Shown: positions 1-64,000 of the stretch, in pieces | Layout of the letters: each line of letters opens with the position of its first letter | Position numbering within the stretch: the first letter of the stretch is position 1 | From: Candidatus Thiodiazotropha endolucinida | GTDB lineage: Bacteria > Pseudomonadota > Gammaproteobacteria > Chromatiales > Chromatiaceae | DNA length: 64,000 nt | Reading direction: 5' to 3' | NCBI RefSeq assembly: GCF_001715975.1 | Contig: NZ_MARB01000016.1 | Location: 40,849 to 104,848, forward strand | Notes under the pieces: model-generated | Database searches by the model: none | Told to the model about the DNA's origin: nothing | Seen by the model: the letters and a program-made list of their open reading frames with translations, nothing else | Program-made: the position numbers and the translations under genes

Positions 1-337
1 GACCGAGGGTGAAACGCCACACCGGCATCCTGCCCAGCAATCGAAAACTCTCCAGATACCGATAACCATGGGGCTCGATCACATTGCCATACCAACGATT
101 GGTGAATAGCGGCCACTCCCTGCCGTCGAGTCGCAGGGTGGCATCCCCCTTGGCCATCATAAGATGGTGATCCAGAGCACCGCTCAGGGGAGCGATCAAC
201 AACCCATGGTATCGGCGTGTCAAGCTGGATGCGATGGTACCCGCCGCATAGGCGCCGGAGCCATTGGTCAACAGCCACTCGCAGCGTTCCGCCCGGTTGA
301 GATCCCCACAGACAGCACGACCGAAGCGAATTGACAT
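1..337 (-). CDS. Glycogen debranching enzyme (amylo-alpha-1,6-glucosidase family), N-terminal part, cut by the window edge
   Basis: The 112 codons visible translate to a protein starting MSIRFGRAVCGDL and containing EWLLTNGSGAYAAGTI and LTRRYHGLLIAPL. These are the conserved N-terminal motifs of archaeal/bacterial GDE-type debranching enzymes, which remove alpha-1,6 branches from glycogen in the cytoplasm. The start ATG lies 7 bases after the stop of the SDR gene, and an AGAAGG ribosome-binding site lies inside the end of that gene, so the two are probably co-transcribed. The catalytic C-terminal half is outside the window. Family assignment is secure; exact substrate use is inferred. Confidence 0.85.
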   Translation of the reverse strand, partial: MSIRFGRAVCGDLNRAERCEWLLTNGSGAYAAGTIASSLTRRYHGLLIAPLSGALDHHLMMAKGDATLRLDGREWPLFTNRWYGNVIEPHGYRYLESFRLLGRMPVWRFTLG

Positions 338-344
338 CGGTAGT

Positions 345-1160
345 TCAACCACCTTCTCTGAACCCCGGATAGAGGGTCATTCCGCCATCCACAAACAGTG
401 TAGTTCCCGTAACATAGTCTGACTCATCCGACGCAAGCCAGACCACGGCTTTGGCAATATCGGCGGGATCGCCGATACGTTCATAGGGAATCAGTTTCAG
501 CAATGAGGCCTCCGCATCGGGCGTCTCCCACGCATTTCGGTTGATCGGCGTACGGATAGCGCCCGGTGCGATACCGTTGACACGGATCTTCTGATGCGCC
601 AACTCTTGCGCAACACTCTGCATGAACATCATCACACCCCCTTTCGATGCCGCGTAATTAACGTGTCCGGCCCAAGGAATCACTTCATGCACAGAGGACA
701 TGCAGATCACCTTACCGGCAGCACATGACAACTCTGTGACAACCCCCCTTCTGACAAACTCTTTGGTCGCTTCCCTGGTGCAGAGAAACTGTCCCGTGAG
801 ATTCACGTCCATCACCTTATTCCACTGCGCCAGCGTCATATCGACAAAAGGTGCATCCCGTTGAATTCCGGCGTTGTTGACCAGAATATCGATACTCCCC
901 CAGGCATCGATCATCTGGTTGAACATTGCCTGCACATCACCCTCATGACTGACATCACCGTATAACGCCATTGCATCGCCGCCGGATTTCTCAATCTCAT
1001 TGACCAGTTTTATGGCATCCGATTCATTGACGACATAGTTAATGACCACCTTGGCACCCGCCATGGCGAGCCCTCGCGCAACGGCCGCACCGATGCCTGA
1101 ATTGGCGCCTGTCACTAAGGCCCGCTGCCCGGCCAGCAAGTCTGATTTTTTACCGCTCAT
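345..1160 (-). CDS. Short-chain dehydrogenase/reductase, glucose 1-dehydrogenase-like
   Basis: This 271-residue protein has a complete classical SDR layout: the cofactor-binding glycine motif TGANSGIG at residues 17-24, NNAG at 95-98, catalytic Ser155 or Ser156, and the YxxxK pair Tyr169/Lys173. The C-terminal region ends with the usual VTGTTLFVDGGM stretch. The nearest named group by feel is glucose 1-dehydrogenase (oxidizing beta-D-glucose with NAD(P)+), which would fit its position just upstream of a glycogen debranching enzyme, but SDR substrate specificity cannot be read from sequence. The gene is first in a minus-strand pair; its own promoter must lie between it and the divergent binding-protein gene. 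Confidence 0.85.
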   Translation of the reverse strand: MSGKKSDLLAGQRALVTGANSGIGAAVARGLAMAGAKVVINYVVNESDAIKLVNEIEKSGGDAMALYGDVSHEGDVQAMFNQMIDAWGSIDILVNNAGIQRDAPFVDMTLAQWNKVMDVNLTGQFLCTREATKEFVRRGVVTELSCAAGKVICMSSVHEVIPWAGHVNYAASKGGVMMFMQSVAQELAHQKIRVNGIAPGAIRTPINRNAWETPDAEASLLKLIPYERIGDPADIAKAVVWLASDESDYVTGTTLFVDGGMTLYPGFREGG

Positions 1161-1405
1161 TCTCCCCTCACCCGATTGTCTGTTGTAGCTGAATGTCCGT
1201 CATGATCCGAATGGGAGATCCGGACTGCGCCATTTTAGAATTGGTCTTTGTCAAAATAATGACATACTGCCTGATATTTACAGTACTAGCTGCTATATAT
1301 AAACATTACGAATGTTTTAAGATAGCGCTGTTGCTGCCGCTAACAATACACAAATCATGGTTTTTCATGTTTACCATTGATTATCAATCAGATAAAGAAT
1401 TAATC
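1161..1405. other. Divergent intergenic region
   Basis: This AT-rich gap separates the divergent SDR and PhnD-like genes. The reading frame of the binding protein stays open upstream of its chosen start, but the extra residues (from a possible ATG at 1193) include a Cys/aromatic-rich stretch unlike a signal peptide, so I treat this as non-coding promoter region. No clear repeat or terminator was seen. Confidence 0.4.
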
Positions 1406-2284
1406 ATGGGTCATCGCCATAAAGTAAACCAAATCAGCCGCAGTGCTTTCAAAGTCAATATCCTACTATTACTGCTCGCTGCCAATCTCTTTACCAGCGT
1501 CATGGCTGATCCCCTCCTCGTCGGTATTTTTCCTCGACGCGACGCCGTCGTCACGGCCAACCTGTTTCGCCCGCTGACACGTTATCTGCAGGAGCAGTTG
1601 CAACGCCCAGTTAATCTGGAACTGTCTCCGAATTACGATATCTTTCTCGAACGCTTGCAAAAGCGCCACTATGACCTGGTGCATATGAATCAACTCGAAT
1701 ACATCAATGCCCATGAAAAACTCGGTTATGATGCACTGGTTCAAAACGAAGAGTTCGGAGAAAAGACGATCCGCGGAGCAATCTATGTACGCCGTGACTC
1801 CGGAATCAGACAGCTTGAACAGCTACGGGACAAGAAAATACTCTTCGGTGGCGGCCCCAGGGCCATGATGAGTTATATCGTGCCTACCTATCTCCTCCGC
1901 CAGGCCGGATTAGAGGCGGGTGACTACCAGGAGACCTATGCCATCAACCCACCTAACGCGGTATTATCCACTTATCTCAAACGCACTGACGCGGGTGGGG
2001 CCGGAGAGGTGGTTCAACGACTGCCGATGGTAACCAAGAAGATCAATGTGGATGAACTGGCTGTCATTGCCGTCAGCGAGCCGCTTCCGCATCTTCCCTG
2101 GGCAGTAAAAGAAGAGATGGATGACGACCTGAAAACAAGGTTAAAAAACCTATTGCTTGGCCTGAAAGCATCACCTCAGGGAGAGGAGATCCTTCGACAA
2201 GCGCGCTTGAGCGCCTTCAATCCGGTAGATGACGAAGACTATGATTCTCACCGTGCTATCATCGATGCCATCCATGCCCCCTGA
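1406..2284 (+). CDS. PhnD-like periplasmic binding protein (phosphate/phosphite/phosphonate SBP family)
   Basis: From the ATG at 1406 the product is 292 residues, with a basic N-terminus, hydrophobic core NILLLLLAANLF and a likely signal peptidase site near VMADPL. The mature part (LLVGIFPRRD, NLFRPLTRYLQEQL, DLVHMNQLEYINAHEKLGYDALV, GAIYVRRDSGIRQLEQLRDKKILFGG) follows the PhnD/PF12974 pattern of a two-lobed solute-binding protein. No ABC permease or ATPase gene is nearby; instead its 3' end overlaps by 56 bases a membrane GGDEF-EAL protein gene in another frame. I infer that it senses a ligand for that enzyme rather than feeding a transporter. The ligand is unknown. Confidence 0.8.
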   Translation: MGHRHKVNQISRSAFKVNILLLLLAANLFTSVMADPLLVGIFPRRDAVVTANLFRPLTRYLQEQLQRPVNLELSPNYDIFLERLQKRHYDLVHMNQLEYINAHEKLGYDALVQNEEFGEKTIRGAIYVRRDSGIRQLEQLRDKKILFGGGPRAMMSYIVPTYLLRQAGLEAGDYQETYAINPPNAVLSTYLKRTDAGGAGEVVQRLPMVTKKINVDELAVIAVSEPLPHLPWAVKEEMDDDLKTRLKNLLLGLKASPQGEEILRQARLSAFNPVDDEDYDSHRAIIDAIHAP

Positions 2285-4778
2285 CGATGAACACATAACC
2301 AAACCGCGCATACCTCCAGTCTATAAAAGGAGCCTGCGTTTCAAATTCATTATCTGGATAACCATCACTCTTGTTATTACACTGGGCGGAGCTGCGCTCT
2401 ATGTCTACAAAACCCAGCATGACCTCCTTGAAAACAGCCTGCGCAGCAAGGCCAATGCGATTGGAGAGTTCATCGCATTGATCAGCCCCGGCGCCATCTA
2501 CAGCTATGATGTCTCCGGACTGGATCGCCTGGTCCAGAAGATATCCAACGATGTCGATGTTGTATTTGCCCAGATACGAGCGTTGGAAGGCCATCCGATA
2601 ACCACTTTTATTCCTGATGGCGTACAACCCGAACAGATTGAGAAATGGATAAAAAATCAATACAAACCAACGGAAGCTGCATATGAACAACCTGCTCTAC
2701 CCATCATTCTGGAGTATGCCATCAAGGACAATGATCAAGTATTGGGCTGGGTATTGATAGGACTGGATACAACACGTATCAATCGGGTTACTCGTGACGC
2801 CGTTATCGATCTGATTCTGATTTATAGTTTAATCGTGATATTTCTGGGTAGTGTCATTTTCATCATATTCAGAATGCAGGTTCTGCACCCGGTGGATATT
2901 TTAACCCAGGGAGCATCCCGGATTGCTGAGGGCAACCTGGAAAAGGATGTTCCCATCATCTCAAAAGATGAACTTGGCCGTCTTGCTAAAAGCTTCAATG
3001 AGATGATGGACGAGATTAAAATCGATAGAGAAACATTACTGAGCATAAATACCCAGCTTGCTAAAGAGATCGAACAGAGACAAAAAGCCTCGGAGGACCT
3101 GAAAAAACTCTCCATGGCAGTGGAGCAAAGTCCCGCGTCAGTCGTTATCACCAATCTGGAGGGAATCATTGAATATGTCAACCCGAAGTTCTCTGAAGTA
3201 AGCGGTTATCCGGCACAGGACGTCATTGGCAAACATACCCGCATGCTGGAGGGCGATGTCAACGACAGCGGGATGTTGGACAAAATGTGGAGCACGATAA
3301 AAAGGGGTGATATTTGGAAGGGAGAGTCCTGTAATAAGCGAAAAAACGGATCTGTCTATTGGGAATCAGTCGTCATTGCTCCAATTCGCGACAGCAATGG
3401 ACACATGACCCATTACCTGTCGGTAAAAGAGGATATCACGGATCGAAAGGCATTTGAGGAGAAATTACTTGATCAGGCGACACACGATCAGCTCACGCAC
3501 TTACCCAATCGGTTTCTCGCCTTTGACCGTCTTCAGCAACTGCTGCAACACGCCAAACGTAACAGTCAACATGTCGCCGTCATCTATATCGATCTGGACA
3601 ATTTTAAGAATATCAACGACTCGATGGGGCATCCTGTGGGGGATCTGTTATTGATAAAGGTGGCCAAGCGAATAAAAGAGCAGTTGAGATCGGAAGACAC
3701 CCTGGCACGCTTGGGCGGAGATGAGTTTTTGGCCTTGATACCTGATGTCATTAATCTTTCCACTGATTTGGATCGTGTAGTCAGTAAACTTATTGCGGCT
3801 ACAGAGCTCCCTTTTCACTTGAATAATAGGGAGGTGAGTATTACATCCAGTCTGGGTATTGCCATCTATCCTGATGACGGCGACGATGTCAGTACCCTAA
3901 TGAGTAATGCCGATATCGCCTTGTATGAGGCCAAACACGCAGGACGCAACACGTTCCGCTTCTTTACCCATGATCTTAATAAAAAGGTTTCAGAGAGAAT
4001 TGAACTTGAGACGCAATTGAGCCATGCGCTGGAAGCAGGTGAACTCTACCCTGTCTACCAACCCATTGTTGACATTGAAGACAACTCACTGGTCGGTGCC
4101 GAGGTGCTTCTGCGGTGGGAAAACCCCGTATTGGGATCAGTTCCGCCCTCGGATTTCATACCCGTTGCAGAACAGTCGGGAATGATCAAACAGATTACGA
4201 ACTGGCTGTTTCAAATCGTTCTGGACCATGCCCAGTCCTGGGATCAACGGCCCGATCGGTTCTGGTTATCGGTAAATGTACCACCAAACTACTTCTGTGA
4301 TGCATCTTTCATTAAGTACATGTCGCGTATTGCTCAACAGGCTAATGATATCGATCTGAAATTATGCGTGGAGATAACCGAAAACCTTATGTTACAGAGT
4401 GACGAAGAGGTGTTTGAGATCTTCCATCATTTGAAAAAGCTCGGCGTCGAATCAGCAATGGATGACTTTGGAACCGGTTACTCCTCATTGGCGTATATCA
4501 AACGCTTCCCGCTTAATCATCTCAAGATTGACCGCTCATTCATCAATGGACTGCCGGCGGATGTGGACAATAGAGTATTGACGGAAACGATAGTACTGAT
4601 GGGGAAAAAGTTCGGCATGTCGATCATTGCCGAAGGTGTAGAAACCCTTGATCAGGCAAGATTTCTGAACTCGCTCAACGTTAATTTCGCGCAGGGCTAC
4701 CATTTCTCCAGACCCATGCCGCATCAAGACTTCGCAGACTATATTGCCAACGCTCAACAGGAAAAAGTTGCAGGATGA
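2229..4778 (+). CDS. Membrane GGDEF-EAL protein with HAMP and PAS domains
   Basis: The 849-residue protein has, in order, a membrane segment at about 39-60, a periplasmic sensor region of about 130 residues, a second membrane segment at about 192-216, HAMP, one PAS (about 290-415), GGDEF and EAL domains. The cyclase motif GGDEF is intact and an RxxD inhibitory site (RSED) sits five residues upstream. The EAL signature reads EVL in AEVLLRW, a common active variant, and DDFGTGYSSLAYIK is intact, so both c-di-GMP synthesis and breakdown are possible. The start may instead be ATG 2265 or 2274. Overlap with the PhnD-like gene suggests translational coupling and a sensor-effector pair. Confidence 0.9.
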   Translation: MTKTMILTVLSSMPSMPPDDEHITKPRIPPVYKRSLRFKFIIWITITLVITLGGAALYVYKTQHDLLENSLRSKANAIGEFIALISPGAIYSYDVSGLDRLVQKISNDVDVVFAQIRALEGHPITTFIPDGVQPEQIEKWIKNQYKPTEAAYEQPALPIILEYAIKDNDQVLGWVLIGLDTTRINRVTRDAVIDLILIYSLIVIFLGSVIFIIFRMQVLHPVDILTQGASRIAEGNLEKDVPIISKDELGRLAKSFNEMMDEIKIDRETLLSINTQLAKEIEQRQKASEDLKKLSMAVEQSPASVVITNLEGIIEYVNPKFSEVSGYPAQDVIGKHTRMLEGDVNDSGMLDKMWSTIKRGDIWKGESCNKRKNGSVYWESVVIAPIRDSNGHMTHYLSVKEDITDRKAFEEKLLDQATHDQLTHLPNRFLAFDRLQQLLQHAKRNSQHVAVIYIDLDNFKNINDSMGHPVGDLLLIKVAKRIKEQLRSEDTLARLGGDEFLALIPDVINLSTDLDRVVSKLIAATELPFHLNNREVSITSSLGIAIYPDDGDDVSTLMSNADIALYEAKHAGRNTFRFFTHDLNKKVSERIELETQLSHALEAGELYPVYQPIVDIEDNSLVGAEVLLRWENPVLGSVPPSDFIPVAEQSGMIKQITNWLFQIVLDHAQSWDQRPDRFWLSVNVPPNYFCDASFIKYMSRIAQQANDIDLKLCVEITENLMLQSDEEVFEIFHHLKKLGVESAMDDFGTGYSSLAYIKRFPLNHLKIDRSFINGLPADVDNRVLTETIVLMGKKFGMSIIAEGVETLDQARFLNSLNVNFAQGYHFSRPMPHQDFADYIANAQQEKVAG

Positions 4779-4782
4779 TCTG

Positions 4783-5127
4783 TTATTTCCGGGGTTTGGA
4801 AAGCTCCGGAACCTCGCGCGTTTTGTCCAACAGATGATATAGACTCAGTATCGGGTGACGAAACAGCATTTTTGGCCCGGCGTAGCGCATCACATCCTGA
4901 ACTCTCAGACGCATATCCTTGGAATAACAGTGAACAGTACAATGATTACATGCCGGTTTCTTTTCCTGGAAGGGACAGGTATCCAGGCGTCTGTGAGCAT
5001 AATCCAAGAGTTGATCGCAGGTTTCACATAGTGCTTTATCGGTACGATGATGGTCACGACAATATATTGCCATCATTGCGGATATGGTCTGCTTTTCACG
5101 TTTGATTCTATGCTTACCCATGCCCAA
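4783..5127 (-). CDS. YgbA-like nitrous oxide-stimulated promoter family protein
   Basis: The 114-residue protein carries the whole YgbA pattern: MMAIYCRDHHRTDKALCETCDQLLDYAHRRLDTCPF, then KPACNHCTVHCYSKDMRLRVQDVMRYAGPKMLFRHPILSLYHLLD. The conserved cysteines (CETC, C, CNHC, HCY) suggest metal or iron-sulfur binding. In enterobacteria the gene is controlled by the nitric oxide regulator NsrR and is linked to recovery from nitrosative stress; its biochemical role is unsettled. It converges on the GGDEF-EAL gene with a 4-base gap. Start may also be Met3. Confidence 0.8.
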   Translation of the reverse strand: MGMGKHRIKREKQTISAMMAIYCRDHHRTDKALCETCDQLLDYAHRRLDTCPFQEKKPACNHCTVHCYSKDMRLRVQDVMRYAGPKMLFRHPILSLYHLLDKTREVPELSKPRK

Positions 5128-5252
5128 GGCGCCTCAACCTAAAGCTCCCAACTTGATAGAGTATAACCAGTGTCAGTAGATAGCTGTGAGCGGTTCATAT
5201 TATACATGCTGAAATGTGACTGAGATGAGGATTGCTAACAACAGGCTGTGGG

Positions 5253-6239
5253 TCAATCCGCGTCGAATCTGCCCGGGTCCCGCATGAGTAAATCGATGTA
5301 AACCTTACCTATCTCAGGGTCTCGCCAACCCTTGTTGATTTCATCTTCGATTACTTCGACCACATATTCGACTGTTTGCGCCTTGCTGTAGACACGATCG
5401 TGTCTCAACGCATCATAGATATCCGCATACTGGAATACCCGGGCAACCAATGGGATTCGATCCCCGGAGAGGCCGTCCGGATAACCGCTGCCGTCCCAAC
5501 GCTCATGGTGGTGTCGTATGATCGGTACAGCATCCCGCACGCTGTTCAGCCTGTTGCACAAATCTGCACCAATCACAGCATGTCTGCGCATTACACGCCA
5601 CTCTTCAGGCGTCAGTTCACCGGGTTTCAGCAACACGGAATCGGGTATCCCGATTTTTCCTATATCATGCAGAATGGCCCCTTTTCGCAGCGCCTCCCGA
5701 TCCGCAACTGTGAGATTCAGGTCTTCCCCAAGGATCCGGCAGGTCCGTATCAAACGGTTACAGTGCTCTCCTGTTGTAGGGTCTCGCGCCTCGACCATCT
5801 TTGCCAGTGTAAACAACACCGATGCCGCATTATCCAACTGATCGATCAGATGCTTCATCTCCATGGCTGCCCGGGCGCGCGACTTGAGTTCGAGGGGATC
5901 ATAGGGCTTTTTGATGAAATCATTGGCACCATTCGACAGGCTATGCCGCAGACTCTCGGGGTTGCCGAAAGCGGTCACCATTATCACCGGTAGCAGATGG
6001 TTGTCGAGATCCCGGCGAATCCTGTAACAGACCTCGTCGCCATCGATATCAGGCAACCGCTTGTCCAGCAGTACCAGGTCGAAATCCTCCTGTTCGACCA
6101 GTGTCAGTGCCTTGTGTCCTGAATCAGCGGTGATAACCTGGCACGGAAGACTCTGAAGTGTCTCGACATGCATCGTGAGATGCAGCTCGTTATCATCAAC
6201 GATAAGGATACGATAAGGCCTGTCAGACTGACTGATCAT
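5253..6239 (-). CDS. Response regulator with HD-GYP c-di-GMP phosphodiesterase domain (RpfG type)
   Basis: The 328-residue protein has an N-terminal receiver domain (IVDDNE at 13-18, phosphoacceptor Asp59 in LVLLDKRLPD, Lys110/111 in IKKPYD) and a C-terminal HD-GYP domain from about residue 140. The HD pair is His191-Asp192 in ILHDIGKIGIPD; HHHERWDGSGYPDGL supplies the second metal-binding histidines and the GYP triad (252-254). All residues for hydrolysis of c-di-GMP are present. It lies 32 bases downstream of the HTH-receiver gene, presumably in one operon, so its expression is likely tied to that regulator. The cognate kinase is not evident nearby, although the 1587-residue kinase is divergently encoded. 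Confidence 0.9.
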   Translation of the reverse strand: MISQSDRPYRILIVDDNELHLTMHVETLQSLPCQVITADSGHKALTLVEQEDFDLVLLDKRLPDIDGDEVCYRIRRDLDNHLLPVIMVTAFGNPESLRHSLSNGANDFIKKPYDPLELKSRARAAMEMKHLIDQLDNAASVLFTLAKMVEARDPTTGEHCNRLIRTCRILGEDLNLTVADREALRKGAILHDIGKIGIPDSVLLKPGELTPEEWRVMRRHAVIGADLCNRLNSVRDAVPIIRHHHERWDGSGYPDGLSGDRIPLVARVFQYADIYDALRHDRVYSKAQTVEYVVEVIEDEINKGWRDPEIGKVYIDLLMRDPGRFDAD

Positions 6240-6271
6240 GGAGAAGTCGGAGTCGTTAATTCAGAAAGTGG

Positions 6272-6856
6272 TCAATCGTCCAGGTCTTCCAGTCCCAATG
6301 CCTGCTTGAGCGAATTCAGGGGCAGGGGCTTTGAAAAACAGACTTCAGCACCGAGATTCACAATCTGTTTTTGTAGTTTTTTTGAACAATTTCGACACAT
6401 AGCAATCACTCTGATGAATTTTGTCTGATGGTCACGTTTTATGAAGCTGCATATTTGAGCACTATCGATACCCGGAACATTTAGGTCCAAGAGTATTACA
6501 TCGGGATGAAATTGGGTCACCAGACACCCCGCCGTGAAACCATCGTGCGCAACCCTAACCTTTGATACGCCGGCAAAACTGCTCAGTGACTTTTGAAGCG
6601 CCATGCAGGATTCAATATCGCTGTCGATAATCAGCAATCTGAATGACATTAAAAGTGACGACTCTACATCGAGACCTTTAATCCGGGCCAACCGGATCAC
6701 CTCACTGACTGGAAAGCGCCGATGTCCCCCTCTGGTTGTCTCTGCGCGGAGTATTCCCTTACGCGTCCAACCTCGCAACGAGGCTGGTGTGACCTTGAGT
6801 ATCTCCGCTGTTTCACCCGGCGAAAGATAGTGTCTCTTCCAGGGCTTACGATACAT
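6272..6856 (-). CDS. DNA-binding response regulator with N-terminal MerR/excisionase-type HTH and C-terminal receiver
   Basis: The 194-residue protein starts with a winged-helix segment (YLSPGETAEILKVTPASLRGWTRKGIL, GGHRRFPVSEV, about 10-55) typical of MerR/BldC-like DNA binders. It continues into a receiver fold from about residue 72 (LLIIDSD, phosphoacceptor Asp124 in VILLDLNVPG, Lys176 in FSKPLP). The order is the reverse of ordinary response regulators, where the receiver comes first. Its HTH resembles a MerR family half but the usual dimerization coiled coil is replaced by the receiver. It is first in an operon with the HD-GYP protein, and a 24-base palindrome lies just upstream of its start. 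Confidence 0.8.
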   Translation of the reverse strand: MYRKPWKRHYLSPGETAEILKVTPASLRGWTRKGILRAETTRGGHRRFPVSEVIRLARIKGLDVESSLLMSFRLLIIDSDIESCMALQKSLSSFAGVSKVRVAHDGFTAGCLVTQFHPDVILLDLNVPGIDSAQICSFIKRDHQTKFIRVIAMCRNCSKKLQKQIVNLGAEVCFSKPLPLNSLKQALGLEDLDD

Positions 6857-6874
6857 CGTCTAATATCCAATTGC

Positions 6875-6898
6875 TATCGATTTTAATAATAATCGATA
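6875..6898. promoter_or_regulatory. Palindrome upstream of the HTH-receiver gene, candidate autoregulatory operator
   Basis: Perfect inverted arms TATCGATT and AATCGATA are separated by 8 bases, and the right end of the start codon of the HTH-receiver gene is only 18 bases away. MerR-type regulators commonly bind such dyads in their own promoters. Operator function is inferred from position and symmetry only. Confidence 0.4.
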
Positions 6899-7311
6899 AT
6901 TTCGAAAAGATTCCCTCGTTCTATTAATGCACTGACCCTAGTCAGTAGATCGGGTTTAAAATGTCATTCCATGTCAATCAATTGCGAGTCAGAGTTCTGA
7001 CTGCGCTGACCTGTCCCGGTCGACAACAATTGAAAAAAACCCGAGTTTACAACAGACACAAAGTCTATCTACCCCTTCCATTCGATGGATTTTCCCTGAA
7101 CCCAAACGGGTATCCTGCAACTGATTTTCACCCGCCCTTCATGACATAGGTCAATGTTTATTCTGTTGCGGCTCGTAACCCTGCCGTTATTACCGCTGAA
7201 TGCCCTGGGCATACTTCAATTTTTGATCCCAATAGCTACCATGAAGATGAGGTAAGGGATGTTTCATCAATCACCCGGGCTCGTCCTTAACAACGTGACT
7301 TCACCCTTCGC
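6899..7311. other. Divergent intergenic region before the large kinase gene
   Basis: About 410 bases separate the HTH-receiver operon and the multi-PAS kinase. A 62-codon open frame from 6961 shows no recognizable protein pattern and is treated as chance. No terminator or further repeat was seen; both promoters should lie here. Confidence 0.4.
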
Positions 7312-10300
7312 ATGAACAGACGCCCCACTCAGCATGCACTCACTATTGTATTTATCTATGCTGTGGTCTCGGCAGTCTGGATCCTGTGGTCCGACTGGCT
7401 GATAGAACAGATAACGGACTCGCAGAGCCAGATGGCGCTCGCCAGCACACTTAAAGGCTGGCTGTTCATCGTCTTGACCTCGATCCTGCTCTACTGGCTG
7501 ATCCAACGCCTGCAGCACGACAATATAAATCAAAGGCAACAGGTAGAAGGTATACGCTCACTATGGCTTCCGACGCTTCTGCTGGCACTGGTTGTTGTCC
7601 CCCTGACACTGATCCTGGTCTACTCAGCCATACAGGACAAAAAATCACCTGAAATCAGTCTATTACAGGCCATTTCAGACCTGAAAGTCGAGCTTGTTGA
7701 TGATTGGCTGCAGGAACGCTGGCAGCACTCCAATTTCGTACGATACAACCAGGCTATCCCCATCGCTTTCACAAGCTGGCGACAGAACAACGATCAGGCA
7801 GCCTTCGATCGTCTGATCGAGCAGCTTGAGGCAATAACAAATATCGGCCATTTCGAGGGCATCAATCTACTGGACGACACCGGTACACTGCTTTGGCAGA
7901 GCAAAGGGCTTAACTCTCAGATCGGTAGTAAAAGAATCAGCTTGATTTTAGACCTGGCAAAATCCGGTAATGTGGAAAAGTTCGGGCCCTACAGGGACAG
8001 CCATGGACTGGCGTATCTGGATTTCATCGTACCTTATCAGGATGAGCATCAGGTAACCGAGTTTATATTAGTCCTGCATATGGGCCTTACCGACACCCTT
8101 CTCTCCACGGTCAGCGAATGGCCGCTACCGAGCAATAGCGGAGAAGTGGTCATGTTCCGCCGGGACGGAACAGAGCTGGAATTTCTCAATAACCTGAGAC
8201 ATGCATCAAACGCCTCGATGCAACTCCGCTGGCCCCTCGCCGACAGGGAACTGTTAGCCGCCCAGCTGGCGCGGGGGGATCTCGGCATGGCCCATGTTAT
8301 CGAGGGTAAGGACTACCGCCATGAATCCGTATTCGGCGTGGGTCGCAACATACCCGCTACGGATTGGTTCCTGTTGGCGAAGATGGACTGGTCGGAAGTC
8401 TATAATGAAGCCCTGCATGATGCCATCTGGATGGGGCTGAGTGGTTTTATGGCCCTTTTCATTGGTGTGTTCGGCATCTATCTGCTTCGACAGCGTCAAC
8501 AGCTCGCAGTGGCCAATGCCATCCGCCAGGCCCAGTCTGAACGGATCCAGGCGCTGAATCTCCTATCGACCATCGCCGATTCATCCACCGATGCCGTTTT
8601 CGCCAAGGATCTGCAGGGGCGCTATCTCCTCTTCAACAGGCAGGCTGAGCTATTCAGCGGGAAAACGAAAGATCAGGTGCTTGGTCAGGATGACAGATTG
8701 CTGTTTCCGCCGGATCAGGCGGAAATAATCATGGCAAACGACCGCATGCGGGTGGAGCAAGATGAGGTGACGACCCTTCACGAACACCTGGATACCGACC
8801 TGGGCCGGATCACCTTTCTGGCGACCAAGGGACCGTTGAAGGATGAGAACGGAGAGATCATCGGTGTCTTTGGGGTTTCGCGGGATATCACCGCAATGCA
8901 TACCATGGAGGAGGAGCTGCGCAAGAAGGAGAGTCGTCTTCGCACCCTGTTCCAAACCTTGCCCGACCTGATTTGGCTGAAAGATCCGGATGGCGTCTAC
9001 CTTTCATGCAATCAAACATTTGAACGTTTTTTCGGCGCGATTGAATCTGAAATTCAGGGAAAAACCGACTATGACTTTGTCGATCGGGAACTGGCGGACT
9101 TCTTCCGTGCCAATGATCAAATTGCCGTCGAAGCAGGTGAGTCCGTATCCAATAAAGAGTGGATCACATTTGCCGACGACGGCCATAAAGCCCTCCTGCT
9201 GACCACGAAAACCCCGGTATATGCCGATTCAGGCGGATTGGTTGGTGTGCTTGGAATCGGTCGGGACATTACATCCCTACATAAAACCGAAGAGGCGTTG
9301 CGGGAGAGCATGGAGCACTTCCGTCTCTTCTACGAGAATGCACCGATAGCTTACGAGTCCCTGGATGAGAATGGCACTATTCTCGATGTCAATCCGGCAT
9401 GGTTGGAGTTGCTCGGCTTTAACACCGATGACCGCGATCAAGTCATCGGCAGGCACATCTCCGAATTCATAGTGGCCGAGCAACACCCGCTATTGGAACA
9501 GCGTTTCGTTGGTTTTCTGGCTGATGGCAAAGTGATGGGCAAGGAGTACGATTTTATCCATCGTGACGGCCATATCGTCACTGTTTCAGTCGATGGTCGT
9601 ACCGGACACGATGCTCAAGGTGCATTCAAGCAGACCCACTGCGTTCTACACGATATTACAGCAAGGAAACAGTATGAAAGGTATATGGAGACCCAGGCTC
9701 GGCGCGCCTCCGCTTTGTTGGAACTGCCGGAAATAGCCCAGAACTTTGATGACCCTGAATTTATGCAACATGGCCTGGCACTGACCGAGGAATTGACCGA
9801 CAGCCGGATCTCCTTCATTCATTTCGTCAATCAGGATCAGGAGAGTATCGAACTGGTGACCTGGTCAAAACGCACCCAGGAGGAGTATTGCCAGGCGCTC
9901 CATGACAAACACTACCCGATCAAGGATGCGGGTATCTGGGCCGACTCATTCCGCCAGCGCAAGCCGGTTGTTTTCAATGATTATCAGGGAGCATCGGAAA
10001 AACACGGACTCCCCGACGGTCATGCCATTCTCACCCGTCTCATCAGCCTACCCGTGATTGAGAACGATCGGGTTGTCTTGCTGGCCGGGGTCGGTAATAA
10101 AAAGGACAATTACACGGAGCTCGATGTAGAGACGATACAACTGATCGCCAATGAGATCTGGCACATCGTGCAGCGACGGCGGAGCCTAAAGGCGCTGGCC
10201 GCAAGCGAAGCCCGCTACCGTGAACTGGTGGACAACATGAGCGATGGTGTTGCGGTCTACGAAGCGGTGGATGATGGCAATGATTTTATCTTCCGGGAGT

Positions 10301-12075
10301 ACAATAAATCGGGTGAACGTATCGGCAGAAACAGCCGCGCTGATGTGATTGGCCAACGGGTGACCGAAGTGTTCCCAGGTGTCGATACGCTAGGATTGCT
10401 GGCGGTGTTCAGGCGTGTCTGGCAGAGCGGTGAGGCGGAGTACTTTCCCATCGACAGCTACCGGGATGAGCGTCTGCAATTGTGGGTGGAAAACTATGTC
10501 TATCGTCTGCCCGGCGGTGAAATCGTCGCGATCTTCAACGATGTTACCGACCGAAAGCTGGCTGAAAACGCCTTACTTGAGAGCGAGGAGAAATATCGCC
10601 TTCTGGTGGAGAACCAGACCGACCTGGTGGTAAAAGTCGATCCGGAGGGGCGATTCGATTTCGTCAGCCCTTCGTACTGTAAAATGTTCGGCACAAGTGA
10701 AGAGGAGCTGTTGGGTAACAAGTTCATGCCATTGGTGCATAAGGACGATCAGGCAAAGACGCTTGAAGCGATGCAGCAACTCTATCACACCCCCTACACC
10801 GCCTACCACGAACAACGCGCCATGACGAGTTCCGGATGGCGCTGGCTGGGGTGGATGGACACCGCTGTGCTCGACAAAGATGGGAATGTGACCGCCATCA
10901 TCGGTGTGGGCCGGGACATCACGGAAAGGATTGAGGCCATGAAAGCCTTGCGCGAGAGCGAAGAACGCTACCGCGCCGTGGTGGAGGATACACCGGTTCT
11001 GATCTGTAGCTTTCTGCCGGATGGCAAAATCACATTTGCCAACCAGGCCTACTGCGACTACTTTGAAAAAAGTGCCGATGCGCTGATCGGCAGCAAGTTC
11101 ACCGACCTGGTCCCGGCTCAGGACAGAGAGACAGTCATGAGCCACATCAAAGCCTTGACACCCACCACACCAACACAGTCTCACGAACATCAAGTCATCA
11201 CAAAGTCAGGGGAAACACGCTGGCAACGCTGGACCAACCGCGCCCTGTTCACGCCTCAGGGCGAGATCCTATCCTATCAGTCCATCGGCCAGGACATCAC
11301 CGAACGCAAGCAGGCGGAAATCAAGGTCAGCCGGCTGAATAACGAGCTGGAAGCACGCGTGATCGAACGTACCGGTGAGCTGGAATCGGCCGTCAAGGAA
11401 CTGGAATCATTTGTCTACTCCGTATCACACGACCTGCGGGCACCCCTGCGGGCGGTAACCGGTTTCGCCCATATCCTCGTCAACCGTCATGCGGATTCCC
11501 TCAATGATGAGGGGCGCCACTATCTGGAAAACGTTCTCCAGGCAGGCAGCCACATGGGTGATCTGATCGATGACCTGCTGCAATACTCTCGCACCGGACG
11601 TGGTACGTTGCAGATGCGCCCGATCGAGCTGGCTCCCATCATCGATGGGCTGCAGGTCACTTTCAGTGAGCGTATCGATAACTGTGATGCCAAGCTGATC
11701 ATCGAAAAACCCCTTGCCACACCCTTGGGGGATGCCACGCTGATCGGGCAACAATTCAGCAACCTGATCGACAACGCCCTGATCTACCATAAACCGGATA
11801 TCGCACCGGTCATACGCATCGCTTCGAAACGTGACGATAACCGGGTTTTCATCACGATTGAGGATAATGGCATCGGTATCGCGCCCGAATACCATCAGAA
11901 GATCTTCCAGGTTTTTCAACGCCTGCACAGTCAGGATGAATATCCGGGTACCGGTGTCGGTCTGGCCATCGTGGCCAAGGCCGCGCGTATGATGTCGGGC
12001 GAGGTTAGGGTGGAATCATCCATCGGCATCGGCAGTAAATTCACTATCGTGCTGCCAATAGCGGAGGTACATTAA
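7312..12075 (+). CDS. Large membrane hybrid sensor: multi-PAS/GAF histidine kinase
   Basis: The 1587-residue protein begins with two membrane segments (about 10-30 and 46-64), a third at about 85-106, a periplasmic region of about 260 residues resembling a dCACHE-type sensor, and a membrane segment near 375-394. The cytoplasmic part holds three PAS domains (about 415-790), a GAF domain (about 800-965), three more PAS domains (about 975-1335), a HisKA domain with the phosphoacceptor in [14 protein letters not shown], and an ATPase domain with [18 protein letters not shown] and [10 protein letters not shown]. The kinase core is of the phytochrome-like HDLRAPLR class that pairs with stand-alone Rcp1-type receivers. 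Such a receiver is encoded 98 bases downstream. Confidence 0.9.
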
Positions 12076-12173
12076 TCCCTGTATCGGATATTGGGAAGCC
12101 AAGCTGTTGACAGATTTAGTTAATTTATCGCAATCTATCCCTTAGACCAGGACAACAATAAAGGCCAAGGACC

Positions 12174-12632
12174 ATGAGCAAACCCGCCGTAATCCTACTG
12201 GTTGACGACAGCCGCATGGATGTGGAACTGACCCTTGATGCGTTCAAGGAAGCGCGCCTTTCCAATCGCATTGAGGTCTCCTACAGCGGTCAGGAGGCGC
12301 TGGACTACCTGTTTGGCAACGAGCACTTCGCCGACCGCAACCGACATCCCCTTCCGGACCTGATACTGCTCGATCTGAAGATGCCGGGTGTGGACGGCTT
12401 CCAGGTGTTGCAGCGAATCAAGGGGACACCCCTGATCAAACGCATACCGGTAGTCATTCTCACTTCCTCAAAGGAAGAGGGAGACCGGGCACTCTCCTAC
12501 GATATCGGCGCCAACTCCTACCTGGTCAAGCCCGTCGCCTTCACAGGGTTCGTCGAGGTGGTCCGTCAGATCGAAGACTATTGGCTGACACTCAATATCG
12601 GGGCGCCAATGACTGCAGACGATTCCGCCTGA
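12174..12632 (+). CDS. Stand-alone response regulator, Rcp1-like
   Basis: This 152-residue protein is a single receiver domain with the acidic pair in LLVDDSRMD, phosphoacceptor Asp67 in DLILLDLKMPGVDGFQVL, the switch residues LTSS and Lys in LVKPV. The sequence style (VELTLDAFKEA, GQEALDYLFG, PDLILLDLKMP) is that of Rcp1-type receivers, which take phosphate from HDLRAPLR-class kinases. It has no output domain, so it probably passes phosphate on or acts by binding. It sits between the multi-PAS kinase and a REC-PAS-GGDEF-EAL protein, 7 bases before the latter, implying one signalling chain. Confidence 0.9.
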   Translation: MSKPAVILLVDDSRMDVELTLDAFKEARLSNRIEVSYSGQEALDYLFGNEHFADRNRHPLPDLILLDLKMPGVDGFQVLQRIKGTPLIKRIPVVILTSSKEEGDRALSYDIGANSYLVKPVAFTGFVEVVRQIEDYWLTLNIGAPMTADDSA

Positions 12633-12639
12633 TCCCAAT

Positions 12640-14715
12640 ATGTCACTTAATATACTCATTGTCGAGGATCTGCCCTACGATGCCGAGTTGATGGCATTAC
12701 GGCTCAGGGACGAGGGATTCGACCTGGACTACACCCGCGTGCAGAGGGAATCCGCCTATCTGGAGGCCCTTGAGAAATCACCGGACCTTATACTATGCGA
12801 TTGGCACCTGCCTCAATTCAGTGGACAACGGGCCCTCTCCCTGCTGCGGCAACAGAATCTCGACATTCCTTTCATCATCGTCTCCGGCGGCATCGGTGAA
12901 GAGGCAGCCGTCGATGCCCTGCGGCAGGGTGCCAACGATTATGTTTTGAAAGACCGCCCGGCGAGACTGGGAGAAGCGGTAAGACGCGTTCTGATCGACA
13001 AACAACTGAGAATGGCGCACCGGACTGCGGAGGAAAAACTCCGTCTTGCGGATCGGGCCTTTCAGAATACCGCAGAAGGGATCACAGTCACCGACGCAAG
13101 TGGCAACATCGTCTCTACAAATCCGGCCTTTGAGGCCATCACCGGTTATTCTCATGAAGAGGTGCTGGGACTGAATCCCCGAGTGCTGAAGTCGGGCCAT
13201 CATTCAGACTCCTTTTACAAAGAGATGTGGGACACCCTCTTATTAACCGGCCATTGGCGTGGAGAGATCTGGAATCGACGCAAGAACGGTGATGCCTACC
13301 CGGAATGGCTCACCATCAGTGCTGTTAAAGACGGCAACGACGAGACAACACACTATGTTGGTGTATTTACAGATATCAGCCAGATCAAAGAGGCGCAGGA
13401 TCAAATCAACTTTCTTGCCCACCACGATGCCCTGACCCGGTTACCCAACCGCGCCCTGTTCAGGGAGCGTTTCGATCATGCCCTGATGCATGCGAGGCGT
13501 GAAAATGCTTCCATCGCTTTGCTTTTTCTCGATCTGGACCGCTTCAAGACAGTCAATGACACCCTCGGACATCCCGTGGGCGATCAGGTGCTCCTGGAAG
13601 TCAGCAAGCGCATGAATCTAATCATCCGAGCCAGCGATACCCTGGCGCGGTTGGGAGGGGATGAGTTCGTGCTGCTCCTTGAGGAACAGACCGATGCTCA
13701 GCATGCCGCCGTAGTGGCCCGTAAACTGATCGACCTGTTTTCCAGGCCCATGATCATCGGCGAGCATGAACTGGTGGTGACTGCAAGTATCGGTATAACC
13801 CTCTATCCTAATGACGGCGACGATCCGGACAAGCTGATCCGCCATGCCGACCGGGCGATGTACGAAGCCAAACAGCAAGGCCGCAATACCTACCGTTTTT
13901 TCACCCAGGCATTGACCGAGGGTGCGCTTGAACGTTTGATGATGGAGAACGATTTGCGTCGCGCCGTCGCCCGCAACGAACTGATCCTGCACTATCAACC
14001 TATCGTGAATCTGGAGACCCGGCAGTTGCAGGGAATTGAGGCACTTGTTCGATGGCAGCATCCGGAACAGGGCCTGATCGCGCCTGGTCTATTCATCGAA
14101 CTCGCCGAAGAGATCGGTATCATCGGCGAAATCGGTCAGTGGGTTCTGCGTGCAGCATGCTCTCAGCTCGCCAGATGGGACCGCGACGGTTTTAAAGTAC
14201 CCCGCATATCGGTCAATCTGTCAGTGCAACAAATCGACCGTGAAGGCCTGATCACAATGGTGTCTGAGGAGTTGAACAGCAGCGGACTGTCACCTGAACG
14301 GCTGGAACTCGAGGTCACAGAGTCGATGTTGATACGCAATCCTGAATTGAGCCGTACCGTACTCAGCGAACTCCGGACTCTCGGAGTCAAATTTGCAATC
14401 GATGATTTCGGCACCGGTTACTCGAGTCTGGCCTACCTCAAGTTACTGCCCCTGGACCACCTCAAGATCGATCAATCCTTTGTGCGGGATATCGGTAAAG
14501 ACGCCAATGATGAAGCGATCGTGCGGGCCATCATAGGGATGTCGAAAAGCCTTGGCCTCGAATCGGTCGCCGAAGGTGTGGAGGAGGCGCATCAAGCCCG
14601 GTTTTTACAACAGGCCGGCAGCGATCTTGCGCAGGGTTATCTCTACAGCCGTCCACTGCCGGCTGATGAGATATTCAGTAACTGGATTCGGACTGAAAAC
14701 ACAGAGACGATATAG
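12640..14715 (+). CDS. Response regulator with PAS, GGDEF and EAL domains
   Basis: The 691-residue protein has an N-terminal receiver (ILIVEDLPYDAEL, Asp54 in LILCDWHLP), one PAS domain (about 140-260), GGDEF and EAL domains. The cyclase motif GGDEF is intact, with an RASD inhibitory site upstream. The phosphodiesterase motifs EALVRW and DDFGTGYSSLAYLK are intact, so both activities are possible. It starts 7 bases after the Rcp1-like receiver gene and is soluble (no membrane segment). The context suggests that phosphorylation initiated by the upstream kinase adjusts c-di-GMP through this protein. Confidence 0.9.
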   Translation: MSLNILIVEDLPYDAELMALRLRDEGFDLDYTRVQRESAYLEALEKSPDLILCDWHLPQFSGQRALSLLRQQNLDIPFIIVSGGIGEEAAVDALRQGANDYVLKDRPARLGEAVRRVLIDKQLRMAHRTAEEKLRLADRAFQNTAEGITVTDASGNIVSTNPAFEAITGYSHEEVLGLNPRVLKSGHHSDSFYKEMWDTLLLTGHWRGEIWNRRKNGDAYPEWLTISAVKDGNDETTHYVGVFTDISQIKEAQDQINFLAHHDALTRLPNRALFRERFDHALMHARRENASIALLFLDLDRFKTVNDTLGHPVGDQVLLEVSKRMNLIIRASDTLARLGGDEFVLLLEEQTDAQHAAVVARKLIDLFSRPMIIGEHELVVTASIGITLYPNDGDDPDKLIRHADRAMYEAKQQGRNTYRFFTQALTEGALERLMMENDLRRAVARNELILHYQPIVNLETRQLQGIEALVRWQHPEQGLIAPGLFIELAEEIGIIGEIGQWVLRAACSQLARWDRDGFKVPRISVNLSVQQIDREGLITMVSEELNSSGLSPERLELEVTESMLIRNPELSRTVLSELRTLGVKFAIDDFGTGYSSLAYLKLLPLDHLKIDQSFVRDIGKDANDEAIVRAIIGMSKSLGLESVAEGVEEAHQARFLQQAGSDLAQGYLYSRPLPADEIFSNWIRTENTETI

Positions 14716-14796
14716 TGCCGTTATACTCTCCACCTCCATCATTTCAAACACGATCAACAGCATAAACCGACACTGCATCCCAGTTAGGCGACAGAT

Positions 14797-14818
14797 AAAA
14801 AAAGCACTCAGGGCAAAC
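14797..14818. repeat. 22-base copy of the tRNA-Val terminator arm
   Basis: Seven A residues followed by GCACTCAGGGCAAAC occur here and, identically, at 18537-18558 where they form half of the terminator after tRNA-Val. Here the second arm of the hairpin is missing. The direct repeat encloses about 3.7 kb (DUF2189, APC-type and UspA genes). Confidence 0.6.
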
Positions 14819-15007
14819 TAAAAGTCAAGATTTACCTGTGCTACCCAGTCAATATTAGATTAAAGCAAGCATACGCCAGGAGTTATTAGCGAAAGTTAAC
14901 ATAGTTTGGATTTATTCCAATAATCTCACTGATTGGCCTTGAAACCTCATTTTCACTATATTTACTGCGAAGAGTGTTCGGAATAATTATCTTAGAGGAG
15001 GTGCGGG

Positions 15008-15757
15008 ATGCAAAAGCAAACAGGAGATTCCAACGGGGATATTGTTCCTCTCTACGCACCTTGCCGTAAGCTCTCTATCGGCGACCCTTTCAGATGGTTG
15101 AAGATGGGGTGGCAGGATTTCAAGCGCACACCTTGGCACAGCTTGGCATACGGTTTGGCATTCGTCTTTTTCGGTTGGCTGTTTCTTTATGTTGCATTGG
15201 CCAATGATAATAATGCCTTGATCGTCAGCCTCATTTTTGGCTTCCTGATCATGGGGCCCGTGCTCTGCTTCGGTCTTTACGACATCAGCCATCAACTCGA
15301 ACAGAACCACAAGCCAACATTCCGTCACGAGCGCCAGAAGGCTTTCCATGAAATGGGACACGAGCGTTTATTCGCGACGATGATGAGTATGTTGTTAGTA
15401 CTCCTGTTCATGGTGCTATCGATAATGGCCGGGATAGAGCCGGAATTCGGGCAGACTACAGGCTCTTATGTGGTGGCGTCTTTGTTGATCGCCATGGTTT
15501 TTGCAGGCCTGGCCTTTTGTACAAGTGTGTTCACACTACCGATGATTCTGCACCAGGATACCGATGGAGCGACAGCGATATTAACCAGTATCAATGCGGT
15601 ATTGCGAAATACGCGGGTATTGGCGCTCTGGGCTTTAATAATCTTCGTATTGACGGCTGTAGGATTCGTGACTCTGATCGGTCTCGCGTTGATAGCACCC
15701 GTGCTCGGTTATGCCACTTGGCACGGGTACCGTGAGACGATCATCACGAAGGGATAA
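15008..15757 (+). CDS. DUF2189 family integral membrane protein
   Basis: The 249-residue protein has a short soluble N-terminus (RKLSIGDPFRWLKMGWQDFKRTPWHSLAYGL, the DUF2189 signature) followed by about six membrane segments. GLYDISHQLE and FTLPMILHQ are further family hallmarks. A very strong AGGAGG ribosome-binding site lies a few bases before the ATG. The family is common in proteobacteria, often near respiratory genes, but no function is established. It stands alone and ends in a hairpin terminator. Confidence 0.85.
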   Translation: MQKQTGDSNGDIVPLYAPCRKLSIGDPFRWLKMGWQDFKRTPWHSLAYGLAFVFFGWLFLYVALANDNNALIVSLIFGFLIMGPVLCFGLYDISHQLEQNHKPTFRHERQKAFHEMGHERLFATMMSMLLVLLFMVLSIMAGIEPEFGQTTGSYVVASLLIAMVFAGLAFCTSVFTLPMILHQDTDGATAILTSINAVLRNTRVLALWALIIFVLTAVGFVTLIGLALIAPVLGYATWHGYRETIITKG

Positions 15758-15799
15758 GAAGCAAGCCAGTAGGCAAGCGGCTTAACCGTTCAAGATAAC

Positions 15800-15824
15800 C
15801 GGCTCCTTGGGAGCCGTTTTATTA
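15800..15824 (+). terminator. Rho-independent terminator after the DUF2189 gene
   Basis: Perfect 7-base stem CGGCTCC/GGAGCCG with a TTG loop, followed by TTTTATT, 43 bases after the stop codon. Confidence 0.8.
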
Positions 15825-15985
15825 GTGCCTGTTGCAACGCACAATCATAATCGAAAGACCGCTTGATCGATTTTATTGGACTCCTCGGGGGACGGACCTA
15901 ACGTATTTCAAGCCTAACTGCTGAGAAGTGCCATTACTTGCCACCTTCAGGCACAAAAATAGTTGCTTATCGGAGTTTCCGGTAT

Positions 15986-17206
15986 CTATTCAGCTGGAAT
16001 CGCGAATAACACAACAAATGCCAGAATGGTTGCCAAGGTGGCAAAGTTACCGAAGCGCAACCAGTAGGCTTTGTGTTCGCGATGATGGTGGTTCACGAAA
16101 AGGGCAACCACACACTGCAGCAGGTAATACAGTGCGAAAGCACGGGAAGCGAGGGCGATGATCTCCAGCAGGTCTGCGGTCCATATCAATGCAATGGCGA
16201 AGACCGATACCACCAGGTAACCCTTGTTGGACGATAATCTCCCCCTGCTGGTTTCACTCGCCAGACCTCCGGCACCGACGGTATCGGCAACACCTGCGCT
16301 GAACTGGCTCATGACTGCGGCCACAATCAGCATCAAGGGCAGTGCGGTTGCCGCCAGTCCGGTTGCGGTCACTATGTCTGCGATCCGGATATGCGCGAGA
16401 TCGAGGTGTTGCACGATCGGCAGCAATACGATGACGGATACCACATACAGGACACCTGAAATCAGTTGCGCCCGACGCATGGTTTGTACACGCATATCGG
16501 CATGATATTTTTCACCCAGAAACCGCGATGTCTCGAATCCCTGCACGACCAGCAAAATACCGGCCAGCATAAACGCCTTGGTCATCCAGCTTCTTTCCTG
16601 GATATCAAAGACGAGCTGTTGTTCGGACTGAATGAAGTTGTAGTCGTATACAGCTACCCCGATCAACAGTGCGGCAACAATGGACAGTTGGATGGACATT
16701 GCATACGCTTCAAGTTTCTCAAGTCCCCCCAGTCCGCGCAGAAAACCGGTCACGGCGATAAAAACTATGATGATTGTCGTCAGGGTTCTTTCCCAGCCGA
16801 AGGCATCCACAAATCCCAGGTAGTTCAGCAAAAAAGACGACAGCAATGACAGATAGAACGCAACTGCAGTTACGTAAGCGAGGGAAAGCGCGGCATTGGC
16901 AACAAAATCGATTTTGTATATCCACGGGTGAGCATTCTTATCGTGCAGGAGGGGCTCGGCATGAATAATATTGAAACGAATCACACCGCCAATGGCATAG
17001 GCGAGTACAACGATGACAATGACTGCGAGAGGAGAATAGACGCCGATCACGCTCGCAAGCATTGGAGCTATGATCAGAAACCCGCTGCCGATTATGGAGG
17101 AGAGTGGCGTGAGTGTCGTCTGCCAGGACACATTTTTGAGTAAGCGAGGATGGAACATGATCAGCAATACAACGGCTGCAATAACCACAAGTATGACGTT
17201 CAGCAT
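15986..17206 (-). CDS. APC-superfamily-like integral membrane transporter, substrate unknown
   Basis: The 406-residue product is almost entirely hydrophobic, with about 11 predicted membrane segments. The N-terminal SSIIGSGFLIIAPMLASVIG resembles the unwound glycine-rich first helix of amino acid-polyamine-cation transporters, and FNIIHAEPLLHDKN, GFLRGLGGLEKLEAYAM and VQGFETSRFLGEKY would be later loops. No substrate motif is recognizable. It is flanked by intergenic gaps and not obviously in an operon. The family assignment is by fold pattern only and could be a divergent relative. Confidence 0.6.
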   Translation of the reverse strand: MLNVILVVIAAVVLLIMFHPRLLKNVSWQTTLTPLSSIIGSGFLIIAPMLASVIGVYSPLAVIVIVVLAYAIGGVIRFNIIHAEPLLHDKNAHPWIYKIDFVANAALSLAYVTAVAFYLSLLSSFLLNYLGFVDAFGWERTLTTIIIVFIAVTGFLRGLGGLEKLEAYAMSIQLSIVAALLIGVAVYDYNFIQSEQQLVFDIQERSWMTKAFMLAGILLVVQGFETSRFLGEKYHADMRVQTMRRAQLISGVLYVVSVIVLLPIVQHLDLAHIRIADIVTATGLAATALPLMLIVAAVMSQFSAGVADTVGAGGLASETSRGRLSSNKGYLVVSVFAIALIWTADLLEIIALASRAFALYYLLQCVVALFVNHHHREHKAYWLRFGNFATLATILAFVVLFAIPAE

Positions 17207-17395
17207 ATGTCCGTCCGTTTTTTTTTAGAATTCCCTGCAAAAACCTACCGCAACAGGGGGTAATTCTTGTTATCTTAGTTAGTATTATGGCCAGTATGAC
17301 ACTATGAACGTCAGGAGTGTGTTGGGGAAAACCCTATAAACGCTCTTGGCTGGGAGTTGCTGTATTGGAATGTTAGATCTGACGCTGTTTCTACT

Positions 17396-17836
17396 TCAGG
17401 TACGTTGATGTGTTGGGACAACGAGTATCGGGCATTGGGATTTATGAAGAATCCCCTCGCTGACGCTACCCACAAGAAGCTGATACATCGCACTTCGTCC
17501 ATGAGTACCTACAACAATCATATCCACATCCAGATCCGATGCCTCCTTAAGAATTGTTTCTATTGTTGGCCCATGCACAAGAAGCGCTGTCGTTTCCAGG
17601 CCTTCTTTGCGCAATCGCTTCGCTATTTCTTGGATCTGGCGATGCTCACGATGGAATTTTTCCGCAAGGGACTCTCGGGCCGCTTGCGGATCTGCTCTGA
17701 ATTCCAGGACGTCCGGCTCAGGCTCTGCGTTATGCAGGATCCACACCTTTGCTGAAAATGCCTTGGCGATTTCTTCCGCCTTTTCCACAATTATCTGTGT
17801 GGAATCAGAAAGGTCCACTGCCACCAAAAGTTTCAT
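17396..17836 (-). CDS. Universal stress protein, UspA family
   Basis: The 146-residue protein has the Usp fold pattern: MKLLVAVDLSDST at the N-terminus, a VHG segment after the third strand, and the nucleotide-binding motif G-2x-G-9x-GS at residues 110-124, followed by CPILVVP. The intact motif suggests that it binds ATP. Such proteins are cytoplasmic and raise tolerance to stress, but the exact role varies. It is a single gene with about 190 bases to the next gene on the same strand. Confidence 0.9.
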   Translation of the reverse strand: MKLLVAVDLSDSTQIIVEKAEEIAKAFSAKVWILHNAEPEPDVLEFRADPQAARESLAEKFHREHRQIQEIAKRLRKEGLETTALLVHGPTIETILKEASDLDVDMIVVGTHGRSAMYQLLVGSVSEGILHKSQCPILVVPTHQRT

Positions 17837-18536
17837 ATCTTCTCTCCATCAGTTACGCACCATAGTACCAAACTGTATTCGACCGACCAATCGATCAGAC
17901 TAAGTGGTATTCATAAACCAGTTCCTTCCAACCCTTATGGAATCCACGGTCGTTCCTCAGGGGACCACGGGAACATAACCGGAACTGGCCGCCCATACAC
18001 AAGATTTCGCTCTTCTAATCCCATATTCTCGATGCTGCTTCAGCGGATTGTTTGGGTAAGTATGGTCATCATGGCACAGATGAGCACGAATGACCGTTCA
18101 GGGTCGTAAACGACCATCGTACACAGCCAAACTAAATGTCTGCTCCTGGCAAATTACAGGGGGAATATATATGCCTCGCAACTTCATGGCAGGATTTAAG
18201 ATAAAGGCCTTGTCGGTTCTGTATATACTCCAGTTACTTGCCAGGTGATTGTTAACAGGCTCTATGTAGTTTGGCAGTTTCAAGTGAAGGGTCAGACTTT
18301 TTACCAGGCCTTTCATCTGACGCAGTCGCTATCGCGCCTGCTCCGCTGAAGGCAGCGGTAATGAATCAAAATATGGGAGTTTCACCCATATTTCGTGACC
18401 ACATATAATTACAGAAGCGATCTGTTTAAAAAGATAGATTTACCGGACGGTTACGATTCAAATCCAAATTATAATCCTACAAGGGAATATTGATATCTCT
18501 GAAAATAAACTTTTCAGCCCAAGGCCATTTAGGCAC
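17837..18536. other. Long intergenic region with possible degraded sequence
   Basis: About 700 bases without a convincing gene. On the minus strand around 18250-18330 the translation RLRQMKGLVKSLTLHLKLPNY faintly resembles the N-terminal segment of IS5-type transposases, but the similarity stops abruptly and stop codons follow. A TATGGGAGT/ACCCATA hairpin lies near 18375-18395. I see no other structure. Confidence 0.35.
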
Positions 18537-18569
18537 AAAAAAAGCACTCAGGGCAAACCATAAGTGCTT
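18537..18569 (-). terminator. Terminator downstream of tRNA-Val
   Basis: Read on the minus strand, AAGCACT and AGTGCTT arms enclose a 19-base loop and are followed by a run of T residues, starting 9 bases after the encoded CCA end of tRNA-Val. Confidence 0.7.
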
Positions 18570-18577
18570 GTTTTCAT

Positions 18578-18654
<77 letters not shown>

Positions 18655-18819
18655 TTGAGACGGCGAATCATACAGGTTGCCCCATATCCATTGCAACCCC
18701 GCCACTCCAACGAATGAATTGTAGTCTTTCATGCCACCAGTTGATCCATGCCGGTGCTATCCTTTGACCAGATATGCAACCTGGAAAAGGGCGACCTTAA
18801 AGAAGGGTTCGATGGTGGG

Positions 18820-19473
18820 TCAGCGTGATCCGCTAAGTGGCACAAATGAGACAGGGAGGAGTCTGGTTATTTTCACGGTCCCGTATTGGTCTTTCTTCAC
18901 CAGCAGCAGATCCTGGCTGTAGGGCCGTTCTCCCACCGGTAGTACAAGACGCCCTCCCGGGGCAAGCTGATCGATCAGCGGTTGTGGGATATGCTCAACG
19001 GCTGCTGTCACCATGATGGCATCGAAGGGCGCCATTTCTGACCAACCGTAATAACCGTCGCCCACCTGGAAGCTTATATTTGTATAACCGGCTTTTTCTA
19101 GACGACGGCGGGACTTTTTTGCCAATGCCGGGATGATCTCGATGCTATAGAGATGATCGACCAATTCCGCCAATACGGCGGTCTGGTAGCCCGATCCGGT
19201 ACCCACTTCAAGTATCTTGTCGTCTCTATTCGGCGCCATCAGGTCTGTCATCAGGGCGACGATGAATGGTTGCGAAATGGTTTGACCCTTGCCGATAGGC
19301 AGCGGACTGTTGTCGTAGGCATGGGGACGAAAGGATTTATTGACGAAACGCTGTCGCGGCACTCGACTCATGGCGGCCAGAACATGATCATTGAGATGGT
19401 CCAGACCCGTCATGCGGCAGGCGTAGTTCGCCTCCGCCTGTATATCACTGAGCATTCTTTGAACATCGCCCAT
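18820..19473 (-). CDS. pcm: Protein-L-isoaspartate O-methyltransferase
   Basis: The 217-residue protein carries the family signature GKGQTISQPFIVALMTDLM (61-79) and the SAM-binding motif LEVGTGSGYQTAVLAEL (88-104), followed by FDAIMVTAAVEHIPQPLIDQL and PGGRLVLPVG. It methylates isoaspartyl residues in aged proteins in the cytoplasm, starting their repair. Length fits the family (about 210). It lies about 180 bases downstream of uvrB on the same strand, not next to surE or rpoS as in enterobacteria. Met7 is an alternative start. Confidence 0.95.
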   Translation of the reverse strand: MGDVQRMLSDIQAEANYACRMTGLDHLNDHVLAAMSRVPRQRFVNKSFRPHAYDNSPLPIGKGQTISQPFIVALMTDLMAPNRDDKILEVGTGSGYQTAVLAELVDHLYSIEIIPALAKKSRRRLEKAGYTNISFQVGDGYYGWSEMAPFDAIMVTAAVEHIPQPLIDQLAPGGRLVLPVGERPYSQDLLLVKKDQYGTVKITRLLPVSFVPLSGSR

Positions 19474-19656
19474 ATTCAGTACTTATGCCTCAGTGTGTTT
19501 GCCTGTTTGAGTTTACAACAGATGTGCCATTTGGAATGACTTTAATTCTAGAAGAAAGATGAGAGAAATAAAGTATTTATTTTAAATACTTTATATTTCC
19601 CTTCTTAATATCGGGCAATATCGCCACCAAGGTAAATGTTGCTAATTGTCAAGTAT

Positions 19657-21663
19657 TTACACTACCAATCCCCGATCCTGCAGGCTCTTGATCTGATCAC
19701 GGATCTTAGCCGCCTCCTCGAATTCAAGATCCTGGGCATGGCGATACATCTGTTGCTCCAATTGTTGGATCCGCTTTGCCATCTGTGATGGCGAGAGGCC
19801 CGCATACTCCATCTCCTCTTCCGCCACCCTGGCATAACGCTTGGCGCTGAGCTGACCCCCTGGATAGGCAGTTTCCATGACGTCCGAAATCGATTTCAGG
19901 ATGGTCTGGGGTGTGATGCCATTGACCCGGTTATAGTCAATCTGCCTGGCCCGCCGCCGATTGGTCTCATCGATCGCCCGTTCCATCGAGCCGGTAATCT
20001 GATCCGCGTAAAGGATCGCCATGCCGTTGGCATTGCGCGCGGCACGGCCAATCGTTTGGATCAAGGAGCCTTCTGAACGCAGAAATCCCTCTTTATCCGC
20101 ATCCAGGATGGCTACCAGGGAGACCTCCGGCATATCCAGGCCTTCGCGCAACAGATTGATACCGACCAATACATCGAACTCACCCAGGCGCAGATCACGA
20201 ATGATCTCAACCCGCTCCACCGTATCGATATCGGAATGGAGATAACGCACGCGCACATCATGATCACCGAGATAGTCGGTGAGATCTTCCGCCATACGCT
20301 TGGTTAGGGTGGTCACCAAAACACGCTCTTTTCTCGCCACCCGCAGCCGTATCTCGGAGAGAAGGTCGTCGACCTGTGTGCTCGCCGGTCTGACCTCGAG
20401 CTGAGGATCGACCAGACCGGTTGGACGGACCACCTGCTCGACAATGGCACCCGAGTGATCGATCTCATAATCGCGCGGTGTCGCGCTGACATAGATGGTC
20501 TGCGGGGCTCGATATTCGAACTCTTCGAACCGCAGCGGCCGGTTGTCGAGTGCGGAGGGAAGGCGAAATCCGTACTCAACCAATGTCTCCTTGCGCGATC
20601 TGTCGCCACGATACATACCGCCGAGTTGCGGTATGGTGACATGACTCTCATCCACCACCAGCAAGGCCTCATCCGGCAGGTAGTCGAACAGGGTTGGAGG
20701 CGGTTCACCAGCAGCCCGTCCGGAGAGAAAGCGGGAGTAGTTTTCAATACCTGAGCAGTAACCCAACTCGGTGATCATCTCGATGTCAAAACGGGTGCGT
20801 TGATCGAGGCGTTGCGCCTCCACCAGCTTATTCGACGAATCCAGCTGCTTCAGTCGCTGCTGCAGTTCCAACTTAATCTGATCCACCGCCTGCAACAGGG
20901 TCTCCCTCGGTGTCACATAGTGGCTCTTGGGATAGACCGAGTAGCGCGGCACCTTGCGTTTGATCTCACCGGTGAGTGGATCGAACACGGAGAGACTCTC
21001 GATCTCATCATCGAACAACTCCACCCGTACCGCCTCGGCGTCCGATTCCGCCGGATAGATATCGATCACTTCACCCCGTACACGAAATGTCGCTCGGTGC
21101 AGTTCCACATCATTGCGCTTGTATTGCAGCTCTGCCAAACGTCGCAGGATGGCCCGCTGATCGATGATCTCGCCACGACTCAGGTGTAACATCATCCCCA
21201 GATAGGCACGCGGGTCGCCCAGACCATAGATAGAAGAGACCGTGGCCACGATAATCGTATCCGGGCGTTCCAGCAGGGCCTTGGTTGCCGACAGGCGCAT
21301 CTGCTCGATATGGTCATTGATGGAAGCGTCCTTCTCGATAAAGGTATCGGATGCGGGCACATAGGCTTCTGGCTGATAGTAGTCGTAGTAGGATACAAAA
21401 TACTCGACCGCATTTTCGGGAAAGAACTCCTTGAATTCCCCATACAACTGGGCAGCCAGGGTCTTGTTGGGGGCCAGCATCAAGGTTGGGCGTTGCAGCC
21501 GTTGAATGACATTGGCGATGGTAAAGGTTTTACCCGAACCGGTGACACCCAACAGGGTCATGCCGGCCTCACCGTCCCTCAAACCCTCCTCGAGACAACT
21601 GATTGCCTCCGGCTGGTCGCCTGCGGGAGAGAAATTTGCAATTAATTTGAACGCTTTGCTCAT
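19657..21663 (-). CDS. uvrB: Excinuclease ABC subunit B
   Basis: UvrB is the DNA-damage verification helicase of nucleotide excision repair. From the ATG at 21663 ([18 protein letters not shown]) the product is 668 residues, the usual length. It shows the Walker A motif GVTGSGKT, the beta-hairpin [12 protein letters not shown] that clamps the DNA strand, the helicase motifs [10 protein letters not shown] and IGRAARN, and the C-terminal UVR/coiled-coil domain [26 protein letters not shown] that contacts UvrA and UvrC. An in-frame start five codons upstream (21678) is possible. It is divergent from the aminotransferase gene, with a promoter region of about 130 bases between them. Confidence 0.98.
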
Positions 21664-21792
21664 TTGGGGATTCTTCATCGTGCTTGAATTGGCTATTATG
21701 ACATCCCAACAACGCCATCACCGAGTGGCTTTTTTATCAATCCGTCGATCAGCCGCTTCGCTGATGTTTGAGAACCAGGGATAAAAACAGTA

Positions 21793-22980
21793 ATGAATGC
21801 ACAACTCTCCAGTCGCGTACAAGCCGTCAAACCCTCTCCCACCCTTGCAGTTACCACCCGTGCCGCCGAGATGCGGGCTGCAGGAAAGGATGTCATCGGA
21901 CTGGGTGCGGGAGAACCGGATTTCGACACGCCTGACCATATTAAATCCGCCGCCATCAATGCCATCAACGACGGCTTTACGAAATATACTGCGGTCGATG
22001 GCACACCGGCCCTGAAGCAGGCAATCAGAGACAAATTCCAGGGCGACAACGGATTTGACTACGCAGCCGATCAGATATTGGTCTCATGCGGGGGTAAGCA
22101 GAGTTTTTACAATCTGGCCCAGGCCGTACTCGATCCTGGCGATGAGGTAATCATCCCCGCACCCTATTGGGTCTCCTACCCCGATATGTCGATTCTGGCA
22201 GGTGGAGTGCCTGTGCTGGTTTCCGCCGGTGCTGCTCAGAATTTCAAGATCAATGCCCAGCAACTGGCAGCGGCGATCACTGAAAAGACCAAGCTATTCG
22301 TCATCAACAGCCCCTCCAACCCCACCGGTATGGCCTACAGCCGGGAGGAGCTGGCCGCACTGGGTGAGGTGCTGAAAGAGCACCCCAGAATATTGATCGC
22401 AACCGATGATATGTATGAACATATCCTCTGGCCGGGAAACAGCTTCGTCAATATTCTCAACGCCTGCCCGGAACTCAAGGATCGCACGCTGGTCTTGAAC
22501 GGGGTCTCAAAAGCCTACTCCATGACCGGATGGCGCATCGGATATGCCGGTGGTCCCGCAGATATCATCAAGGCCATGAAAAAGATCCAGTCTCAGAGCA
22601 CTTCGAATCCCACCTCCATTTCGCAAGTGGCGGCGCAGGCGGCACTCGAAGGACCCCAGGAGTGTATTCAGGAGATGTTGACCGCCTTCAAGGCACGTCA
22701 TGATTACGTGGTCGAGCGCCTCAACGGCATGCCTGGCATCGACTGCCTGCCGAGTGACGGCACTTTCTATTGCTTCCCGAACGTGGAAGGCGCTCTGGCC
22801 TCTCTGGAGGGTCTCGGCAATGATCTGGAACTCTCGGAGTACTTGATCACGGAAGCAGGTGTGGCGCTGGTGCCGGGCACTGCATTCGGGCTTTCCGGAC
22901 ATGTGCGCATCTCCATCGCGACCAGTCAGGAAAACCTGGAAAAGGCCCTGGACCGGATTGAAGGCGTACTCAAGACCTGA
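21793..22980 (+). CDS. Pyridoxal phosphate-dependent aminotransferase, aspartate aminotransferase type (class I, AspC-like)
   Basis: The 395-residue protein has the hallmarks of the bacterial Igamma aspartate aminotransferases: GLGAGEPDFDTP near the N-terminus, SPSNPTG (173-179), and the PLP-binding lysine Lys240 in NGVSKAYSMTGWRIGYAGG. Arg in HVRISIA near the C-terminus binds the substrate carboxylate. It would interconvert aspartate and glutamate with their oxo acids in the cytoplasm. A GspH-type pseudopilin gene follows after about 75 bases on the same strand. Confidence 0.93.
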   Translation: MNAQLSSRVQAVKPSPTLAVTTRAAEMRAAGKDVIGLGAGEPDFDTPDHIKSAAINAINDGFTKYTAVDGTPALKQAIRDKFQGDNGFDYAADQILVSCGGKQSFYNLAQAVLDPGDEVIIPAPYWVSYPDMSILAGGVPVLVSAGAAQNFKINAQQLAAAITEKTKLFVINSPSNPTGMAYSREELAALGEVLKEHPRILIATDDMYEHILWPGNSFVNILNACPELKDRTLVLNGVSKAYSMTGWRIGYAGGPADIIKAMKKIQSQSTSNPTSISQVAAQAALEGPQECIQEMLTAFKARHDYVVERLNGMPGIDCLPSDGTFYCFPNVEGALASLEGLGNDLELSEYLITEAGVALVPGTAFGLSGHVRISIATSQENLEKALDRIEGVLKT

Positions 22981-23054
22981 TACTCGCGCCTCTCTGGCCA
23001 GGCAGTATCAAGGGCGCTGGATGCGCCCTGCCGATCTCCAAGGAGGGAGAAAAC

Positions 23055-23624
23055 ATGCCACACACTGTCACCCACTCTTATGTCCGAGGTTTCGGATTCA
23101 CCCTGATCGAGTTGATCATCACCCTGGGTATCGCGCTGATCCTGTTAATCACGGTTATACCCTCCTTTCGCACCTTAAAGGTGAAGAACCTTCAGGCAAG
23201 CGAGATCAACAGCTTTGTTCACCATTTCCATCTCGCCCGCTCCCTCTCAATTTCCAGAGAGACTCACCATGTACTCTGCCCCAGCAGTAATGGTGAGCGT
23301 TGTACAAACGCCGCGAACTGGAGCCATGGGTATATTCTGTATGAGGATTTGAACCGGAACAGATCTCGGGATCAGAACGAGCTATTGCAAGGCGTACATC
23401 AGCCGATACAGGGTATGAGTATCGTTATAGATTCCAGCCGATACCGCAGATATGTAGTCTACCGGGGAGATGGACGGCCCAGCGGCTACAATCTTACCCT
23501 CACTTTCTGTGATCCTGACAACCTGATCCCCCCCAAAGCGGTGATCGTAAGCAACCTGGGACGCGTCAGGGTATCCAAGACCCGTTCGGATGGATCACAA
23601 CTCAGCTGCAGCGGCGAAATTTAA
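23055..23624 (+). CDS. GspH/FimT-family pseudopilin
   Basis: The 189-residue protein has a type IV prepilin leader: a basic segment, then the cleavage site G|FTLIEL with Glu at position +5 and a long hydrophobic helix (IITLGIALILLITVIPSF). The soluble part has the GspH-type pattern of beta-strands with ELLQGVHQPIQGM and NLGRVRVSK near the C-terminus. PilD would process it, and it probably forms part of the tip of a type IV pilus or type II secretion pseudopilus. A clear AAGGAGGGAG ribosome-binding site precedes the ATG. No other pilus genes are adjacent, which is common for FimT. Confidence 0.88.
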   Translation: MPHTVTHSYVRGFGFTLIELIITLGIALILLITVIPSFRTLKVKNLQASEINSFVHHFHLARSLSISRETHHVLCPSSNGERCTNAANWSHGYILYEDLNRNRSRDQNELLQGVHQPIQGMSIVIDSSRYRRYVVYRGDGRPSGYNLTLTFCDPDNLIPPKAVIVSNLGRVRVSKTRSDGSQLSCSGEI

Positions 23625-23681
23625 GGTCGAACTATTGACGCTAAGGCCCAGTCTCTTTATTATGCGCCCCTCTTGAATAAT

Positions 23682-23757
23682 TCCCCGGTAGCTCAGTCGG
23701 TAGAGCGGGTGACTGTTAATCACTAGGTCGGCAGTTCGAGCCTGTCCCGGGGAGCCA
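23682..23757 (+). tRNA. tRNA-Asn (anticodon GTT)
   Basis: Cloverleaf with acceptor TCCCCGG/CCGGGGA, D-arm AGCTCAGTCGGTAGAGC, anticodon loop CTGTTAA (GTT), T-arm with GTTCGAG, discriminator G and encoded CCA. Confidence 0.97.
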
Positions 23758-23765
23758 TATAAAAC

Positions 23766-23799
23766 AAAGGCTTACATTACAATGATGTAGGCCTTTTTG
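23766..23799 (+). terminator. Rho-independent terminator after tRNA-Asn
   Basis: A 12-base stem AAAGGCTTACAT/ATGTAGGCCTTT with a single wobble mismatch, followed by further T residues, nine bases after the tRNA. Confidence 0.8.
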
Positions 23800-24254
23800 T
23801 TTTTAGGCAAGGCTGAAAACACTAACTTGCGAATGATATCGCTCCTTCCATTATTAAATCGGCACTGTCCTACCGGAATGTCACTTGATCGCCGTACAGA
23901 TCCCGGCATATCCGACAATCAGAATAGAGCTCATCGTGCGCAACGCTCGTTTTCAGGCTTTTCAACTCACATCGCAATGCCATTACACGGTCATCGCATT
24001 TCATAGGTGAAATATCGTCAGGATAGGGTGGAATTAAAAACGAGGGGATATTAAGGATAATTATTGTCGGGAAATTTAACAGGCCATTTTGATAAAAATC
24101 ACCATCGCCTTGATTTCATTATACATTCATTATCAGGCATAAATATTGCTGTTATAAATGTTAAGTCATCCACGACGAACAAAAAGGTAAATAATCTCTT
24201 TTTTCAAGAGATCACAATGCTGCCGAATCGGGTGTCTAGCGTGAACTCATAAAC
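23800..24254. other. Intergenic region, no recognizable gene
   Basis: About 450 bases between the tRNA-Asn terminator and the next open frame. Short open frames here (for example from 24064) have no family-like pattern. Base composition becomes AT-rich after about 24030, which continues to 26000 and contrasts with the surrounding genes. Confidence 0.4.
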
Positions 24255-24800
24255 ATGTTCAACTACTACACTTTTGAAGGACCGATAATCAGTCTGGATG
24301 ATAACTCTGGAATTCTCACTCTCGCCGGTCTCACTGTTAGAGATAAAATCCGTTACACCTTTTTAATCAATCGTGAAATGGAAGGTACACGTACCGGAGA
24401 TGACGGATCCACCTATACCTACGATAACGATAGACTAAGGGTCTATTTTTACACCCATCTCGTCAATGGCAGCAGAATCCACACACTGAATCAATTTGAT
24501 TCTCAACATAAAGACTCATTTGTTACCTATAATCGGGGATTCGAATCGGACAGGCGATTCGACCTGCTATCCGGATCAAAAAAACATTATGTGAATATCT
24601 GGGGAGTATCAATCAACGATTGGCCTAACGGTTCTACACTACATGGCCTTGAGTGTGTGTATGACAATATTGGAAGAAGATCTGTTATAAGTTCAAAACT
24701 ATCTCTCGTATCCATCTCAGATCTCTATTCTCACCCCGTCGGGAATGAAACAACGCCATATAACGGGGTTGACCTCCTTCAACAATATTTTCGATGCTAG
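24255..24800 (+). CDS. Orphan beta-rich protein, possibly a leaderless relative of secreted PEP/VPLPA-CTERM-type proteins
   Basis: The 181-residue product reads MFNYYTFEGPIISLDDNSGILTLAGLTVRDKIRYTFLIN and continues with alternating polar/hydrophobic strands. I recall this arrangement (short strand, acidic turn, glycine, GD-I-YTF-I) from secreted beta-sandwich proteins that end in exosortase-type sorting tails. Here there is neither a signal peptide nor a sorting tail, and an in-frame stop lies 18 bases before the ATG, so it may be a truncated remnant. No operon partner. The gene call rests mainly on length and pattern. Confidence 0.5.
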   Translation: MFNYYTFEGPIISLDDNSGILTLAGLTVRDKIRYTFLINREMEGTRTGDDGSTYTYDNDRLRVYFYTHLVNGSRIHTLNQFDSQHKDSFVTYNRGFESDRRFDLLSGSKKHYVNIWGVSINDWPNGSTLHGLECVYDNIGRRSVISSKLSLVSISDLYSHPVGNETTPYNGVDLLQQYFRC

Positions 24801-25006
24801 GGCAGCCTGTTTTCTACATATGCCAGTTGCCGTGTGTCAATGCGCTATTTACTTACCTTAAAGGGGTTGGTTACTGAATGACTCGACATATATAACTAAT
24901 TTACTGTATTTGAAAATTTAAGCATCGATTGACCTATTTCAATGCATGATAGCGGCTCAACACGATATAATTACAATCGAGGTGGATAATCGGCATTTAG
25001 TAAGAG

Positions 25007-25267
25007 ATGAGTGCTGTGGGCAACGCAAAACAACTTGAAGTTGATCCCCGGATCATCGAGCAAGCCAATCTCTGCCAGAATTGCCATCGTTGTGTCAAAG
25101 ACCCCAATTTCCAACTTTGCAAGATCGATTACGTGACAGCGGCTGGGTCCGTTCTGTTCGTATTCGATGATCAGTGCAAAAACTGTAATTACAAGGTATC
25201 GTTTGGCAATGGCACGGTCTGCGGATGTCCTGTGCGCAGAGAGATCATGGCCAAGTATGGATTATAA
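25007..25267 (+). CDS. Small cysteine-rich protein, putative metal-binding
   Basis: The 86-residue protein has eight cysteines: CQNCHRC (23-29), C at 38, CKNC (57-60) and CGC (73-75). The CxxC pairs, one with a neighbouring histidine, suggest a zinc ribbon or iron-sulfur site, though CxxCHxC is not a standard cytochrome c motif in this leaderless protein. I do not recognize the family. The ATG follows GTAAGAGATG without a strong ribosome-binding site. It stands alone in an AT-rich stretch. Confidence 0.6.
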   Translation: MSAVGNAKQLEVDPRIIEQANLCQNCHRCVKDPNFQLCKIDYVTAAGSVLFVFDDQCKNCNYKVSFGNGTVCGCPVRREIMAKYGL

Positions 25268-25528
25268 TTCCGATCTCCCCAGATAATTCTGATCTCTGAG
25301 AAACCCTTCATCTACTGTTTTTCTCGATTGCGCCATCATGGGGCTAAATATGGATATGTGGTTCCTATAGTGGCGATCAATCACCAATAACGGGAGGGCT
25401 ATCAACTTAACCATTTTGCGCTATCATTCCGACAGGGGTACCACTGCCATAACAACACGGTTGCTACCTATAAAACAAATCAGGGCATCCCCCGGATAGT
25501 GGTAAATATTTATATTTTGGGAATAAAC

Positions 25529-25783
25529 ATGCACTACGATAAACGGTTAGGGATGGGACCGATACCGGCTTCACCAGAAAGATATATCAATGAGAAGCAG
25601 GTAGACGGGCTGTCAATACTAAAAAAGTTTGGCTGGAAATTGATCTGTATCAGAAGACCTTCAAACGGGAGCTGTGAAACACTGATGAAGAATGGTCATG
25701 ATAAGGCGGTTGGGATATTGGGTGAAGATGGAATTCTGAGAATCAATCCCGATATTCAGATCCGTCATTCCCAAAAAGGATAG
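25529..25783 (+). CDS. Small hypothetical protein
   Basis: From the ATG at 25529 the product is 84 residues: MHYDKRLGMGPIPASPERYINEKQ, then LKKFGWKLICIRRPSNGSCETLMKN and a C-terminal ILGEDGILRINPDIQIR. It has no signal peptide or membrane helix. The pattern FGWKLICIRRP followed by an ILGEDG turn looks like a real compact fold. I do not recognize the family. A GTG start ten codons earlier (25499) is possible but lacks support. Confidence 0.55.
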   Translation: MHYDKRLGMGPIPASPERYINEKQVDGLSILKKFGWKLICIRRPSNGSCETLMKNGHDKAVGILGEDGILRINPDIQIRHSQKG

Positions 25784-26081
25784 CATCACAGGTCTTCTTT
25801 CGAATAAAGTGTGGTGACATTTCTGAGATCAGACTGCCGATGCCTGTGTGCCCTTGACAACAAAAAGGACATAAAAGAGTAATAATGAGATGTTTTCATA
25901 TGGATCAAAATCCCAGTCATCGTAAACCCAAGTAACAATCACAACAGAAAAAAAATTTCAAAACGAGAGATATCTCCTTGTTTGTTTGGATGTTTAGCAC
26001 AATTTTCTCCCGCTTTCCCATGTCGAACTGTCGACACATCGGTGCTCGGCAAGTAACCGTTATTTCGAGGTGAATCAGCGT
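25784..26081. other. AT-rich leader region before the Mrp operon
   Basis: About 300 bases without a gene. It must hold the promoter of the long Mrp/complex I-like operon. A TTGACA-like hexamer lies near 25855 but no matching -10 box at ideal spacing was convincing. Confidence 0.35.
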
Positions 26082-26609
26082 ATGTCAGCCACACCCGCTC
26101 AACAAGAAGAAGCCCGATTTTCCCATGGCCTGTTTCTGTTCGTCCTGATATTCCTGCTGTGGCTGATGCTCTCCGGCAACCTTGCTCTTGCTGAGGTGGT
26201 CAGCGGCCTGGTTGTGGCTTCCGTGGTGACTCTGGCAAGCCGGCCCCATCTCCCTCTCTTTTCCGGCCTGCGCCTCTCTCCCGCTGCAATCCTGCCCTTT
26301 ATCAGCTACCTGGCAGTCTTCCTGGCAGCGCTCATACGCGCCAATCTCGATATGGCTCGACGCGTACTTTCTCCCTCTCTCCCTCTCAATCCCGGCGTGG
26401 TCGAAGTCAAAACCAGGCTGAAATCTTCGCTTGGTCGTTTAATCCTGGCAAACAGCATCACCCTGACACCTGGTACGCTGACTGTGGACCTGCAAGGAGA
26501 CAGCATCCTGATACATTGGGTCGACATTCCTCCAGGAAGCGATATCGAAAGCGCAACCCGTGATGTGACCGACATATTTGAACGTCATCTGGTAGGTTTC
26601 GTTAAATGA
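26082..26609 (+). CDS. mrpE: Mrp/Mnh antiporter subunit E
   Basis: The product (175 residues from the ATG at 26082) has an N-terminal membrane pair (FLFVLIFLLWLMLSGNLALAEVVSGLVVASVVTL), a third hydrophobic segment, and the conserved soluble tail with VVEVKTRLKSSLGRLILANSITLTPGTLTVDL, which is the MnhE signature. A GTG start four codons upstream (26070) is possible, but GAGG is better spaced for the ATG. First gene of a chain of nine genes with 4-base overlaps. In Mrp complexes MrpE supports assembly of the membrane antiporter. Confidence 0.9.
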   Translation: MSATPAQQEEARFSHGLFLFVLIFLLWLMLSGNLALAEVVSGLVVASVVTLASRPHLPLFSGLRLSPAAILPFISYLAVFLAALIRANLDMARRVLSPSLPLNPGVVEVKTRLKSSLGRLILANSITLTPGTLTVDLQGDSILIHWVDIPPGSDIESATRDVTDIFERHLVGFVK

Positions 26610-26872
26610 TACTGACATTAATGGAAACAGCCGCCCTTATGATGCTGGGTGGTGCGGTGTTACTAAGTCTGCTTCGCTTACTGATGGGACCTACCGCCCC
26701 GGACCGGGTGGTAGCGGCGGATACCCTGGCAGTCATCACAACCTCGGGCCTGGTGGTACTGGCTGCACTGCTTGGCAGTGCGCTCTATCTTGATGTGGCA
26801 CTCATCTACGGCACACTCGCTTTCGTCGGTGTTGTCGCTATTGCCCGTGCCATCGAGGGAAACGGATCATGA
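26606..26872 (+). CDS. mrpF: Mrp/Mnh antiporter subunit F
   Basis: This 88-residue membrane protein has three helices and the conserved LLMGPTAPDRVVAADTLAVIT segment of MrpF/MnhF. It overlaps mrpE and mrpG by 4 bases (ATGA), indicating translational coupling. In Mrp-type antiporters it belongs to the small-subunit module that lines the cation path. Confidence 0.92.
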   Translation: MILTLMETAALMMLGGAVLLSLLRLLMGPTAPDRVVAADTLAVITTSGLVVLAALLGSALYLDVALIYGTLAFVGVVAIARAIEGNGS

Positions 26873-27186
26873 GACTACTGGCGGATATCATATTGCTCAT
26901 AGGAGCGACCTTCACATTACTCGGTGCCCTGGGACTGCTGCGCATGCCGGATGTCTACAACCGAATCCAGGCAGGAACCAAGGCAGTAACATTGGGTGCA
27001 CTGTCCCTGTTATTGGGCATTGGACTGCTCTATCCGGAGTGGTGGTCCAAGCTGCTGGTCATTGCTCTCATGATCCTGGTCACCAATCCCATCGGCTCAT
27101 CCACTATCGCCAGGGCACTTATGATGGCAGGGGTGAAGCCGTGGAAAAAAGTTGAAACTATAACCTCCGAACGAGATCAAGCATGA
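26869..27186 (+). CDS. mrpG: Mrp/Mnh antiporter subunit G
   Basis: This 105-residue protein has three membrane helices and the MnhG/YufB pattern LLGALGLLRMPDVYNRIQAGTKAVTLGAL, with a C-terminal helix ending MILVTNPIGSSTIARALMMAG. It overlaps its neighbours by 4 bases on both sides. Part of the Mrp cation/proton antiporter module. Confidence 0.93.
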   Translation: MRLLADIILLIGATFTLLGALGLLRMPDVYNRIQAGTKAVTLGALSLLLGIGLLYPEWWSKLLVIALMILVTNPIGSSTIARALMMAGVKPWKKVETITSERDQA

Positions 27187-27491
27187 GTGATATAGAAGTC
27201 TGGATTCTACTGCTCCTGGCATTGATGATGCTGTGTGCCGCGGTGATGGTATTGTTGGTGAAGAACCATATCGCTGCAGTTGCCGCCGCCTCCGTCGTTT
27301 CCCTTGGCCTGGCTCTGCTCTTCGTAATCATGAGAGCGCCGGATGTCGCCATGACGGAAGCAGCCGTCGGGGTCGGATTGAGCAGCCTGATCCTGGCGCT
27401 TGCACTACGCCGCCTGGGTCTTTGGAAAGTGGACAGCGAGCAGGTGAAATATATACTGCTGAGCCATGGCGGGGAGAACAAGGATGGGTAA
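27183..27491 (+). CDS. MbhD-like/DUF4040 subunit (N-terminal piece of MrpA-type subunit)
   Basis: The 102-residue protein has three membrane helices with AAVMVLLVKNHIAAVAAASVVSLGLALLFVIMRAPDVAMTEAAVGVGLSSLILALALRRL. This is the MbhD/DUF4040 pattern, which in true Mrp antiporters is fused to the C-terminus of MrpA but is a separate subunit in Mbh/Mbx-type complexes. That split supports a respiratory rather than a plain antiporter assembly. The following MnhB gene begins inside it. Confidence 0.88.
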   Translation: MSDIEVWILLLLALMMLCAAVMVLLVKNHIAAVAAASVVSLGLALLFVIMRAPDVAMTEAAVGVGLSSLILALALRRLGLWKVDSEQVKYILLSHGGENKDG

Positions 27492-28170
27492 CCTCACCGG
27501 TCTGTTATTTGCCGGAGGCCTGGGTTTCATGCTGCTTACGCTGGCCGGCGGACTCGACTTCGGCACCCCGCCGATGCTCGTTGGCAGTGAAATTCAGGCA
27601 CATGCGCCACAACAGACCGGGGCCGTAAACATCGTCACCTCGGTCGTTTTGGGATACCGCGCCATCGATACACTGGGAGAACTCTCGATACTTTTTGCAG
27701 CCGCCGTATCCGCCGGTCTGATTTTGGGACGCCGGCATACCACTGCCGGCACACAAACAAAAGGTGGTTTTATTCTATACACGGGAGGCTCGCTACTCTT
27801 TCCGCTGATGATGACCATCGGTTTTTACATCATTTTTCACGGCCACCTGACCCCCGGTGGCGGCTTCCAGGGGGGCGTTATTCTGGCAGCTGCCTTCTTC
27901 CTCCCCCTATTGGCCCGACCCGGAGCCAGACTGCACCATAAGACCTTGAGTCTGATTGAGGGATTCGCCGGCGCCAGTTTCATCCTTGTCGGCCTGCTGG
28001 CAATGATGGAGGGTAAGGCGTTTCTGCAACCCTTGCTGGTACAGGACACCCTGGGTCAGCTTATCTCCGCCGGTACCCTGCCACTGCTCTATCTTGCGGT
28101 CGGCCTGAAGGTGGGTGCCGAACTGGCCAGCCTGCTGTCACGCCTGATACAGACAGAGGCGCCGCAATGA
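27484..28170 (+). CDS. MbhE/MnhB-type antiporter subunit B
   Basis: From the ATG at 27484 the product is 228 residues. The N-terminal half (TGAVNIVTSVVLGYRAIDTLGELSILFAAAVSAGLIL) matches the MbhE-like segment. The C-terminal half (GGSLLFPLMMTIGFYIIFHGHLTPGGGFQGGVILAAAFFLPLL) is the MnhB core, so the two small Mbh subunits are fused. About seven membrane helices. An ATG at 27466 is possible but the GGGGA site favours the second. It overlaps both neighbours. Confidence 0.9.
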   Translation: MGNLTGLLFAGGLGFMLLTLAGGLDFGTPPMLVGSEIQAHAPQQTGAVNIVTSVVLGYRAIDTLGELSILFAAAVSAGLILGRRHTTAGTQTKGGFILYTGGSLLFPLMMTIGFYIIFHGHLTPGGGFQGGVILAAAFFLPLLARPGARLHHKTLSLIEGFAGASFILVGLLAMMEGKAFLQPLLVQDTLGQLISAGTLPLLYLAVGLKVGAELASLLSRLIQTEAPQ

Positions 28171-28649
28171 CCTCCGTATTCGATCCGGAATTGATTCTAT
28201 ACACCACAGCGATAGGATTGATCACGATCGGTCTGGCCGGTGTGGTTATGTCGTCTCACCTGTTTCGCATGGTACTGGCGTTGGTCATTGCAGAGGCCGG
28301 CGCAAATCTGATGCTGGTATTGGCGGGCTACCGCTGGGATGCGGTCGCACCGATACTCACCTCGCTTTCAGAACCTGCCGCGATGGTTGACCCGGTGCCG
28401 CAAGCCCTGGTGCTCACCGCCATCGTCATCGGTGTCGGCATACAGGCCCTTGCAGTAAGTCTGCTGATCCGAATCCGCCAGCGCTACGCCACGCTGGATC
28501 GTAAAGAGGCGGCTGAGCGCATGGATAGTGAGATCGCCGCCAGCATGGGTGCCGCAAGAGACGTGAGTCAGGATGCACCGCTGGGAGAGCGTCCTCTGCC
28601 TCCGATCCCTGCTGATCAAGTCAATATGCGGGGAGGGGATGCGCCATGA
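28167..28649 (+). CDS. mrpC: MrpC/NuoK-like subunit
   Basis: The 160-residue protein has the NuoK/MnhC arrangement of three helices: TTAIGLITIGLAGVVMSSHLFRMVLALVIAEAGANLMLVLAGY, followed by DPVPQALVLTAIVIGVGIQALAVSLLIRIRQRY. The acidic residue in VIAEAGANL corresponds to the buried glutamate of the NuoK ion channel. A polar tail of about 45 residues follows, longer than in typical MrpC. It overlaps its neighbours by 4 bases. Confidence 0.92.
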   Translation: MTSVFDPELILYTTAIGLITIGLAGVVMSSHLFRMVLALVIAEAGANLMLVLAGYRWDAVAPILTSLSEPAAMVDPVPQALVLTAIVIGVGIQALAVSLLIRIRQRYATLDRKEAAERMDSEIAASMGAARDVSQDAPLGERPLPPIPADQVNMRGGDAP

Positions 28650-30112
28650 ATGCCTATCTGGTGTTGACCATTGCGCTACCCCTGCTCGGCGCCTTCCTGC
28701 TGCCGATTCTGATGCGTAGCTCAATCGCGATCGCTCTCTGGAGCGGACCGGCGATCCTGATCTACGGCTGTTGGACGATAGCCGATATTTGGTTGCAAGG
28801 CTCGACACAACCAATCTCCATTGCCATTGGCGGATTTGCTCCACCCTTGGGCATCAACCTTTATATCGATTCGCTCGCCCTGCTGTTCGCCTTTGCTGTA
28901 CAGCTGCTCGGGCTTATTTTCTGGCCATTTACACTGGACCAGGACAGCGCCCGACGCCAGTCTTTGATGCTGCTGCTGGTGGCGGCCTCAACAGGACTGG
29001 CCCTCTCCGGCGACCTGTTCAATCTCTATGTATTCTACGAGCTTGCCGCTGTCGCCACCTTTGGACTGGCCTCCGCATCCGGCAGTAGCGCTGCCTATGT
29101 GGCGACCCTGCGTTATCTCATACTCAGCGGCATCGGCTCGGTGTTGACCCTGTTCGGCATTGCGTTGATCTACAGCAAAACAGGCACCCTTAACCTGGCC
29201 CATCTGGCCCAGCTGGCACCGGCACAATTGAATGACGAATTGGGTCTCACGGCCTTTCTGAGCATCCTGATAGGCATCGGGGTTAAGGCAGAACTTTTCC
29301 CGGTCAATACCTGGGTGCCCGAGATCTATGCCACCGCCTCGACACGACTTTCGGCCTTTCTTGCCGGCCTGTTATCCAAACTCGCCCTGCTGATCATCCT
29401 GCGTCTGCTGTTGTTGATTTTTCACCAGCCCGAAGCGGCGCAGGTATTGCTGATCCTCGGTATTCTGGGTGTTGTCAGCGGAGAATTGGCCGCATGGCGC
29501 GCGAAGGAGTTGCGGCGCATGTTGGCATTCTCCTCCATCGGCCAGCTGGGTGTGATGTTCATTGCCATGGCCTTGCCCGATGGCGCGGGAGTTCTGGCTG
29601 TGCTCGCACTCGCTATCCATCATCTGATCATTAAATCGGGACTCTTCATGTTGGCCGAGGATTGGGGGGGAGCTATTCAGCGGTTGCGAGGCAGTGCCAA
29701 AATGGCGCCGCTGGGGGCCGCGTTGTTCGTGCTGTTCTCCCTCTCCCTCGTTGGCATGCCGCCGCTTCCCGGGTTTTGGGCGAAGTTCACTCTGATCACC
29801 GAACTGGCAGGTCAGTCAGAACCCCTCTATCTGATTGGACTTGCCGTTTTTCTGCTGGCCACTGTGATTGAGGCCAGTTATCTGTTCCGCGTTGCCGCCA
29901 TACTCTACCAGGACGCCCCGCGGGAAACCCTCGATCATGAAATACCAAAAAACGAAGGACTCTCCCTGGTGACCGCTACGCTGTTTGGTGCAGGATTGAT
30001 CGCTGCCGCGGTGATGATCGCACCCGTTGGCGACAGTCTCAATACCATTGCCGTGCAAGTACAGGATATTGACCTCTACATCAGTACCGTCAATCCCGGA
30101 GGCAGCCAATGA
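28646..30112 (+). CDS. mrpD: MrpD/NuoN-like proton-conducting transporter subunit
   Basis: This 488-residue membrane protein has about 14 helices and the proton-channel family motifs: DLFNLYVFYELAAVATFGL with the conserved glutamate, GVKAELFPVNTWVPEIYATASTRLSAFLAGLLSKLAL with the buried lysine, and HHLIIKSGLFMLAEDW, then GMPPLPGFWAKFTL. It would form one antiporter-like channel of the membrane arm. Start and stop overlap the adjoining genes by 4 bases. Confidence 0.92.
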   Translation: MNAYLVLTIALPLLGAFLLPILMRSSIAIALWSGPAILIYGCWTIADIWLQGSTQPISIAIGGFAPPLGINLYIDSLALLFAFAVQLLGLIFWPFTLDQDSARRQSLMLLLVAASTGLALSGDLFNLYVFYELAAVATFGLASASGSSAAYVATLRYLILSGIGSVLTLFGIALIYSKTGTLNLAHLAQLAPAQLNDELGLTAFLSILIGIGVKAELFPVNTWVPEIYATASTRLSAFLAGLLSKLALLIILRLLLLIFHQPEAAQVLLILGILGVVSGELAAWRAKELRRMLAFSSIGQLGVMFIAMALPDGAGVLAVLALAIHHLIIKSGLFMLAEDWGGAIQRLRGSAKMAPLGAALFVLFSLSLVGMPPLPGFWAKFTLITELAGQSEPLYLIGLAVFLLATVIEASYLFRVAAILYQDAPRETLDHEIPKNEGLSLVTATLFGAGLIAAAVMIAPVGDSLNTIAVQVQDIDLYISTVNPGGSQ

Positions 30113-31986
30113 TCCTGACCCTCTTGGACGAACTGCTGCTCTTCTCCGGCGTTACCCTGCTGGTGGCCCTGACGATCGGGCGGGGCCTCGCGGCCGGCTG
30201 GATGGTTACGATCCTCTACGGTGGCCAGCTGCTTGCACTGACAAAGATGGCGGCACTCGGTTATGAAGGCGGTACCATCGCCTCCTCCCTCTCTTTCGAG
30301 GTGATGGGACAAATGCTGAACTGGCGATTCGATGCCTTGAGCTGGTTCTTTGCCCTGATCACCCTCGGCTCCGCCCTGCTCAGCAGCTGGTTTTCATGCG
30401 GCGCATGGGAACGCGACTATATAAAACAGGGTGGCAATATCTGGCTCTTCCACACGGCCATGGCACTGAACGTCTTCACCATGCTGATCCTGCTCGCCAG
30501 CGGCGATCTGCTCTCCCTGTTTATCGGCTGGGAACTTGTAAGCTGGGCGGGCTTTCTGCTCATGGCCCTGGCCGGTGGCGTCGCCACAAAGGCGGCCATG
30601 CGTTATATCACGTACGCAATGGCCGGGGGCATGGCGGTCTTCGGTGGCCTTGCCCTGGTCTATAGTGCATCCGGTTCACTACAGCTCGAAGCGGTTATCA
30701 CGGCAGTTGAACAGATCAGCACCACCAAACTCTGGCTGCTGGTGATCCTCTTCGGTGGCGGCTTCGGCATCAAGATGGGGTTGTTACCCTTCCATCTGTG
30801 GCAGGCACCCGCGTATGCCGAAACCCCCGGCCCCGGTAGTGCCTTCCTGGGTGCGATCTCTTCCCGCATGGGCCTGTTCGCCATTTTATTGGTTCTGGTA
30901 AAACTCTTTGGCATCGTCAATATCGATAATTTAAAAGTGCCATTTACGCTCATAGATGCCCGTGACCTGCTGGCATGGCTCGCCGTGTTGACGATCATCC
31001 TCCCCACCTTCACCGCCATGAAACAGAACGATGCCCGTCACCTGCTGGCTTGGCACGGCATTGGACAGGGTGGCTATATGTTGCTGGGCATCGTAGTAGC
31101 GGATGCCATGGGTGGCGCAGGCGGGCTGTTACATGTATTCAATCACGCCACCTATCAGGCTGCGCTGTTCATGGCCGTGACTGCGGTCATCTACCGTACC
31201 GGCACTTCTGATCTGAACAAACTCGGTGGGCTCGTGGTACGCATGCCGCTCTCATTCATGGTTCTATTGATAGGCATCATCGGCCTGGCGGGGCTACCGC
31301 CGATGAACGGCTTCGTTTCTAAATGGCTGGTCTATCGTTCACTGCTGAATCAAGGCATGCCCCTGCTCTTCCTGGCCGCGGTGATCGGCACCTTGGGCAC
31401 CATCCTCTCCGTCTACAAATTGATTCATAACATCTTCCTGGGCCAGCTGCGCGTGGAACATGAACATGTCGCCGAGGCCCCCTGGAGTATGATGATCCCC
31501 ATGTTGATTCTCAGCGCGATCATTTTCATTACCGGCCTGATGCCGGGTATACCGCTGGAATGGATTGCATCAGTCCTGCAGACAGTCGGTCTCCCGGTCC
31601 CGCAATATACGCTAGGCGGCGTGGAATCGAACAGCGGTTCCCTGGACATGATCTGGGTGATCGGCGTCCTGTTCGCCGGCTTCGGCATCGGCGCCGTTAT
31701 CTTCTACTCCGCCGGGCGCAGTAAGCGCGTCCATCAACTGGACAACTATGCCGGTGGACACTTCCTCTCGGCCGATGTGCGTTACCAGTACAGTGATAAC
31801 TTCTATGCCGGTTTGATGCACCTCATAGGGGGCTGGTATCGGGGCAGCTTCCTCTGGCTGGAGCGCAGCATCACCTCGATGATCGAATTTCTCTCCCTGG
31901 GTATGCAAGGGCTCTACCGTCGGGCCAATGCAGAGTTTTATCTCCTTAGCACAGCGCTATTCGTTATCGCCTGGGCGGTGATCTAA
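30109..31986 (+). CDS. NuoL/MrpA-like proton-conducting transporter subunit (HyfB/MbhH family)
   Basis: The 625-residue protein is the second antiporter-like subunit, with about 15 membrane helices. Landmarks are DLLSLFIGWELVSWAGFLLMAL, GGFGIKMGLLPFHLWQAPAYAETPGPGSAFLGAISSRMGL, FNHATYQAALFMAVTAVIYRTGTSDLNKLGGLVVRMPLSF and GLPPMNGFVSKWLVYRSLL. A C-terminal region after about 500 contains a soluble stretch (FYSAGRSKRVHQLDNYAGGHFLSADVRYQYS) as in the Mbx/Ech-type large subunit. Its stop overlaps the NuoH-like start (TAATG). Confidence 0.9.
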   Translation: MILTLLDELLLFSGVTLLVALTIGRGLAAGWMVTILYGGQLLALTKMAALGYEGGTIASSLSFEVMGQMLNWRFDALSWFFALITLGSALLSSWFSCGAWERDYIKQGGNIWLFHTAMALNVFTMLILLASGDLLSLFIGWELVSWAGFLLMALAGGVATKAAMRYITYAMAGGMAVFGGLALVYSASGSLQLEAVITAVEQISTTKLWLLVILFGGGFGIKMGLLPFHLWQAPAYAETPGPGSAFLGAISSRMGLFAILLVLVKLFGIVNIDNLKVPFTLIDARDLLAWLAVLTIILPTFTAMKQNDARHLLAWHGIGQGGYMLLGIVVADAMGGAGGLLHVFNHATYQAALFMAVTAVIYRTGTSDLNKLGGLVVRMPLSFMVLLIGIIGLAGLPPMNGFVSKWLVYRSLLNQGMPLLFLAAVIGTLGTILSVYKLIHNIFLGQLRVEHEHVAEAPWSMMIPMLILSAIIFITGLMPGIPLEWIASVLQTVGLPVPQYTLGGVESNSGSLDMIWVIGVLFAGFGIGAVIFYSAGRSKRVHQLDNYAGGHFLSADVRYQYSDNFYAGLMHLIGGWYRGSFLWLERSITSMIEFLSLGMQGLYRRANAEFYLLSTALFVIAWAVI

Positions 31987-32882
31987 TGTCAGCCACAGAA
32001 CTGCTTATCGAACTGACCCTGATGCCCCTGGTCGCCTTCATCGTCGGCATGATGATGGTACTGATGATGCGGCGTATCGCCGCCAGGCTGCAGCGGCGCG
32101 TCGGCCCCCCCTTCTTCCAACCGCTGTATGACATCGTCAAACTGCACAGTAAGAGGACCCAGGTATCACACGGCCTGATCCACGACATCGGCATCGTCAT
32201 GGCAATGGGGGGATATATCGCTGCCGAGACCCTGCTCCCGGTACCCGGCATGAACGGTATTGCGGAAAAAGGCGGGATCATCACCCTGCTCTATTTGATG
32301 ATGATCCCCTCCCTCGGTCTCGCGTTGGGTGTGGGGCAATGCGCCAACCCTAACGGCTCAATCGGGATTGCCCGCGCCCTGACCGCCATGCTCGCCTACG
32401 ACATCCCGCTGGTGATCGTGGTGTTTGGTGTCGCCTACGCCGCGGGCACGACCAACCTCATCGACATCATCGCCACCCAACAAGCCGGCGGATTCGAAAC
32501 CTGGGGCGTGGTAGAGATGCCGCTATTGGCCATCGCGGGTCTTGTCGCCATGCATGCTTCCCTCGGAAAGCAGCCCTTTGAAATCTACATTGCACCGGCG
32601 GAAATAGCCACCGGCCCGATGGTCGAAATGGGTGGAAAGTATCTTGGCGGCCTGTTTGTGATGCAGTGCTTTCAGCTCTACACCACATCCGTACTCTATG
32701 TCAGCCTGTTTCTCGGTGGCGGTACTACCTGGTTCGATTTTCTGTTGAAGAGTTTCCTGGTACTGGCGATACCGGTCAGCATTGCCTATCTGTTCCCCCG
32801 CTATCGTACCGAGGACCTGCTGCGACTGATGTGGAAGTGGCCGGTGATGCTGGGACTGATCGGTATTGCGTTTGTTATTTAA
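31986..32882 (+). CDS. NuoH-like membrane subunit (complex I subunit 1/HycD/MbhM family)
   Basis: The 298-residue protein has about eight helices and the NuoH family loops: RRIAARLQRRVGPPFFQPLYDIVKLHSK, then LTAMLAYDIPLVIVVFGVAY, GKQPFEIYIAPAEIATGPMVEMGGKYLGGLF (the glutamate-rich loop at the quinone/interface region) and AYLFPRYRTEDLLRLMWKWPV. It anchors the soluble arm to the antiporter-like subunits. It is the last gene of the tightly overlapping block; a palindromic repeat element follows before the NuoB-like gene. Confidence 0.92.
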   Translation: MSATELLIELTLMPLVAFIVGMMMVLMMRRIAARLQRRVGPPFFQPLYDIVKLHSKRTQVSHGLIHDIGIVMAMGGYIAAETLLPVPGMNGIAEKGGIITLLYLMMIPSLGLALGVGQCANPNGSIGIARALTAMLAYDIPLVIVVFGVAYAAGTTNLIDIIATQQAGGFETWGVVEMPLLAIAGLVAMHASLGKQPFEIYIAPAEIATGPMVEMGGKYLGGLFVMQCFQLYTTSVLYVSLFLGGGTTWFDFLLKSFLVLAIPVSIAYLFPRYRTEDLLRLMWKWPVMLGLIGIAFVI

Positions 32883-32947
32883 TTTTGAGTTGTGAATTAT
32901 GAATTGATGTGTGTGCAGCGAACACCGAAATTCAAAATTCATATTTA
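32882..32947. repeat. Palindromic intergenic element, copy 1 (degenerate)
   Basis: The left arm ATTTTGAGTTGTGAATTATG and right arm AATTCAAAATTCATA flank a core TGTGTGCAGCGAACACC. The arms are inverted versions of one another and related to the elements at 34240, 35511, 36016, 37867 and 48755; the core looks like a damaged version of their TGTGC...GCACA and GTGAGCGAAGCGAAC modules. It lies between the NuoH-like and NuoB-like genes. Confidence 0.7.
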
Positions 32948-32959
32948 AAAGGAGCTATG

Positions 32960-33673
32960 ATGAGCTCAATAAAACAGATTCCGGTGGTAGAAACAAAGCG
33001 AACAAATCCACTGGCGCGCGTGTTCGACGACCTGGTGCGCTTCTGTCGCTCCCGCTCCCTCTTCATCCTGCACTACTGCACCGGTTGCGGAGCGATCGAA
33101 TTGCCGCCGGCGATGACCTCCCGCTTCGACATGGAGCGTCTGGGCATTCAACCCATGGTCTCGCCCCGTCAGGCCGATATCCTGTTGATCACCGGCTATG
33201 TCTCGATCAAAACCCTGAAACGGGTGATCCTGACCTATGAACAGATGGGGTCCCCGAAGTATGTCATCGGTATCTGTTCCTGCACCGTCAACGGCGGAAT
33301 GTATTGGCAAAGCTACGCCACTGCGAAAAAACTCGACGAATATATGCCGGTGGATCTCTATATCGCCGGCTGCATGCCGAGACCCGAAGCGGTCATCACC
33401 GGTCTGCAACAGCTGATGGACCGGATTCACTCAGGCCAGGCGAACAGCTGGGAGGATTACTACCGTAATTATGATTACTACCTTGGCAATCAGCAAAAGC
33501 TGTTTGGCGAGAATTGGCAGACACCCACAGATGTAATCACCGAAGCGAAACACTATGACCTGCTGAGCGAGGGGACCCTGGGTGATCATACCCGCCTGCT
33601 GGAACAGCACCAGAAACCTCTGGAGGCATTGGATATGCGCCTGGGTCACGAGTTAAAGGAGCCACGCAAATGA
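32960..33673 (+). CDS. NuoB-like iron-sulfur subunit (HycG/MbhJ family)
   Basis: From the ATG at 32960, five bases after an AAAGGAG site, the product is 237 residues. Cys40 and Cys43 in YCTGCGAIELPPA, Cys106/Cys108 in GICSCTVNGGMYW and Cys138 in AGCMPRPEAV match ligands of the [4Fe-4S] cluster N2-type centre; the CTGC spacing is of the group 4 hydrogenase kind rather than the CC of complex I. The C-terminal part after about residue 160 (NYDYYLGNQQKLFGENW) is an extension. A frame-open region reaches 32909 but includes part of the repeat element, so the downstream start is chosen. Confidence 0.92.
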   Translation: MSSIKQIPVVETKRTNPLARVFDDLVRFCRSRSLFILHYCTGCGAIELPPAMTSRFDMERLGIQPMVSPRQADILLITGYVSIKTLKRVILTYEQMGSPKYVIGICSCTVNGGMYWQSYATAKKLDEYMPVDLYIAGCMPRPEAVITGLQQLMDRIHSGQANSWEDYYRNYDYYLGNQQKLFGENWQTPTDVITEAKHYDLLSEGTLGDHTRLLEQHQKPLEALDMRLGHELKEPRK

Positions 33674-34239
33674 GTAAGGAAATCGCTCACTGGTTGGATG
33701 ATCTGCTGGAGGAGATCGAGGGCATCGTGGTACGCCGCAAGAGCAGCCGCCGGGTACGCGTGGACGTGCCGGCCGACGCCTTGCCGGCCTTGCTTGAGTT
33801 GCTGCAGGGGCGTGCCGGGTATATTCATCTCTCCGCCATCAGCTGTGTCGACTGGATCGATGATGACGAGTTCGAGCTGGTCTACCATGTCTGGTCCTAT
33901 GAGAGTCACTCCCTGGTCTCCGCCCACATCCGTATCGCCCGGGAGCCGGGGGTCTATCTGTCGGTCTACGACCTCTACCAACCTGCCGCGTTTTTCGAAC
34001 GGGATATTCACGAAATGTACGGCATTCACTTCGAAGGCAGCCCGAATATGGAGAAATTTATCCTCACAGAGTGGGACGGGCCACCGCCGATGCGCAAGGA
34101 GTTCGACAGTGAGGCCTACATCAACGAACACCTGAGCTGGCAGAACTACAATCCGGAGTGGCTGCAGGAGCTCGTAGCTGAGGGGGGTGGCGTAATTATT
34201 CCGCCGGAGGAACAGCGGTTTAGTCAGAAGAAAAAATAG
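33670..34239 (+). CDS. NuoC-like subunit (30-kDa subunit family)
   Basis: The 189-residue protein has the 30-kDa subunit pattern: YIHLSAISCVDWIDDDEFELVYHVWSYESHSLVSAHIRIAREPGVYLSVYDLYQPAAFFERDIHEMYGIHFEGSPNMEKFILTEWDGPPPMRKEF. The ERDIHEMYGI segment is the family signature. It overlaps the NuoB-like gene by 4 bases. It supports the NuoD-like subunit in the soluble arm and has no cofactor. Confidence 0.92.
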   Translation: MSKEIAHWLDDLLEEIEGIVVRRKSSRRVRVDVPADALPALLELLQGRAGYIHLSAISCVDWIDDDEFELVYHVWSYESHSLVSAHIRIAREPGVYLSVYDLYQPAAFFERDIHEMYGIHFEGSPNMEKFILTEWDGPPPMRKEFDSEAYINEHLSWQNYNPEWLQELVAEGGGVIIPPEEQRFSQKKK

Positions 34240-34352
34240 TCTATTGAGTTTTTAGTTTGATAATTGTGCTCCGCACACTTTTGTTTACAAGCGTGAGCGA
34301 AGCGAACACCGACAACTCAAAACTCATAACTAAAAACTCAAAACTTACGAGT
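34240..34352. repeat. Palindromic intergenic element, copy 2
   Basis: The left arm TATTGAGTTTTTAGTTTG is followed by TGTGCTCCGCACA (5-base stem), TTTGTTTACAA, GTGAGCGAAGCGAACACC and the right arm AACTCAAAACTCATAAC then TAAAAACTCAAAACT. Arms are mutually inverted. The whole element lies between the NuoC-like and NuoD-like genes. Confidence 0.8.
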
Positions 34353-34361
34353 ACAGCGAGT

Positions 34362-35504
34362 ATGAGACCCGAAAACTACGAAGCCCAACGCCAGCCGCCG
34401 AGCAATGAATTCGAGCTCAATTTCGGCCCCAACCATCCCGGTATCGAGGGTAATTATGCCTTGAAGGTCAAACTGCACGGGGATGTGGTGCTGGAAGCCA
34501 GGGCTGACGGCGGATACCTCCATCGGGGTTTCGAAAAGCTGATGGAACAGCGGTTATGGATTCAAAACATCGCTCTGGTGCCGCGTATCTGTGTACCCGA
34601 CCCATCACCCATGGAGCTCTGCTACTCCATGGCCGTAGAACAGCTCTGCGGTCTGCATGTCCCGCAACGGGCCAATTGGATTCGCGTCATGCAGTTGGAG
34701 CTGTCGCGTATCGCCGCCCATCTGTTCACCTTCGGGGGACATGCCGCGACCACCGGCATGTACAGTACCATGTATTGGGGGGTGGCGGATCGCGATCTGA
34801 TCCTGGACCTGTTCGAGGAGTTCACCGGGGGCCGTGTCTACAGCATCTACAATATCCCCGGTGGTGTGAGGCGGGAGTTGCCAACCGGTTTTCTGCAGCG
34901 GGTGAGTGAAACCCTCGACTATATCGAATCCCGCCTGCCTGACTATGATGATCTCTTCTTCAAGAACCAGGTTTTCGTAAAACGCGCCAAGGGCGTCGGT
35001 GTTTTGAGTCAGGAACAGGCCCTTGCCTGGGGTGTCACGGGACCCAACCTGCGCGCAACCGGACTTGAATTCGATGTCCGTAGGGACGATCCCTATCTGG
35101 TCTATGACCAACTCGATTTTGACATCCCAACCGAAGAGAGCGGCGACGCCTGGGCCCGCACCCTGGTAAGGCGGCATGAACTGATGGAGAGCATCCGTAT
35201 TGTTCGCCAGATAGTCGAAGCGCTTCCTGATATCCATGGGCCGATCCGCGCTCCCATACCCAACCCACTGGCGTGGAATGTACCGGCTGGAGAGACCTAT
35301 ACACGGGTCGAATCATCCAAGGGCGAGCTCTGCTATTACGTGGTATCGGACGGCGGTCCCAAACCCTATCGCGTACATGTACGGGGACCCTCATCGATGC
35401 ATGCGGTACAGGTCCTGGAAAAATTATCGGTAGGCTCGCGGATCGAGGATATTGCGCAGACCATGTTCTCGCTCGATGCATGTCCGCCGGAAGTTGACAG
35501 ATAG
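34362..35504 (+). CDS. NuoD-like large subunit (49-kDa/[NiFe] hydrogenase large-subunit fold) with altered metal ligands
   Basis: From the ATG at 34362 the product is 380 residues. FGPNHPGIEGNYALKVKLHGDVVLEARADGGYLHRGFEKLMEQR at the N-terminus is the 49-kDa family signature. At the positions of the hydrogenase L1 and L2 CxxC pairs it has Cys77-Val-Pro-Asp80 (RICVPD) and Cys374-Pro-Pro-Glu377 (DACPPEVDR), so one cysteine of each pair is replaced by an acid. A NiFe centre is therefore unlikely. An upstream open frame reaches 34257, but it is made of repeat sequence, so the shorter start is used. Confidence 0.9.
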   Translation: MRPENYEAQRQPPSNEFELNFGPNHPGIEGNYALKVKLHGDVVLEARADGGYLHRGFEKLMEQRLWIQNIALVPRICVPDPSPMELCYSMAVEQLCGLHVPQRANWIRVMQLELSRIAAHLFTFGGHAATTGMYSTMYWGVADRDLILDLFEEFTGGRVYSIYNIPGGVRRELPTGFLQRVSETLDYIESRLPDYDDLFFKNQVFVKRAKGVGVLSQEQALAWGVTGPNLRATGLEFDVRRDDPYLVYDQLDFDIPTEESGDAWARTLVRRHELMESIRIVRQIVEALPDIHGPIRAPIPNPLAWNVPAGETYTRVESSKGELCYYVVSDGGPKPYRVHVRGPSSMHAVQVLEKLSVGSRIEDIAQTMFSLDACPPEVDR

Positions 35505-35510
35505 CTCGAC

Positions 35511-35553
35511 AAGTTTTGAGTTTTGAGTTGTGAGTTTTTAGTGCTTAGTTAAT
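35511..35553. repeat. Palindromic repeat element, left arm of copy 3 (before the S23-type gene)
   Basis: AGTTTTGAGTTTTGAGTTGTGAGTTTTTAG is a left-type arm of the same family. Its inverse occurs on the other side of the S23-type gene at 36016-36052, so the gene is bracketed by an inverted repeat pair. No GC-rich hairpin modules are present in this copy. Confidence 0.7.
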
Positions 35554-35577
35554 GAAGAGTCACAGGGAGGTGGCTGA

Positions 35578-35943
35578 ATGAATAAGAACAGGCATATTTC
35601 GAAGGAGAAGAGTTTCGAATTTGCAATAAGAGTGGTGCATTTGGCAAGGTACCTGCAACATGAGAAGAAGGAGTTTGTGCTTTCGAAGCAAGTGCTGCGT
35701 TCAGGCACCAGCATTGGTGCAAATATTGAAGAGGCGAGGGCCGGGGAATCGAGAAAGGATTTCAAATCAAAAATGTCCATCGCATCAAAAGAGGCGCGTG
35801 AGACTTTGTATTGGCTCAAATTATTGAAACAGACAGAATATCTTGAACAACGCATGGCTGATTCATTAATTCGAGATTGTGAAGAACTGGTTTCTCTTTT
35901 GACATCCATCGTCAAAACTACAGCAATGGTAAGCAATACATGA
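35578..35943 (+). CDS. Four-helix-bundle protein, S23 rRNA intervening-sequence (IVP/Avd-like) family
   Basis: The 121-residue protein has the complete family pattern: SFEFAIRVVHLARYLQ, FVLSKQVLRSGTSIGANIEEARAGESRKDFKSKMSIASKEARETLYWLKLLKQTEYL, and a C-terminal helix CEELVSLLTSIVKT. The GANIEEA turn is diagnostic. A GGGAGG site lies 7 bases before the ATG. Relatives are encoded in rRNA intervening sequences or beside diversity-generating reverse transcriptases, but neither exists here. It interrupts the complex I-like operon and is flanked by inverted repeat arms, suggesting arrival as a separate unit. Function unknown. Confidence 0.9.
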   Translation: MNKNRHISKEKSFEFAIRVVHLARYLQHEKKEFVLSKQVLRSGTSIGANIEEARAGESRKDFKSKMSIASKEARETLYWLKLLKQTEYLEQRMADSLIRDCEELVSLLTSIVKTTAMVSNT

Positions 35944-36007
35944 ACATCCACTTCTTCAATACCCATTCAAAATGCACCAAAGCACAAACGGCGCAGAGAG
36001 CCCTGAT

Positions 36008-37867
36008 ATGAGCGACACAACTCAAAACTCAAAACTCAAAATTCAAAACTCGATAGCAATCGCACACGAGGACCACGGCTCCATCCTCTCCCCGTTAAAG
36101 GCACTCCAGTTTTTCGCCCGCAAACCCGTAACCGTACCACTGGAACCCAGACCGGCGGCAGCAAACTATCGCGGTTTTCACCTGAATGATCACGAGAAGT
36201 GCATTGGATGCAGTTCCTGCCAAAAGGTGTGCGACAATGCCGCGATCACCATGGTGAAGGTCCCTCACCTGCCGGAAGATCCGGTCAACGGCATTCGCAA
36301 CCTCCGCCCCGCCATCGACTACGGACGTTGTTGCTGGTGCGCCCTGTGCGTCGATATCTGTCCCACCGGGGCGATCTCGCTCTCCAGGGAGTATGTCCAC
36401 ACCTGTACCCAGGCAGAGATCGACAGCTATTTCATTCTGCCCGACGAAACCGGTCTTCACGGCAAATACTACGGCCTGGGCTGGCAGAAGAGTGTCGACT
36501 CCGATCTGCTTGACCTGGAAAGGCAAGCGATGGAAGAACTGGTGCCTGAGGCCAGGATCGACAACTTCGATGAGATCGTCCATGGATACAGTGAGCAACA
36601 GGCCGTGATTGAGGCCTCGCGCTGCGTCCAGTGCGGTATGTGCCACGACGCCTGCCCGACTCATATGGATGCGCCGGAATACATCCGCGCTATCTGGCAG
36701 GGGAAACCTGAAGAGGCGGTACGCTGGATCTACAATTCAAATCCCTTTTCCCATGTCTGCGGCCGCGTCTGTACCCACCGATGCGAAGAGGCCTGTTCCA
36801 TAGGCCGGCGGGGTGAACCGGTCGCCATTCGCTGGCTTAAGCGATACGCCATGGATGCGGTTGATCACGATCGAGTCAAACAGATCGTCGCGGAACAGAA
36901 GGCCGACTATCTGAGTGGCAAACAGATTGCAATTATCGGTGCCGGGCCTGCCGGTCTCACAGCCGCATTCGATCTGGTGCGAAAGGGCCATCAGGTAACC
37001 GTATTCGAGGCCAGGGATGCAGCGGGCGGCATGCCCAGATACGGTATTCCTTCCTATCGTCTGCCCTACGATATGCTTGACCGGGACATCGATGTCATCA
37101 CATCGATGGGTGTGAAAATCAAGACCAATACCCGGGTTGGCGTGGATATCAGCATGCAGCAGCTGCAAGCCGATCACGATGCGGTCGTTCTGGCGATCGG
37201 CCTGCACCTGGGACGCTCGACCCGGATACCTGGAGCGGATCATAAACAGGTCGTCAAGGCAGTGGATCTGCTACGCATGATTACCAACGATGAGAAATTC
37301 AAACTGCCGAAAAAGGCCGTTGTGATCGGTGGCGGCAATGTGGCCATGGACATCGCCCGCAGCATCGCTCGCATGCAGCGGCGTGCACATGGGCAGGTGA
37401 CAGTGACGGTAACCGCCCTGGAAGACAAGGCGCACTTCCTGGCCGACCCTGTGGAAGTCAAAGAGTGTCTCGAGGAGGAGATCGAAATATTCGATGCGCG
37501 GGGCCCGCAGGCCTGCATTATCGAAAGAGGCCGTCTGAAGGGTCTGAAGACCTGGAAGGTCCGCTCGATTTTCGATGATCAGGGTCGCTTTTCACCCGCC
37601 TATGACGAAACTGACGAGCAGATCCACGAAGGTGACATGGTGATCGAGGCTATTGGCCAGATGTCGGATATCTCGTTACTCGGAGAAACCCTTAGTGAAG
37701 AACTGGAGTGGCACCGGGGACGTCTCAAAGTGGATGAAAACGGCCGCACATCGGTCGATTGGCTCTGGGCCGCCGGCGACTGTGTCAATGGGCCGGACGT
37801 GGTGCATGCGGTTGCCGACGGCCACCGGGTGGCGGCAAGTATTGAAACATGGCTTGATAAAAAATAG
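36008..37867 (+). CDS. Fused ferredoxin/GltD-like FAD-NAD(P) oxidoreductase subunit
   Basis: About 619 residues. Two ferredoxin motifs CIGCSSCQKVCDN and CWCALCVDICPTG come first (NuoI-like). Then come the GltD N-terminal cysteine sets CVQCGMCHDACPT and CGRVCTHRCEEACSIG, an FAD motif GAGPAGLTAA, and an NAD(P) motif VIGGGNVAMDIAR. It would pass electrons between NAD(P)H and the iron-sulfur chain of the complex. The first residues (MSDTTQNSKLKIQNSI) are translated from the repeat arm at 36016-36052; an ATG at 35972 would add 12 residues. No later ATG precedes the conserved part, so the repeat forms the real N-terminus or displaced it. Confidence 0.9.
   Translation: MSDTTQNSKLKIQNSIAIAHEDHGSILSPLKALQFFARKPVTVPLEPRPAAANYRGFHLNDHEKCIGCSSCQKVCDNAAITMVKVPHLPEDPVNGIRNLRPAIDYGRCCWCALCVDICPTGAISLSREYVHTCTQAEIDSYFILPDETGLHGKYYGLGWQKSVDSDLLDLERQAMEELVPEARIDNFDEIVHGYSEQQAVIEASRCVQCGMCHDACPTHMDAPEYIRAIWQGKPEEAVRWIYNSNPFSHVCGRVCTHRCEEACSIGRRGEPVAIRWLKRYAMDAVDHDRVKQIVAEQKADYLSGKQIAIIGAGPAGLTAAFDLVRKGHQVTVFEARDAAGGMPRYGIPSYRLPYDMLDRDIDVITSMGVKIKTNTRVGVDISMQQLQADHDAVVLAIGLHLGRSTRIPGADHKQVVKAVDLLRMITNDEKFKLPKKAVVIGGGNVAMDIARSIARMQRRAHGQVTVTVTALEDKAHFLADPVEVKECLEEEIEIFDARGPQACIIERGRLKGLKTWKVRSIFDDQGRFSPAYDETDEQIHEGDMVIEAIGQMSDISLLGETLSEELEWHRGRLKVDENGRTSVDWLWAAGDCVNGPDVVHAVADGHRVAASIETWLDKK
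36016..36052. repeat. Palindromic repeat element, right arm of copy 3, inside a coding region
   Basis: ACAACTCAAAACTCAAAACT and following AATTCAAAACTCG are tandem copies of the AACTCAAAACTCA arm unit, read in frame as TTQNSKLKIQNS within the ferredoxin/GltD-like gene. They pair in inverted orientation with 35511-35553. Confidence 0.75.
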
Positions 37868-37986
37868 TTTTGAGTTGTGAGTTTTTAGATCTAAGTTAAC
37901 ACGTGCGCATAGCACACGCGTTTGTTCGAACAAGAAGAAATCGTGAGCGAAGCGAACTCACCCAACTTAAAAACTTAAAACTCATA
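37867..37986. repeat. Palindromic intergenic element, copy 4 (best preserved)
   Basis: The left arm GTTTTGAGTTGTGAGTTTTTAG is followed by CGTGCGCATAGCACACG (one mismatch in the stem), TTTGTTCGAACAAG, and GTGAGCGAAGCGAACTCAC (5-base perfect stem). The right arm is CCAACTTAAAAACTTAAAACTC. It begins in the stop codon of the ferredoxin/GltD-like gene and ends 14 bases before the ferritin-like gene. Confidence 0.85.
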
Positions 37987-38000
37987 CAGCGGGGTTGGTT

Positions 38001-38504
38001 ATGAAAGAAGGACAGAGTAGCGGTTACGAAAAGCTGCAATCGAAAAAAAGCCTGGGAGAAATTCTCGAGGTTGCGATCGAGTTCGAACGGACCGCACGGG
38101 ACTTCTATACAGCCTTGATCCCCAAGGTCAGCAAGCAGATCCGCTACTTGGTGGAGGAACTCGCCGACGAGGAACAGCGCCATTTCGATCTCTTCAACGA
38201 GCTCAGGTCACGGCCCGATATCGAGCATCATATTCAGGCTATGGTTGAGACGCCGGCCAGCGACAAACGCTTTTCGGATTGCATCCATCTCCCGGAACTG
38301 GGGGAAAAGCCCGATGACCAGGCGGTGTTGCAATATGCGCTGGGCCGCGAACACGCAGCCATGGAGCAGTACCATGCACTGGCAGAAAGCACCGAAACGG
38401 GACCGGTCAAGGATCTGTTTATGTTCCTCGCCAACGAGGAGACCCTGCATAAGAACCAGTTGGAAAAACTCTATTACGAGACGATCCACAGTGGTGGGGT
38501 TTAA
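38001..38504 (+). CDS. Ferritin-like/rubrerythrin-family diiron protein
   Basis: The 167-residue protein is four-helical with metal-ligand patterns in pairs: EFERTARDFY and DEEQRHFDLF in the first half, GREHAAMEQYH and NEETLHKNQL in the second. The E/ExxH spacing is that of ferritin-like diiron carboxylate proteins, probably for peroxide detoxification or iron handling. It lacks a rubredoxin domain. It lies just after repeat copy 4, downstream of the complex I-like genes, which suggests association with them but may be coincidental. A TTG start two codons earlier is possible. Confidence 0.85.
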   Translation: MKEGQSSGYEKLQSKKSLGEILEVAIEFERTARDFYTALIPKVSKQIRYLVEELADEEQRHFDLFNELRSRPDIEHHIQAMVETPASDKRFSDCIHLPELGEKPDDQAVLQYALGREHAAMEQYHALAESTETGPVKDLFMFLANEETLHKNQLEKLYYETIHSGGV

Positions 38505-38660
38505 TAGCCCAAAAAGAATATGAGAATTAGCTTATTTGCTACAAACCCATATTGGATCTAGTCTAACATCATTGTAGTAAATGGAACACTACACCTCTTG
38601 GTTGGCAAGCTAAGAAGGACTCTGTTGACAGTTTGCATAGTGCGTTCATGGCAGAAGCCT

Positions 38661-40112
38661 ATGCTTAGTGCAGAGGATAACGTGAAAAAACGACTCATAG
38701 GGCAGGCTGTTCAGCCTGTCTCGCTTTTGTTTGAGCTTTTAACGGCACTTTCAGGTTTATTACTTTTATTCCTTTTATATGCGTCACTCAACCCGGTTTT
38801 GGCTAATGACGTCAAGTCGTACACACTTGATGAGGCGGTTGCCACGGCGTTGGAAAAGAATCGACTGAAGGTCATTTCACAAAAATCGGTGGCGATTGCG
38901 GAAGCCCAGTACCAACAGGCCCGCTCCACCTTTTGGCCAACACTCAGCCTGAACGCCAATTTCATTCGCCGGGACGAGACCGCTATATTCGAGTTCCCGG
39001 CCCAGCGATTCGATGTGGCGCCCGGCATGCTGCCGCCGGTGGAAGTGCCTGCGCTGGATGTGGATCTGTTGGGCAGGGACACCTCCCACTACTCACTCGA
39101 AATGACTTACCCGCTGTATACCGGGGGTAAGCGTTCCAGTCTGATCGAACAGGCACGACTCGGTGTCGATATTGCCACCAAAGAGGTTCATCGAACCAAT
39201 CTGCAGATCGTGCAGGATGTGAAACGCTATTACTATGCCGCACTCTATACCCGGCAGCTTGCAGCCCTGGCCGAAGATATCACCATCTCCTTCGAAGTGT
39301 TGAGAGACATCACCCAGGCCTTCTACGACGGCGGTTCAGAATCGGTCAACAAACTCGACCTGCTGCAAAGCAAGCTCGCACATACCCTGGCTGAGGCGAC
39401 CTATGAAGAACTTGCAGCAAAACACCAGGCTGCCCTGGCCGCACTGTCCTTTACCATGGGACTCGAATGGCAGGAACAGATTCAGCTCGGCACACAGGAG
39501 TATCCGGACCCTGCGAACAGTCTTGAGCTTGACCGGCTGATCGGTCAGGCAGAGAAATTCAATCCCCAGATTGAACAGCTGGCGCTGGCCGTGGAGGCCT
39601 ATGAGGCCAAAGTGGACGAAGCCAGGAGTGACCACTACCCTACCATCGGCCTGATGGCCTCTGTGGATGAGTTCAATAATGAACTGGATGGTGGCCTGAG
39701 TGTTGAAGAAAACGAACACGCCTGGCAGTTGGCCATCGGTATGGAACTGAAGTTGTTTGACGGCGGCCTGATCAAACAGCGTGTTGCGGCAGCCAAAGCG
39801 AAAAAGGCTCAAAAAGAGCAGCAGAGGCTACTGCTCAGTGAAAGCACCGCGACACAGATCAAACACCTTTTCATCAAGACCGGAGCTGCCCACAAGCAGG
39901 TCGACATCACCCAACAGGCAGTCGAGACCTCGCAACAAAACCTTGACCTGAGCAATCGCGCCTACCAGACCGGCGCGGTGAAAACCGAAAAGATCATCGA
40001 GGCAAATCTGCTGGATGCCATGGTACGCGCCAACCTTGCCCGCGCCACTCATGATCAGGCGCTCCATCTGGCTGAAATTGCCTACCTCTTGGGGAGCGAG
40101 GTTATCGAGTAA
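38661..40112 (+). CDS. TolC-family outer membrane protein
   Basis: From the ATG at 38661 the protein has about 483 residues. Its N-terminus has a long hydrophobic core (LLLLFLLYASLNPVLA) ending in ANDV, a likely signal peptide. The mature part has the repeated alpha-helical/beta-barrel pattern of outer membrane efflux proteins: YTLDEAVATALEKN, PLYTGGKRSSLIEQARLGV, KLDLLQSKLAHTLAEAT, LFDGGLIKQRVAAAKAKKAQKEQ and LSNRAYQTGAVKTEKIIEA. No inner-membrane pump or periplasmic adaptor gene is adjacent; instead PhnD-like and GGDEF-EAL genes follow within 20 bases, so its partners are unknown. An ATG at 38598 would add 21 residues. Confidence 0.9.
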   Translation: MLSAEDNVKKRLIGQAVQPVSLLFELLTALSGLLLLFLLYASLNPVLANDVKSYTLDEAVATALEKNRLKVISQKSVAIAEAQYQQARSTFWPTLSLNANFIRRDETAIFEFPAQRFDVAPGMLPPVEVPALDVDLLGRDTSHYSLEMTYPLYTGGKRSSLIEQARLGVDIATKEVHRTNLQIVQDVKRYYYAALYTRQLAALAEDITISFEVLRDITQAFYDGGSESVNKLDLLQSKLAHTLAEATYEELAAKHQAALAALSFTMGLEWQEQIQLGTQEYPDPANSLELDRLIGQAEKFNPQIEQLALAVEAYEAKVDEARSDHYPTIGLMASVDEFNNELDGGLSVEENEHAWQLAIGMELKLFDGGLIKQRVAAAKAKKAQKEQQRLLLSESTATQIKHLFIKTGAAHKQVDITQQAVETSQQNLDLSNRAYQTGAVKTEKIIEANLLDAMVRANLARATHDQALHLAEIAYLLGSEVIE

Positions 40113-40132
40113 ATCACCATAGTCTCTGTGTC

Positions 40133-41035
40133 GTGAAAATACATCCCATCAATCACCATGGATTGAACTGGATCATTGGACTGATTATGTTGGCATCGCT
40201 CTCCGCCGTTGCCGACAATCATAATATCATGCGTGTCGGCGGTAGCGCTGAGTCGATATATGATTCCCGGATCACAGACGTGGAGATCCTCTTCACCGTG
40301 CTTTTCAATGAGATGTTCAAGGATCATAATGAAGAGTTCAGGATCAAGATCTATGACACCGATCAGGCACTAACCAGGGAACTTGCCGCCGGTAATCTTG
40401 ATGCAGTATTCATGGATACTGTGCTCTATCTCGACAATTTTGAACACCTTCATCCTGAGATCGCATTTGCCGTTCAGCACGGTCAATCCATTAAACCGAA
40501 ATATATTCTGCTTGTAAGGCGCAACAGCGGAATTGACTCTTTGCATGAGTTGCAAAATAAAAAAATCATCATTCCCTCGGGACATGCTGTGGGCAAGCGC
40601 TTTCTAGATGTCGAACTGATGCATGCTGGTCTACCTGTTTCGAATGATCATTTTTCCGAAATACGGCAGACCAAGGAGTCGAATACAGCTATCATTAAAC
40701 TCTTTTTCAACCAGGTAGATGCGGCGCTGGTCACCGATTTTTCCTATGAAGTCGCCAGCGAGCTGAATCTACAAATTCCCCAAAGTTTGGAGATAATCGA
40801 AACATCTCCGCCATTTATTCACATGGTTATTTCTGTACGAAAGGATTTCCCCAGGCATCGTATCGATAAAATATTTCCCTATCTTGAAAATCTCGAAGAG
40901 ATTCCCCGCCTGCAATATTTAAGAAAGAGTTTCCGGTTTCAGGGACTGCACAGGATCAGTACGGACGAGGTATACGATGTACGCCAGTTAAGTGACAAGT
41001 ATGTCCGCCTGAGAAGCGAGAGAGAAATCCCATGA
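40133..41035 (+). CDS. PhnD-like periplasmic binding protein, copy 1 of the operon
   Basis: The 300-residue protein starts at GTG 40133 and has a signal peptide (WIIGLIMLASLSAVADN). Motifs LDAVFMDTVLYLDNFEHL, KYILLVRRNSGIDSLHELQNKKIIIPSGHAVGKRFLDVELMHAGLP and FFNQVDAALVTDFSYEVASELNLQIPQ align with the two copies further along in this operon. The fold is that of PF12974 solute-binding proteins. It begins 20 bases after the TolC-like gene and overlaps the next gene by 4 bases, so it is likely the sensor partner of that GGDEF-EAL protein. Ligand unknown. Confidence 0.8.
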   Translation: MKIHPINHHGLNWIIGLIMLASLSAVADNHNIMRVGGSAESIYDSRITDVEILFTVLFNEMFKDHNEEFRIKIYDTDQALTRELAAGNLDAVFMDTVLYLDNFEHLHPEIAFAVQHGQSIKPKYILLVRRNSGIDSLHELQNKKIIIPSGHAVGKRFLDVELMHAGLPVSNDHFSEIRQTKESNTAIIKLFFNQVDAALVTDFSYEVASELNLQIPQSLEIIETSPPFIHMVISVRKDFPRHRIDKIFPYLENLEEIPRLQYLRKSFRFQGLHRISTDEVYDVRQLSDKYVRLRSEREIP

Positions 41036-43461
41036 AGCAAACCACAATATTCAAACACCTCTTCAAGAGAGTCGCATTGATTCTGTTGAGTGTCAATTTG
41101 CTTTTCTCCATCCTTCTATTACCAATATACAAAGACAAGCTGGTGCGGATGATCGCCATCCAGGGAGACACATTCGCCAACTCGACGATAGCCGCATGCA
41201 GTGAAGCGCTATATACGGAAGACTTCAGCTTTATCATCTCTTATGTCAACAAGGTACTGCAACAAACACCGGAAATATCTTTTGTGACATTCACCTCGGT
41301 CAAAGGTCGGACGATCAAGCTCACAAACGACGGCTGGAATGTTGAAAGCGTGGAAAAGAGCCTGGATTTTTCACAATTCAAGAATTCATCGCCCTATAAG
41401 ATAGAACATGTGAAGAGTGGTAATAATGCTTTTGTCTTTACCAAACCGATCAATATCAGCGGCCTCGAATGGGGAATCTTCTCACTTGGTTTGGCTGATA
41501 CGGAATACGAGGCCTTGTTGTTCAGCTATTTCCAGAATGTCCTGATATTCAGTTTTTTGCTTGTCTTCATATCCCTATTACTGTTGCATGGCAGCTCTCT
41601 GAAGCTAGGGCAACAACTGGCCAACCTACGTCATACTGCCAACAGACTGGCGCATGGCGAACTTACTGCTCGCGCGCCCACCAATGCGATCGGTGAAGTC
41701 AGCGTACTTGCCAATACGCTTAACGGCATGGCACAAAGTCTGGACAGGAACACCAGGGATTTACGCCGCCTCGCACGCCTTGTTGAAGACACCAATGACG
41801 CCATTGCCATATTCGATCAGAACGACAAGATAATATTCGTCAATGCCGCATTGAAAAATATCATCAACCAGAATGATGACTACTTCAATGGCATGTCACT
41901 CTTCACTTTTCTCAATCATTTGAAAGTAGGCCGAAACAAGCAACTCGAAATCGCAAATGAATTCTCCAGTGTAGACCAACATGACTGGTCGACCGATATC
42001 ACTATCAGAACACTCAAACACAATCTGACCCACATGACCATGCGCATCGAGCGCTTTGATATCGATGAAATCGATAGCGGAGGCTACTTTGTCATTCTCT
42101 CCGACATAACCCGGCGTAAACAACTCGAACACGAACTGGAAGTCCTTGCCTATATCGACAAATTGACGAAACTACCCAACCGCCGCTACTTCATGGATCG
42201 TCTCACCGAGGCAGTCGAGGAATCTGAAGCTTTCGATAGCGGCCTAGCCGTCTTTTTTCTCGACCTGGACAACTTTAAGATCATCAATGATTCTCTCGGC
42301 CATGAGGTTGGCGACGTTGTATTGAGCGAAGCCGGTTGGCGCATCCAGGAGGCTCTTCGCAGTGATGATATCGTATGCCGCCTGGGCGGTGACGAATTCA
42401 CTGCCATCATTAAGGGTGTGAATAATAGAAAATCCATCAGCCAGGTTGCTGCAGCCATCTTGAAGCGCTTTCAATTACCGATCTATAGCAATGATCGTGA
42501 ATTACGCGTCAGCGCCAGTATTGGCGTAGTGATTTATCCAGATGACGGGCTCAACACAAAAGAGTTGATCAAGAATGCCGACACAGCCATGTATGCGGCT
42601 AAAAAAAGCGGTAAGAATGCGTACCGGTTCTTTTCCGAGGAGATGCATCATGACATTCGTGACTATCTCGACATAGAAGGAGCGTTGAGACAAGCTATTG
42701 CTTCAACCGGGCTCTATCTGGTCTACCAGCCTTTCATCAATTCCGATGACGGTGAGATCCATCACTGTGAAGCTCTGCTACGCTGGAAACAACCTGAACG
42801 CGGTTTGATACCACCGGGTAAATTCATCCCGATTGCCGAACAGTCAGGCTTGATCGGCGAAATCGGCCAATGGGTTTTCGCTAAAGTCTGTCAACAAATC
42901 AAGGCATGGGATTTTGATATAAATGTTTCCATCAATGTATCGGGCAGTGAGTTGCTGGACAATCACTTTGCGGAACGTTTACATAACACTCTCATCGAAT
43001 ATGACATCTCTCCTCACAATATTCAGCTTGAGTTCACGGAACATGTCCTGGTCAGTAAGGAGGGCAAGAATCTTCCTATACTGAATCAATTGAAAAGAAT
43101 GGGTTTCAATCTGGCGGTTGACGATTTCGGTACCGGGTTTTCATCACTCAGTTATCTTACCGAACTGCCCATCGATGTCATAAAAATCGATAAATCGTTT
43201 ATCAGCAGGATACCCCACGATCGCAAAACTGTCGCGGTATCGAAATCCATCATCTCTCTGGCACACAATCTGGAGATTCTAACCATAGGTGAAGGTGTTG
43301 AAAACCAGGCCCAGGTTGAATGGCTGAGAGCTCATGATTGCAAGTTGATTCAGGGCTACTATTTCTACAAACCGATGAGCGCCAGTGAACTTGAGGCACT
43401 GATCTGTAAAACCAATGTCACACTGTTCGATCCTCAACGAAAAAAACGGAAGACCACATGA
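41032..43461 (+). CDS. Membrane PAS-GGDEF-EAL protein
   Basis: The 809-residue protein has a membrane helix at about 12-32, a periplasmic loop of about 130 residues, a second helix near 163-187, HAMP (about 190-240), a PAS domain, GGDEF and EAL. The motif GGDEF is intact, with an RSDD inhibitory site upstream; EALLRW and DDFGTGFSSLSYL in the EAL domain are intact. Its start overlaps the PhnD-like gene (ATGA), giving coupled translation. By analogy with binding protein plus GGDEF-EAL pairs such as NspS-MbaA, the periplasmic protein may control this enzyme. Confidence 0.92.
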   Translation: MKQTTIFKHLFKRVALILLSVNLLFSILLLPIYKDKLVRMIAIQGDTFANSTIAACSEALYTEDFSFIISYVNKVLQQTPEISFVTFTSVKGRTIKLTNDGWNVESVEKSLDFSQFKNSSPYKIEHVKSGNNAFVFTKPINISGLEWGIFSLGLADTEYEALLFSYFQNVLIFSFLLVFISLLLLHGSSLKLGQQLANLRHTANRLAHGELTARAPTNAIGEVSVLANTLNGMAQSLDRNTRDLRRLARLVEDTNDAIAIFDQNDKIIFVNAALKNIINQNDDYFNGMSLFTFLNHLKVGRNKQLEIANEFSSVDQHDWSTDITIRTLKHNLTHMTMRIERFDIDEIDSGGYFVILSDITRRKQLEHELEVLAYIDKLTKLPNRRYFMDRLTEAVEESEAFDSGLAVFFLDLDNFKIINDSLGHEVGDVVLSEAGWRIQEALRSDDIVCRLGGDEFTAIIKGVNNRKSISQVAAAILKRFQLPIYSNDRELRVSASIGVVIYPDDGLNTKELIKNADTAMYAAKKSGKNAYRFFSEEMHHDIRDYLDIEGALRQAIASTGLYLVYQPFINSDDGEIHHCEALLRWKQPERGLIPPGKFIPIAEQSGLIGEIGQWVFAKVCQQIKAWDFDINVSINVSGSELLDNHFAERLHNTLIEYDISPHNIQLEFTEHVLVSKEGKNLPILNQLKRMGFNLAVDDFGTGFSSLSYLTELPIDVIKIDKSFISRIPHDRKTVAVSKSIISLAHNLEILTIGEGVENQAQVEWLRAHDCKLIQGYYFYKPMSASELEALICKTNVTLFDPQRKKRKTT

Positions 43462-43530
43462 TCAGCTAATTCAGCTCCAAGCCAATGTACACAACCAATT
43501 GAAAATTAAAAAACTGCATTTCAGCTGACC

Positions 43531-44451
43531 ATGAAATACCGAGTAGCCTATTCCTACCTACTAAGTTGTTGTTTACTATTGACAACGATACTGACTCATT
43601 CTGCCCCTCTCCCTGATCGCTATACCGATAATCCCAGTATCGGCTATTTCGGCCGCATGTCTAAAATACTGTTTGACGCCAACGTAACGGACACTACGAT
43701 TGCCACTGATATGATCATCAGAAAGGTCTTCGGTATGATGGATATGAAATCCGAGATCAAGATTTACGAGGATAGAAATGCACTGATTCATGATTTATCG
43801 GAAAACCGTGTTGACGCCGTCTTCACCAACACTATCGACCACTTTGCATTGGATCATCTTATCAACTCAGACTATATTTATACACTCATCTACGGATCGA
43901 GCGCCCATCAAAAAGCATATCTGTTGACCCGTAAAAAGGACCGTATCAAAAATCTTGTGGATTTGCGCGGAAAGAAAATTTCCATACCGAATGGCCATGA
44001 TCTCGGCAGGCTTTTTCTGGATGTCGAATTGAGAAAACAGGGACTTCCAGGTCTTGACAATTATTTTTCCAGCATCAAACAGACTATAGATACCAACACA
44101 GCAGTAGTCGATCTCTTTTTTGGGAAATCCGACTGTGCACTGGTCTCGGACGTCGCTTTTGAACTGGCAGCTGAACTGAACAAACAGATACCTCAGGATC
44201 TGAAGGTACTCATCGCGTCCGACTACATGATTCCACAGATTATTGCCATTAATAAAAATGTCCCACATTCCATATTCAAAAAAGTTGACGAATTTCTCGT
44301 CAAGGCTCATGAAAATCCACGGATCAAGCACCTACTCTCCCTGTTTCGCGCCAAGAAATTCGTCAAACTTGAACAGAACCAGTTAATTGAAAGCCGTAGT
44401 TTATTGGATGAACATGAGGTACTTTTGAAGCAAGCTGGGACCACTAAATAG
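43531..44451 (+). CDS. PhnD-like periplasmic binding protein, copy 2
   Basis: This 306-residue protein has a signal peptide (YSYLLSCCLLLTTILTHSAPL). The mature region contains IGYFGRMSKILFDANVTDTTIATDMIIRKVFG, VDAVFTNTIDHFALDH, KAYLLTRKKDRIKNLVDLRGKKISIPNGHDLGRLFLDVELRKQGLP and FFGKSDCALVSDVAFELAAELNKQIPQ. It shares most of these segments with copies 1 and 3 at clearly different identity, pointing to old duplication. It begins about 70 bases after the GGDEF-EAL gene and its stop overlaps the GTG start of copy 3. Confidence 0.8.
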   Translation: MKYRVAYSYLLSCCLLLTTILTHSAPLPDRYTDNPSIGYFGRMSKILFDANVTDTTIATDMIIRKVFGMMDMKSEIKIYEDRNALIHDLSENRVDAVFTNTIDHFALDHLINSDYIYTLIYGSSAHQKAYLLTRKKDRIKNLVDLRGKKISIPNGHDLGRLFLDVELRKQGLPGLDNYFSSIKQTIDTNTAVVDLFFGKSDCALVSDVAFELAAELNKQIPQDLKVLIASDYMIPQIIAINKNVPHSIFKKVDEFLVKAHENPRIKHLLSLFRAKKFVKLEQNQLIESRSLLDEHEVLLKQAGTTK

Positions 44452-45383
44452 TGATCACATCGTCAGTTAATCGTCCGATCATCAATATATTACAGCAAGG
44501 TTTTGTAATTGGCTTGAACCTGGCACTGCTCTCCGGTCATGAGAGCTGTCTCGCCGATCCATACGATCGGGATACCGCCTATATCGGCATCATGTCTCGT
44601 TTGATGTTTTCGACCGACCTCAACGATACCCGAATTGCAACCGAGTTGGTTTTCACCGAGTTCATGAAAAACATAGGTAAAAAGGGCGAGTTTTTCGACT
44701 TCGATTCACCCAATGATGTGATTAAAGCGATGCAACAGCATAGACTTGACGCGGTCCTGACCGACACTCTGGACTACCTGAAAATCGACCACATGGTTAA
44801 TCAAAACCACCGTTACTCAGTCGTTTTTGGACCGCGTAAATTACAGAAAATAGTTCTTCTGACCCGGCGTTCAGACAAGATCAGCAGCCTGGAGCAACTG
44901 AGACAAAAGCGGTTGACCCACCCTTCCGGCATTAACCTCGGACTATTGTTTCTCGATGTGGCACTGATGAAAGAAAGGCTTCCCATCGCCAAGCGGTTTT
45001 TCTCCACATCCACACCGGTCGGCGATGTCAACACTGCAATCATTGACCTGTTTTTCAACAAAGCCGATGCTGCCCTGGTCACTGATTTTTCCTTTGATAC
45101 CGCCAGTGAATTAAATACGCAGATTGCCAATCATCTGGAGGTCCTGGTCGCCTCGGATCCCATCGTCCCAATGGTCATCGGCATCAATAAATTTGTTCCC
45201 TCGGAATTTACCGAAAAAGTCGATGAGATGGCCGCCCGATTACACGAACTACCTAAAACTCTCCATCTGCTTTCCCTTTTCAAAGGGAAAGGTATCGTCA
45301 AAATATCCAATCAGGATTTACGCTCGGCCCGTGTGCTCAAAGAGGAGTATGAGAAACTGATAAATTCCGATCAAACAGAATGA
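44451..45383 (+). CDS. PhnD-like periplasmic binding protein, copy 3
   Basis: This 310-residue protein starts with GTG sharing a base with the stop of copy 2. It has an N-terminal hydrophobic stretch (INILQQGFVIGLNLALLSGHESCLADP) as signal peptide. Motifs IGIMSRLMFSTDLNDTRIATELVF, LDAVLTDTLDYLKIDHM, KIVLLTRRSDKISSLEQLRQKRLTHPSGINLGLLFLDVALMKERLP and FFNKADAALVTDFSFDTASELNTQIAN parallel copies 1 and 2. Substitutions in the ligand pocket region (IPNGHD versus HPSGIN versus IPSGHA) suggest different ligands. Confidence 0.78.
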   Translation: MITSSVNRPIINILQQGFVIGLNLALLSGHESCLADPYDRDTAYIGIMSRLMFSTDLNDTRIATELVFTEFMKNIGKKGEFFDFDSPNDVIKAMQQHRLDAVLTDTLDYLKIDHMVNQNHRYSVVFGPRKLQKIVLLTRRSDKISSLEQLRQKRLTHPSGINLGLLFLDVALMKERLPIAKRFFSTSTPVGDVNTAIIDLFFNKADAALVTDFSFDTASELNTQIANHLEVLVASDPIVPMVIGINKFVPSEFTEKVDEMAARLHELPKTLHLLSLFKGKGIVKISNQDLRSARVLKEEYEKLINSDQTE

Positions 45384-45391
45384 TTGTGGGC

Positions 45392-45425
45392 AAAAAAAAC
45401 CCGCGTGTGGGGAGAACACGCGGGT
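45392..45425 (-). terminator. Terminator for the leftward two-component operon
   Basis: A 10-base perfect stem ACCCGCGTGT/ACACGCGGGT with a 7-base loop is followed, on the minus strand, by eight T residues. It lies 200 bases past the kinase stop codon and 9 bases after the last PhnD-like gene. It could also slow rightward transcription but lacks a T-run on the plus strand. Confidence 0.7.
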
Positions 45426-45628
45426 AAGGGTAAAACAACTTTTCAGTCGTGGTTTATTTCATTCTCGTGACACTCGACTAGATATGAGAGTTTACCGTTT
45501 TCTGGATCGATCCCGCAGCGGAAAACACTATCTCGACATTTGTGTTGCCCATGTAGGGGCCAATGGCATTCGCTGTCGGCTGTTCGTCAGGCAGTCCTAT
45601 GGCTCTCAGATAACCTAGCAGGAGATCA

Positions 45629-46981
45629 TTAAGGTTTTCTTAAGCCTGGGAAGAACAGCTTCACAATAAGCCCTTCCCCCTGAACGGGGTCGTTCAAACT
45701 GATTTTTCCTTGATGGAGTTCACAGATTTCCTTGACTATTGAAAGGCCCAATCCGGCACCTGTATCTGTCCCTCCAGGCAGGCGATTGAGTCGTTCAAAA
45801 ACCCATTTTTTCTTGTCATCCGGTATACCCGGTCCCTCATCCTCAACGGTGACTGCCACACCACCATCGGTATGGGCGATTGTGATCGTGACATGACGCT
45901 TGTTGGGGGTAAATTTTATGGCGTTGTTGACCAGGTTGCCGAGTAACAGTCCGATCAATTCCCGGTTACCCACCATGGTGACGGGTTCAGCACACTCCAG
46001 CGCCATATCGATCTCTTTACTCAAGGCCTGTGGTGAGATGTCCGCCAAGACCTCTTGCGCCAACATATCGAGATCCAGTTCAGTAAAGTTACTACGGATC
46101 TTTCCCGGTTCAATAGAAGACAGCACCAGCAATTGATTAATCACATGATTAAGACGACTCAGGCCTTTTTTAATCTGCTCAAACACACTTTTTCCATGTG
46201 CTTCCTTATCACCGTCTTTGCTTGACTGAAGCTGGACGAGCATACCGGCTATCGGTGTCCGTAACTCATGCGCCACATCAGCGGTAAACCGGCTGTTTCG
46301 ATCGATGGCCAGCTTCAATCTCACCAACAATCCATTCAGCGCATCCAACATTCCAGCTATTTCCTTGGGTACATGAGTCGGATGAACGGGACTGAGATGG
46401 TCGTAGTCACGTTCTCTGATCAGGCGCGTTACCTCTCTCAGCGGTCGCAGGCCCTGATGCACGATCAACCAGAGGATTCCCGATAACGGCAGGGCAATCA
46501 ACAAGGGTTTTATGACATCTACAACAAAATCACGGACCAACACCTGACTTGTCATATGGCTGCGCGCAACCTGCACACGGAAGTCGTGATTCTTCAGATT
46601 CATGGTATAGACACGCCATCCCTTGCCATTTATTTCACTGTCTGTATAACCATCGACAATGGAGCCGGAAAGTGGGAAATCGGGTGCTTCCGGACCCCGT
46701 ATCATCAACCTGTTTTCATGGGACCAGACCTGAAACAGCAACGGAAACCGATAGCCCGACTCACTTAAATCAGTCTGATACTCATCCAGATCAAACTCTT
46801 CCGATTCGTGCTCCGTTGCAACCGCAAGGAGTTGGGCAACCAAGGCCAACTCGGCATTGTAGACCCGATTGATCTCACTACCGGCCTTCCACCAGGTAAA
46901 ATAGAGTATCGTGCCCCATAACAGAAACATCGATACCAATAGCATCAGTAACAGGCGCAGGCTTATGGAACGCACAACCAT
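45629..46981 (-). CDS. Sensor histidine kinase, QseC/PmrB-like
   Basis: The 450-residue kinase has two membrane segments (about 8-30 and 157-177) around a periplasmic region of about 125 residues, a HAMP-like linker, a HisKA domain with phosphoacceptor His238 in ADVAHELRTPIAGM, and an ATPase domain with NLVNNAIKFTPN, EDEGPGIPDDKK and TGAGLGLSIVKEI. It is the partner of the OmpR-type regulator encoded upstream. The two are separated by about 216 non-coding bases, unusual for such pairs. Signal unknown. Confidence 0.9.
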   Translation of the reverse strand: MVVRSISLRLLLMLLVSMFLLWGTILYFTWWKAGSEINRVYNAELALVAQLLAVATEHESEEFDLDEYQTDLSESGYRFPLLFQVWSHENRLMIRGPEAPDFPLSGSIVDGYTDSEINGKGWRVYTMNLKNHDFRVQVARSHMTSQVLVRDFVVDVIKPLLIALPLSGILWLIVHQGLRPLREVTRLIRERDYDHLSPVHPTHVPKEIAGMLDALNGLLVRLKLAIDRNSRFTADVAHELRTPIAGMLVQLQSSKDGDKEAHGKSVFEQIKKGLSRLNHVINQLLVLSSIEPGKIRSNFTELDLDMLAQEVLADISPQALSKEIDMALECAEPVTMVGNRELIGLLLGNLVNNAIKFTPNKRHVTITIAHTDGGVAVTVEDEGPGIPDDKKKWVFERLNRLPGGTDTGAGLGLSIVKEICELHQGKISLNDPVQGEGLIVKLFFPGLRKP

Positions 46982-47197
46982 CTATAACTCCAGAGTATCC
47001 GCCACATACCACATAGCAGAGGGTCAAGGTAGAAGAATGAGAATTCGATATGATGCCGGCCCTTGCAAGCATGCCCGGTACGACGTGTCATGGAAATACC
47101 GGGGATGGCTGTCAGAGACCTACCGTTACGCGGGATATTTTTACAGACATGGAACGCTTCGTGAAGCTGCCATGAGTCCAGGTCCGGTTAACAGGCC

Positions 47198-47890
47198 CTA
47201 ACGTCTTGCCACTCCACCTGCGGGCTTCTCTATCACGTAGCCCACTCCCCTGACAGTGCGTATCGGATGCTCTCCCAACTTCTTACGCAGATGATGAATA
47301 TGGACTTCGATGGCGTTACTCTCAACATCGTCATCCAGGCAGTATATTTTCTCACTGAGTTTTCTGCGTGACATTACGCGACCCATGTTCTCCATCAGGC
47401 TCTGGAGAATATCAAACTCCTTTACCGACAGTGACACTTCGCTGTTCTGTATGGTTACCGTATGGGCAGATGGATCCAGAATAAGATCACCATGACGCAA
47501 AATCTCTTCTTCCTGACCACTGTGGCGACGGTGGAGCGCGCGAATACGCGCACATAGCTCTTCGATATCGAATGGCTTGACCACATAGTCATCCGCACCG
47601 CCATCCAGCGCCTGTACGCGATCGACAACCTCGGAGCGTGCCGTCAATACAAGGACGGGAATCTGATTTCCATCCGAGCGGAGACGGGCCAAGACCTCCA
47701 ATCCGGAGAGCCAGGGTATGTTTAAATCGAGCAACAACACATCATACCGGGTAGTCTTCAAAGACTGCATGGCTGAGAGACCATCGCGTACCCAGTCGAT
47801 CGACAATCCACGCCGCGTCAACACGGTCTGGATGCCATCGCCCAACATTTCATCGTCTTCGACAAGCAGCAGATTTATCGCACTTGACAT
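47198..47890 (-). CDS. OmpR/PhoB-family response regulator, QseB-like
   Basis: From the ATG at 47890 (after a GGGGGA site) the product has 230 residues: receiver with LLVEDDEMLGDGI, phosphoacceptor Asp55 in VLLLDLNIPWLSGLEVL, Lys in YVVKPFDIEELCARIRAL, then a winged-helix output domain with ILDPSAHTVTIQNSEVSLSVKEFDILQSLMENMGRVMSRRKLSEKIY and IEVHIHHLRKKLG. It would regulate transcription in response to the neighbouring kinase. A longer frame to 47950 lacks support. Confidence 0.92.
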   Translation of the reverse strand: MSSAINLLLVEDDEMLGDGIQTVLTRRGLSIDWVRDGLSAMQSLKTTRYDVLLLDLNIPWLSGLEVLARLRSDGNQIPVLVLTARSEVVDRVQALDGGADDYVVKPFDIEELCARIRALHRRHSGQEEEILRHGDLILDPSAHTVTIQNSEVSLSVKEFDILQSLMENMGRVMSRRKLSEKIYCLDDDVESNAIEVHIHHLRKKLGEHPIRTVRGVGYVIEKPAGGVARR

Positions 47891-48327
47891 AAATCCCCCA
47901 CGCAACAATTTTTTACTCTGACCAATCAGGTGGATGCGGGACAATCCCACCCTGCCACAGCAGGTTTTCTCCTGTTCGTGCTGCTCCTTACTGACTTAAG
48001 TTCGCATACCGTAAAGATTAGTATTAATTTCTACTTTATCAGCCCGGCAGGCCCTTAATTGGGAATTATATACCAATTTCACGCAATAACAGTAATCAAT
48101 ATTTGCGATTTATGACTGATTTCGCGAATTCTATTCCCTACGCTTCGCCCAAAGCCATGGCACCCATGTATGCCATATAATATTTGTTATTGATTTGAAA
48201 GTACTTTTTTATTACGAGCCCGGTCACTTGACTCAGTCCGCATCAGGCCTCCACGCATGAACACGCTTCTGCTCTGTTCGAATCCATATCTATACCTGAG
48301 CCGCCAATAGTTGGCAGACACAGGCAT
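47891..48327. other. Intergenic region upstream of the response regulator
   Basis: About 435 AT-rich bases upstream of the leftward two-component operon. A TAATTTCTACTTTATCAGC stretch near 48025 is the densest AT block. No repeat or recognizable gene was seen; the promoter of the regulator gene is expected here. Confidence 0.35.
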
Positions 48328-48681
48328 TCAGACGAGAAGAAAGAAGGCTACAGCGGCGGCGGTCACCAGACTGATGGTGGTGGGAAGGGTCACCAGCATG
48401 TCACCGGAGCCCAACATTAGATAGGCGGTTTCCACCACCAGAATGGCCATGGCTACACCCAGTGCCCGTGGTGTTTGCATCCATCGGGTAACACCGGCCA
48501 GTGAGATAAAGGCCAATCCCAGCAGGGCCCCTCCCATCATACCGGCAAACGCATGATTGACCGGCTCAACACTGAAATAGCCGGCGATCAGATGAGGATC
48601 GACAATCAGGATCGTTCCCCACACACTCAACATCACGATAGCGAGAATCAGCGCAAGACGCTGCAGGGTCCGGTTAGGCAT
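48328..48681 (-). CDS. Small integral membrane protein of unknown function
   Basis: From the ATG at 48681 the product is 117 residues with four membrane helices: LALILAIVMLSVWGTILIV, AFAGMMGGALLGLAFISLAGVTRW, LGVAMAILVVETAYLML and LPTTISLVTAAAVAFFLLV. A conserved-looking polar segment, VDPHLIAGYFSVEPVNHAF, follows the first helix. I do not recognize the family. An ATG at 48711 adds ten residues. Confidence 0.65.
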   Translation of the reverse strand: MPNRTLQRLALILAIVMLSVWGTILIVDPHLIAGYFSVEPVNHAFAGMMGGALLGLAFISLAGVTRWMQTPRALGVAMAILVVETAYLMLGSGDMLVTLPTTISLVTAAAVAFFLLV

Positions 48682-48754
48682 GATTATCCCCAAATATCTT
48701 TTATTTATCATGAGAATATAGAGAATTTCTCCATCAATTACAAAGAACTTTGTT

Positions 48755-48846
48755 TAATTTTGAATTGTAAATTGTGGTGTTCGCTTCGCTCACATCTGAT
48801 TTATAAATAGGGTGTGCGCGTAGCGCACGCACCAATTCAAAATTCA
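48755..48846. repeat. Palindromic intergenic element, copy 5 (inverted orientation)
   Basis: The left arm TAATTTTGAATTGTAAATTG precedes TGTTCGCTTCGCTCAC, the reverse complement of the GTGAGCGAAGCGAACA module. Next come TGTGCGCGTAGCGCACG (6-base perfect stem) and the right arm CAATTCAAAATTCA. Module order is the reverse of copies 2 and 4, as expected for a copy inserted in the other direction. It lies just upstream of the LexA-like cassette. Confidence 0.82.
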
Positions 48847-48859
48847 CCCCCTATCCAGA

Positions 48860-48910
48860 GTTCTCCTAATGTTCTATACTCCAAAACATCGAATGGAACA
48901 TTTGGAGAAC
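48860..48910. promoter_or_regulatory. Two inverted GTTC-N7-GTTC boxes, candidate LexA operators
   Basis: GTTCTCCTAATGTTC at 48860-48874 and, on the minus strand, GTTCTCCAAATGTTC at 48896-48910 match at 14 of 15 bases. Each is a direct repeat GTTC-N7-GTTC, the known LexA box of Alphaproteobacteria, unlike the CTG-N10-CAG of E. coli. The second copy ends four bases before the LexA-like start codon, so binding would block initiation. Binding is inferred. Confidence 0.6.
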
Positions 48911-48914
48911 GAAT

Positions 48915-49514
48915 ATGCTGACCCCTACCCAGGACCGGGCCCTGACCTTTATCCGCCGCTACCTGAAAAGGCGGGGATACGCCCCTTCGCTGATTGAGAT
49001 TGCCGAAGGCATCGGCATCAGTTCCAAAGGCACCGCCCATCGCCATGTGCAGGCCCTGGCCGAGGCGGGCGCTATACGCCTGATAGCCGGACGTAAGCGT
49101 GGCATCGAACTGGTGGAAACGGCACAGGCGTCAAAACTGAGCCTGCCCCTGTTGGGCGCCATTGCCGCAGGTCAGCCCATTGAGGCCATCCCTGGCCAGG
49201 ACCGCCTCGATCTGGCCGACTACCTGCTCGGCGACAACCGCTATGCCCTGCAGGTCAAAGGAGACTCCATGATCGGTATCGGCATTCTTGATGGAGACCT
49301 GGTGATCATAGAGCGCTGTGATACCGCCGAGGATAACGCCATCGTGGTGGCATTGATCGATGACCAGGAAGCCACCCTCAAACGCCTCAGGCGTCTCAAG
49401 AGCGGCCGCATCAAACTGATTGCCGAAAACCCCGATATACCCCCCATGATCTATGCGGCAAAGCGGGTACGCATTCAGGGGGTATTGGTGTGTCAGTTAA
49501 GGCGATACCAATGA
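48915..49514 (+). CDS. LexA-like SOS repressor
   Basis: The 199-residue protein has an N-terminal winged helix (LTPTQDRALTFIRRYLKRRGYAPSLIEIAEGIGISSKGTAHRHVQAL), the self-cleavage bond Ala85-Gly86 in LGAIAAGQPIE, catalytic Ser118 in KGDSMIGIGILDGD and Lys156 in QEATLKRL. All catalytic elements are present, so RecA-stimulated autocleavage is likely. Because it directly precedes a Y-family polymerase gene and has its own box pair upstream, it may control only this cassette while another LexA serves the chromosome. The next gene starts immediately after its stop. Confidence 0.9.
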   Translation: MLTPTQDRALTFIRRYLKRRGYAPSLIEIAEGIGISSKGTAHRHVQALAEAGAIRLIAGRKRGIELVETAQASKLSLPLLGAIAAGQPIEAIPGQDRLDLADYLLGDNRYALQVKGDSMIGIGILDGDLVIIERCDTAEDNAIVVALIDDQEATLKRLRRLKSGRIKLIAENPDIPPMIYAAKRVRIQGVLVCQLRRYQ

Positions 49515-50816
49515 ATGGAAAGTGCAGTCATGTTTTACGACAACACCCAGCCCCACGCCTACTGGTCCCGTGCCATGATCCTGGTGGATATGAACGCCTT
49601 CTTCTGCAGCGTGGAACAGGTCGACCACCCGGAGCTACAGGGGCGCCCTATCGGTATTACCAACGGCTCCCAGGGGACCTGCATCATCACCAGCTCTTAT
49701 GAGGCACGCGCCTATGGCGTGCATACCGGCATGCGGCTGAAAGAAGCCCAACGGATCTGTCCCGGTTTTCTACAAATACCGGCCCGCCCGGAGCGCTACG
49801 CCCAGGTCTCCTCCCGTATCATGGAGGCGCTCTCAGGCATCACCCCGGACATGGAGATCTTCTCCGTCGATGAAGCCTTCCTCGACATCACCCATTGCCA
49901 ACGCCTTCTCGGTACCCCGCACCAGATCGCAAAGCGGGTCAAGCAGACGGTGCTGGAGGTCTCCGGGGGGGTACTCTGCTCGGTGGGCGTCAGCGGCGAC
50001 AGGACCACTGCCAAGTATGCCGCCAAACTCGACAAACCCAACGGCATGACCCTCATCCCCCCGGGCGTGGCGAAGCAGACCCTGACCAGGGTGCCGGTCA
50101 CTGAATTGTGCGGTATTGCCAAAGGTATCGGCCGCTACCTGGCGGAACGGGGGGTCTATACCTGTGGCGACATGCGCCGCCTGCCTATCGGCGAGATCGG
50201 GCGCCGCTTCGGCAACCCGGGACGGCGTATCTGGCTGATGACCCAGGGACTCGATCCCGAGCCGGTGCATACCGATGTCGATGCGCCGAAGTCGATCGGC
50301 CATGGCAAGGTCATGCCCCCCAACACCCGTCAGCGCGAGGTGGTCGAAACCTTCCTGTTGCATATGGCGGAGAAGGTAGCCACCCGACTGCGACTGCACC
50401 ACTTCCGCGCCAGCCTGTTTTACATCGGGGTGCGTATCGACGAGGGCTATCTCAGCCGCAAATATCGCTGTGATCCGCCCACCGACCATGGCCCGACCAT
50501 CGTCGCCATGTGCCAGGACTTCCTTGATAACCACTGGGCAGGCCAGGGCTGCCACCAGGTACAGATCACCGCCCTCGATCCCAAGTACGCCGACTGCCAG
50601 CTCGATTTTCTGCAGCCGGACCACCAACGTCAGGATCGTCTCAACCAGGCCATGGACCATATCAACCAGCGCTACGGTGAATTCACCCTGGCCCCCGTTC
50701 GCCTGCTCAGCCGCTCGAAAATGCCCAATGTCATCGCGCCGGCCTGGAAGCCGTTTGGGCACAGGGAAACAATTCTACAGCACCCTACATCCCAATATGT
50801 ATCGCGGCCTGATTGA
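49515..50816 (+). CDS. Y-family DNA polymerase (DinB/Pol IV-like)
   Basis: The 433-residue protein has the Y-family catalytic motifs LVDMNAFFCSVEQ (metal-binding Asp) and SVDEAFLDIT, and the SxGVSGDRTTAKYAAKLDKPNG palm segment. LCGIAKGIGRYLAERGVYTCGDM matches the thumb helix-hairpin-helix, and SIGHGKVMPPNT begins the little finger. It would perform error-prone bypass of DNA lesions. No beta-clamp motif is obvious at the C-terminus. It starts at the base after the LexA-like stop, or five codons later at 49530. The stop overlaps the next gene by one base. Confidence 0.9.
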   Translation: MESAVMFYDNTQPHAYWSRAMILVDMNAFFCSVEQVDHPELQGRPIGITNGSQGTCIITSSYEARAYGVHTGMRLKEAQRICPGFLQIPARPERYAQVSSRIMEALSGITPDMEIFSVDEAFLDITHCQRLLGTPHQIAKRVKQTVLEVSGGVLCSVGVSGDRTTAKYAAKLDKPNGMTLIPPGVAKQTLTRVPVTELCGIAKGIGRYLAERGVYTCGDMRRLPIGEIGRRFGNPGRRIWLMTQGLDPEPVHTDVDAPKSIGHGKVMPPNTRQREVVETFLLHMAEKVATRLRLHHFRASLFYIGVRIDEGYLSRKYRCDPPTDHGPTIVAMCQDFLDNHWAGQGCHQVQITALDPKYADCQLDFLQPDHQRQDRLNQAMDHINQRYGEFTLAPVRLLSRSKMPNVIAPAWKPFGHRETILQHPTSQYVSRPD

Positions 50817-51232
50817 TGTGCACCGCCGTCCACTACACCCTCAACGGCCAGGAGGTACGCACCAGGTTCCCCAATGCCAAGGCCTGCCTGCCGGTAAAGA
50901 ACAGGCACGGCGATGCCGACCTGCTACCCTGGGGACGGCGCACCCACCAGCTGGGCAAACTGCCATTGGGGGGCTGGGCCAGACTCGATGCCATCTATGG
51001 CGGGCGTTGGGACCGCTGGCGGCCGATTCCGGTAAAACTGCTCATCAGCCAGTTCATGGAGGTGGATATGGAGGGCGCCAGCCACTGGTTCGACGTCACT
51101 CCGGGCAAATGGATCCAGGGCCTGGTGGCCCACTGGGAGCACGAAAGACGCGTCTATGTGGTCACCATCACCCCGGAGATGGAAGACGCCGCCTATGAGC
51201 GTTGGCCGCGCATACTCAGCCACAGTCGCTGA
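50816..51232 (+). CDS. Conserved small protein with N-terminal Cys2, possible distant SRAP/YedK-like partner
   Basis: The 138-residue protein begins MCTAVHYTLNGQEVRTRFPNAKACLPVKN and continues with LLPWGRRTHQLGKLPLGGWARLDAIYGGRWDRW, PVKLLISQFMEVD and RVYVVTITPEMEDAAYERWPRIL. SOS-associated proteins of the SRAP (YedK/HMCES) family also expose Cys2 after Met removal and crosslink to abasic DNA. The MC start, PWG and a late PRIL-type motif suggest a distant link, but overall similarity is weak by eye. Co-translation with the polymerase gene (TGATG) supports a DNA damage role. Confidence 0.65.
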   Translation: MCTAVHYTLNGQEVRTRFPNAKACLPVKNRHGDADLLPWGRRTHQLGKLPLGGWARLDAIYGGRWDRWRPIPVKLLISQFMEVDMEGASHWFDVTPGKWIQGLVAHWEHERRVYVVTITPEMEDAAYERWPRILSHSR

Positions 51233-51522
51233 TCAAGGAAAAATACAAGCCGCTAATGAACGCCAATCGTTATGCCAACGGAGCCTGCGTGAGACGCCTC
51301 CCTTAACCGGACTCGACTAAGCAACACTGTATTGCACGGGTACAGATCATCTGTGTTAGCCGCCTGCTGGCGTGCATTCCGTAAACCATACTGCTTAGGC
51401 CTCTGAAAGATCCAACCCGGTCGACCACGGATTAGAGATTTTACTTTCCTTTACAATATACCAACTCATATTACATCGAATATCCCTATAATTTACTGGG
51501 ATTTCCTGCTGTTTGGGTTGAT
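51233..51522. other. Intergenic region before the toroid-GGDEF gene
   Basis: About 290 bases without a gene. The last 80 bases before 51523 are AT-rich (ATATACCAACTCATATTAC) and probably contain the promoter. A short GCCTGCGTGAGACGCCTC dyad lies near 51282. Nothing else stands out. Confidence 0.35.
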
Positions 51523-53361
51523 ATGAAAATAAATATGGTTCTGATGTTGCTTGCAGGGATTCTGGTTGTTATGGCGATTTCCTTTCAATGGAAAATCAGC
51601 AGCGATGCTGCGTACGCTTCTGAACTGGAAGCGCAGTATCAGCAAGCGATGGATGATTACAATGAAAATAACATCTACTACTCACCTCAGGCCACGACTC
51701 AATGGATCGTCCAACGGCAAAATCCAGCAGGTTACTTTGTCACCAATCCGGACATGCTGTTCGAACCTTCACAGCTCAATAACAGCACACTGCGAGGCAC
51801 ACGCTATGCTATCAGCACCCTGGGAGATCTGAACGGGCTGCACACCATAAATCGACATGCTGTCATTGATTTCATCCTGGGTCTGTACGAAACGGAGATC
51901 AAGCAGACTAGGGTGGAAACCTATACCCGATACCAACGCGGTACCCGGTATGATGGATTTAAAACCCTGCCCGGCCAGGACGTCGGGGTGAGGCCAACCA
52001 TGGATGCCCTCATGATACTTAATAGACTCGACCTTCTGGACGACCCGAGACTGAATCTGGATGGCATCTGGAACTTTATCGTTGCCCATCAAAACGAGGA
52101 CGGAGGATTCTGGGATGAACATTATCCAAAGCTCCTAAAAGATTCCAGTATGAAGTGCACCTCATTTGCAGCCCGGGCCCTCGCTATACTGAGTCAACAT
52201 ACCGGCCGACCGATACCTGAGAAACTGAGTAAGGGTGTCATTCGATTCGTTCAGAATAATCATGATATTGTTACCGGCGGTTACAGCAGTCAACCAGGGG
52301 AGAATTCTGACGATAGCTACAATGCGTTTCGCGCATTCAAATCCATCTGGGATACCACCAATGGCAGTGATGAAATCAAACGTCAGGCAGTTAGCGATTC
52401 CATCGACATGAATGCGCTTATTGACTATTTTAATTATAATCACTATTTAGTCGAATTGGGGGGCTATTCCCGCCATAGTAACCTTGAAAATAAAAAAGCC
52501 TCGATCAAAGCCACCCACCTGACCGTGTGGCTTTTGCATAACATGCAACTTCTTGACTACGTCGACAAGCAGAGCATAAGCAAGTATGTGATGTCGATGA
52601 AAACCCCCGATGGTCAATATGGTGGAGACATTTATACGACTTATTCAGCAATTGGCCTGCTACAGAAAATGGGTATTCCCTCGGCACCAAAACCTGAACC
52701 GGAAAAACCGGAAAAGCCGGCGATAATTCCTAGTATCGTACCTACAACGTTCTTCATAACAGCACTGATTACTTTACACCTCGGCTACCAAACTAAAAAA
52801 TTTGAGTTCAAAACCATCAACAAAGCCCTTATCATTCAGGCGAGCACGGATGCTCTTACCGGCATCTATAATCGGCAGTGTTTCGAGCAAAAACTGAAGC
52901 ATGAGATTGAAAAATCCTTAAGGTACAAAAGACCTCTGACGACAATCATGTTTGATATCGACAACTTCAAACGGATCAATGACAAGCACGGTCACATTGC
53001 TGGAGACACTGTACTCAAAGAAATTTCTGTACTGATAAAAGATGCCCTCAGGGATTCAGATATTTTTGCCCGCTGGGGTGGTGAGGAATTCATTATACTT
53101 TCTACTGAAACAGATATTGATGGTGGGCGACAACTTGCAAAAAAAATGCTCGATCTGATAAATGAAAAAGAGTTCACCGTGGTGCAGAAAATATCTGCAA
53201 GCTTTGGTGTAACTGAATTCTGTGCTGAAGATAGTATGGAAAGCCTGGTGAAGCGGGTCGATAACGCCATGTTGGAAGCCAAGCGACAGGGCAAAAACAG
53301 AATCATCAGCGTGGATGCAAAACTTAACTGTCAGCCGGCCTGTCTGACAAGCGGATTATGA
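51523..53361 (+). CDS. Diguanylate cyclase with a periplasmic prenyltransferase/terpene cyclase-like alpha-toroid domain
   Basis: The 612-residue protein has an N-terminal anchor (4-20), then residues 50-385 with repeated helix-turn units: WIVQRQNPAGYF (61-72), FIVAHQNEDGGFWD (185-198), FVQNNHDIVTGGY (242-254), YLVELGGYSR (308-317) and YVMSMKTPDGQYGG (355-368). These Q-x-D/N-G-G-F/Y turns, each followed by an alanine-rich helix (for example KCTSFAARALAIL), are QW-type repeats of the prenyltransferase/squalene cyclase toroid. A Pro-Glu-Lys linker (387-400), a membrane helix (404-421) and a GGDEF domain follow. GGEEF (519-523) and RDSD inhibitory site (510-513) are intact, so it should make c-di-GMP. 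Confidence 0.85.
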   Translation: MKINMVLMLLAGILVVMAISFQWKISSDAAYASELEAQYQQAMDDYNENNIYYSPQATTQWIVQRQNPAGYFVTNPDMLFEPSQLNNSTLRGTRYAISTLGDLNGLHTINRHAVIDFILGLYETEIKQTRVETYTRYQRGTRYDGFKTLPGQDVGVRPTMDALMILNRLDLLDDPRLNLDGIWNFIVAHQNEDGGFWDEHYPKLLKDSSMKCTSFAARALAILSQHTGRPIPEKLSKGVIRFVQNNHDIVTGGYSSQPGENSDDSYNAFRAFKSIWDTTNGSDEIKRQAVSDSIDMNALIDYFNYNHYLVELGGYSRHSNLENKKASIKATHLTVWLLHNMQLLDYVDKQSISKYVMSMKTPDGQYGGDIYTTYSAIGLLQKMGIPSAPKPEPEKPEKPAIIPSIVPTTFFITALITLHLGYQTKKFEFKTINKALIIQASTDALTGIYNRQCFEQKLKHEIEKSLRYKRPLTTIMFDIDNFKRINDKHGHIAGDTVLKEISVLIKDALRDSDIFARWGGEEFIILSTETDIDGGRQLAKKMLDLINEKEFTVVQKISASFGVTEFCAEDSMESLVKRVDNAMLEAKRQGKNRIISVDAKLNCQPACLTSGL

Positions 53362-53476
53362 TTGCTCCCTAAATCGCTGGAACCTCGCCACTCGATCGGT
53401 TACATTCCCAAATTATCGAAGCTGTAGAAAAAGCCAAAATTTTACGTAAGTAATGATAAAATAATGGAAGCAGTCA

Positions 53477-54904
53477 CTATTCCACAAGTGCCTTCATCTC
53501 ATCCAGGATGAGCTTGGCTCGCTCAGGGTGTTGTTCCATCTCCCTGCTCTTGGCGGTAATCCACTGCGCCTCTTCCTGCAGCAACCGGTTCAGGTTTTCT
53601 TCATAGACAACTACCGGATACTCCCGTTTACGCAGTTCGACCACATAGTCGTTGAGACGCTCCTTCAGCAACAGCCGACGGGTCTGTTGCCGGGTATCCG
53701 GATCATTGATATCGGTATATTTCGAAACCCTTCGATCAGTCACCCGAATAATATGCCAGCCGGCGGGGGTCTCTACAGGGCCTCCCAACTCGCCGATTTC
53801 AAGGGTGAAGGCCAACTCATCCAGGGCGGGAAAGCCACTGCCCTCCTCGACCCAGCCGAAGTCACCCAGGGTTTGCTTTGCCCTTGGATCGATGGAGTGG
53901 TTGAGCGCCGCCTGATAGATGGTCAGTTCACCCTTCCCCAGTTTTTCCATAATATCCAGCGCTGTCTTCTCATCCTTCAACACCACCATCTGCAGTTTGC
54001 GGTGCTCATTGAAGGTAATGCGCCCTTGATGTTCAGTAAAATAGTCCCGTACCTCCTGCTCCGTCGGCTGCATAGCTTGCGCCAGCGCACTACGATGCTG
54101 ATTGACCAGGCGTGTCACACTGAATTCGGCCAGGGCGGACTGAAAACCCGGATCCCGATCCAGCCCCGCCTCTCGCCCCTTTTTCGCCAATAGGTAGTTA
54201 TCTATCAGTCCATTAAGGGTTTTCAGGCGTCTGTTGATATCGATCGAGTTGTTCAAGGTAGTGAGATATTTCTTACTCTCACCCCATGTCATTACGTTAC
54301 CGTCATACTCGGCGATCACCTGCTCATCGCTGCGTATACCGTCATCTTCAATCTCAAGATGCTTGGTGTGAATCATTACCTTAGTCCCGGCATGCAGATG
54401 TTTGCGCAATCCCTGTTTGCGTACCAGGTATTTTGCTTTTTTGACCTTTGCCTCGACCAGGGGACGCATCTTGTCATCCAGCTCGGTATCCTTGGCAAAG
54501 TGTTTCTTCACATATTCGGCAATATCTACTTCGCTGACAGCGGAATCCGCTTTCAGGTAGTGTCTGCGATAGAGTCCCGCAAGCATGCCATCGGCATACT
54601 CCTGCAACTCCCGTTTGAAATTCGGATCCTCCAGCTTTCCCTTGCCGACGGCATCCAGATAGAGCAGGTTGACACTGATCGCCTTGTCCAGCAGTGTCAG
54701 GATCACAGTGCGTCGTTCGGGTGTTCCCAATGCCGGTGTTGACAGGCCCACCACGGCGGTACTGTTCAGTTGTGGGAAGGTGATGATCCGATCGTCAACC
54801 CGGGCCAGGATATTGCCATCGGATAGTACAGGCTCTGCTGTAGGTTCTCCCCATGCGGAAGCGGTCAAGAAACAACCGGCCGCCAGTGTTACAAGATTTC
54901 TCAT
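53477..54904 (-). CDS. Periplasmic parvulin-type peptidyl-prolyl isomerase (SurA/PpiC-like)
   Basis: The 475-residue protein has a signal peptide (LVTLAAGCFLTASAWGEP) and SurA-like helical chaperone regions with a DDRIITFPQL start motif. A parvulin domain near residues 300-395 contains HSIDPRAKQTLGDFGWVEEGSGFPALDELAFTLEIGELGGPVETPAGWHIIRV, an intact isomerase signature. A second partial helical region and a long polar C-terminus follow. It is encoded 216 bases downstream of the nine-heme cytochrome on the same strand. A foldase beside a large periplasmic cytochrome could help its maturation; this is inference from proximity. Confidence 0.88.
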   Translation of the reverse strand: MRNLVTLAAGCFLTASAWGEPTAEPVLSDGNILARVDDRIITFPQLNSTAVVGLSTPALGTPERRTVILTLLDKAISVNLLYLDAVGKGKLEDPNFKRELQEYADGMLAGLYRRHYLKADSAVSEVDIAEYVKKHFAKDTELDDKMRPLVEAKVKKAKYLVRKQGLRKHLHAGTKVMIHTKHLEIEDDGIRSDEQVIAEYDGNVMTWGESKKYLTTLNNSIDINRRLKTLNGLIDNYLLAKKGREAGLDRDPGFQSALAEFSVTRLVNQHRSALAQAMQPTEQEVRDYFTEHQGRITFNEHRKLQMVVLKDEKTALDIMEKLGKGELTIYQAALNHSIDPRAKQTLGDFGWVEEGSGFPALDELAFTLEIGELGGPVETPAGWHIIRVTDRRVSKYTDINDPDTRQQTRRLLLKERLNDYVVELRKREYPVVVYEENLNRLLQEEAQWITAKSREMEQHPERAKLILDEMKALVE

Positions 54905-55120
54905 TTCTGCCTCCGACTGCCCTGCCCAACCAGCTACCCGGCCGCATCAGTGATGGAACAGGTCTGCGGTATATAATCGATGGTTAAACAGTTGAGCGAT
55001 TCAACTTACCCTTAAAACACGATACATGGCTGTGAACTGAACGGGAGGGGAAACAGGCTGTTTCCCCTCCCTAATGCAGCCAGTCTATCGGCCTATTTGA
55101 CAGACTGGGTCGTACTGCCG

Positions 55121-58100
55121 TTACCAGCCACAGGTTGAGCCGGTGCGATCCAGGGATACATGTTCCCATACGCTTTCCGACACCCGGCCTTCAGCGAGAT
55201 GGAGTTTCCACTCCCGACCGTCTTCGCCGTTACAGGCCACTTCCTGCCATTCGTCATCATGGCAACCCTGACAGACGGTAGTGCGCGGATCTGTGGAGCC
55301 AAATACAGAACCTGAGATCAGTATCTCCACCTGATCCATGGTCTTTCGCGATACCCGCCCCTTCATGGCATGCTCCAGCCACTCATCTTCCGATACACTG
55401 ACTTCATCGTTCTCGTTTTCATGACAGCTGATACAGAAGTCGTCTCGAGGATCGTGATTATCGGTAAAAGTATGTGCCCAACTCACTGCCGCGTCGAAAT
55501 CCCCGGCGATCGGCGTACCGTCAAAGCGCAGACCTTCACCCTCGTCACAATAATCTCCATCCTCACCCGGCGCACAGACGCGTGTGGGTATCTGGGCATC
55601 AGGGTTATCGGCCAGGGTCTCGTACATATGGCATGAACCGCACTTCAACGGACCATGGCTGTCATCGCTGTTGAGATAGGCCGCCTGGGCATAGGTGGTT
55701 GCATCCACGCCATCGACACCAGGACCCTGTTCCAGATGGGGTGCCACCGGATAGAGGCCGTGGATCGACTCATGACACCCCTGACAGGTGATGTCCCGGT
55801 GACCGCGCGAGTAACGCATCAACCCCGCCTTGCATGGATAGTTGAAGGGCGGATGGTCATTACCCGGCTGATGGCCGCTCGGCTCCACATAGGGTGCGGT
55901 ATGGCAGTCGGCGCAATGAGGTTCGCCGGCGGCGAGCCAGTGGTCGCGTCCGTCAGTTGCCGCCGAGAAGGGTACCGCGGCCGCCATCGATCCACTCAGA
56001 GTCTGCTGGGCTGCAGCCACGCAATCGTCGGTGGTACAGAAATCGAGGATACTGACACTGAAGTCGCCGTCGCCATCGAAGCTGCCGCAGATCTGGAAGT
56101 CCGCCTCGCCGTTGCCGTCACAGTCGGGGCCTGGCGCTGCGGCACCCGTGGTACATGCGGTGGCGTCTCCCGCCACCTCGATGGTGGCCAGCTTGGCATC
56201 GAGCGCCGGGTCGGTACTGCCGCCTAAATAGGCACAGAGCCCAGGATCGCGGCGCCAGATGGCCATGGTCTCTTCCGAGGTGCGAATCGCTCCATCGGCC
56301 GGGAAGACATTGGGATCTCTTGGATCGAGCCAGTCCAAAGCCTGTTGCGTATCGACACCCACTGCGGCGGCAATTTCATCCAATGACGCCAGGGCGCGTA
56401 TATTGCTCGCGCCTGGGCCGGGTATGCCATCGATCAGGCTCTCCATGTTCTCTCGTTTCCAGATCTCCTGGCTCAACTGATTGTGACAGTTGGTGCACCA
56501 GATACCCCGGTCGTCGCGATCGCTGCCCGCAAGTCCGGCCTGATTGCGAGACACATTGTCGCGCAACCATTCACCGATGGCGGTCAGATGCTCGGGCGTA
56601 CCGGCGCCGTCGATATCCTTGAACGGATTGGAGTGTACATCACGACCGACGAAACAACCGCCGGCACCTAGACGGTTATCCGTATCGGCATAGAAGTTGT
56701 CGCCTGTCTCGGTGATGGGATAGCCCGCCATATCGCCATTGGAACGATGGGCTGGATGACATCCCTGACAGCCGCCGAAACGGCCGAGACTGTCGCTGAA
56801 TGCTATGGGGCCACCCTCGCCGACACCGCGATGGGTCTGATGAATCGCTTCGGACATAGGCAGAATCACCTTATCGTTACCCTCATCATCGATAAAGGAG
56901 GCCGACTTGACCTGGGCGATGACGTTATCCGCATGGCAACGTTGACACAGCACGGTGGTATTGCCGATTCGGGTGCTTTGCGCGAACACGGGCCGGTTGT
57001 TTTGCGCCGACAGATCGGCAGCCAAGGCATCGCACTCCGCCGGAGTGCCGCAGGCCGGATAGTTGACCAGGAAATCCGTGCCATGGCTCATGTCATGCAG
57101 GCCGAGAATACTGATGGCCGCACTCTTGAGTCGCGGATACCAATCCGAGTCGCCAGGACCTATACCATAATAGCTCATCCAGAAGTTGTACTCCTGCTGA
57201 ACCTTGGCCCAGATTTCATCCCCGCTCTTATGCGGGGAATTGGTGGTATCCACCTCTGAATGGCAGCGCTCGCAGTTGGGGATATCGATGGGGGCGGTAC
57301 CGAAGCCCTCCACCGGCACACCATTTTGCATCACAGGTTCACCCATACCGCCCGGCTGATCGGGATCGTAATGGCGCAGCTTGGCTCTCATTGCGACAAA
57401 GGGGCGTACAGAGTCCTCGAACATCGCACCCGGATCGGCAAAGAAGTTGATGGAATCCTCGAACGGAGTCAACGGGAGTCCCAAGGCCTCCCAGATCCTG
57501 GGTGAGGTCAGGGTAATCGGCAGGTTCTCCAACACCTTCATCTGAGTGTAGACAACCGTGCCATGCTCACCCGAGAAAGTCAGCACGTTGCCATTGGATG
57601 CACCGCCGCAGTCATTCGCTACGGCAGGATTGCTTGGTACGCCATCGGGATGAGAAACAGGCCCCATGGGATGGAGGCCGGCGCCGCAATCCGCGGGATA
57701 CTCGATATGGCCGGATACGCCGAGTCGAATCTTATCGCTCTCCGCAGAAGAATTGTTGGGATTGGCCCCTTCCAGGTCGGCATAGATATAGAGATGATTC
57801 CAGACTGCATTCCAGTAGTTGTCGGTCGGATCGTCGAAATCGCCATCACCCACCATAGCGCCGCTGACACCGTTCCAGGTCGGATTGCCATTACCGGAGG
57901 TCTTGAGCGAACCGTCCGGATTGACCACCGCCGAATCGGCAAGGGTATTCCACATCAGCAGTGAATTGCCTTCTGTCGCACTGATCAGCGTTGAGGTCTG
58001 AGGCACAACCTGCGGGCGGGTTTCACGGGGTTGGGCATCATGCCAGTATTCGAGTACATACTTTTGGAAATCCCCATTCGCATCGAGATCGGGGTCACGC

Positions 58101-58579
58101 AAAACAGTCTGGCGTCCCAAAGCATCCAGACCTACCGAGGGATCCCCCTCCAGAAGGCGCGCAAAGGCCGTCTGCCCTTCGTCACTCTGCTGCGTCTTCA
58201 CAACCTGGGCAAGGATAGAGTTGTAGGGAGGAAGCACACAACAGTAGGCGAACTCAAACCCGGTACAATGCATACCGAGCTCATAGTTCATCATGATGTT
58301 GAAACTGTTCTTTGGGCTCAGCGCCAGGCCGTTACCGCCGTCGCCACCGTCATCTTCGGAATGCTTCTCTTCCTCTTCCTCTTCCTCTTCCTCTTCCTCT
58401 TCCTCTTCCTTCCTGCGCTCATCCTCTTCACTACTGTGTTTGTCTTCCTCGTGATTTTCCTCTCCTTCATCTCTGCTCGCCCAGCTATTGTCCATGGCGA
58501 AAATCAGCATGAAGATAAACGAAATCGCGAATGTTACGAAGCGATGAGATTTATTGCGTCTTGAATGATTGCACTTCAT
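55121..58579 (-). CDS. Large nine-CxxCH multiheme cytochrome c with poly-glutamate tract
   Basis: From the ATG at 58579 (behind a GGAGG site) the product is about 1152 residues. A signal peptide (VTFAISFIFMLIFAMDNSWAS) is followed by an acidic segment with 14 consecutive glutamates, then a long domain with nine CxxCH heme motifs: CERCH, CQRCH, CQGCH, CTNCH, CADCH, CQGCH, CGSCH, CISCH and CQGCH. A CTGFEFAYCC stretch near residue 105 is an extra cysteine cluster. It is probably an exported electron-transfer protein, perhaps extracellular; substrate unknown. A parvulin gene is downstream and a thioredoxin-like gene upstream. Confidence 0.88.
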   Translation of the reverse strand: MKCNHSRRNKSHRFVTFAISFIFMLIFAMDNSWASRDEGEENHEEDKHSSEEDERRKEEEEEEEEEEEEEEKHSEDDGGDGGNGLALSPKNSFNIMMNYELGMHCTGFEFAYCCVLPPYNSILAQVVKTQQSDEGQTAFARLLEGDPSVGLDALGRQTVLRDPDLDANGDFQKYVLEYWHDAQPRETRPQVVPQTSTLISATEGNSLLMWNTLADSAVVNPDGSLKTSGNGNPTWNGVSGAMVGDGDFDDPTDNYWNAVWNHLYIYADLEGANPNNSSAESDKIRLGVSGHIEYPADCGAGLHPMGPVSHPDGVPSNPAVANDCGGASNGNVLTFSGEHGTVVYTQMKVLENLPITLTSPRIWEALGLPLTPFEDSINFFADPGAMFEDSVRPFVAMRAKLRHYDPDQPGGMGEPVMQNGVPVEGFGTAPIDIPNCERCHSEVDTTNSPHKSGDEIWAKVQQEYNFWMSYYGIGPGDSDWYPRLKSAAISILGLHDMSHGTDFLVNYPACGTPAECDALAADLSAQNNRPVFAQSTRIGNTTVLCQRCHADNVIAQVKSASFIDDEGNDKVILPMSEAIHQTHRGVGEGGPIAFSDSLGRFGGCQGCHPAHRSNGDMAGYPITETGDNFYADTDNRLGAGGCFVGRDVHSNPFKDIDGAGTPEHLTAIGEWLRDNVSRNQAGLAGSDRDDRGIWCTNCHNQLSQEIWKRENMESLIDGIPGPGASNIRALASLDEIAAAVGVDTQQALDWLDPRDPNVFPADGAIRTSEETMAIWRRDPGLCAYLGGSTDPALDAKLATIEVAGDATACTTGAAAPGPDCDGNGEADFQICGSFDGDGDFSVSILDFCTTDDCVAAAQQTLSGSMAAAVPFSAATDGRDHWLAAGEPHCADCHTAPYVEPSGHQPGNDHPPFNYPCKAGLMRYSRGHRDITCQGCHESIHGLYPVAPHLEQGPGVDGVDATTYAQAAYLNSDDSHGPLKCGSCHMYETLADNPDAQIPTRVCAPGEDGDYCDEGEGLRFDGTPIAGDFDAAVSWAHTFTDNHDPRDDFCISCHENENDEVSVSEDEWLEHAMKGRVSRKTMDQVEILISGSVFGSTDPRTTVCQGCHDDEWQEVACNGEDGREWKLHLAEGRVSESVWEHVSLDRTGSTCGW
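58367..58408. repeat. Seven tandem hexamers coding for 14 glutamates
   Basis: Read on the minus strand, GAAGAG is repeated seven times without interruption, encoding Glu58-Glu71 of the multiheme cytochrome. A six-base unit keeps the frame when copies are gained or lost, so the tract may vary in length. Confidence 0.95.
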
Positions 58580-58585
58580 AACCAA

Positions 58586-58957
58586 ACCCCTCCATGAAGC
58601 TGTAAGGTTTTTGTGGGACGAGTACTCTGACGGCGCTGTACGTCCACGATTGGTTCACAATGAATGTGATGATCCTCCTGTCCAATCACTACCAATTGAT
58701 TAATAATTAACAATAAATACTTGTATTTACTATGTTTATTATTCAGTATTCATTCTACTGTATTGACTGTTTTGGGCAGGTTGTACCAAAAACTAGCAAA
58801 ACGATATTAAGAGAAACTTAAAATGTTGATGGTCAGGGAAAATAAATTCCGGGTAGGGTTTAAAGATGTGAACCAGTTCATGCTCTAACAACCGGGAGAA
58901 CCGTTCTTGCTCCCCACTTAATAAACAAGCACCGATGCATGTAGTTCTACATGCACA
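58586..58957. other. AT-rich intergenic region upstream of the cytochrome gene
   Basis: About 370 bases between the cytochrome and TlpA-like genes, strongly AT-rich from 58690 to 58760 (for example AATTGATTAATAATTAACAA). It holds the cytochrome promoter. No clear operator or terminator was recognized. Confidence 0.4.
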
Positions 58958-59488
58958 TTACTGCTGCATTACCTGGTGAACAATCGAAGCGGCTTCGTCA
59001 CTATCCCACTCGACAGGACCGATCGCCTTATAACGCAAGCGCCCCTGACCATCAACGAGAAAACTGCTCGGGAAGACCTTGACCTCCCAGGCGTTGGCTG
59101 CGACCCGGTTAGGATCAAGTAGAACGGGAAACGTAAGTTTCAGGCGTGCCGCCATTTTACTTACACGACGTTTGCCCTCCTCGACATTGATGGCCAGGAT
59201 GACAAAATCGGACTGGTTCATCGCTTCTTTCAACCTGATCAATGACGGCATCTCCTCAATACAGGGGGGACACCAGGTCGTCCAGAAATTGAGTAAAACC
59301 GTTTTGCCTTTGAGATCGCTGATTCTGACTTGATTGCCTTTTAAGTCTTGAAGAACCAGGGAGGGAGCTGGATGATCCGGCAATATGACCTCAAGCCAGC
59401 CACCATGGACCAGACCGCTGGATGAAAATACAAGCAGGATCAACACCTGTATGAGATTGAGAAAATATGACCTTTTGAACAGATTCAT
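58958..59488 (-). CDS. TlpA/ResA-like periplasmic thioredoxin
   Basis: The 176-residue protein has an N-terminal membrane anchor or signal (YFLNLIQVLILLVFSSSGLVHGG) and a thioredoxin fold with active site Trp72-Cys73-Pro-Pro-Cys76 in NFWTTWCPPCIEEMP. LLDPNRVAANAWEVKVFPSSFLVDGQGRL completes the ResA/TlpA pattern with cis-Pro. Members reduce apocytochrome cysteines before heme attachment. Its place upstream of a nine-heme cytochrome on the same strand fits such a role, but a 372-base gap separates them and the link is inferred. Confidence 0.88.
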   Translation of the reverse strand: MNLFKRSYFLNLIQVLILLVFSSSGLVHGGWLEVILPDHPAPSLVLQDLKGNQVRISDLKGKTVLLNFWTTWCPPCIEEMPSLIRLKEAMNQSDFVILAINVEEGKRRVSKMAARLKLTFPVLLDPNRVAANAWEVKVFPSSFLVDGQGRLRYKAIGPVEWDSDEAASIVHQVMQQ

Positions 59489-59865
59489 GGTGTTTTTTTA
59501 CTCAGTCAGTATTAATTGTTCACCCGCCTGATGCAGAGTATTACGGAATATCATTCCCGCAGTTGACTTCAAATAATACTTAAAAGTTAGTCTCTAGCTA
59601 AATGATAAAAAAGTAGATTTCCAAATTCACTCTATTTCCGCATGAGAGATCGGAAGGGTCGAAATGTAACTAAAGTTTTACAAATCGAAGACGATATCTC
59701 TTGCAACCATGGAGTATATGGTTACAGCAAAGCAATACAATAAGCTTATTTGCTGTAATGAATCGTCCACAGGCGGCTTGTGGGCAAGGTTATACGGCGC
59801 ATACGAATTATAAAATACCAGCGCCAGGATTTGGGATATGGATCATCCATATCAGGGAAACGATC
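59489..59865. other. Divergent intergenic region before the chemoreceptor
   Basis: About 380 bases between the leftward TlpA-like gene and the rightward chemoreceptor. An open frame continues upstream of the chosen chemoreceptor start to an ATG at 59701, but its translation ([21 protein letters not shown]) has no chemoreceptor pattern. No repeat or flagellar-type promoter was recognized with confidence. Confidence 0.35.
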
Positions 59866-62247
59866 ATGTCAGTTTTTCATAATATATCGATTCGCACAAA
59901 GCAGTGGTTCGGTTTCGGACTCATTCTCTGTGTGCTTGCAACCTCTTCCATTATCACACTCATCAGTCTGGGTAATGTTGAACAAAGCGTGAACCAGGTG
60001 GTCCGCGAGAGTCAGCCGCGACTAATCCTGACGAAAGACCTCGCTAAAAGCCTGAAACAATCTACAGAATCTTTAGCCTTTTATCTTCTTACGAAGGATG
60101 AGTCCCAGCTACAGGACTTCTCAAGTCAAAGGGACCAAACGAAATATATACTTCAATCATTGATAACCAAGAGCATAGAGGCGGAAGATACCACTTCGTC
60201 CCAACTACTCAAGCAGCTGGACGATAAACTGAAGCAGTATGAACAGACAGCTGAGGCGTTACTCAATCAGACTGCCACGCATGAAGGTAACTTCCCTGGT
60301 ATCGCCTATGCCAATATGCACATAAACCCTATCAGCCGGGAACAGATGCAACTGACATCTCAAATGATTCTTTCCGAAATGGAAGAATACGCGGACGAGG
60401 AAAGGAAACAGATCCTGCATCATCTTACTGAGTTGCGGTATGCCTGGAGCAATATCATGAACGGTATCCGCGGTTATCTCGCTTTTCGCAGTGATTCAAA
60501 CATTAACGACTTGAACCTTTACCTGGACAGGACAAAAAAACTGGTCCGGATAATCAGTGCAAAGAGTGATCAACTGACATTGGATCAAGCTGATTCCATC
60601 GAGCAATTTACGGATAACATGGTACGTTTCGATGAGCACTTCAAGAGGCTTCTTGAGATACACGGGAGTAATCAGTGGCGTAGTGATGCATGGCTTGTAC
60701 GCAGCCAGATCACACCACTATTACTGATAACGGATCAACATCTCGAGCAGTTGGTTGCTCATCATGAATCGACTATTTCACACACCAGCCAACGCCTGAT
60801 CGAGGATGCCAGTTCAACGACAACACTTGTAATCAGTCTATTGCTGTTTGGTCTTATGATTGGATTATCGATAAGTTGGCTGACCACGCGTCTTATTTAC
60901 AATCCGATCCTGGAGGCAGTCAAGACCATGCAAGATATCGCCAATGGCGATGGCGATCTGATGAAACGATTGAAAAAGCGGGGTAATGATGAGCTTGGAC
61001 TGCTTGCAGAAAGCTTTAACCAATTCGTTGACAAGATCTGCAAACTGATACAACAGACTGCGCAATCAACTGAGTCGGTAATCAATGCTGTTGCGCAAAC
61101 ATCAGATAATACCAGTCAGATCAGTCGCCGAATCCAGCAGCAGGAAAATGAAACTGACCAGGTTGCTACGGCTATGACCCAAATGACAGCCTGTGTAGCC
61201 AACATAGCACAAAATGCAACTACCGCCGAAGAAGCCACCAAGGCAGCTACTGCCGAAGCACATACAGGATGCAAAGTAATCAAGCAGACAGCAGATGCCG
61301 TGCAGGCGTTGGCGGATGAAGTGGAACTCGCCGAAAAATCGATTCTTGGTGTGGAACAGGAGAGCGCACGTATCGGTTCGGTCCTGGATGTCATAAAAAG
61401 TATTGCCGAACAGACCAACCTACTCGCCCTTAACGCCGCCATTGAGGCCGCAAGAGCGGGAGAGCAAGGGCGTGGTTTTGCTGTCGTAGCCGATGAGGTA
61501 CGTGGGCTTGCCAATCGCACGCATCAGTCGACAGGTGAAATCGAGTCTATGATACAGGCACTGCAGAACGGCACACAACAGGCGGTATCCGTGATGGCTT
61601 CCGGCAGGGAGAAAGTGGACAGCAGAGTTCTGCAGGCGACGGAGGCACTTCATTCGCTCAGTGAGATAAATAGGGCTATCGAGACAATCAACGAAATGAA
61701 CACTCAGATCGCCACTGCGGCAGAGGAGCAGTGCTCGGTGGTTGAAGAGATCAACAAGAACATGATCAATATCAGCGAAAACGGCAAGCAGACCTCGCAG
61801 CGGGCAAAAAATACCTCCGATACCGCCAATGACCTGGGGACATTGGCCTCCGATCTGCAAAGGGTTGTCCAGCAGTTTAAATTTTCAGGCGATAGTGGGT
61901 TTGATTTCAGCCCTGCAAAATCAGCCCACCTGGCATGGAAAACAAGAGTACGTTCCTTTCTCGATGGCAAGCAATCCCTCTCCCATGAAGAAGCAGTCTC
62001 GCATCATGATTGCGCCCTCGGCAAATGGTACTACTCAGAAGCGCTTAATCGATACGGCGATGTTGCTGAAATACATGCGATAGAACAACCCCATCAGCAG
62101 TTACATTCACTGATAAGGGAAATTATCAAGCATATGGAAAGTGGGGATACTGACAGAGCGGAGGACCTCTATAATGAAATCGAGCCTCTGTCAGGTGAAA
62201 TCATAGGCCTATTGAATAGAGTCGAACAAAAAATAGCAGCCGGTTGA
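59866..62247 (+). CDS. Methyl-accepting chemotaxis protein with C-terminal CZB domain
   Basis: From the ATG at 59866 (after AGGGA) the product has 793 residues: a membrane helix (about 16-38), a long helical periplasmic domain of about 290 residues, a second membrane helix, HAMP ([41 protein letters not shown]) and a signalling region. The conserved hairpin [38 protein letters not shown] is present. The last 110 residues form a chemoreceptor zinc-binding domain with [27 protein letters not shown], and [18 protein letters not shown] domains bind zinc through three His and one Cys and have been linked to sensing zinc or hypochlorite. No che genes are adjacent. Confidence 0.92.
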
Positions 62248-62278
62248 CAGGGACCATTCAAGGTGTAGTGTTTCCCCG

Positions 62279-62497
62279 TCACTTCTTGCTGCCGCGACCA
62301 CGCTTCTGCCACAGCAGCACACCGAGTGTGGTCGCGCCCAGCGCAATGCCGGCAGACAATATCATACGCGCCAACCACTCGGGCCAGGCGGGTTGCGGTG
62401 CCAGAAGTGCCGCGCTGCCGACGACAATCAACCAGAATGAGACTTTTCCAAGGAGTGCGGACTTCAATCTATTATCACCCTGACAGACGACAACCAT
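62279..62497 (-). CDS. Small two-helix membrane protein
   Basis: From the ATG at 62497 the product is 72 residues: a basic start (CQGDNRLKSALLGK), two membrane helices (VSFWLIVVGSAALLA and LARMILSAGIALGATTLGVLLW) separated by PQPAWPEW, and a basic tail QKRGRGSKK. The amphipathic layout supports a real protein over chance. No family recognized. It lies convergently after the chemoreceptor gene. Confidence 0.5.
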   Translation of the reverse strand: MVVVCQGDNRLKSALLGKVSFWLIVVGSAALLAPQPAWPEWLARMILSAGIALGATTLGVLLWQKRGRGSKK

Positions 62498-62614
62498 AGC
62501 GCGGCCAAGCCTGATGGATCGTGAAATGCCAAAAATATATTTCGATAAATGTAATACATGAATCGGATATACTCTTATAACACAACCGATATGGCTGCGA
62601 AACAAATCCTGAAC

Positions 62615-63241
62615 ATGGCCCACCTCTACTACATCCATGATCCAATGTGCAGTTGGTGCTGGGGATTTCGTCCGGTACTCGAGGTACTTCTGTCACGGCT
62701 CCCTGACAACATCACAAGCAGTCGCCTGTTAGGCGGGCTGGCGGCGGATTCATCGCAACCGATGCCGGATGATCTGCGGATGAGGTTGCAGAGCACATGG
62801 CGGGAGATTGGGAAGCGTATACCGTCGACCCGCTTCAATTTTGATTTTTGGGCTCGGAATACGCCCAGAAGGTCCACCTACCCTGCCTGCCGCGCAGTCA
62901 TCGCCGCCAGGTCGATAGAACCGGAAATGGAAGATAGCATGATAGTGGCTATTCAGCAGGCCTACTACCTGCAGGCAAGAAATCCTTCAGATGACACTAC
63001 TCTCATCGAACTTGCGATGGAGATAGGTCTGAACGAACAGCAATTTTCCAAACTGCTGAACCATTCCTCCACACAGCAAAAGCTGGACTCTGAGATTGCA
63101 CAGTCACTCCGCTTGGGTGTGCGTAGCTTCCCCTCGCTTGTGCTTCAGCATGCAGAGAGCTACTGGCCGGTGGCCATTGATTATTTAAATGCCGAGCCGA
63201 TGTTGGAACTCATTCACAATCTTATTAACGCTGATTCTTAA
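62615..63241 (+). CDS. DsbA-family (FrnE-like) thiol oxidoreductase
   Basis: From the ATG at 62615 the product is 208 residues and starts MAHLYYIHDPMCSWCWGFRPVLEVL with the active site Cys12-Ser-Trp-Cys15. The rest is the helical insertion and thioredoxin closure of the DsbA/FrnE family (LQSTWREIGKRI, VRSFPSLVLQ with cis-Pro). No signal peptide is seen, so it likely acts in the cytoplasm. Longer starts at 62558 and 62591 are possible. It is 46 bases upstream of a methyltransferase gene on the same strand. Confidence 0.85.
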   Translation: MAHLYYIHDPMCSWCWGFRPVLEVLLSRLPDNITSSRLLGGLAADSSQPMPDDLRMRLQSTWREIGKRIPSTRFNFDFWARNTPRRSTYPACRAVIAARSIEPEMEDSMIVAIQQAYYLQARNPSDDTTLIELAMEIGLNEQQFSKLLNHSSTQQKLDSEIAQSLRLGVRSFPSLVLQHAESYWPVAIDYLNAEPMLELIHNLINADS

Positions 63242-63287
63242 TCAGGGGGATTGACTTGAAAACTCTCACGGGTAACACTCCGCCACC

Positions 63288-63878
63288 ATGCTGACTAAAG
63301 AGAAATTAGACAAACTCCGCAAGGATATCGTGTTCACAGAGGAGCTGTCCGGTGAGCGTCTGCAATTTCATTCCACCTGGGGCATCTTTTCACCACGCGA
63401 GATCGATGAAGGGACCAGGCTTTTGGTGGATCGTTTACGGATCGCTCCCACAGACGACTGCCTCGACCTGGGCTGTGGCTACGGTCCGATAGGCCTTTAT
63501 ATGGCCCGGCGGGCACCGCAGGGACAGACCCTGATGGTCGATAAGGATTTCATGGCGGTCAACTACAGCAACGACAATGCCGAACGTAACCGATTGACAA
63601 ACGCCAAAGCCATCCTCAGCAACGCTTTTGATCATATTGATTCAAGCTTGCGCTTCAATGTTATTGCATCCAATATTCCTGCCAAAGTGGGCAAAGAGAT
63701 GCTCAGTCTGATTTTGCATGATGCCAGGCAACGTCTCAAACCGGGCGGCAAACTCTATGTTGTAACCATCAATGGCTTGAGACAGTACATGAAACGCAAT
63801 CTCAACGAGATTTTCGGCAACTATGAAAAGCTTAAACAAGGTAAAAGTTATACCGTAGCATTGGCGGTCAACAAGTGA
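63288..63878 (+). CDS. Class I SAM-dependent methyltransferase, small-methyltransferase/RsmC-like
   Basis: The 196-residue protein has the SAM-binding motif DLGCGYGPIGLYMARRAP (60-77) and an acidic strand end VDKDFMAVNYSNDNAERN. The N-terminal STWGIFSPREIDEGTRLLVDRL matches the RsmC/small MTase lead-in. The catalytic region reads IASNIPAKVGKE where RsmC has NPPFH, so the target base may differ or be another substrate. It is cytoplasmic and follows the DsbA-family gene. Substrate unassigned. Confidence 0.8.
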   Translation: MLTKEKLDKLRKDIVFTEELSGERLQFHSTWGIFSPREIDEGTRLLVDRLRIAPTDDCLDLGCGYGPIGLYMARRAPQGQTLMVDKDFMAVNYSNDNAERNRLTNAKAILSNAFDHIDSSLRFNVIASNIPAKVGKEMLSLILHDARQRLKPGGKLYVVTINGLRQYMKRNLNEIFGNYEKLKQGKSYTVALAVNK

Positions 63879-64000
63879 TCCCTGTGCCATTGAAACTGCC
63901 GCACAGGCATCGTTATTCACTAGCAGGCTGTTGATTTTTACCCGTCGTCAGCCGTCAAATTCGTTTGGCGGTGTAATTACCGCTCAATCTAGCGATTGAT

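Follow-up and report, generated by a model that had tools for sequence, protein, structure and literature searches.

What does a diguanylate cyclase receive through a periplasmic domain that resembles a protein prenyltransferase? The gene at 51523-53361 of the window, i.e., the whole 64,000-nucleotide stretch of Candidatus Thiodiazotropha endolucinida DNA analyzed here, raises this question. To our knowledge, only a minority of the extracytoplasmic inputs to diguanylate cyclases are understood, and these use few fold classes. The source genome has 74 GGDEF matches in 4.49 Mb (some share one frame, so the genes are fewer than 74), a setting in which the input of each cyclase matters. We consider it moderately probable (about 60%) that the encoded protein is a transmembrane diguanylate cyclase under the control of a periplasmic receptor, namely one alpha/alpha toroid of the prenyltransferase type that is catalytically dead.

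Domain layout and identity of the toroid

The features of the gene are listed in Table 1. The open reading frame and its GGEEF motif are present as described in the initial annotation, and the periplasmic part of about 340 residues, which was said to be joined to the GGDEF domain through a membrane helix, corresponds to a PF00432 (Prenyltrans) toroid that is predicted to be periplasmic. Both membrane helices were read off the sequence as hydrophobic stretches rather than called by a transmembrane predictor. The predicted topology is TM helix, periplasmic toroid, proline-rich stalk, TM helix, and cytoplasmic GGDEF domain.

Table 1. Features of the toroid-GGDEF gene (window positions; residues refer to the 612-aa protein)
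Feature	Position	Strand	Basis
Whole gene, 612 aa: TM helix, periplasmic alpha/alpha toroid, Pro-rich stalk, TM helix, GGDEF	51523..53361	+	ORF, Pfam
N-terminal membrane helix (signal anchor), about residues 5-22	51535..51588	+	Hydrophobic stretch by eye; helix 2-49 in weak full-length model
Toroid of predicted periplasmic location with six helix pairs (outer/inner), about residues 47-388	51661..52686	+	PF00432, weak model, turns, conservation
Proline-rich stalk, about residues 389-404	52687..52734	+	Sequence; P389, P393, and P396 invariant in 8 aligned rows
Second membrane helix, about residues 405-422	52735..52788	+	Hydrophobic stretch by eye; helix 408-420 in weak model
GGDEF domain, residues 440-593	52840..53301	+	PF00990, E 6.5e-42
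RxxD inhibitory (I-) site, residues 510-513, RDSD here	53050..53061	+	Sequence, alignment
GGEEF active-site motif, residues 519-523	53077..53091	+	Sequence, alignment

In Pfam, PF00990 scored 143.5 bits (cut-off 23.8) and PF00432 matched the N-terminal part in four stretches (E 2.2e-14, 54 bits, cut-off 26.5). No other family matched the protein up to E 1, and no sensor family of the Cache, CHASE, MASE, or HAMP type was found at this threshold. Twenty-two NCBIfam families matched, all over the C-terminal part, and only the general GGDEF model TIGR00254 exceeded its cut-off. GGEEF is present in seven of the eight aligned family rows, the eighth (L059) being cut by a contig end. RxxD, the motif of the inhibitory site, is kept in 7/7 rows with an intact C-terminus (this protein and six relatives). 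Judged by these motifs, the GGDEF domain is apparently an intact cyclase. Scanning for promoters and terminators returned five promoter-like sites (4.0 in shuffles) and three terminator-like sites (1.8 in shuffles).

In a search of the source genome, PF00432 was detected in no frame but that of the toroid. All nine toroids of alignment A4 match PF00432 individually at E 0.01 or better; therefore, the assignment is more than chance. The weak structure model consists of six outer and six inner helices, which is compatible with the alpha/alpha toroid proposed at first. Among known structures, protein prenyltransferase beta subunits match it best, with identities of 9-14% in the first 20 rows, and complement thioester-domain toroids are also among the matches; Foldseek places the cyclase MstE at the top (E 9.7e-3). 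The QW-type repeats of the initial annotation were recovered in part. Six G-x-[YF]-like turns, one per helix pair, are located at residues 70, 145, 194, 252, 313, and 364; however, just one of them (190-196, by eye) fits the strict form Q..[DNG]G[GS][WFY], and the other five turns are degenerate. The strict form was also counted once per locus in seven family loci. The description of the helices as alanine-rich does not hold, since alanine makes up 5.3% of this toroid (5.3-12% across eight members).

Distribution, origin and genomic context of the family

The toroid was used as the query in searches of several genome sets, with the source genome included in the counts wherever it was searched. 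Matches were obtained in 3/22 genomes of the source genus, 7/210 of the order, 4/369 of the class sample, 2/3 of the order of G083, and 1/3 of the order of G152. The 2/398 matches of the phylum sample are the source genome and a non-member, an ankyrin-like-repeat toroid protein, which is also the 1/48 match in the class of G476. In L011 (1456-3276) of the same phylum, a toroid-like stretch is fused to apparent ankyrin repeats, as judged by eye. No toroid relative was found on plasmids or on viral contigs. The family is carried by ten genomes (L001 and the G004 contig, equal in length, counted as one): three species of the source genus (G000, the source genome, with G004 and G005), four of another genus in the same family (G906, G908, G912, G915), and three that are divided between two further families of the class (G083, G321, G152). 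The same toroid-GGEEF fusion is found in nine of the ten, and the sequence of the tenth (G906) reaches a contig end. G321 has a further 28-position match within a 34-aa frame. The closest named record, with 93% identity over the toroid, is a MAG that represents a gammaproteobacterium living in symbiosis with the clam Ctena orbiculata.

A class-wide PF00432 search matched 43/369 genomes in 47 rows, and the 30 rows with loci were inspected (the remaining 17, one of them the source genome's own, had none). Three of the 30 loci (L062, L065, L088) belong to the toroid-GGDEF family. In the other 27, blast gave no GGDEF match among frames of at least 150 aa with flanks of about 1.5 kb. Within the sampled genomes, the pair is limited to one family and is rare, so the possibility that it is widespread did not materialize.

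Eight GGDEF domains of the family form one group (support 0.964) in a tree with 30 other GGDEF domains, all drawn from the 74 matches of the source genome. Over 21 pairs, toroid and GGDEF identities correlate at 0.91, with means of 0.56 and 0.55. Identity ranges from 45 to 78% for the toroid among eight distinct members and from 44 to 72% for GGDEF among the seven having it; the toroid is conserved to the same degree as the cyclase. Sequence comparison thus far indicates that toroid-GGDEF is one old fusion.

In the three carriers of the source genus, the gene has a PpiC-type rotamase on one side and, on the other, an ORF of 139 aa in the source genome and 138 aa in the two sister carriers. A close match to this rotamase is found in 11/22 genus genomes, eight of them cyclase-free. 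In the latter, it is followed by genes for PF09826 beta-propeller proteins (G016, G020), by one for a protein with the architecture MASE3-PAS-GAF-HD_5 (G018), or by methyltransferase plus acetyltransferase genes (G003). G007 and G008 have ORFs in this place that gave no Pfam match or lay outside the scan, and the contigs of G006 and G012 break off nearby. The 139-aa ORF is not among the ORFs of the stretch fetched from G008. Gene decay at the empty site was considered and dropped, as tblastn and blastn detected no remnant in eight sister loci. Of the protein matches, two reached significance, both to other GGDEF stretches (in L055, and at the edge of the locus in L052), and all others had E 0.96 or worse. 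The one DNA match, of 45 bases, lies in the upstream flank. The site beside the rotamase is variable, and the presence of the cyclase differs among species of the genus. The variable site spans 51232-53477 and the same spot in sister species; one PF09826 beta-propeller protein has two stretches.

In other lineages, the genes next to the cyclase (AlaDh/PNT, CbbQ/MoaE/DUF533, redoxin, esterase) mostly bear no relation to those of the source locus. In the second genus (g513), CbbQ-type AAA, MoaE, and DUF533 genes lie 3' of the cyclase in three of four loci (Pfam assignments from L095 only), and the contig of the fourth ends in the gene. Two links of a generic kind connect the source locus with L018 of G083. 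One is a redoxin, 38-40% identical, which adjoins the cyclase in L018 and is 5.6 kb off in the source; the other is a PpiC-type rotamase (29%), which adjoins it in the source and is about 8 kb off in L018. Neither was found in the loci of other lineages, and both links are taken as chance. An operon partner was rejected on the grounds that neighbors differ between lineages, with several contigs ending close to the gene. The cyclase gene looks like a stand-alone regulator.

Three other loci of the window deserve mention. A HAMP-GGDEF-EAL protein (41032-43461) is encoded among three periplasmic phosphonate-binding-type proteins (40133-41035, 43531-44451, and 44451-45383; PF12974; whole region 40133-45383), which are possibly its sensors. 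A 1154-aa multihaem-type protein (55121-58585) has a long Glu-rich run near its N-terminus, a Cytochrome_C7 match of 34.5 bits (cut-off 24.8), and a below-cut-off MtrC/MtrF-like match in Pfam. At 59701-62247, a chemoreceptor with 4HB, HAMP, MCP signal, and zinc-binding CZB domains is encoded.

Receptor, docking surface or enzyme

Conservation was evaluated over eight rows, namely this protein, L007, L008, L009, L058, L059, L060, and L061, with the near-copies L001, L003, and L004 set aside. Of residues 47-400, 115/354 positions are invariant, a level that makes the family conserved enough for ligand screens and structure work. With helix limits taken from the weak structure model, invariant positions account for 45/100 of the inner helices, 13/86 of the outer helices, and 54/156 of the toroid loops (inner versus outer, p 1.4e-5). 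This distribution bears on the strongest alternative, in which a periplasmic protein docks onto the toroid and thereby switches the cyclase on or off, without a small ligand. Such control is known from YfiN/YfiR, where a periplasmic partner controls the cyclase, and the complement thioester-domain toroids, which work by protein contacts, appear in the structural match list; the small-molecule site of the receptor model, for its part, is a prediction. However, the invariants gather in the inner rather than the outer helices, and no partner gene is common to all lineages in the available contigs, several of which stop near the cyclase. We regard a docking surface as unlikely, at odds of about one in five.

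In the second alternative, the toroid retains catalysis of a different type, for example with an isoprenoid diphosphate or glycan substrate, and the cyclase answers to this catalysis or to the substrate. The invariant loops FEPSQ (80-84) and DEHYP (198-202), together with invariant Asp, Glu, and His residues, could build an active site, and (alpha/alpha)6 folds include glycoside hydrolases. Against this, PF00432 is the sole enzyme family matching the toroid, and the catalytic signatures of its relatives are missing. DxDD is absent from 8/8 toroids (this protein, its near-copy L001, and six others, L059 being considered separately), and DxDD[AT] does not occur in the L059 frame. The same DxDD[AT] test was positive in 19/27 PF00432 loci outside the family and is thus sensitive; this count uses the longest frame per locus, which in some loci, e.g., L071, is not the matched frame. 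The zinc ligands of protein prenyltransferase beta subunits are Asp, Cys, and His. A zinc site at C212 was considered, as its context, KCTSFA, is similar to CYSF of farnesyltransferase, and was dropped because L060 and L061 have Ala in this position. No cysteine of the toroid is invariant across the eight aligned members; hence, the prenyltransferase zinc site is not kept. The initial annotation asked whether DxDD or the zinc ligands are absent; DxDD is, and the toroid lacks an invariant zinc cysteine. SQHop_cyclase_C (PF13243) gave no match to the 612-aa protein (E up to 1) or in its genome (E 0.001). The toroid is probably a non-enzymatic sensor, and continued catalysis seems improbable.

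Regarding the ligand, the 45 invariant inner-helix residues include five Arg, three Lys, one His, two Asp, and seven aromatics (Y95, F215, Y266, F269, W336, Y371, Y374). Charged and aliphatic invariants tend to lie on opposite helix faces, a tendency only (1639/20000 permutations). The initial annotation favored a hydrophobic cue such as a hopanoid, quinone, or lipid, a reading that overlaps the receptor model and differs in the ligand. Relatives of the fold bind isoprenoids or triterpenes, and the aromatic invariants would suit such a molecule, yet nine of the 45 residues are basic. Squalene-hopene cyclase (PF13243) was found in 0/22 genus genomes by a search positive in 2/14 named control genomes. 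A hopanoid of the cell's own making is therefore unlikely, and the hopanoid cue was discarded. The ligand may be a quinone or lipid, and some carriers of the family may be hopanoid makers; in the carrier G083, another frame, 694 aa long, also matches PF00432. Overall, we give a purely hydrophobic ligand little credence, since the Arg- and Lys-rich invariants favor a polar or anionic one.

The receptor model, our preferred reading, builds on the ORF, its two domain matches, the kept fusion, the intact cyclase and I-site motifs, the missing DxDD, and the inner-helix conservation. From layout and conservation we infer the mechanism, including topology, cavity binding, ligand class, dimer switching, and direction. 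The ligand would sit in the central cavity, touching conserved, often basic residues of the six inner helices, and would alter the toroid or toroid dimer contacts. The change would travel through the proline-rich stalk to TM2 and a short helix, by which two GGDEF domains could be brought together or apart, with c-di-GMP feedback through the RxxD site. More speculatively, and with a small chance of being right, the toroid may have been converted once from enzyme to receptor before the gammaproteobacterial families split; its basic cavity, formerly for isoprenoid diphosphate, would now report an anionic cell-envelope ligand (undecaprenyl diphosphate or an acidic glycan), and c-di-GMP output would track envelope building.

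Comparison with known systems

No toroid-GGDEF fusion was found in open-licence papers, in line with the earlier view that the pairing is not already characterized; entries may exist in domain-architecture databases. In the excerpts of PMC5735121, the two terms of the pairing occur apart. The cyclase output of the protein is ordinary, and it is the fold of the probable receptor that is unusual, in a pairing not found described. If the prenyltransferase-type toroid is indeed a receptor, it adds a new sensor fold with an internal cavity.

Transmembrane diguanylate cyclases with a periplasmic sensor such as Cache or CHASE share the order TM, periplasmic domain, TM, GGDEF, as well as GGEEF and the I-site, but the sensor part here matches PF00432 and no Pfam sensor family. 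Class II terpene cyclases and squalene-hopene cyclase share the toroid with QW-like turns, and MstE heads the Foldseek matches. Squalene-hopene cyclase is a two-domain protein of about 650 aa, whereas the present protein has one toroid and lacks DxDD. Protein prenyltransferase beta subunits (farnesyl- and geranylgeranyl-transferases) belong to the same Pfam family, are the best structural matches, and give a weak profile match. Identity is 9-14% over the leading 20 structural rows. In contrast to them, the toroid here has no invariant Cys for zinc, is predicted to be periplasmic, and is fused to membrane helices and a GGDEF domain.
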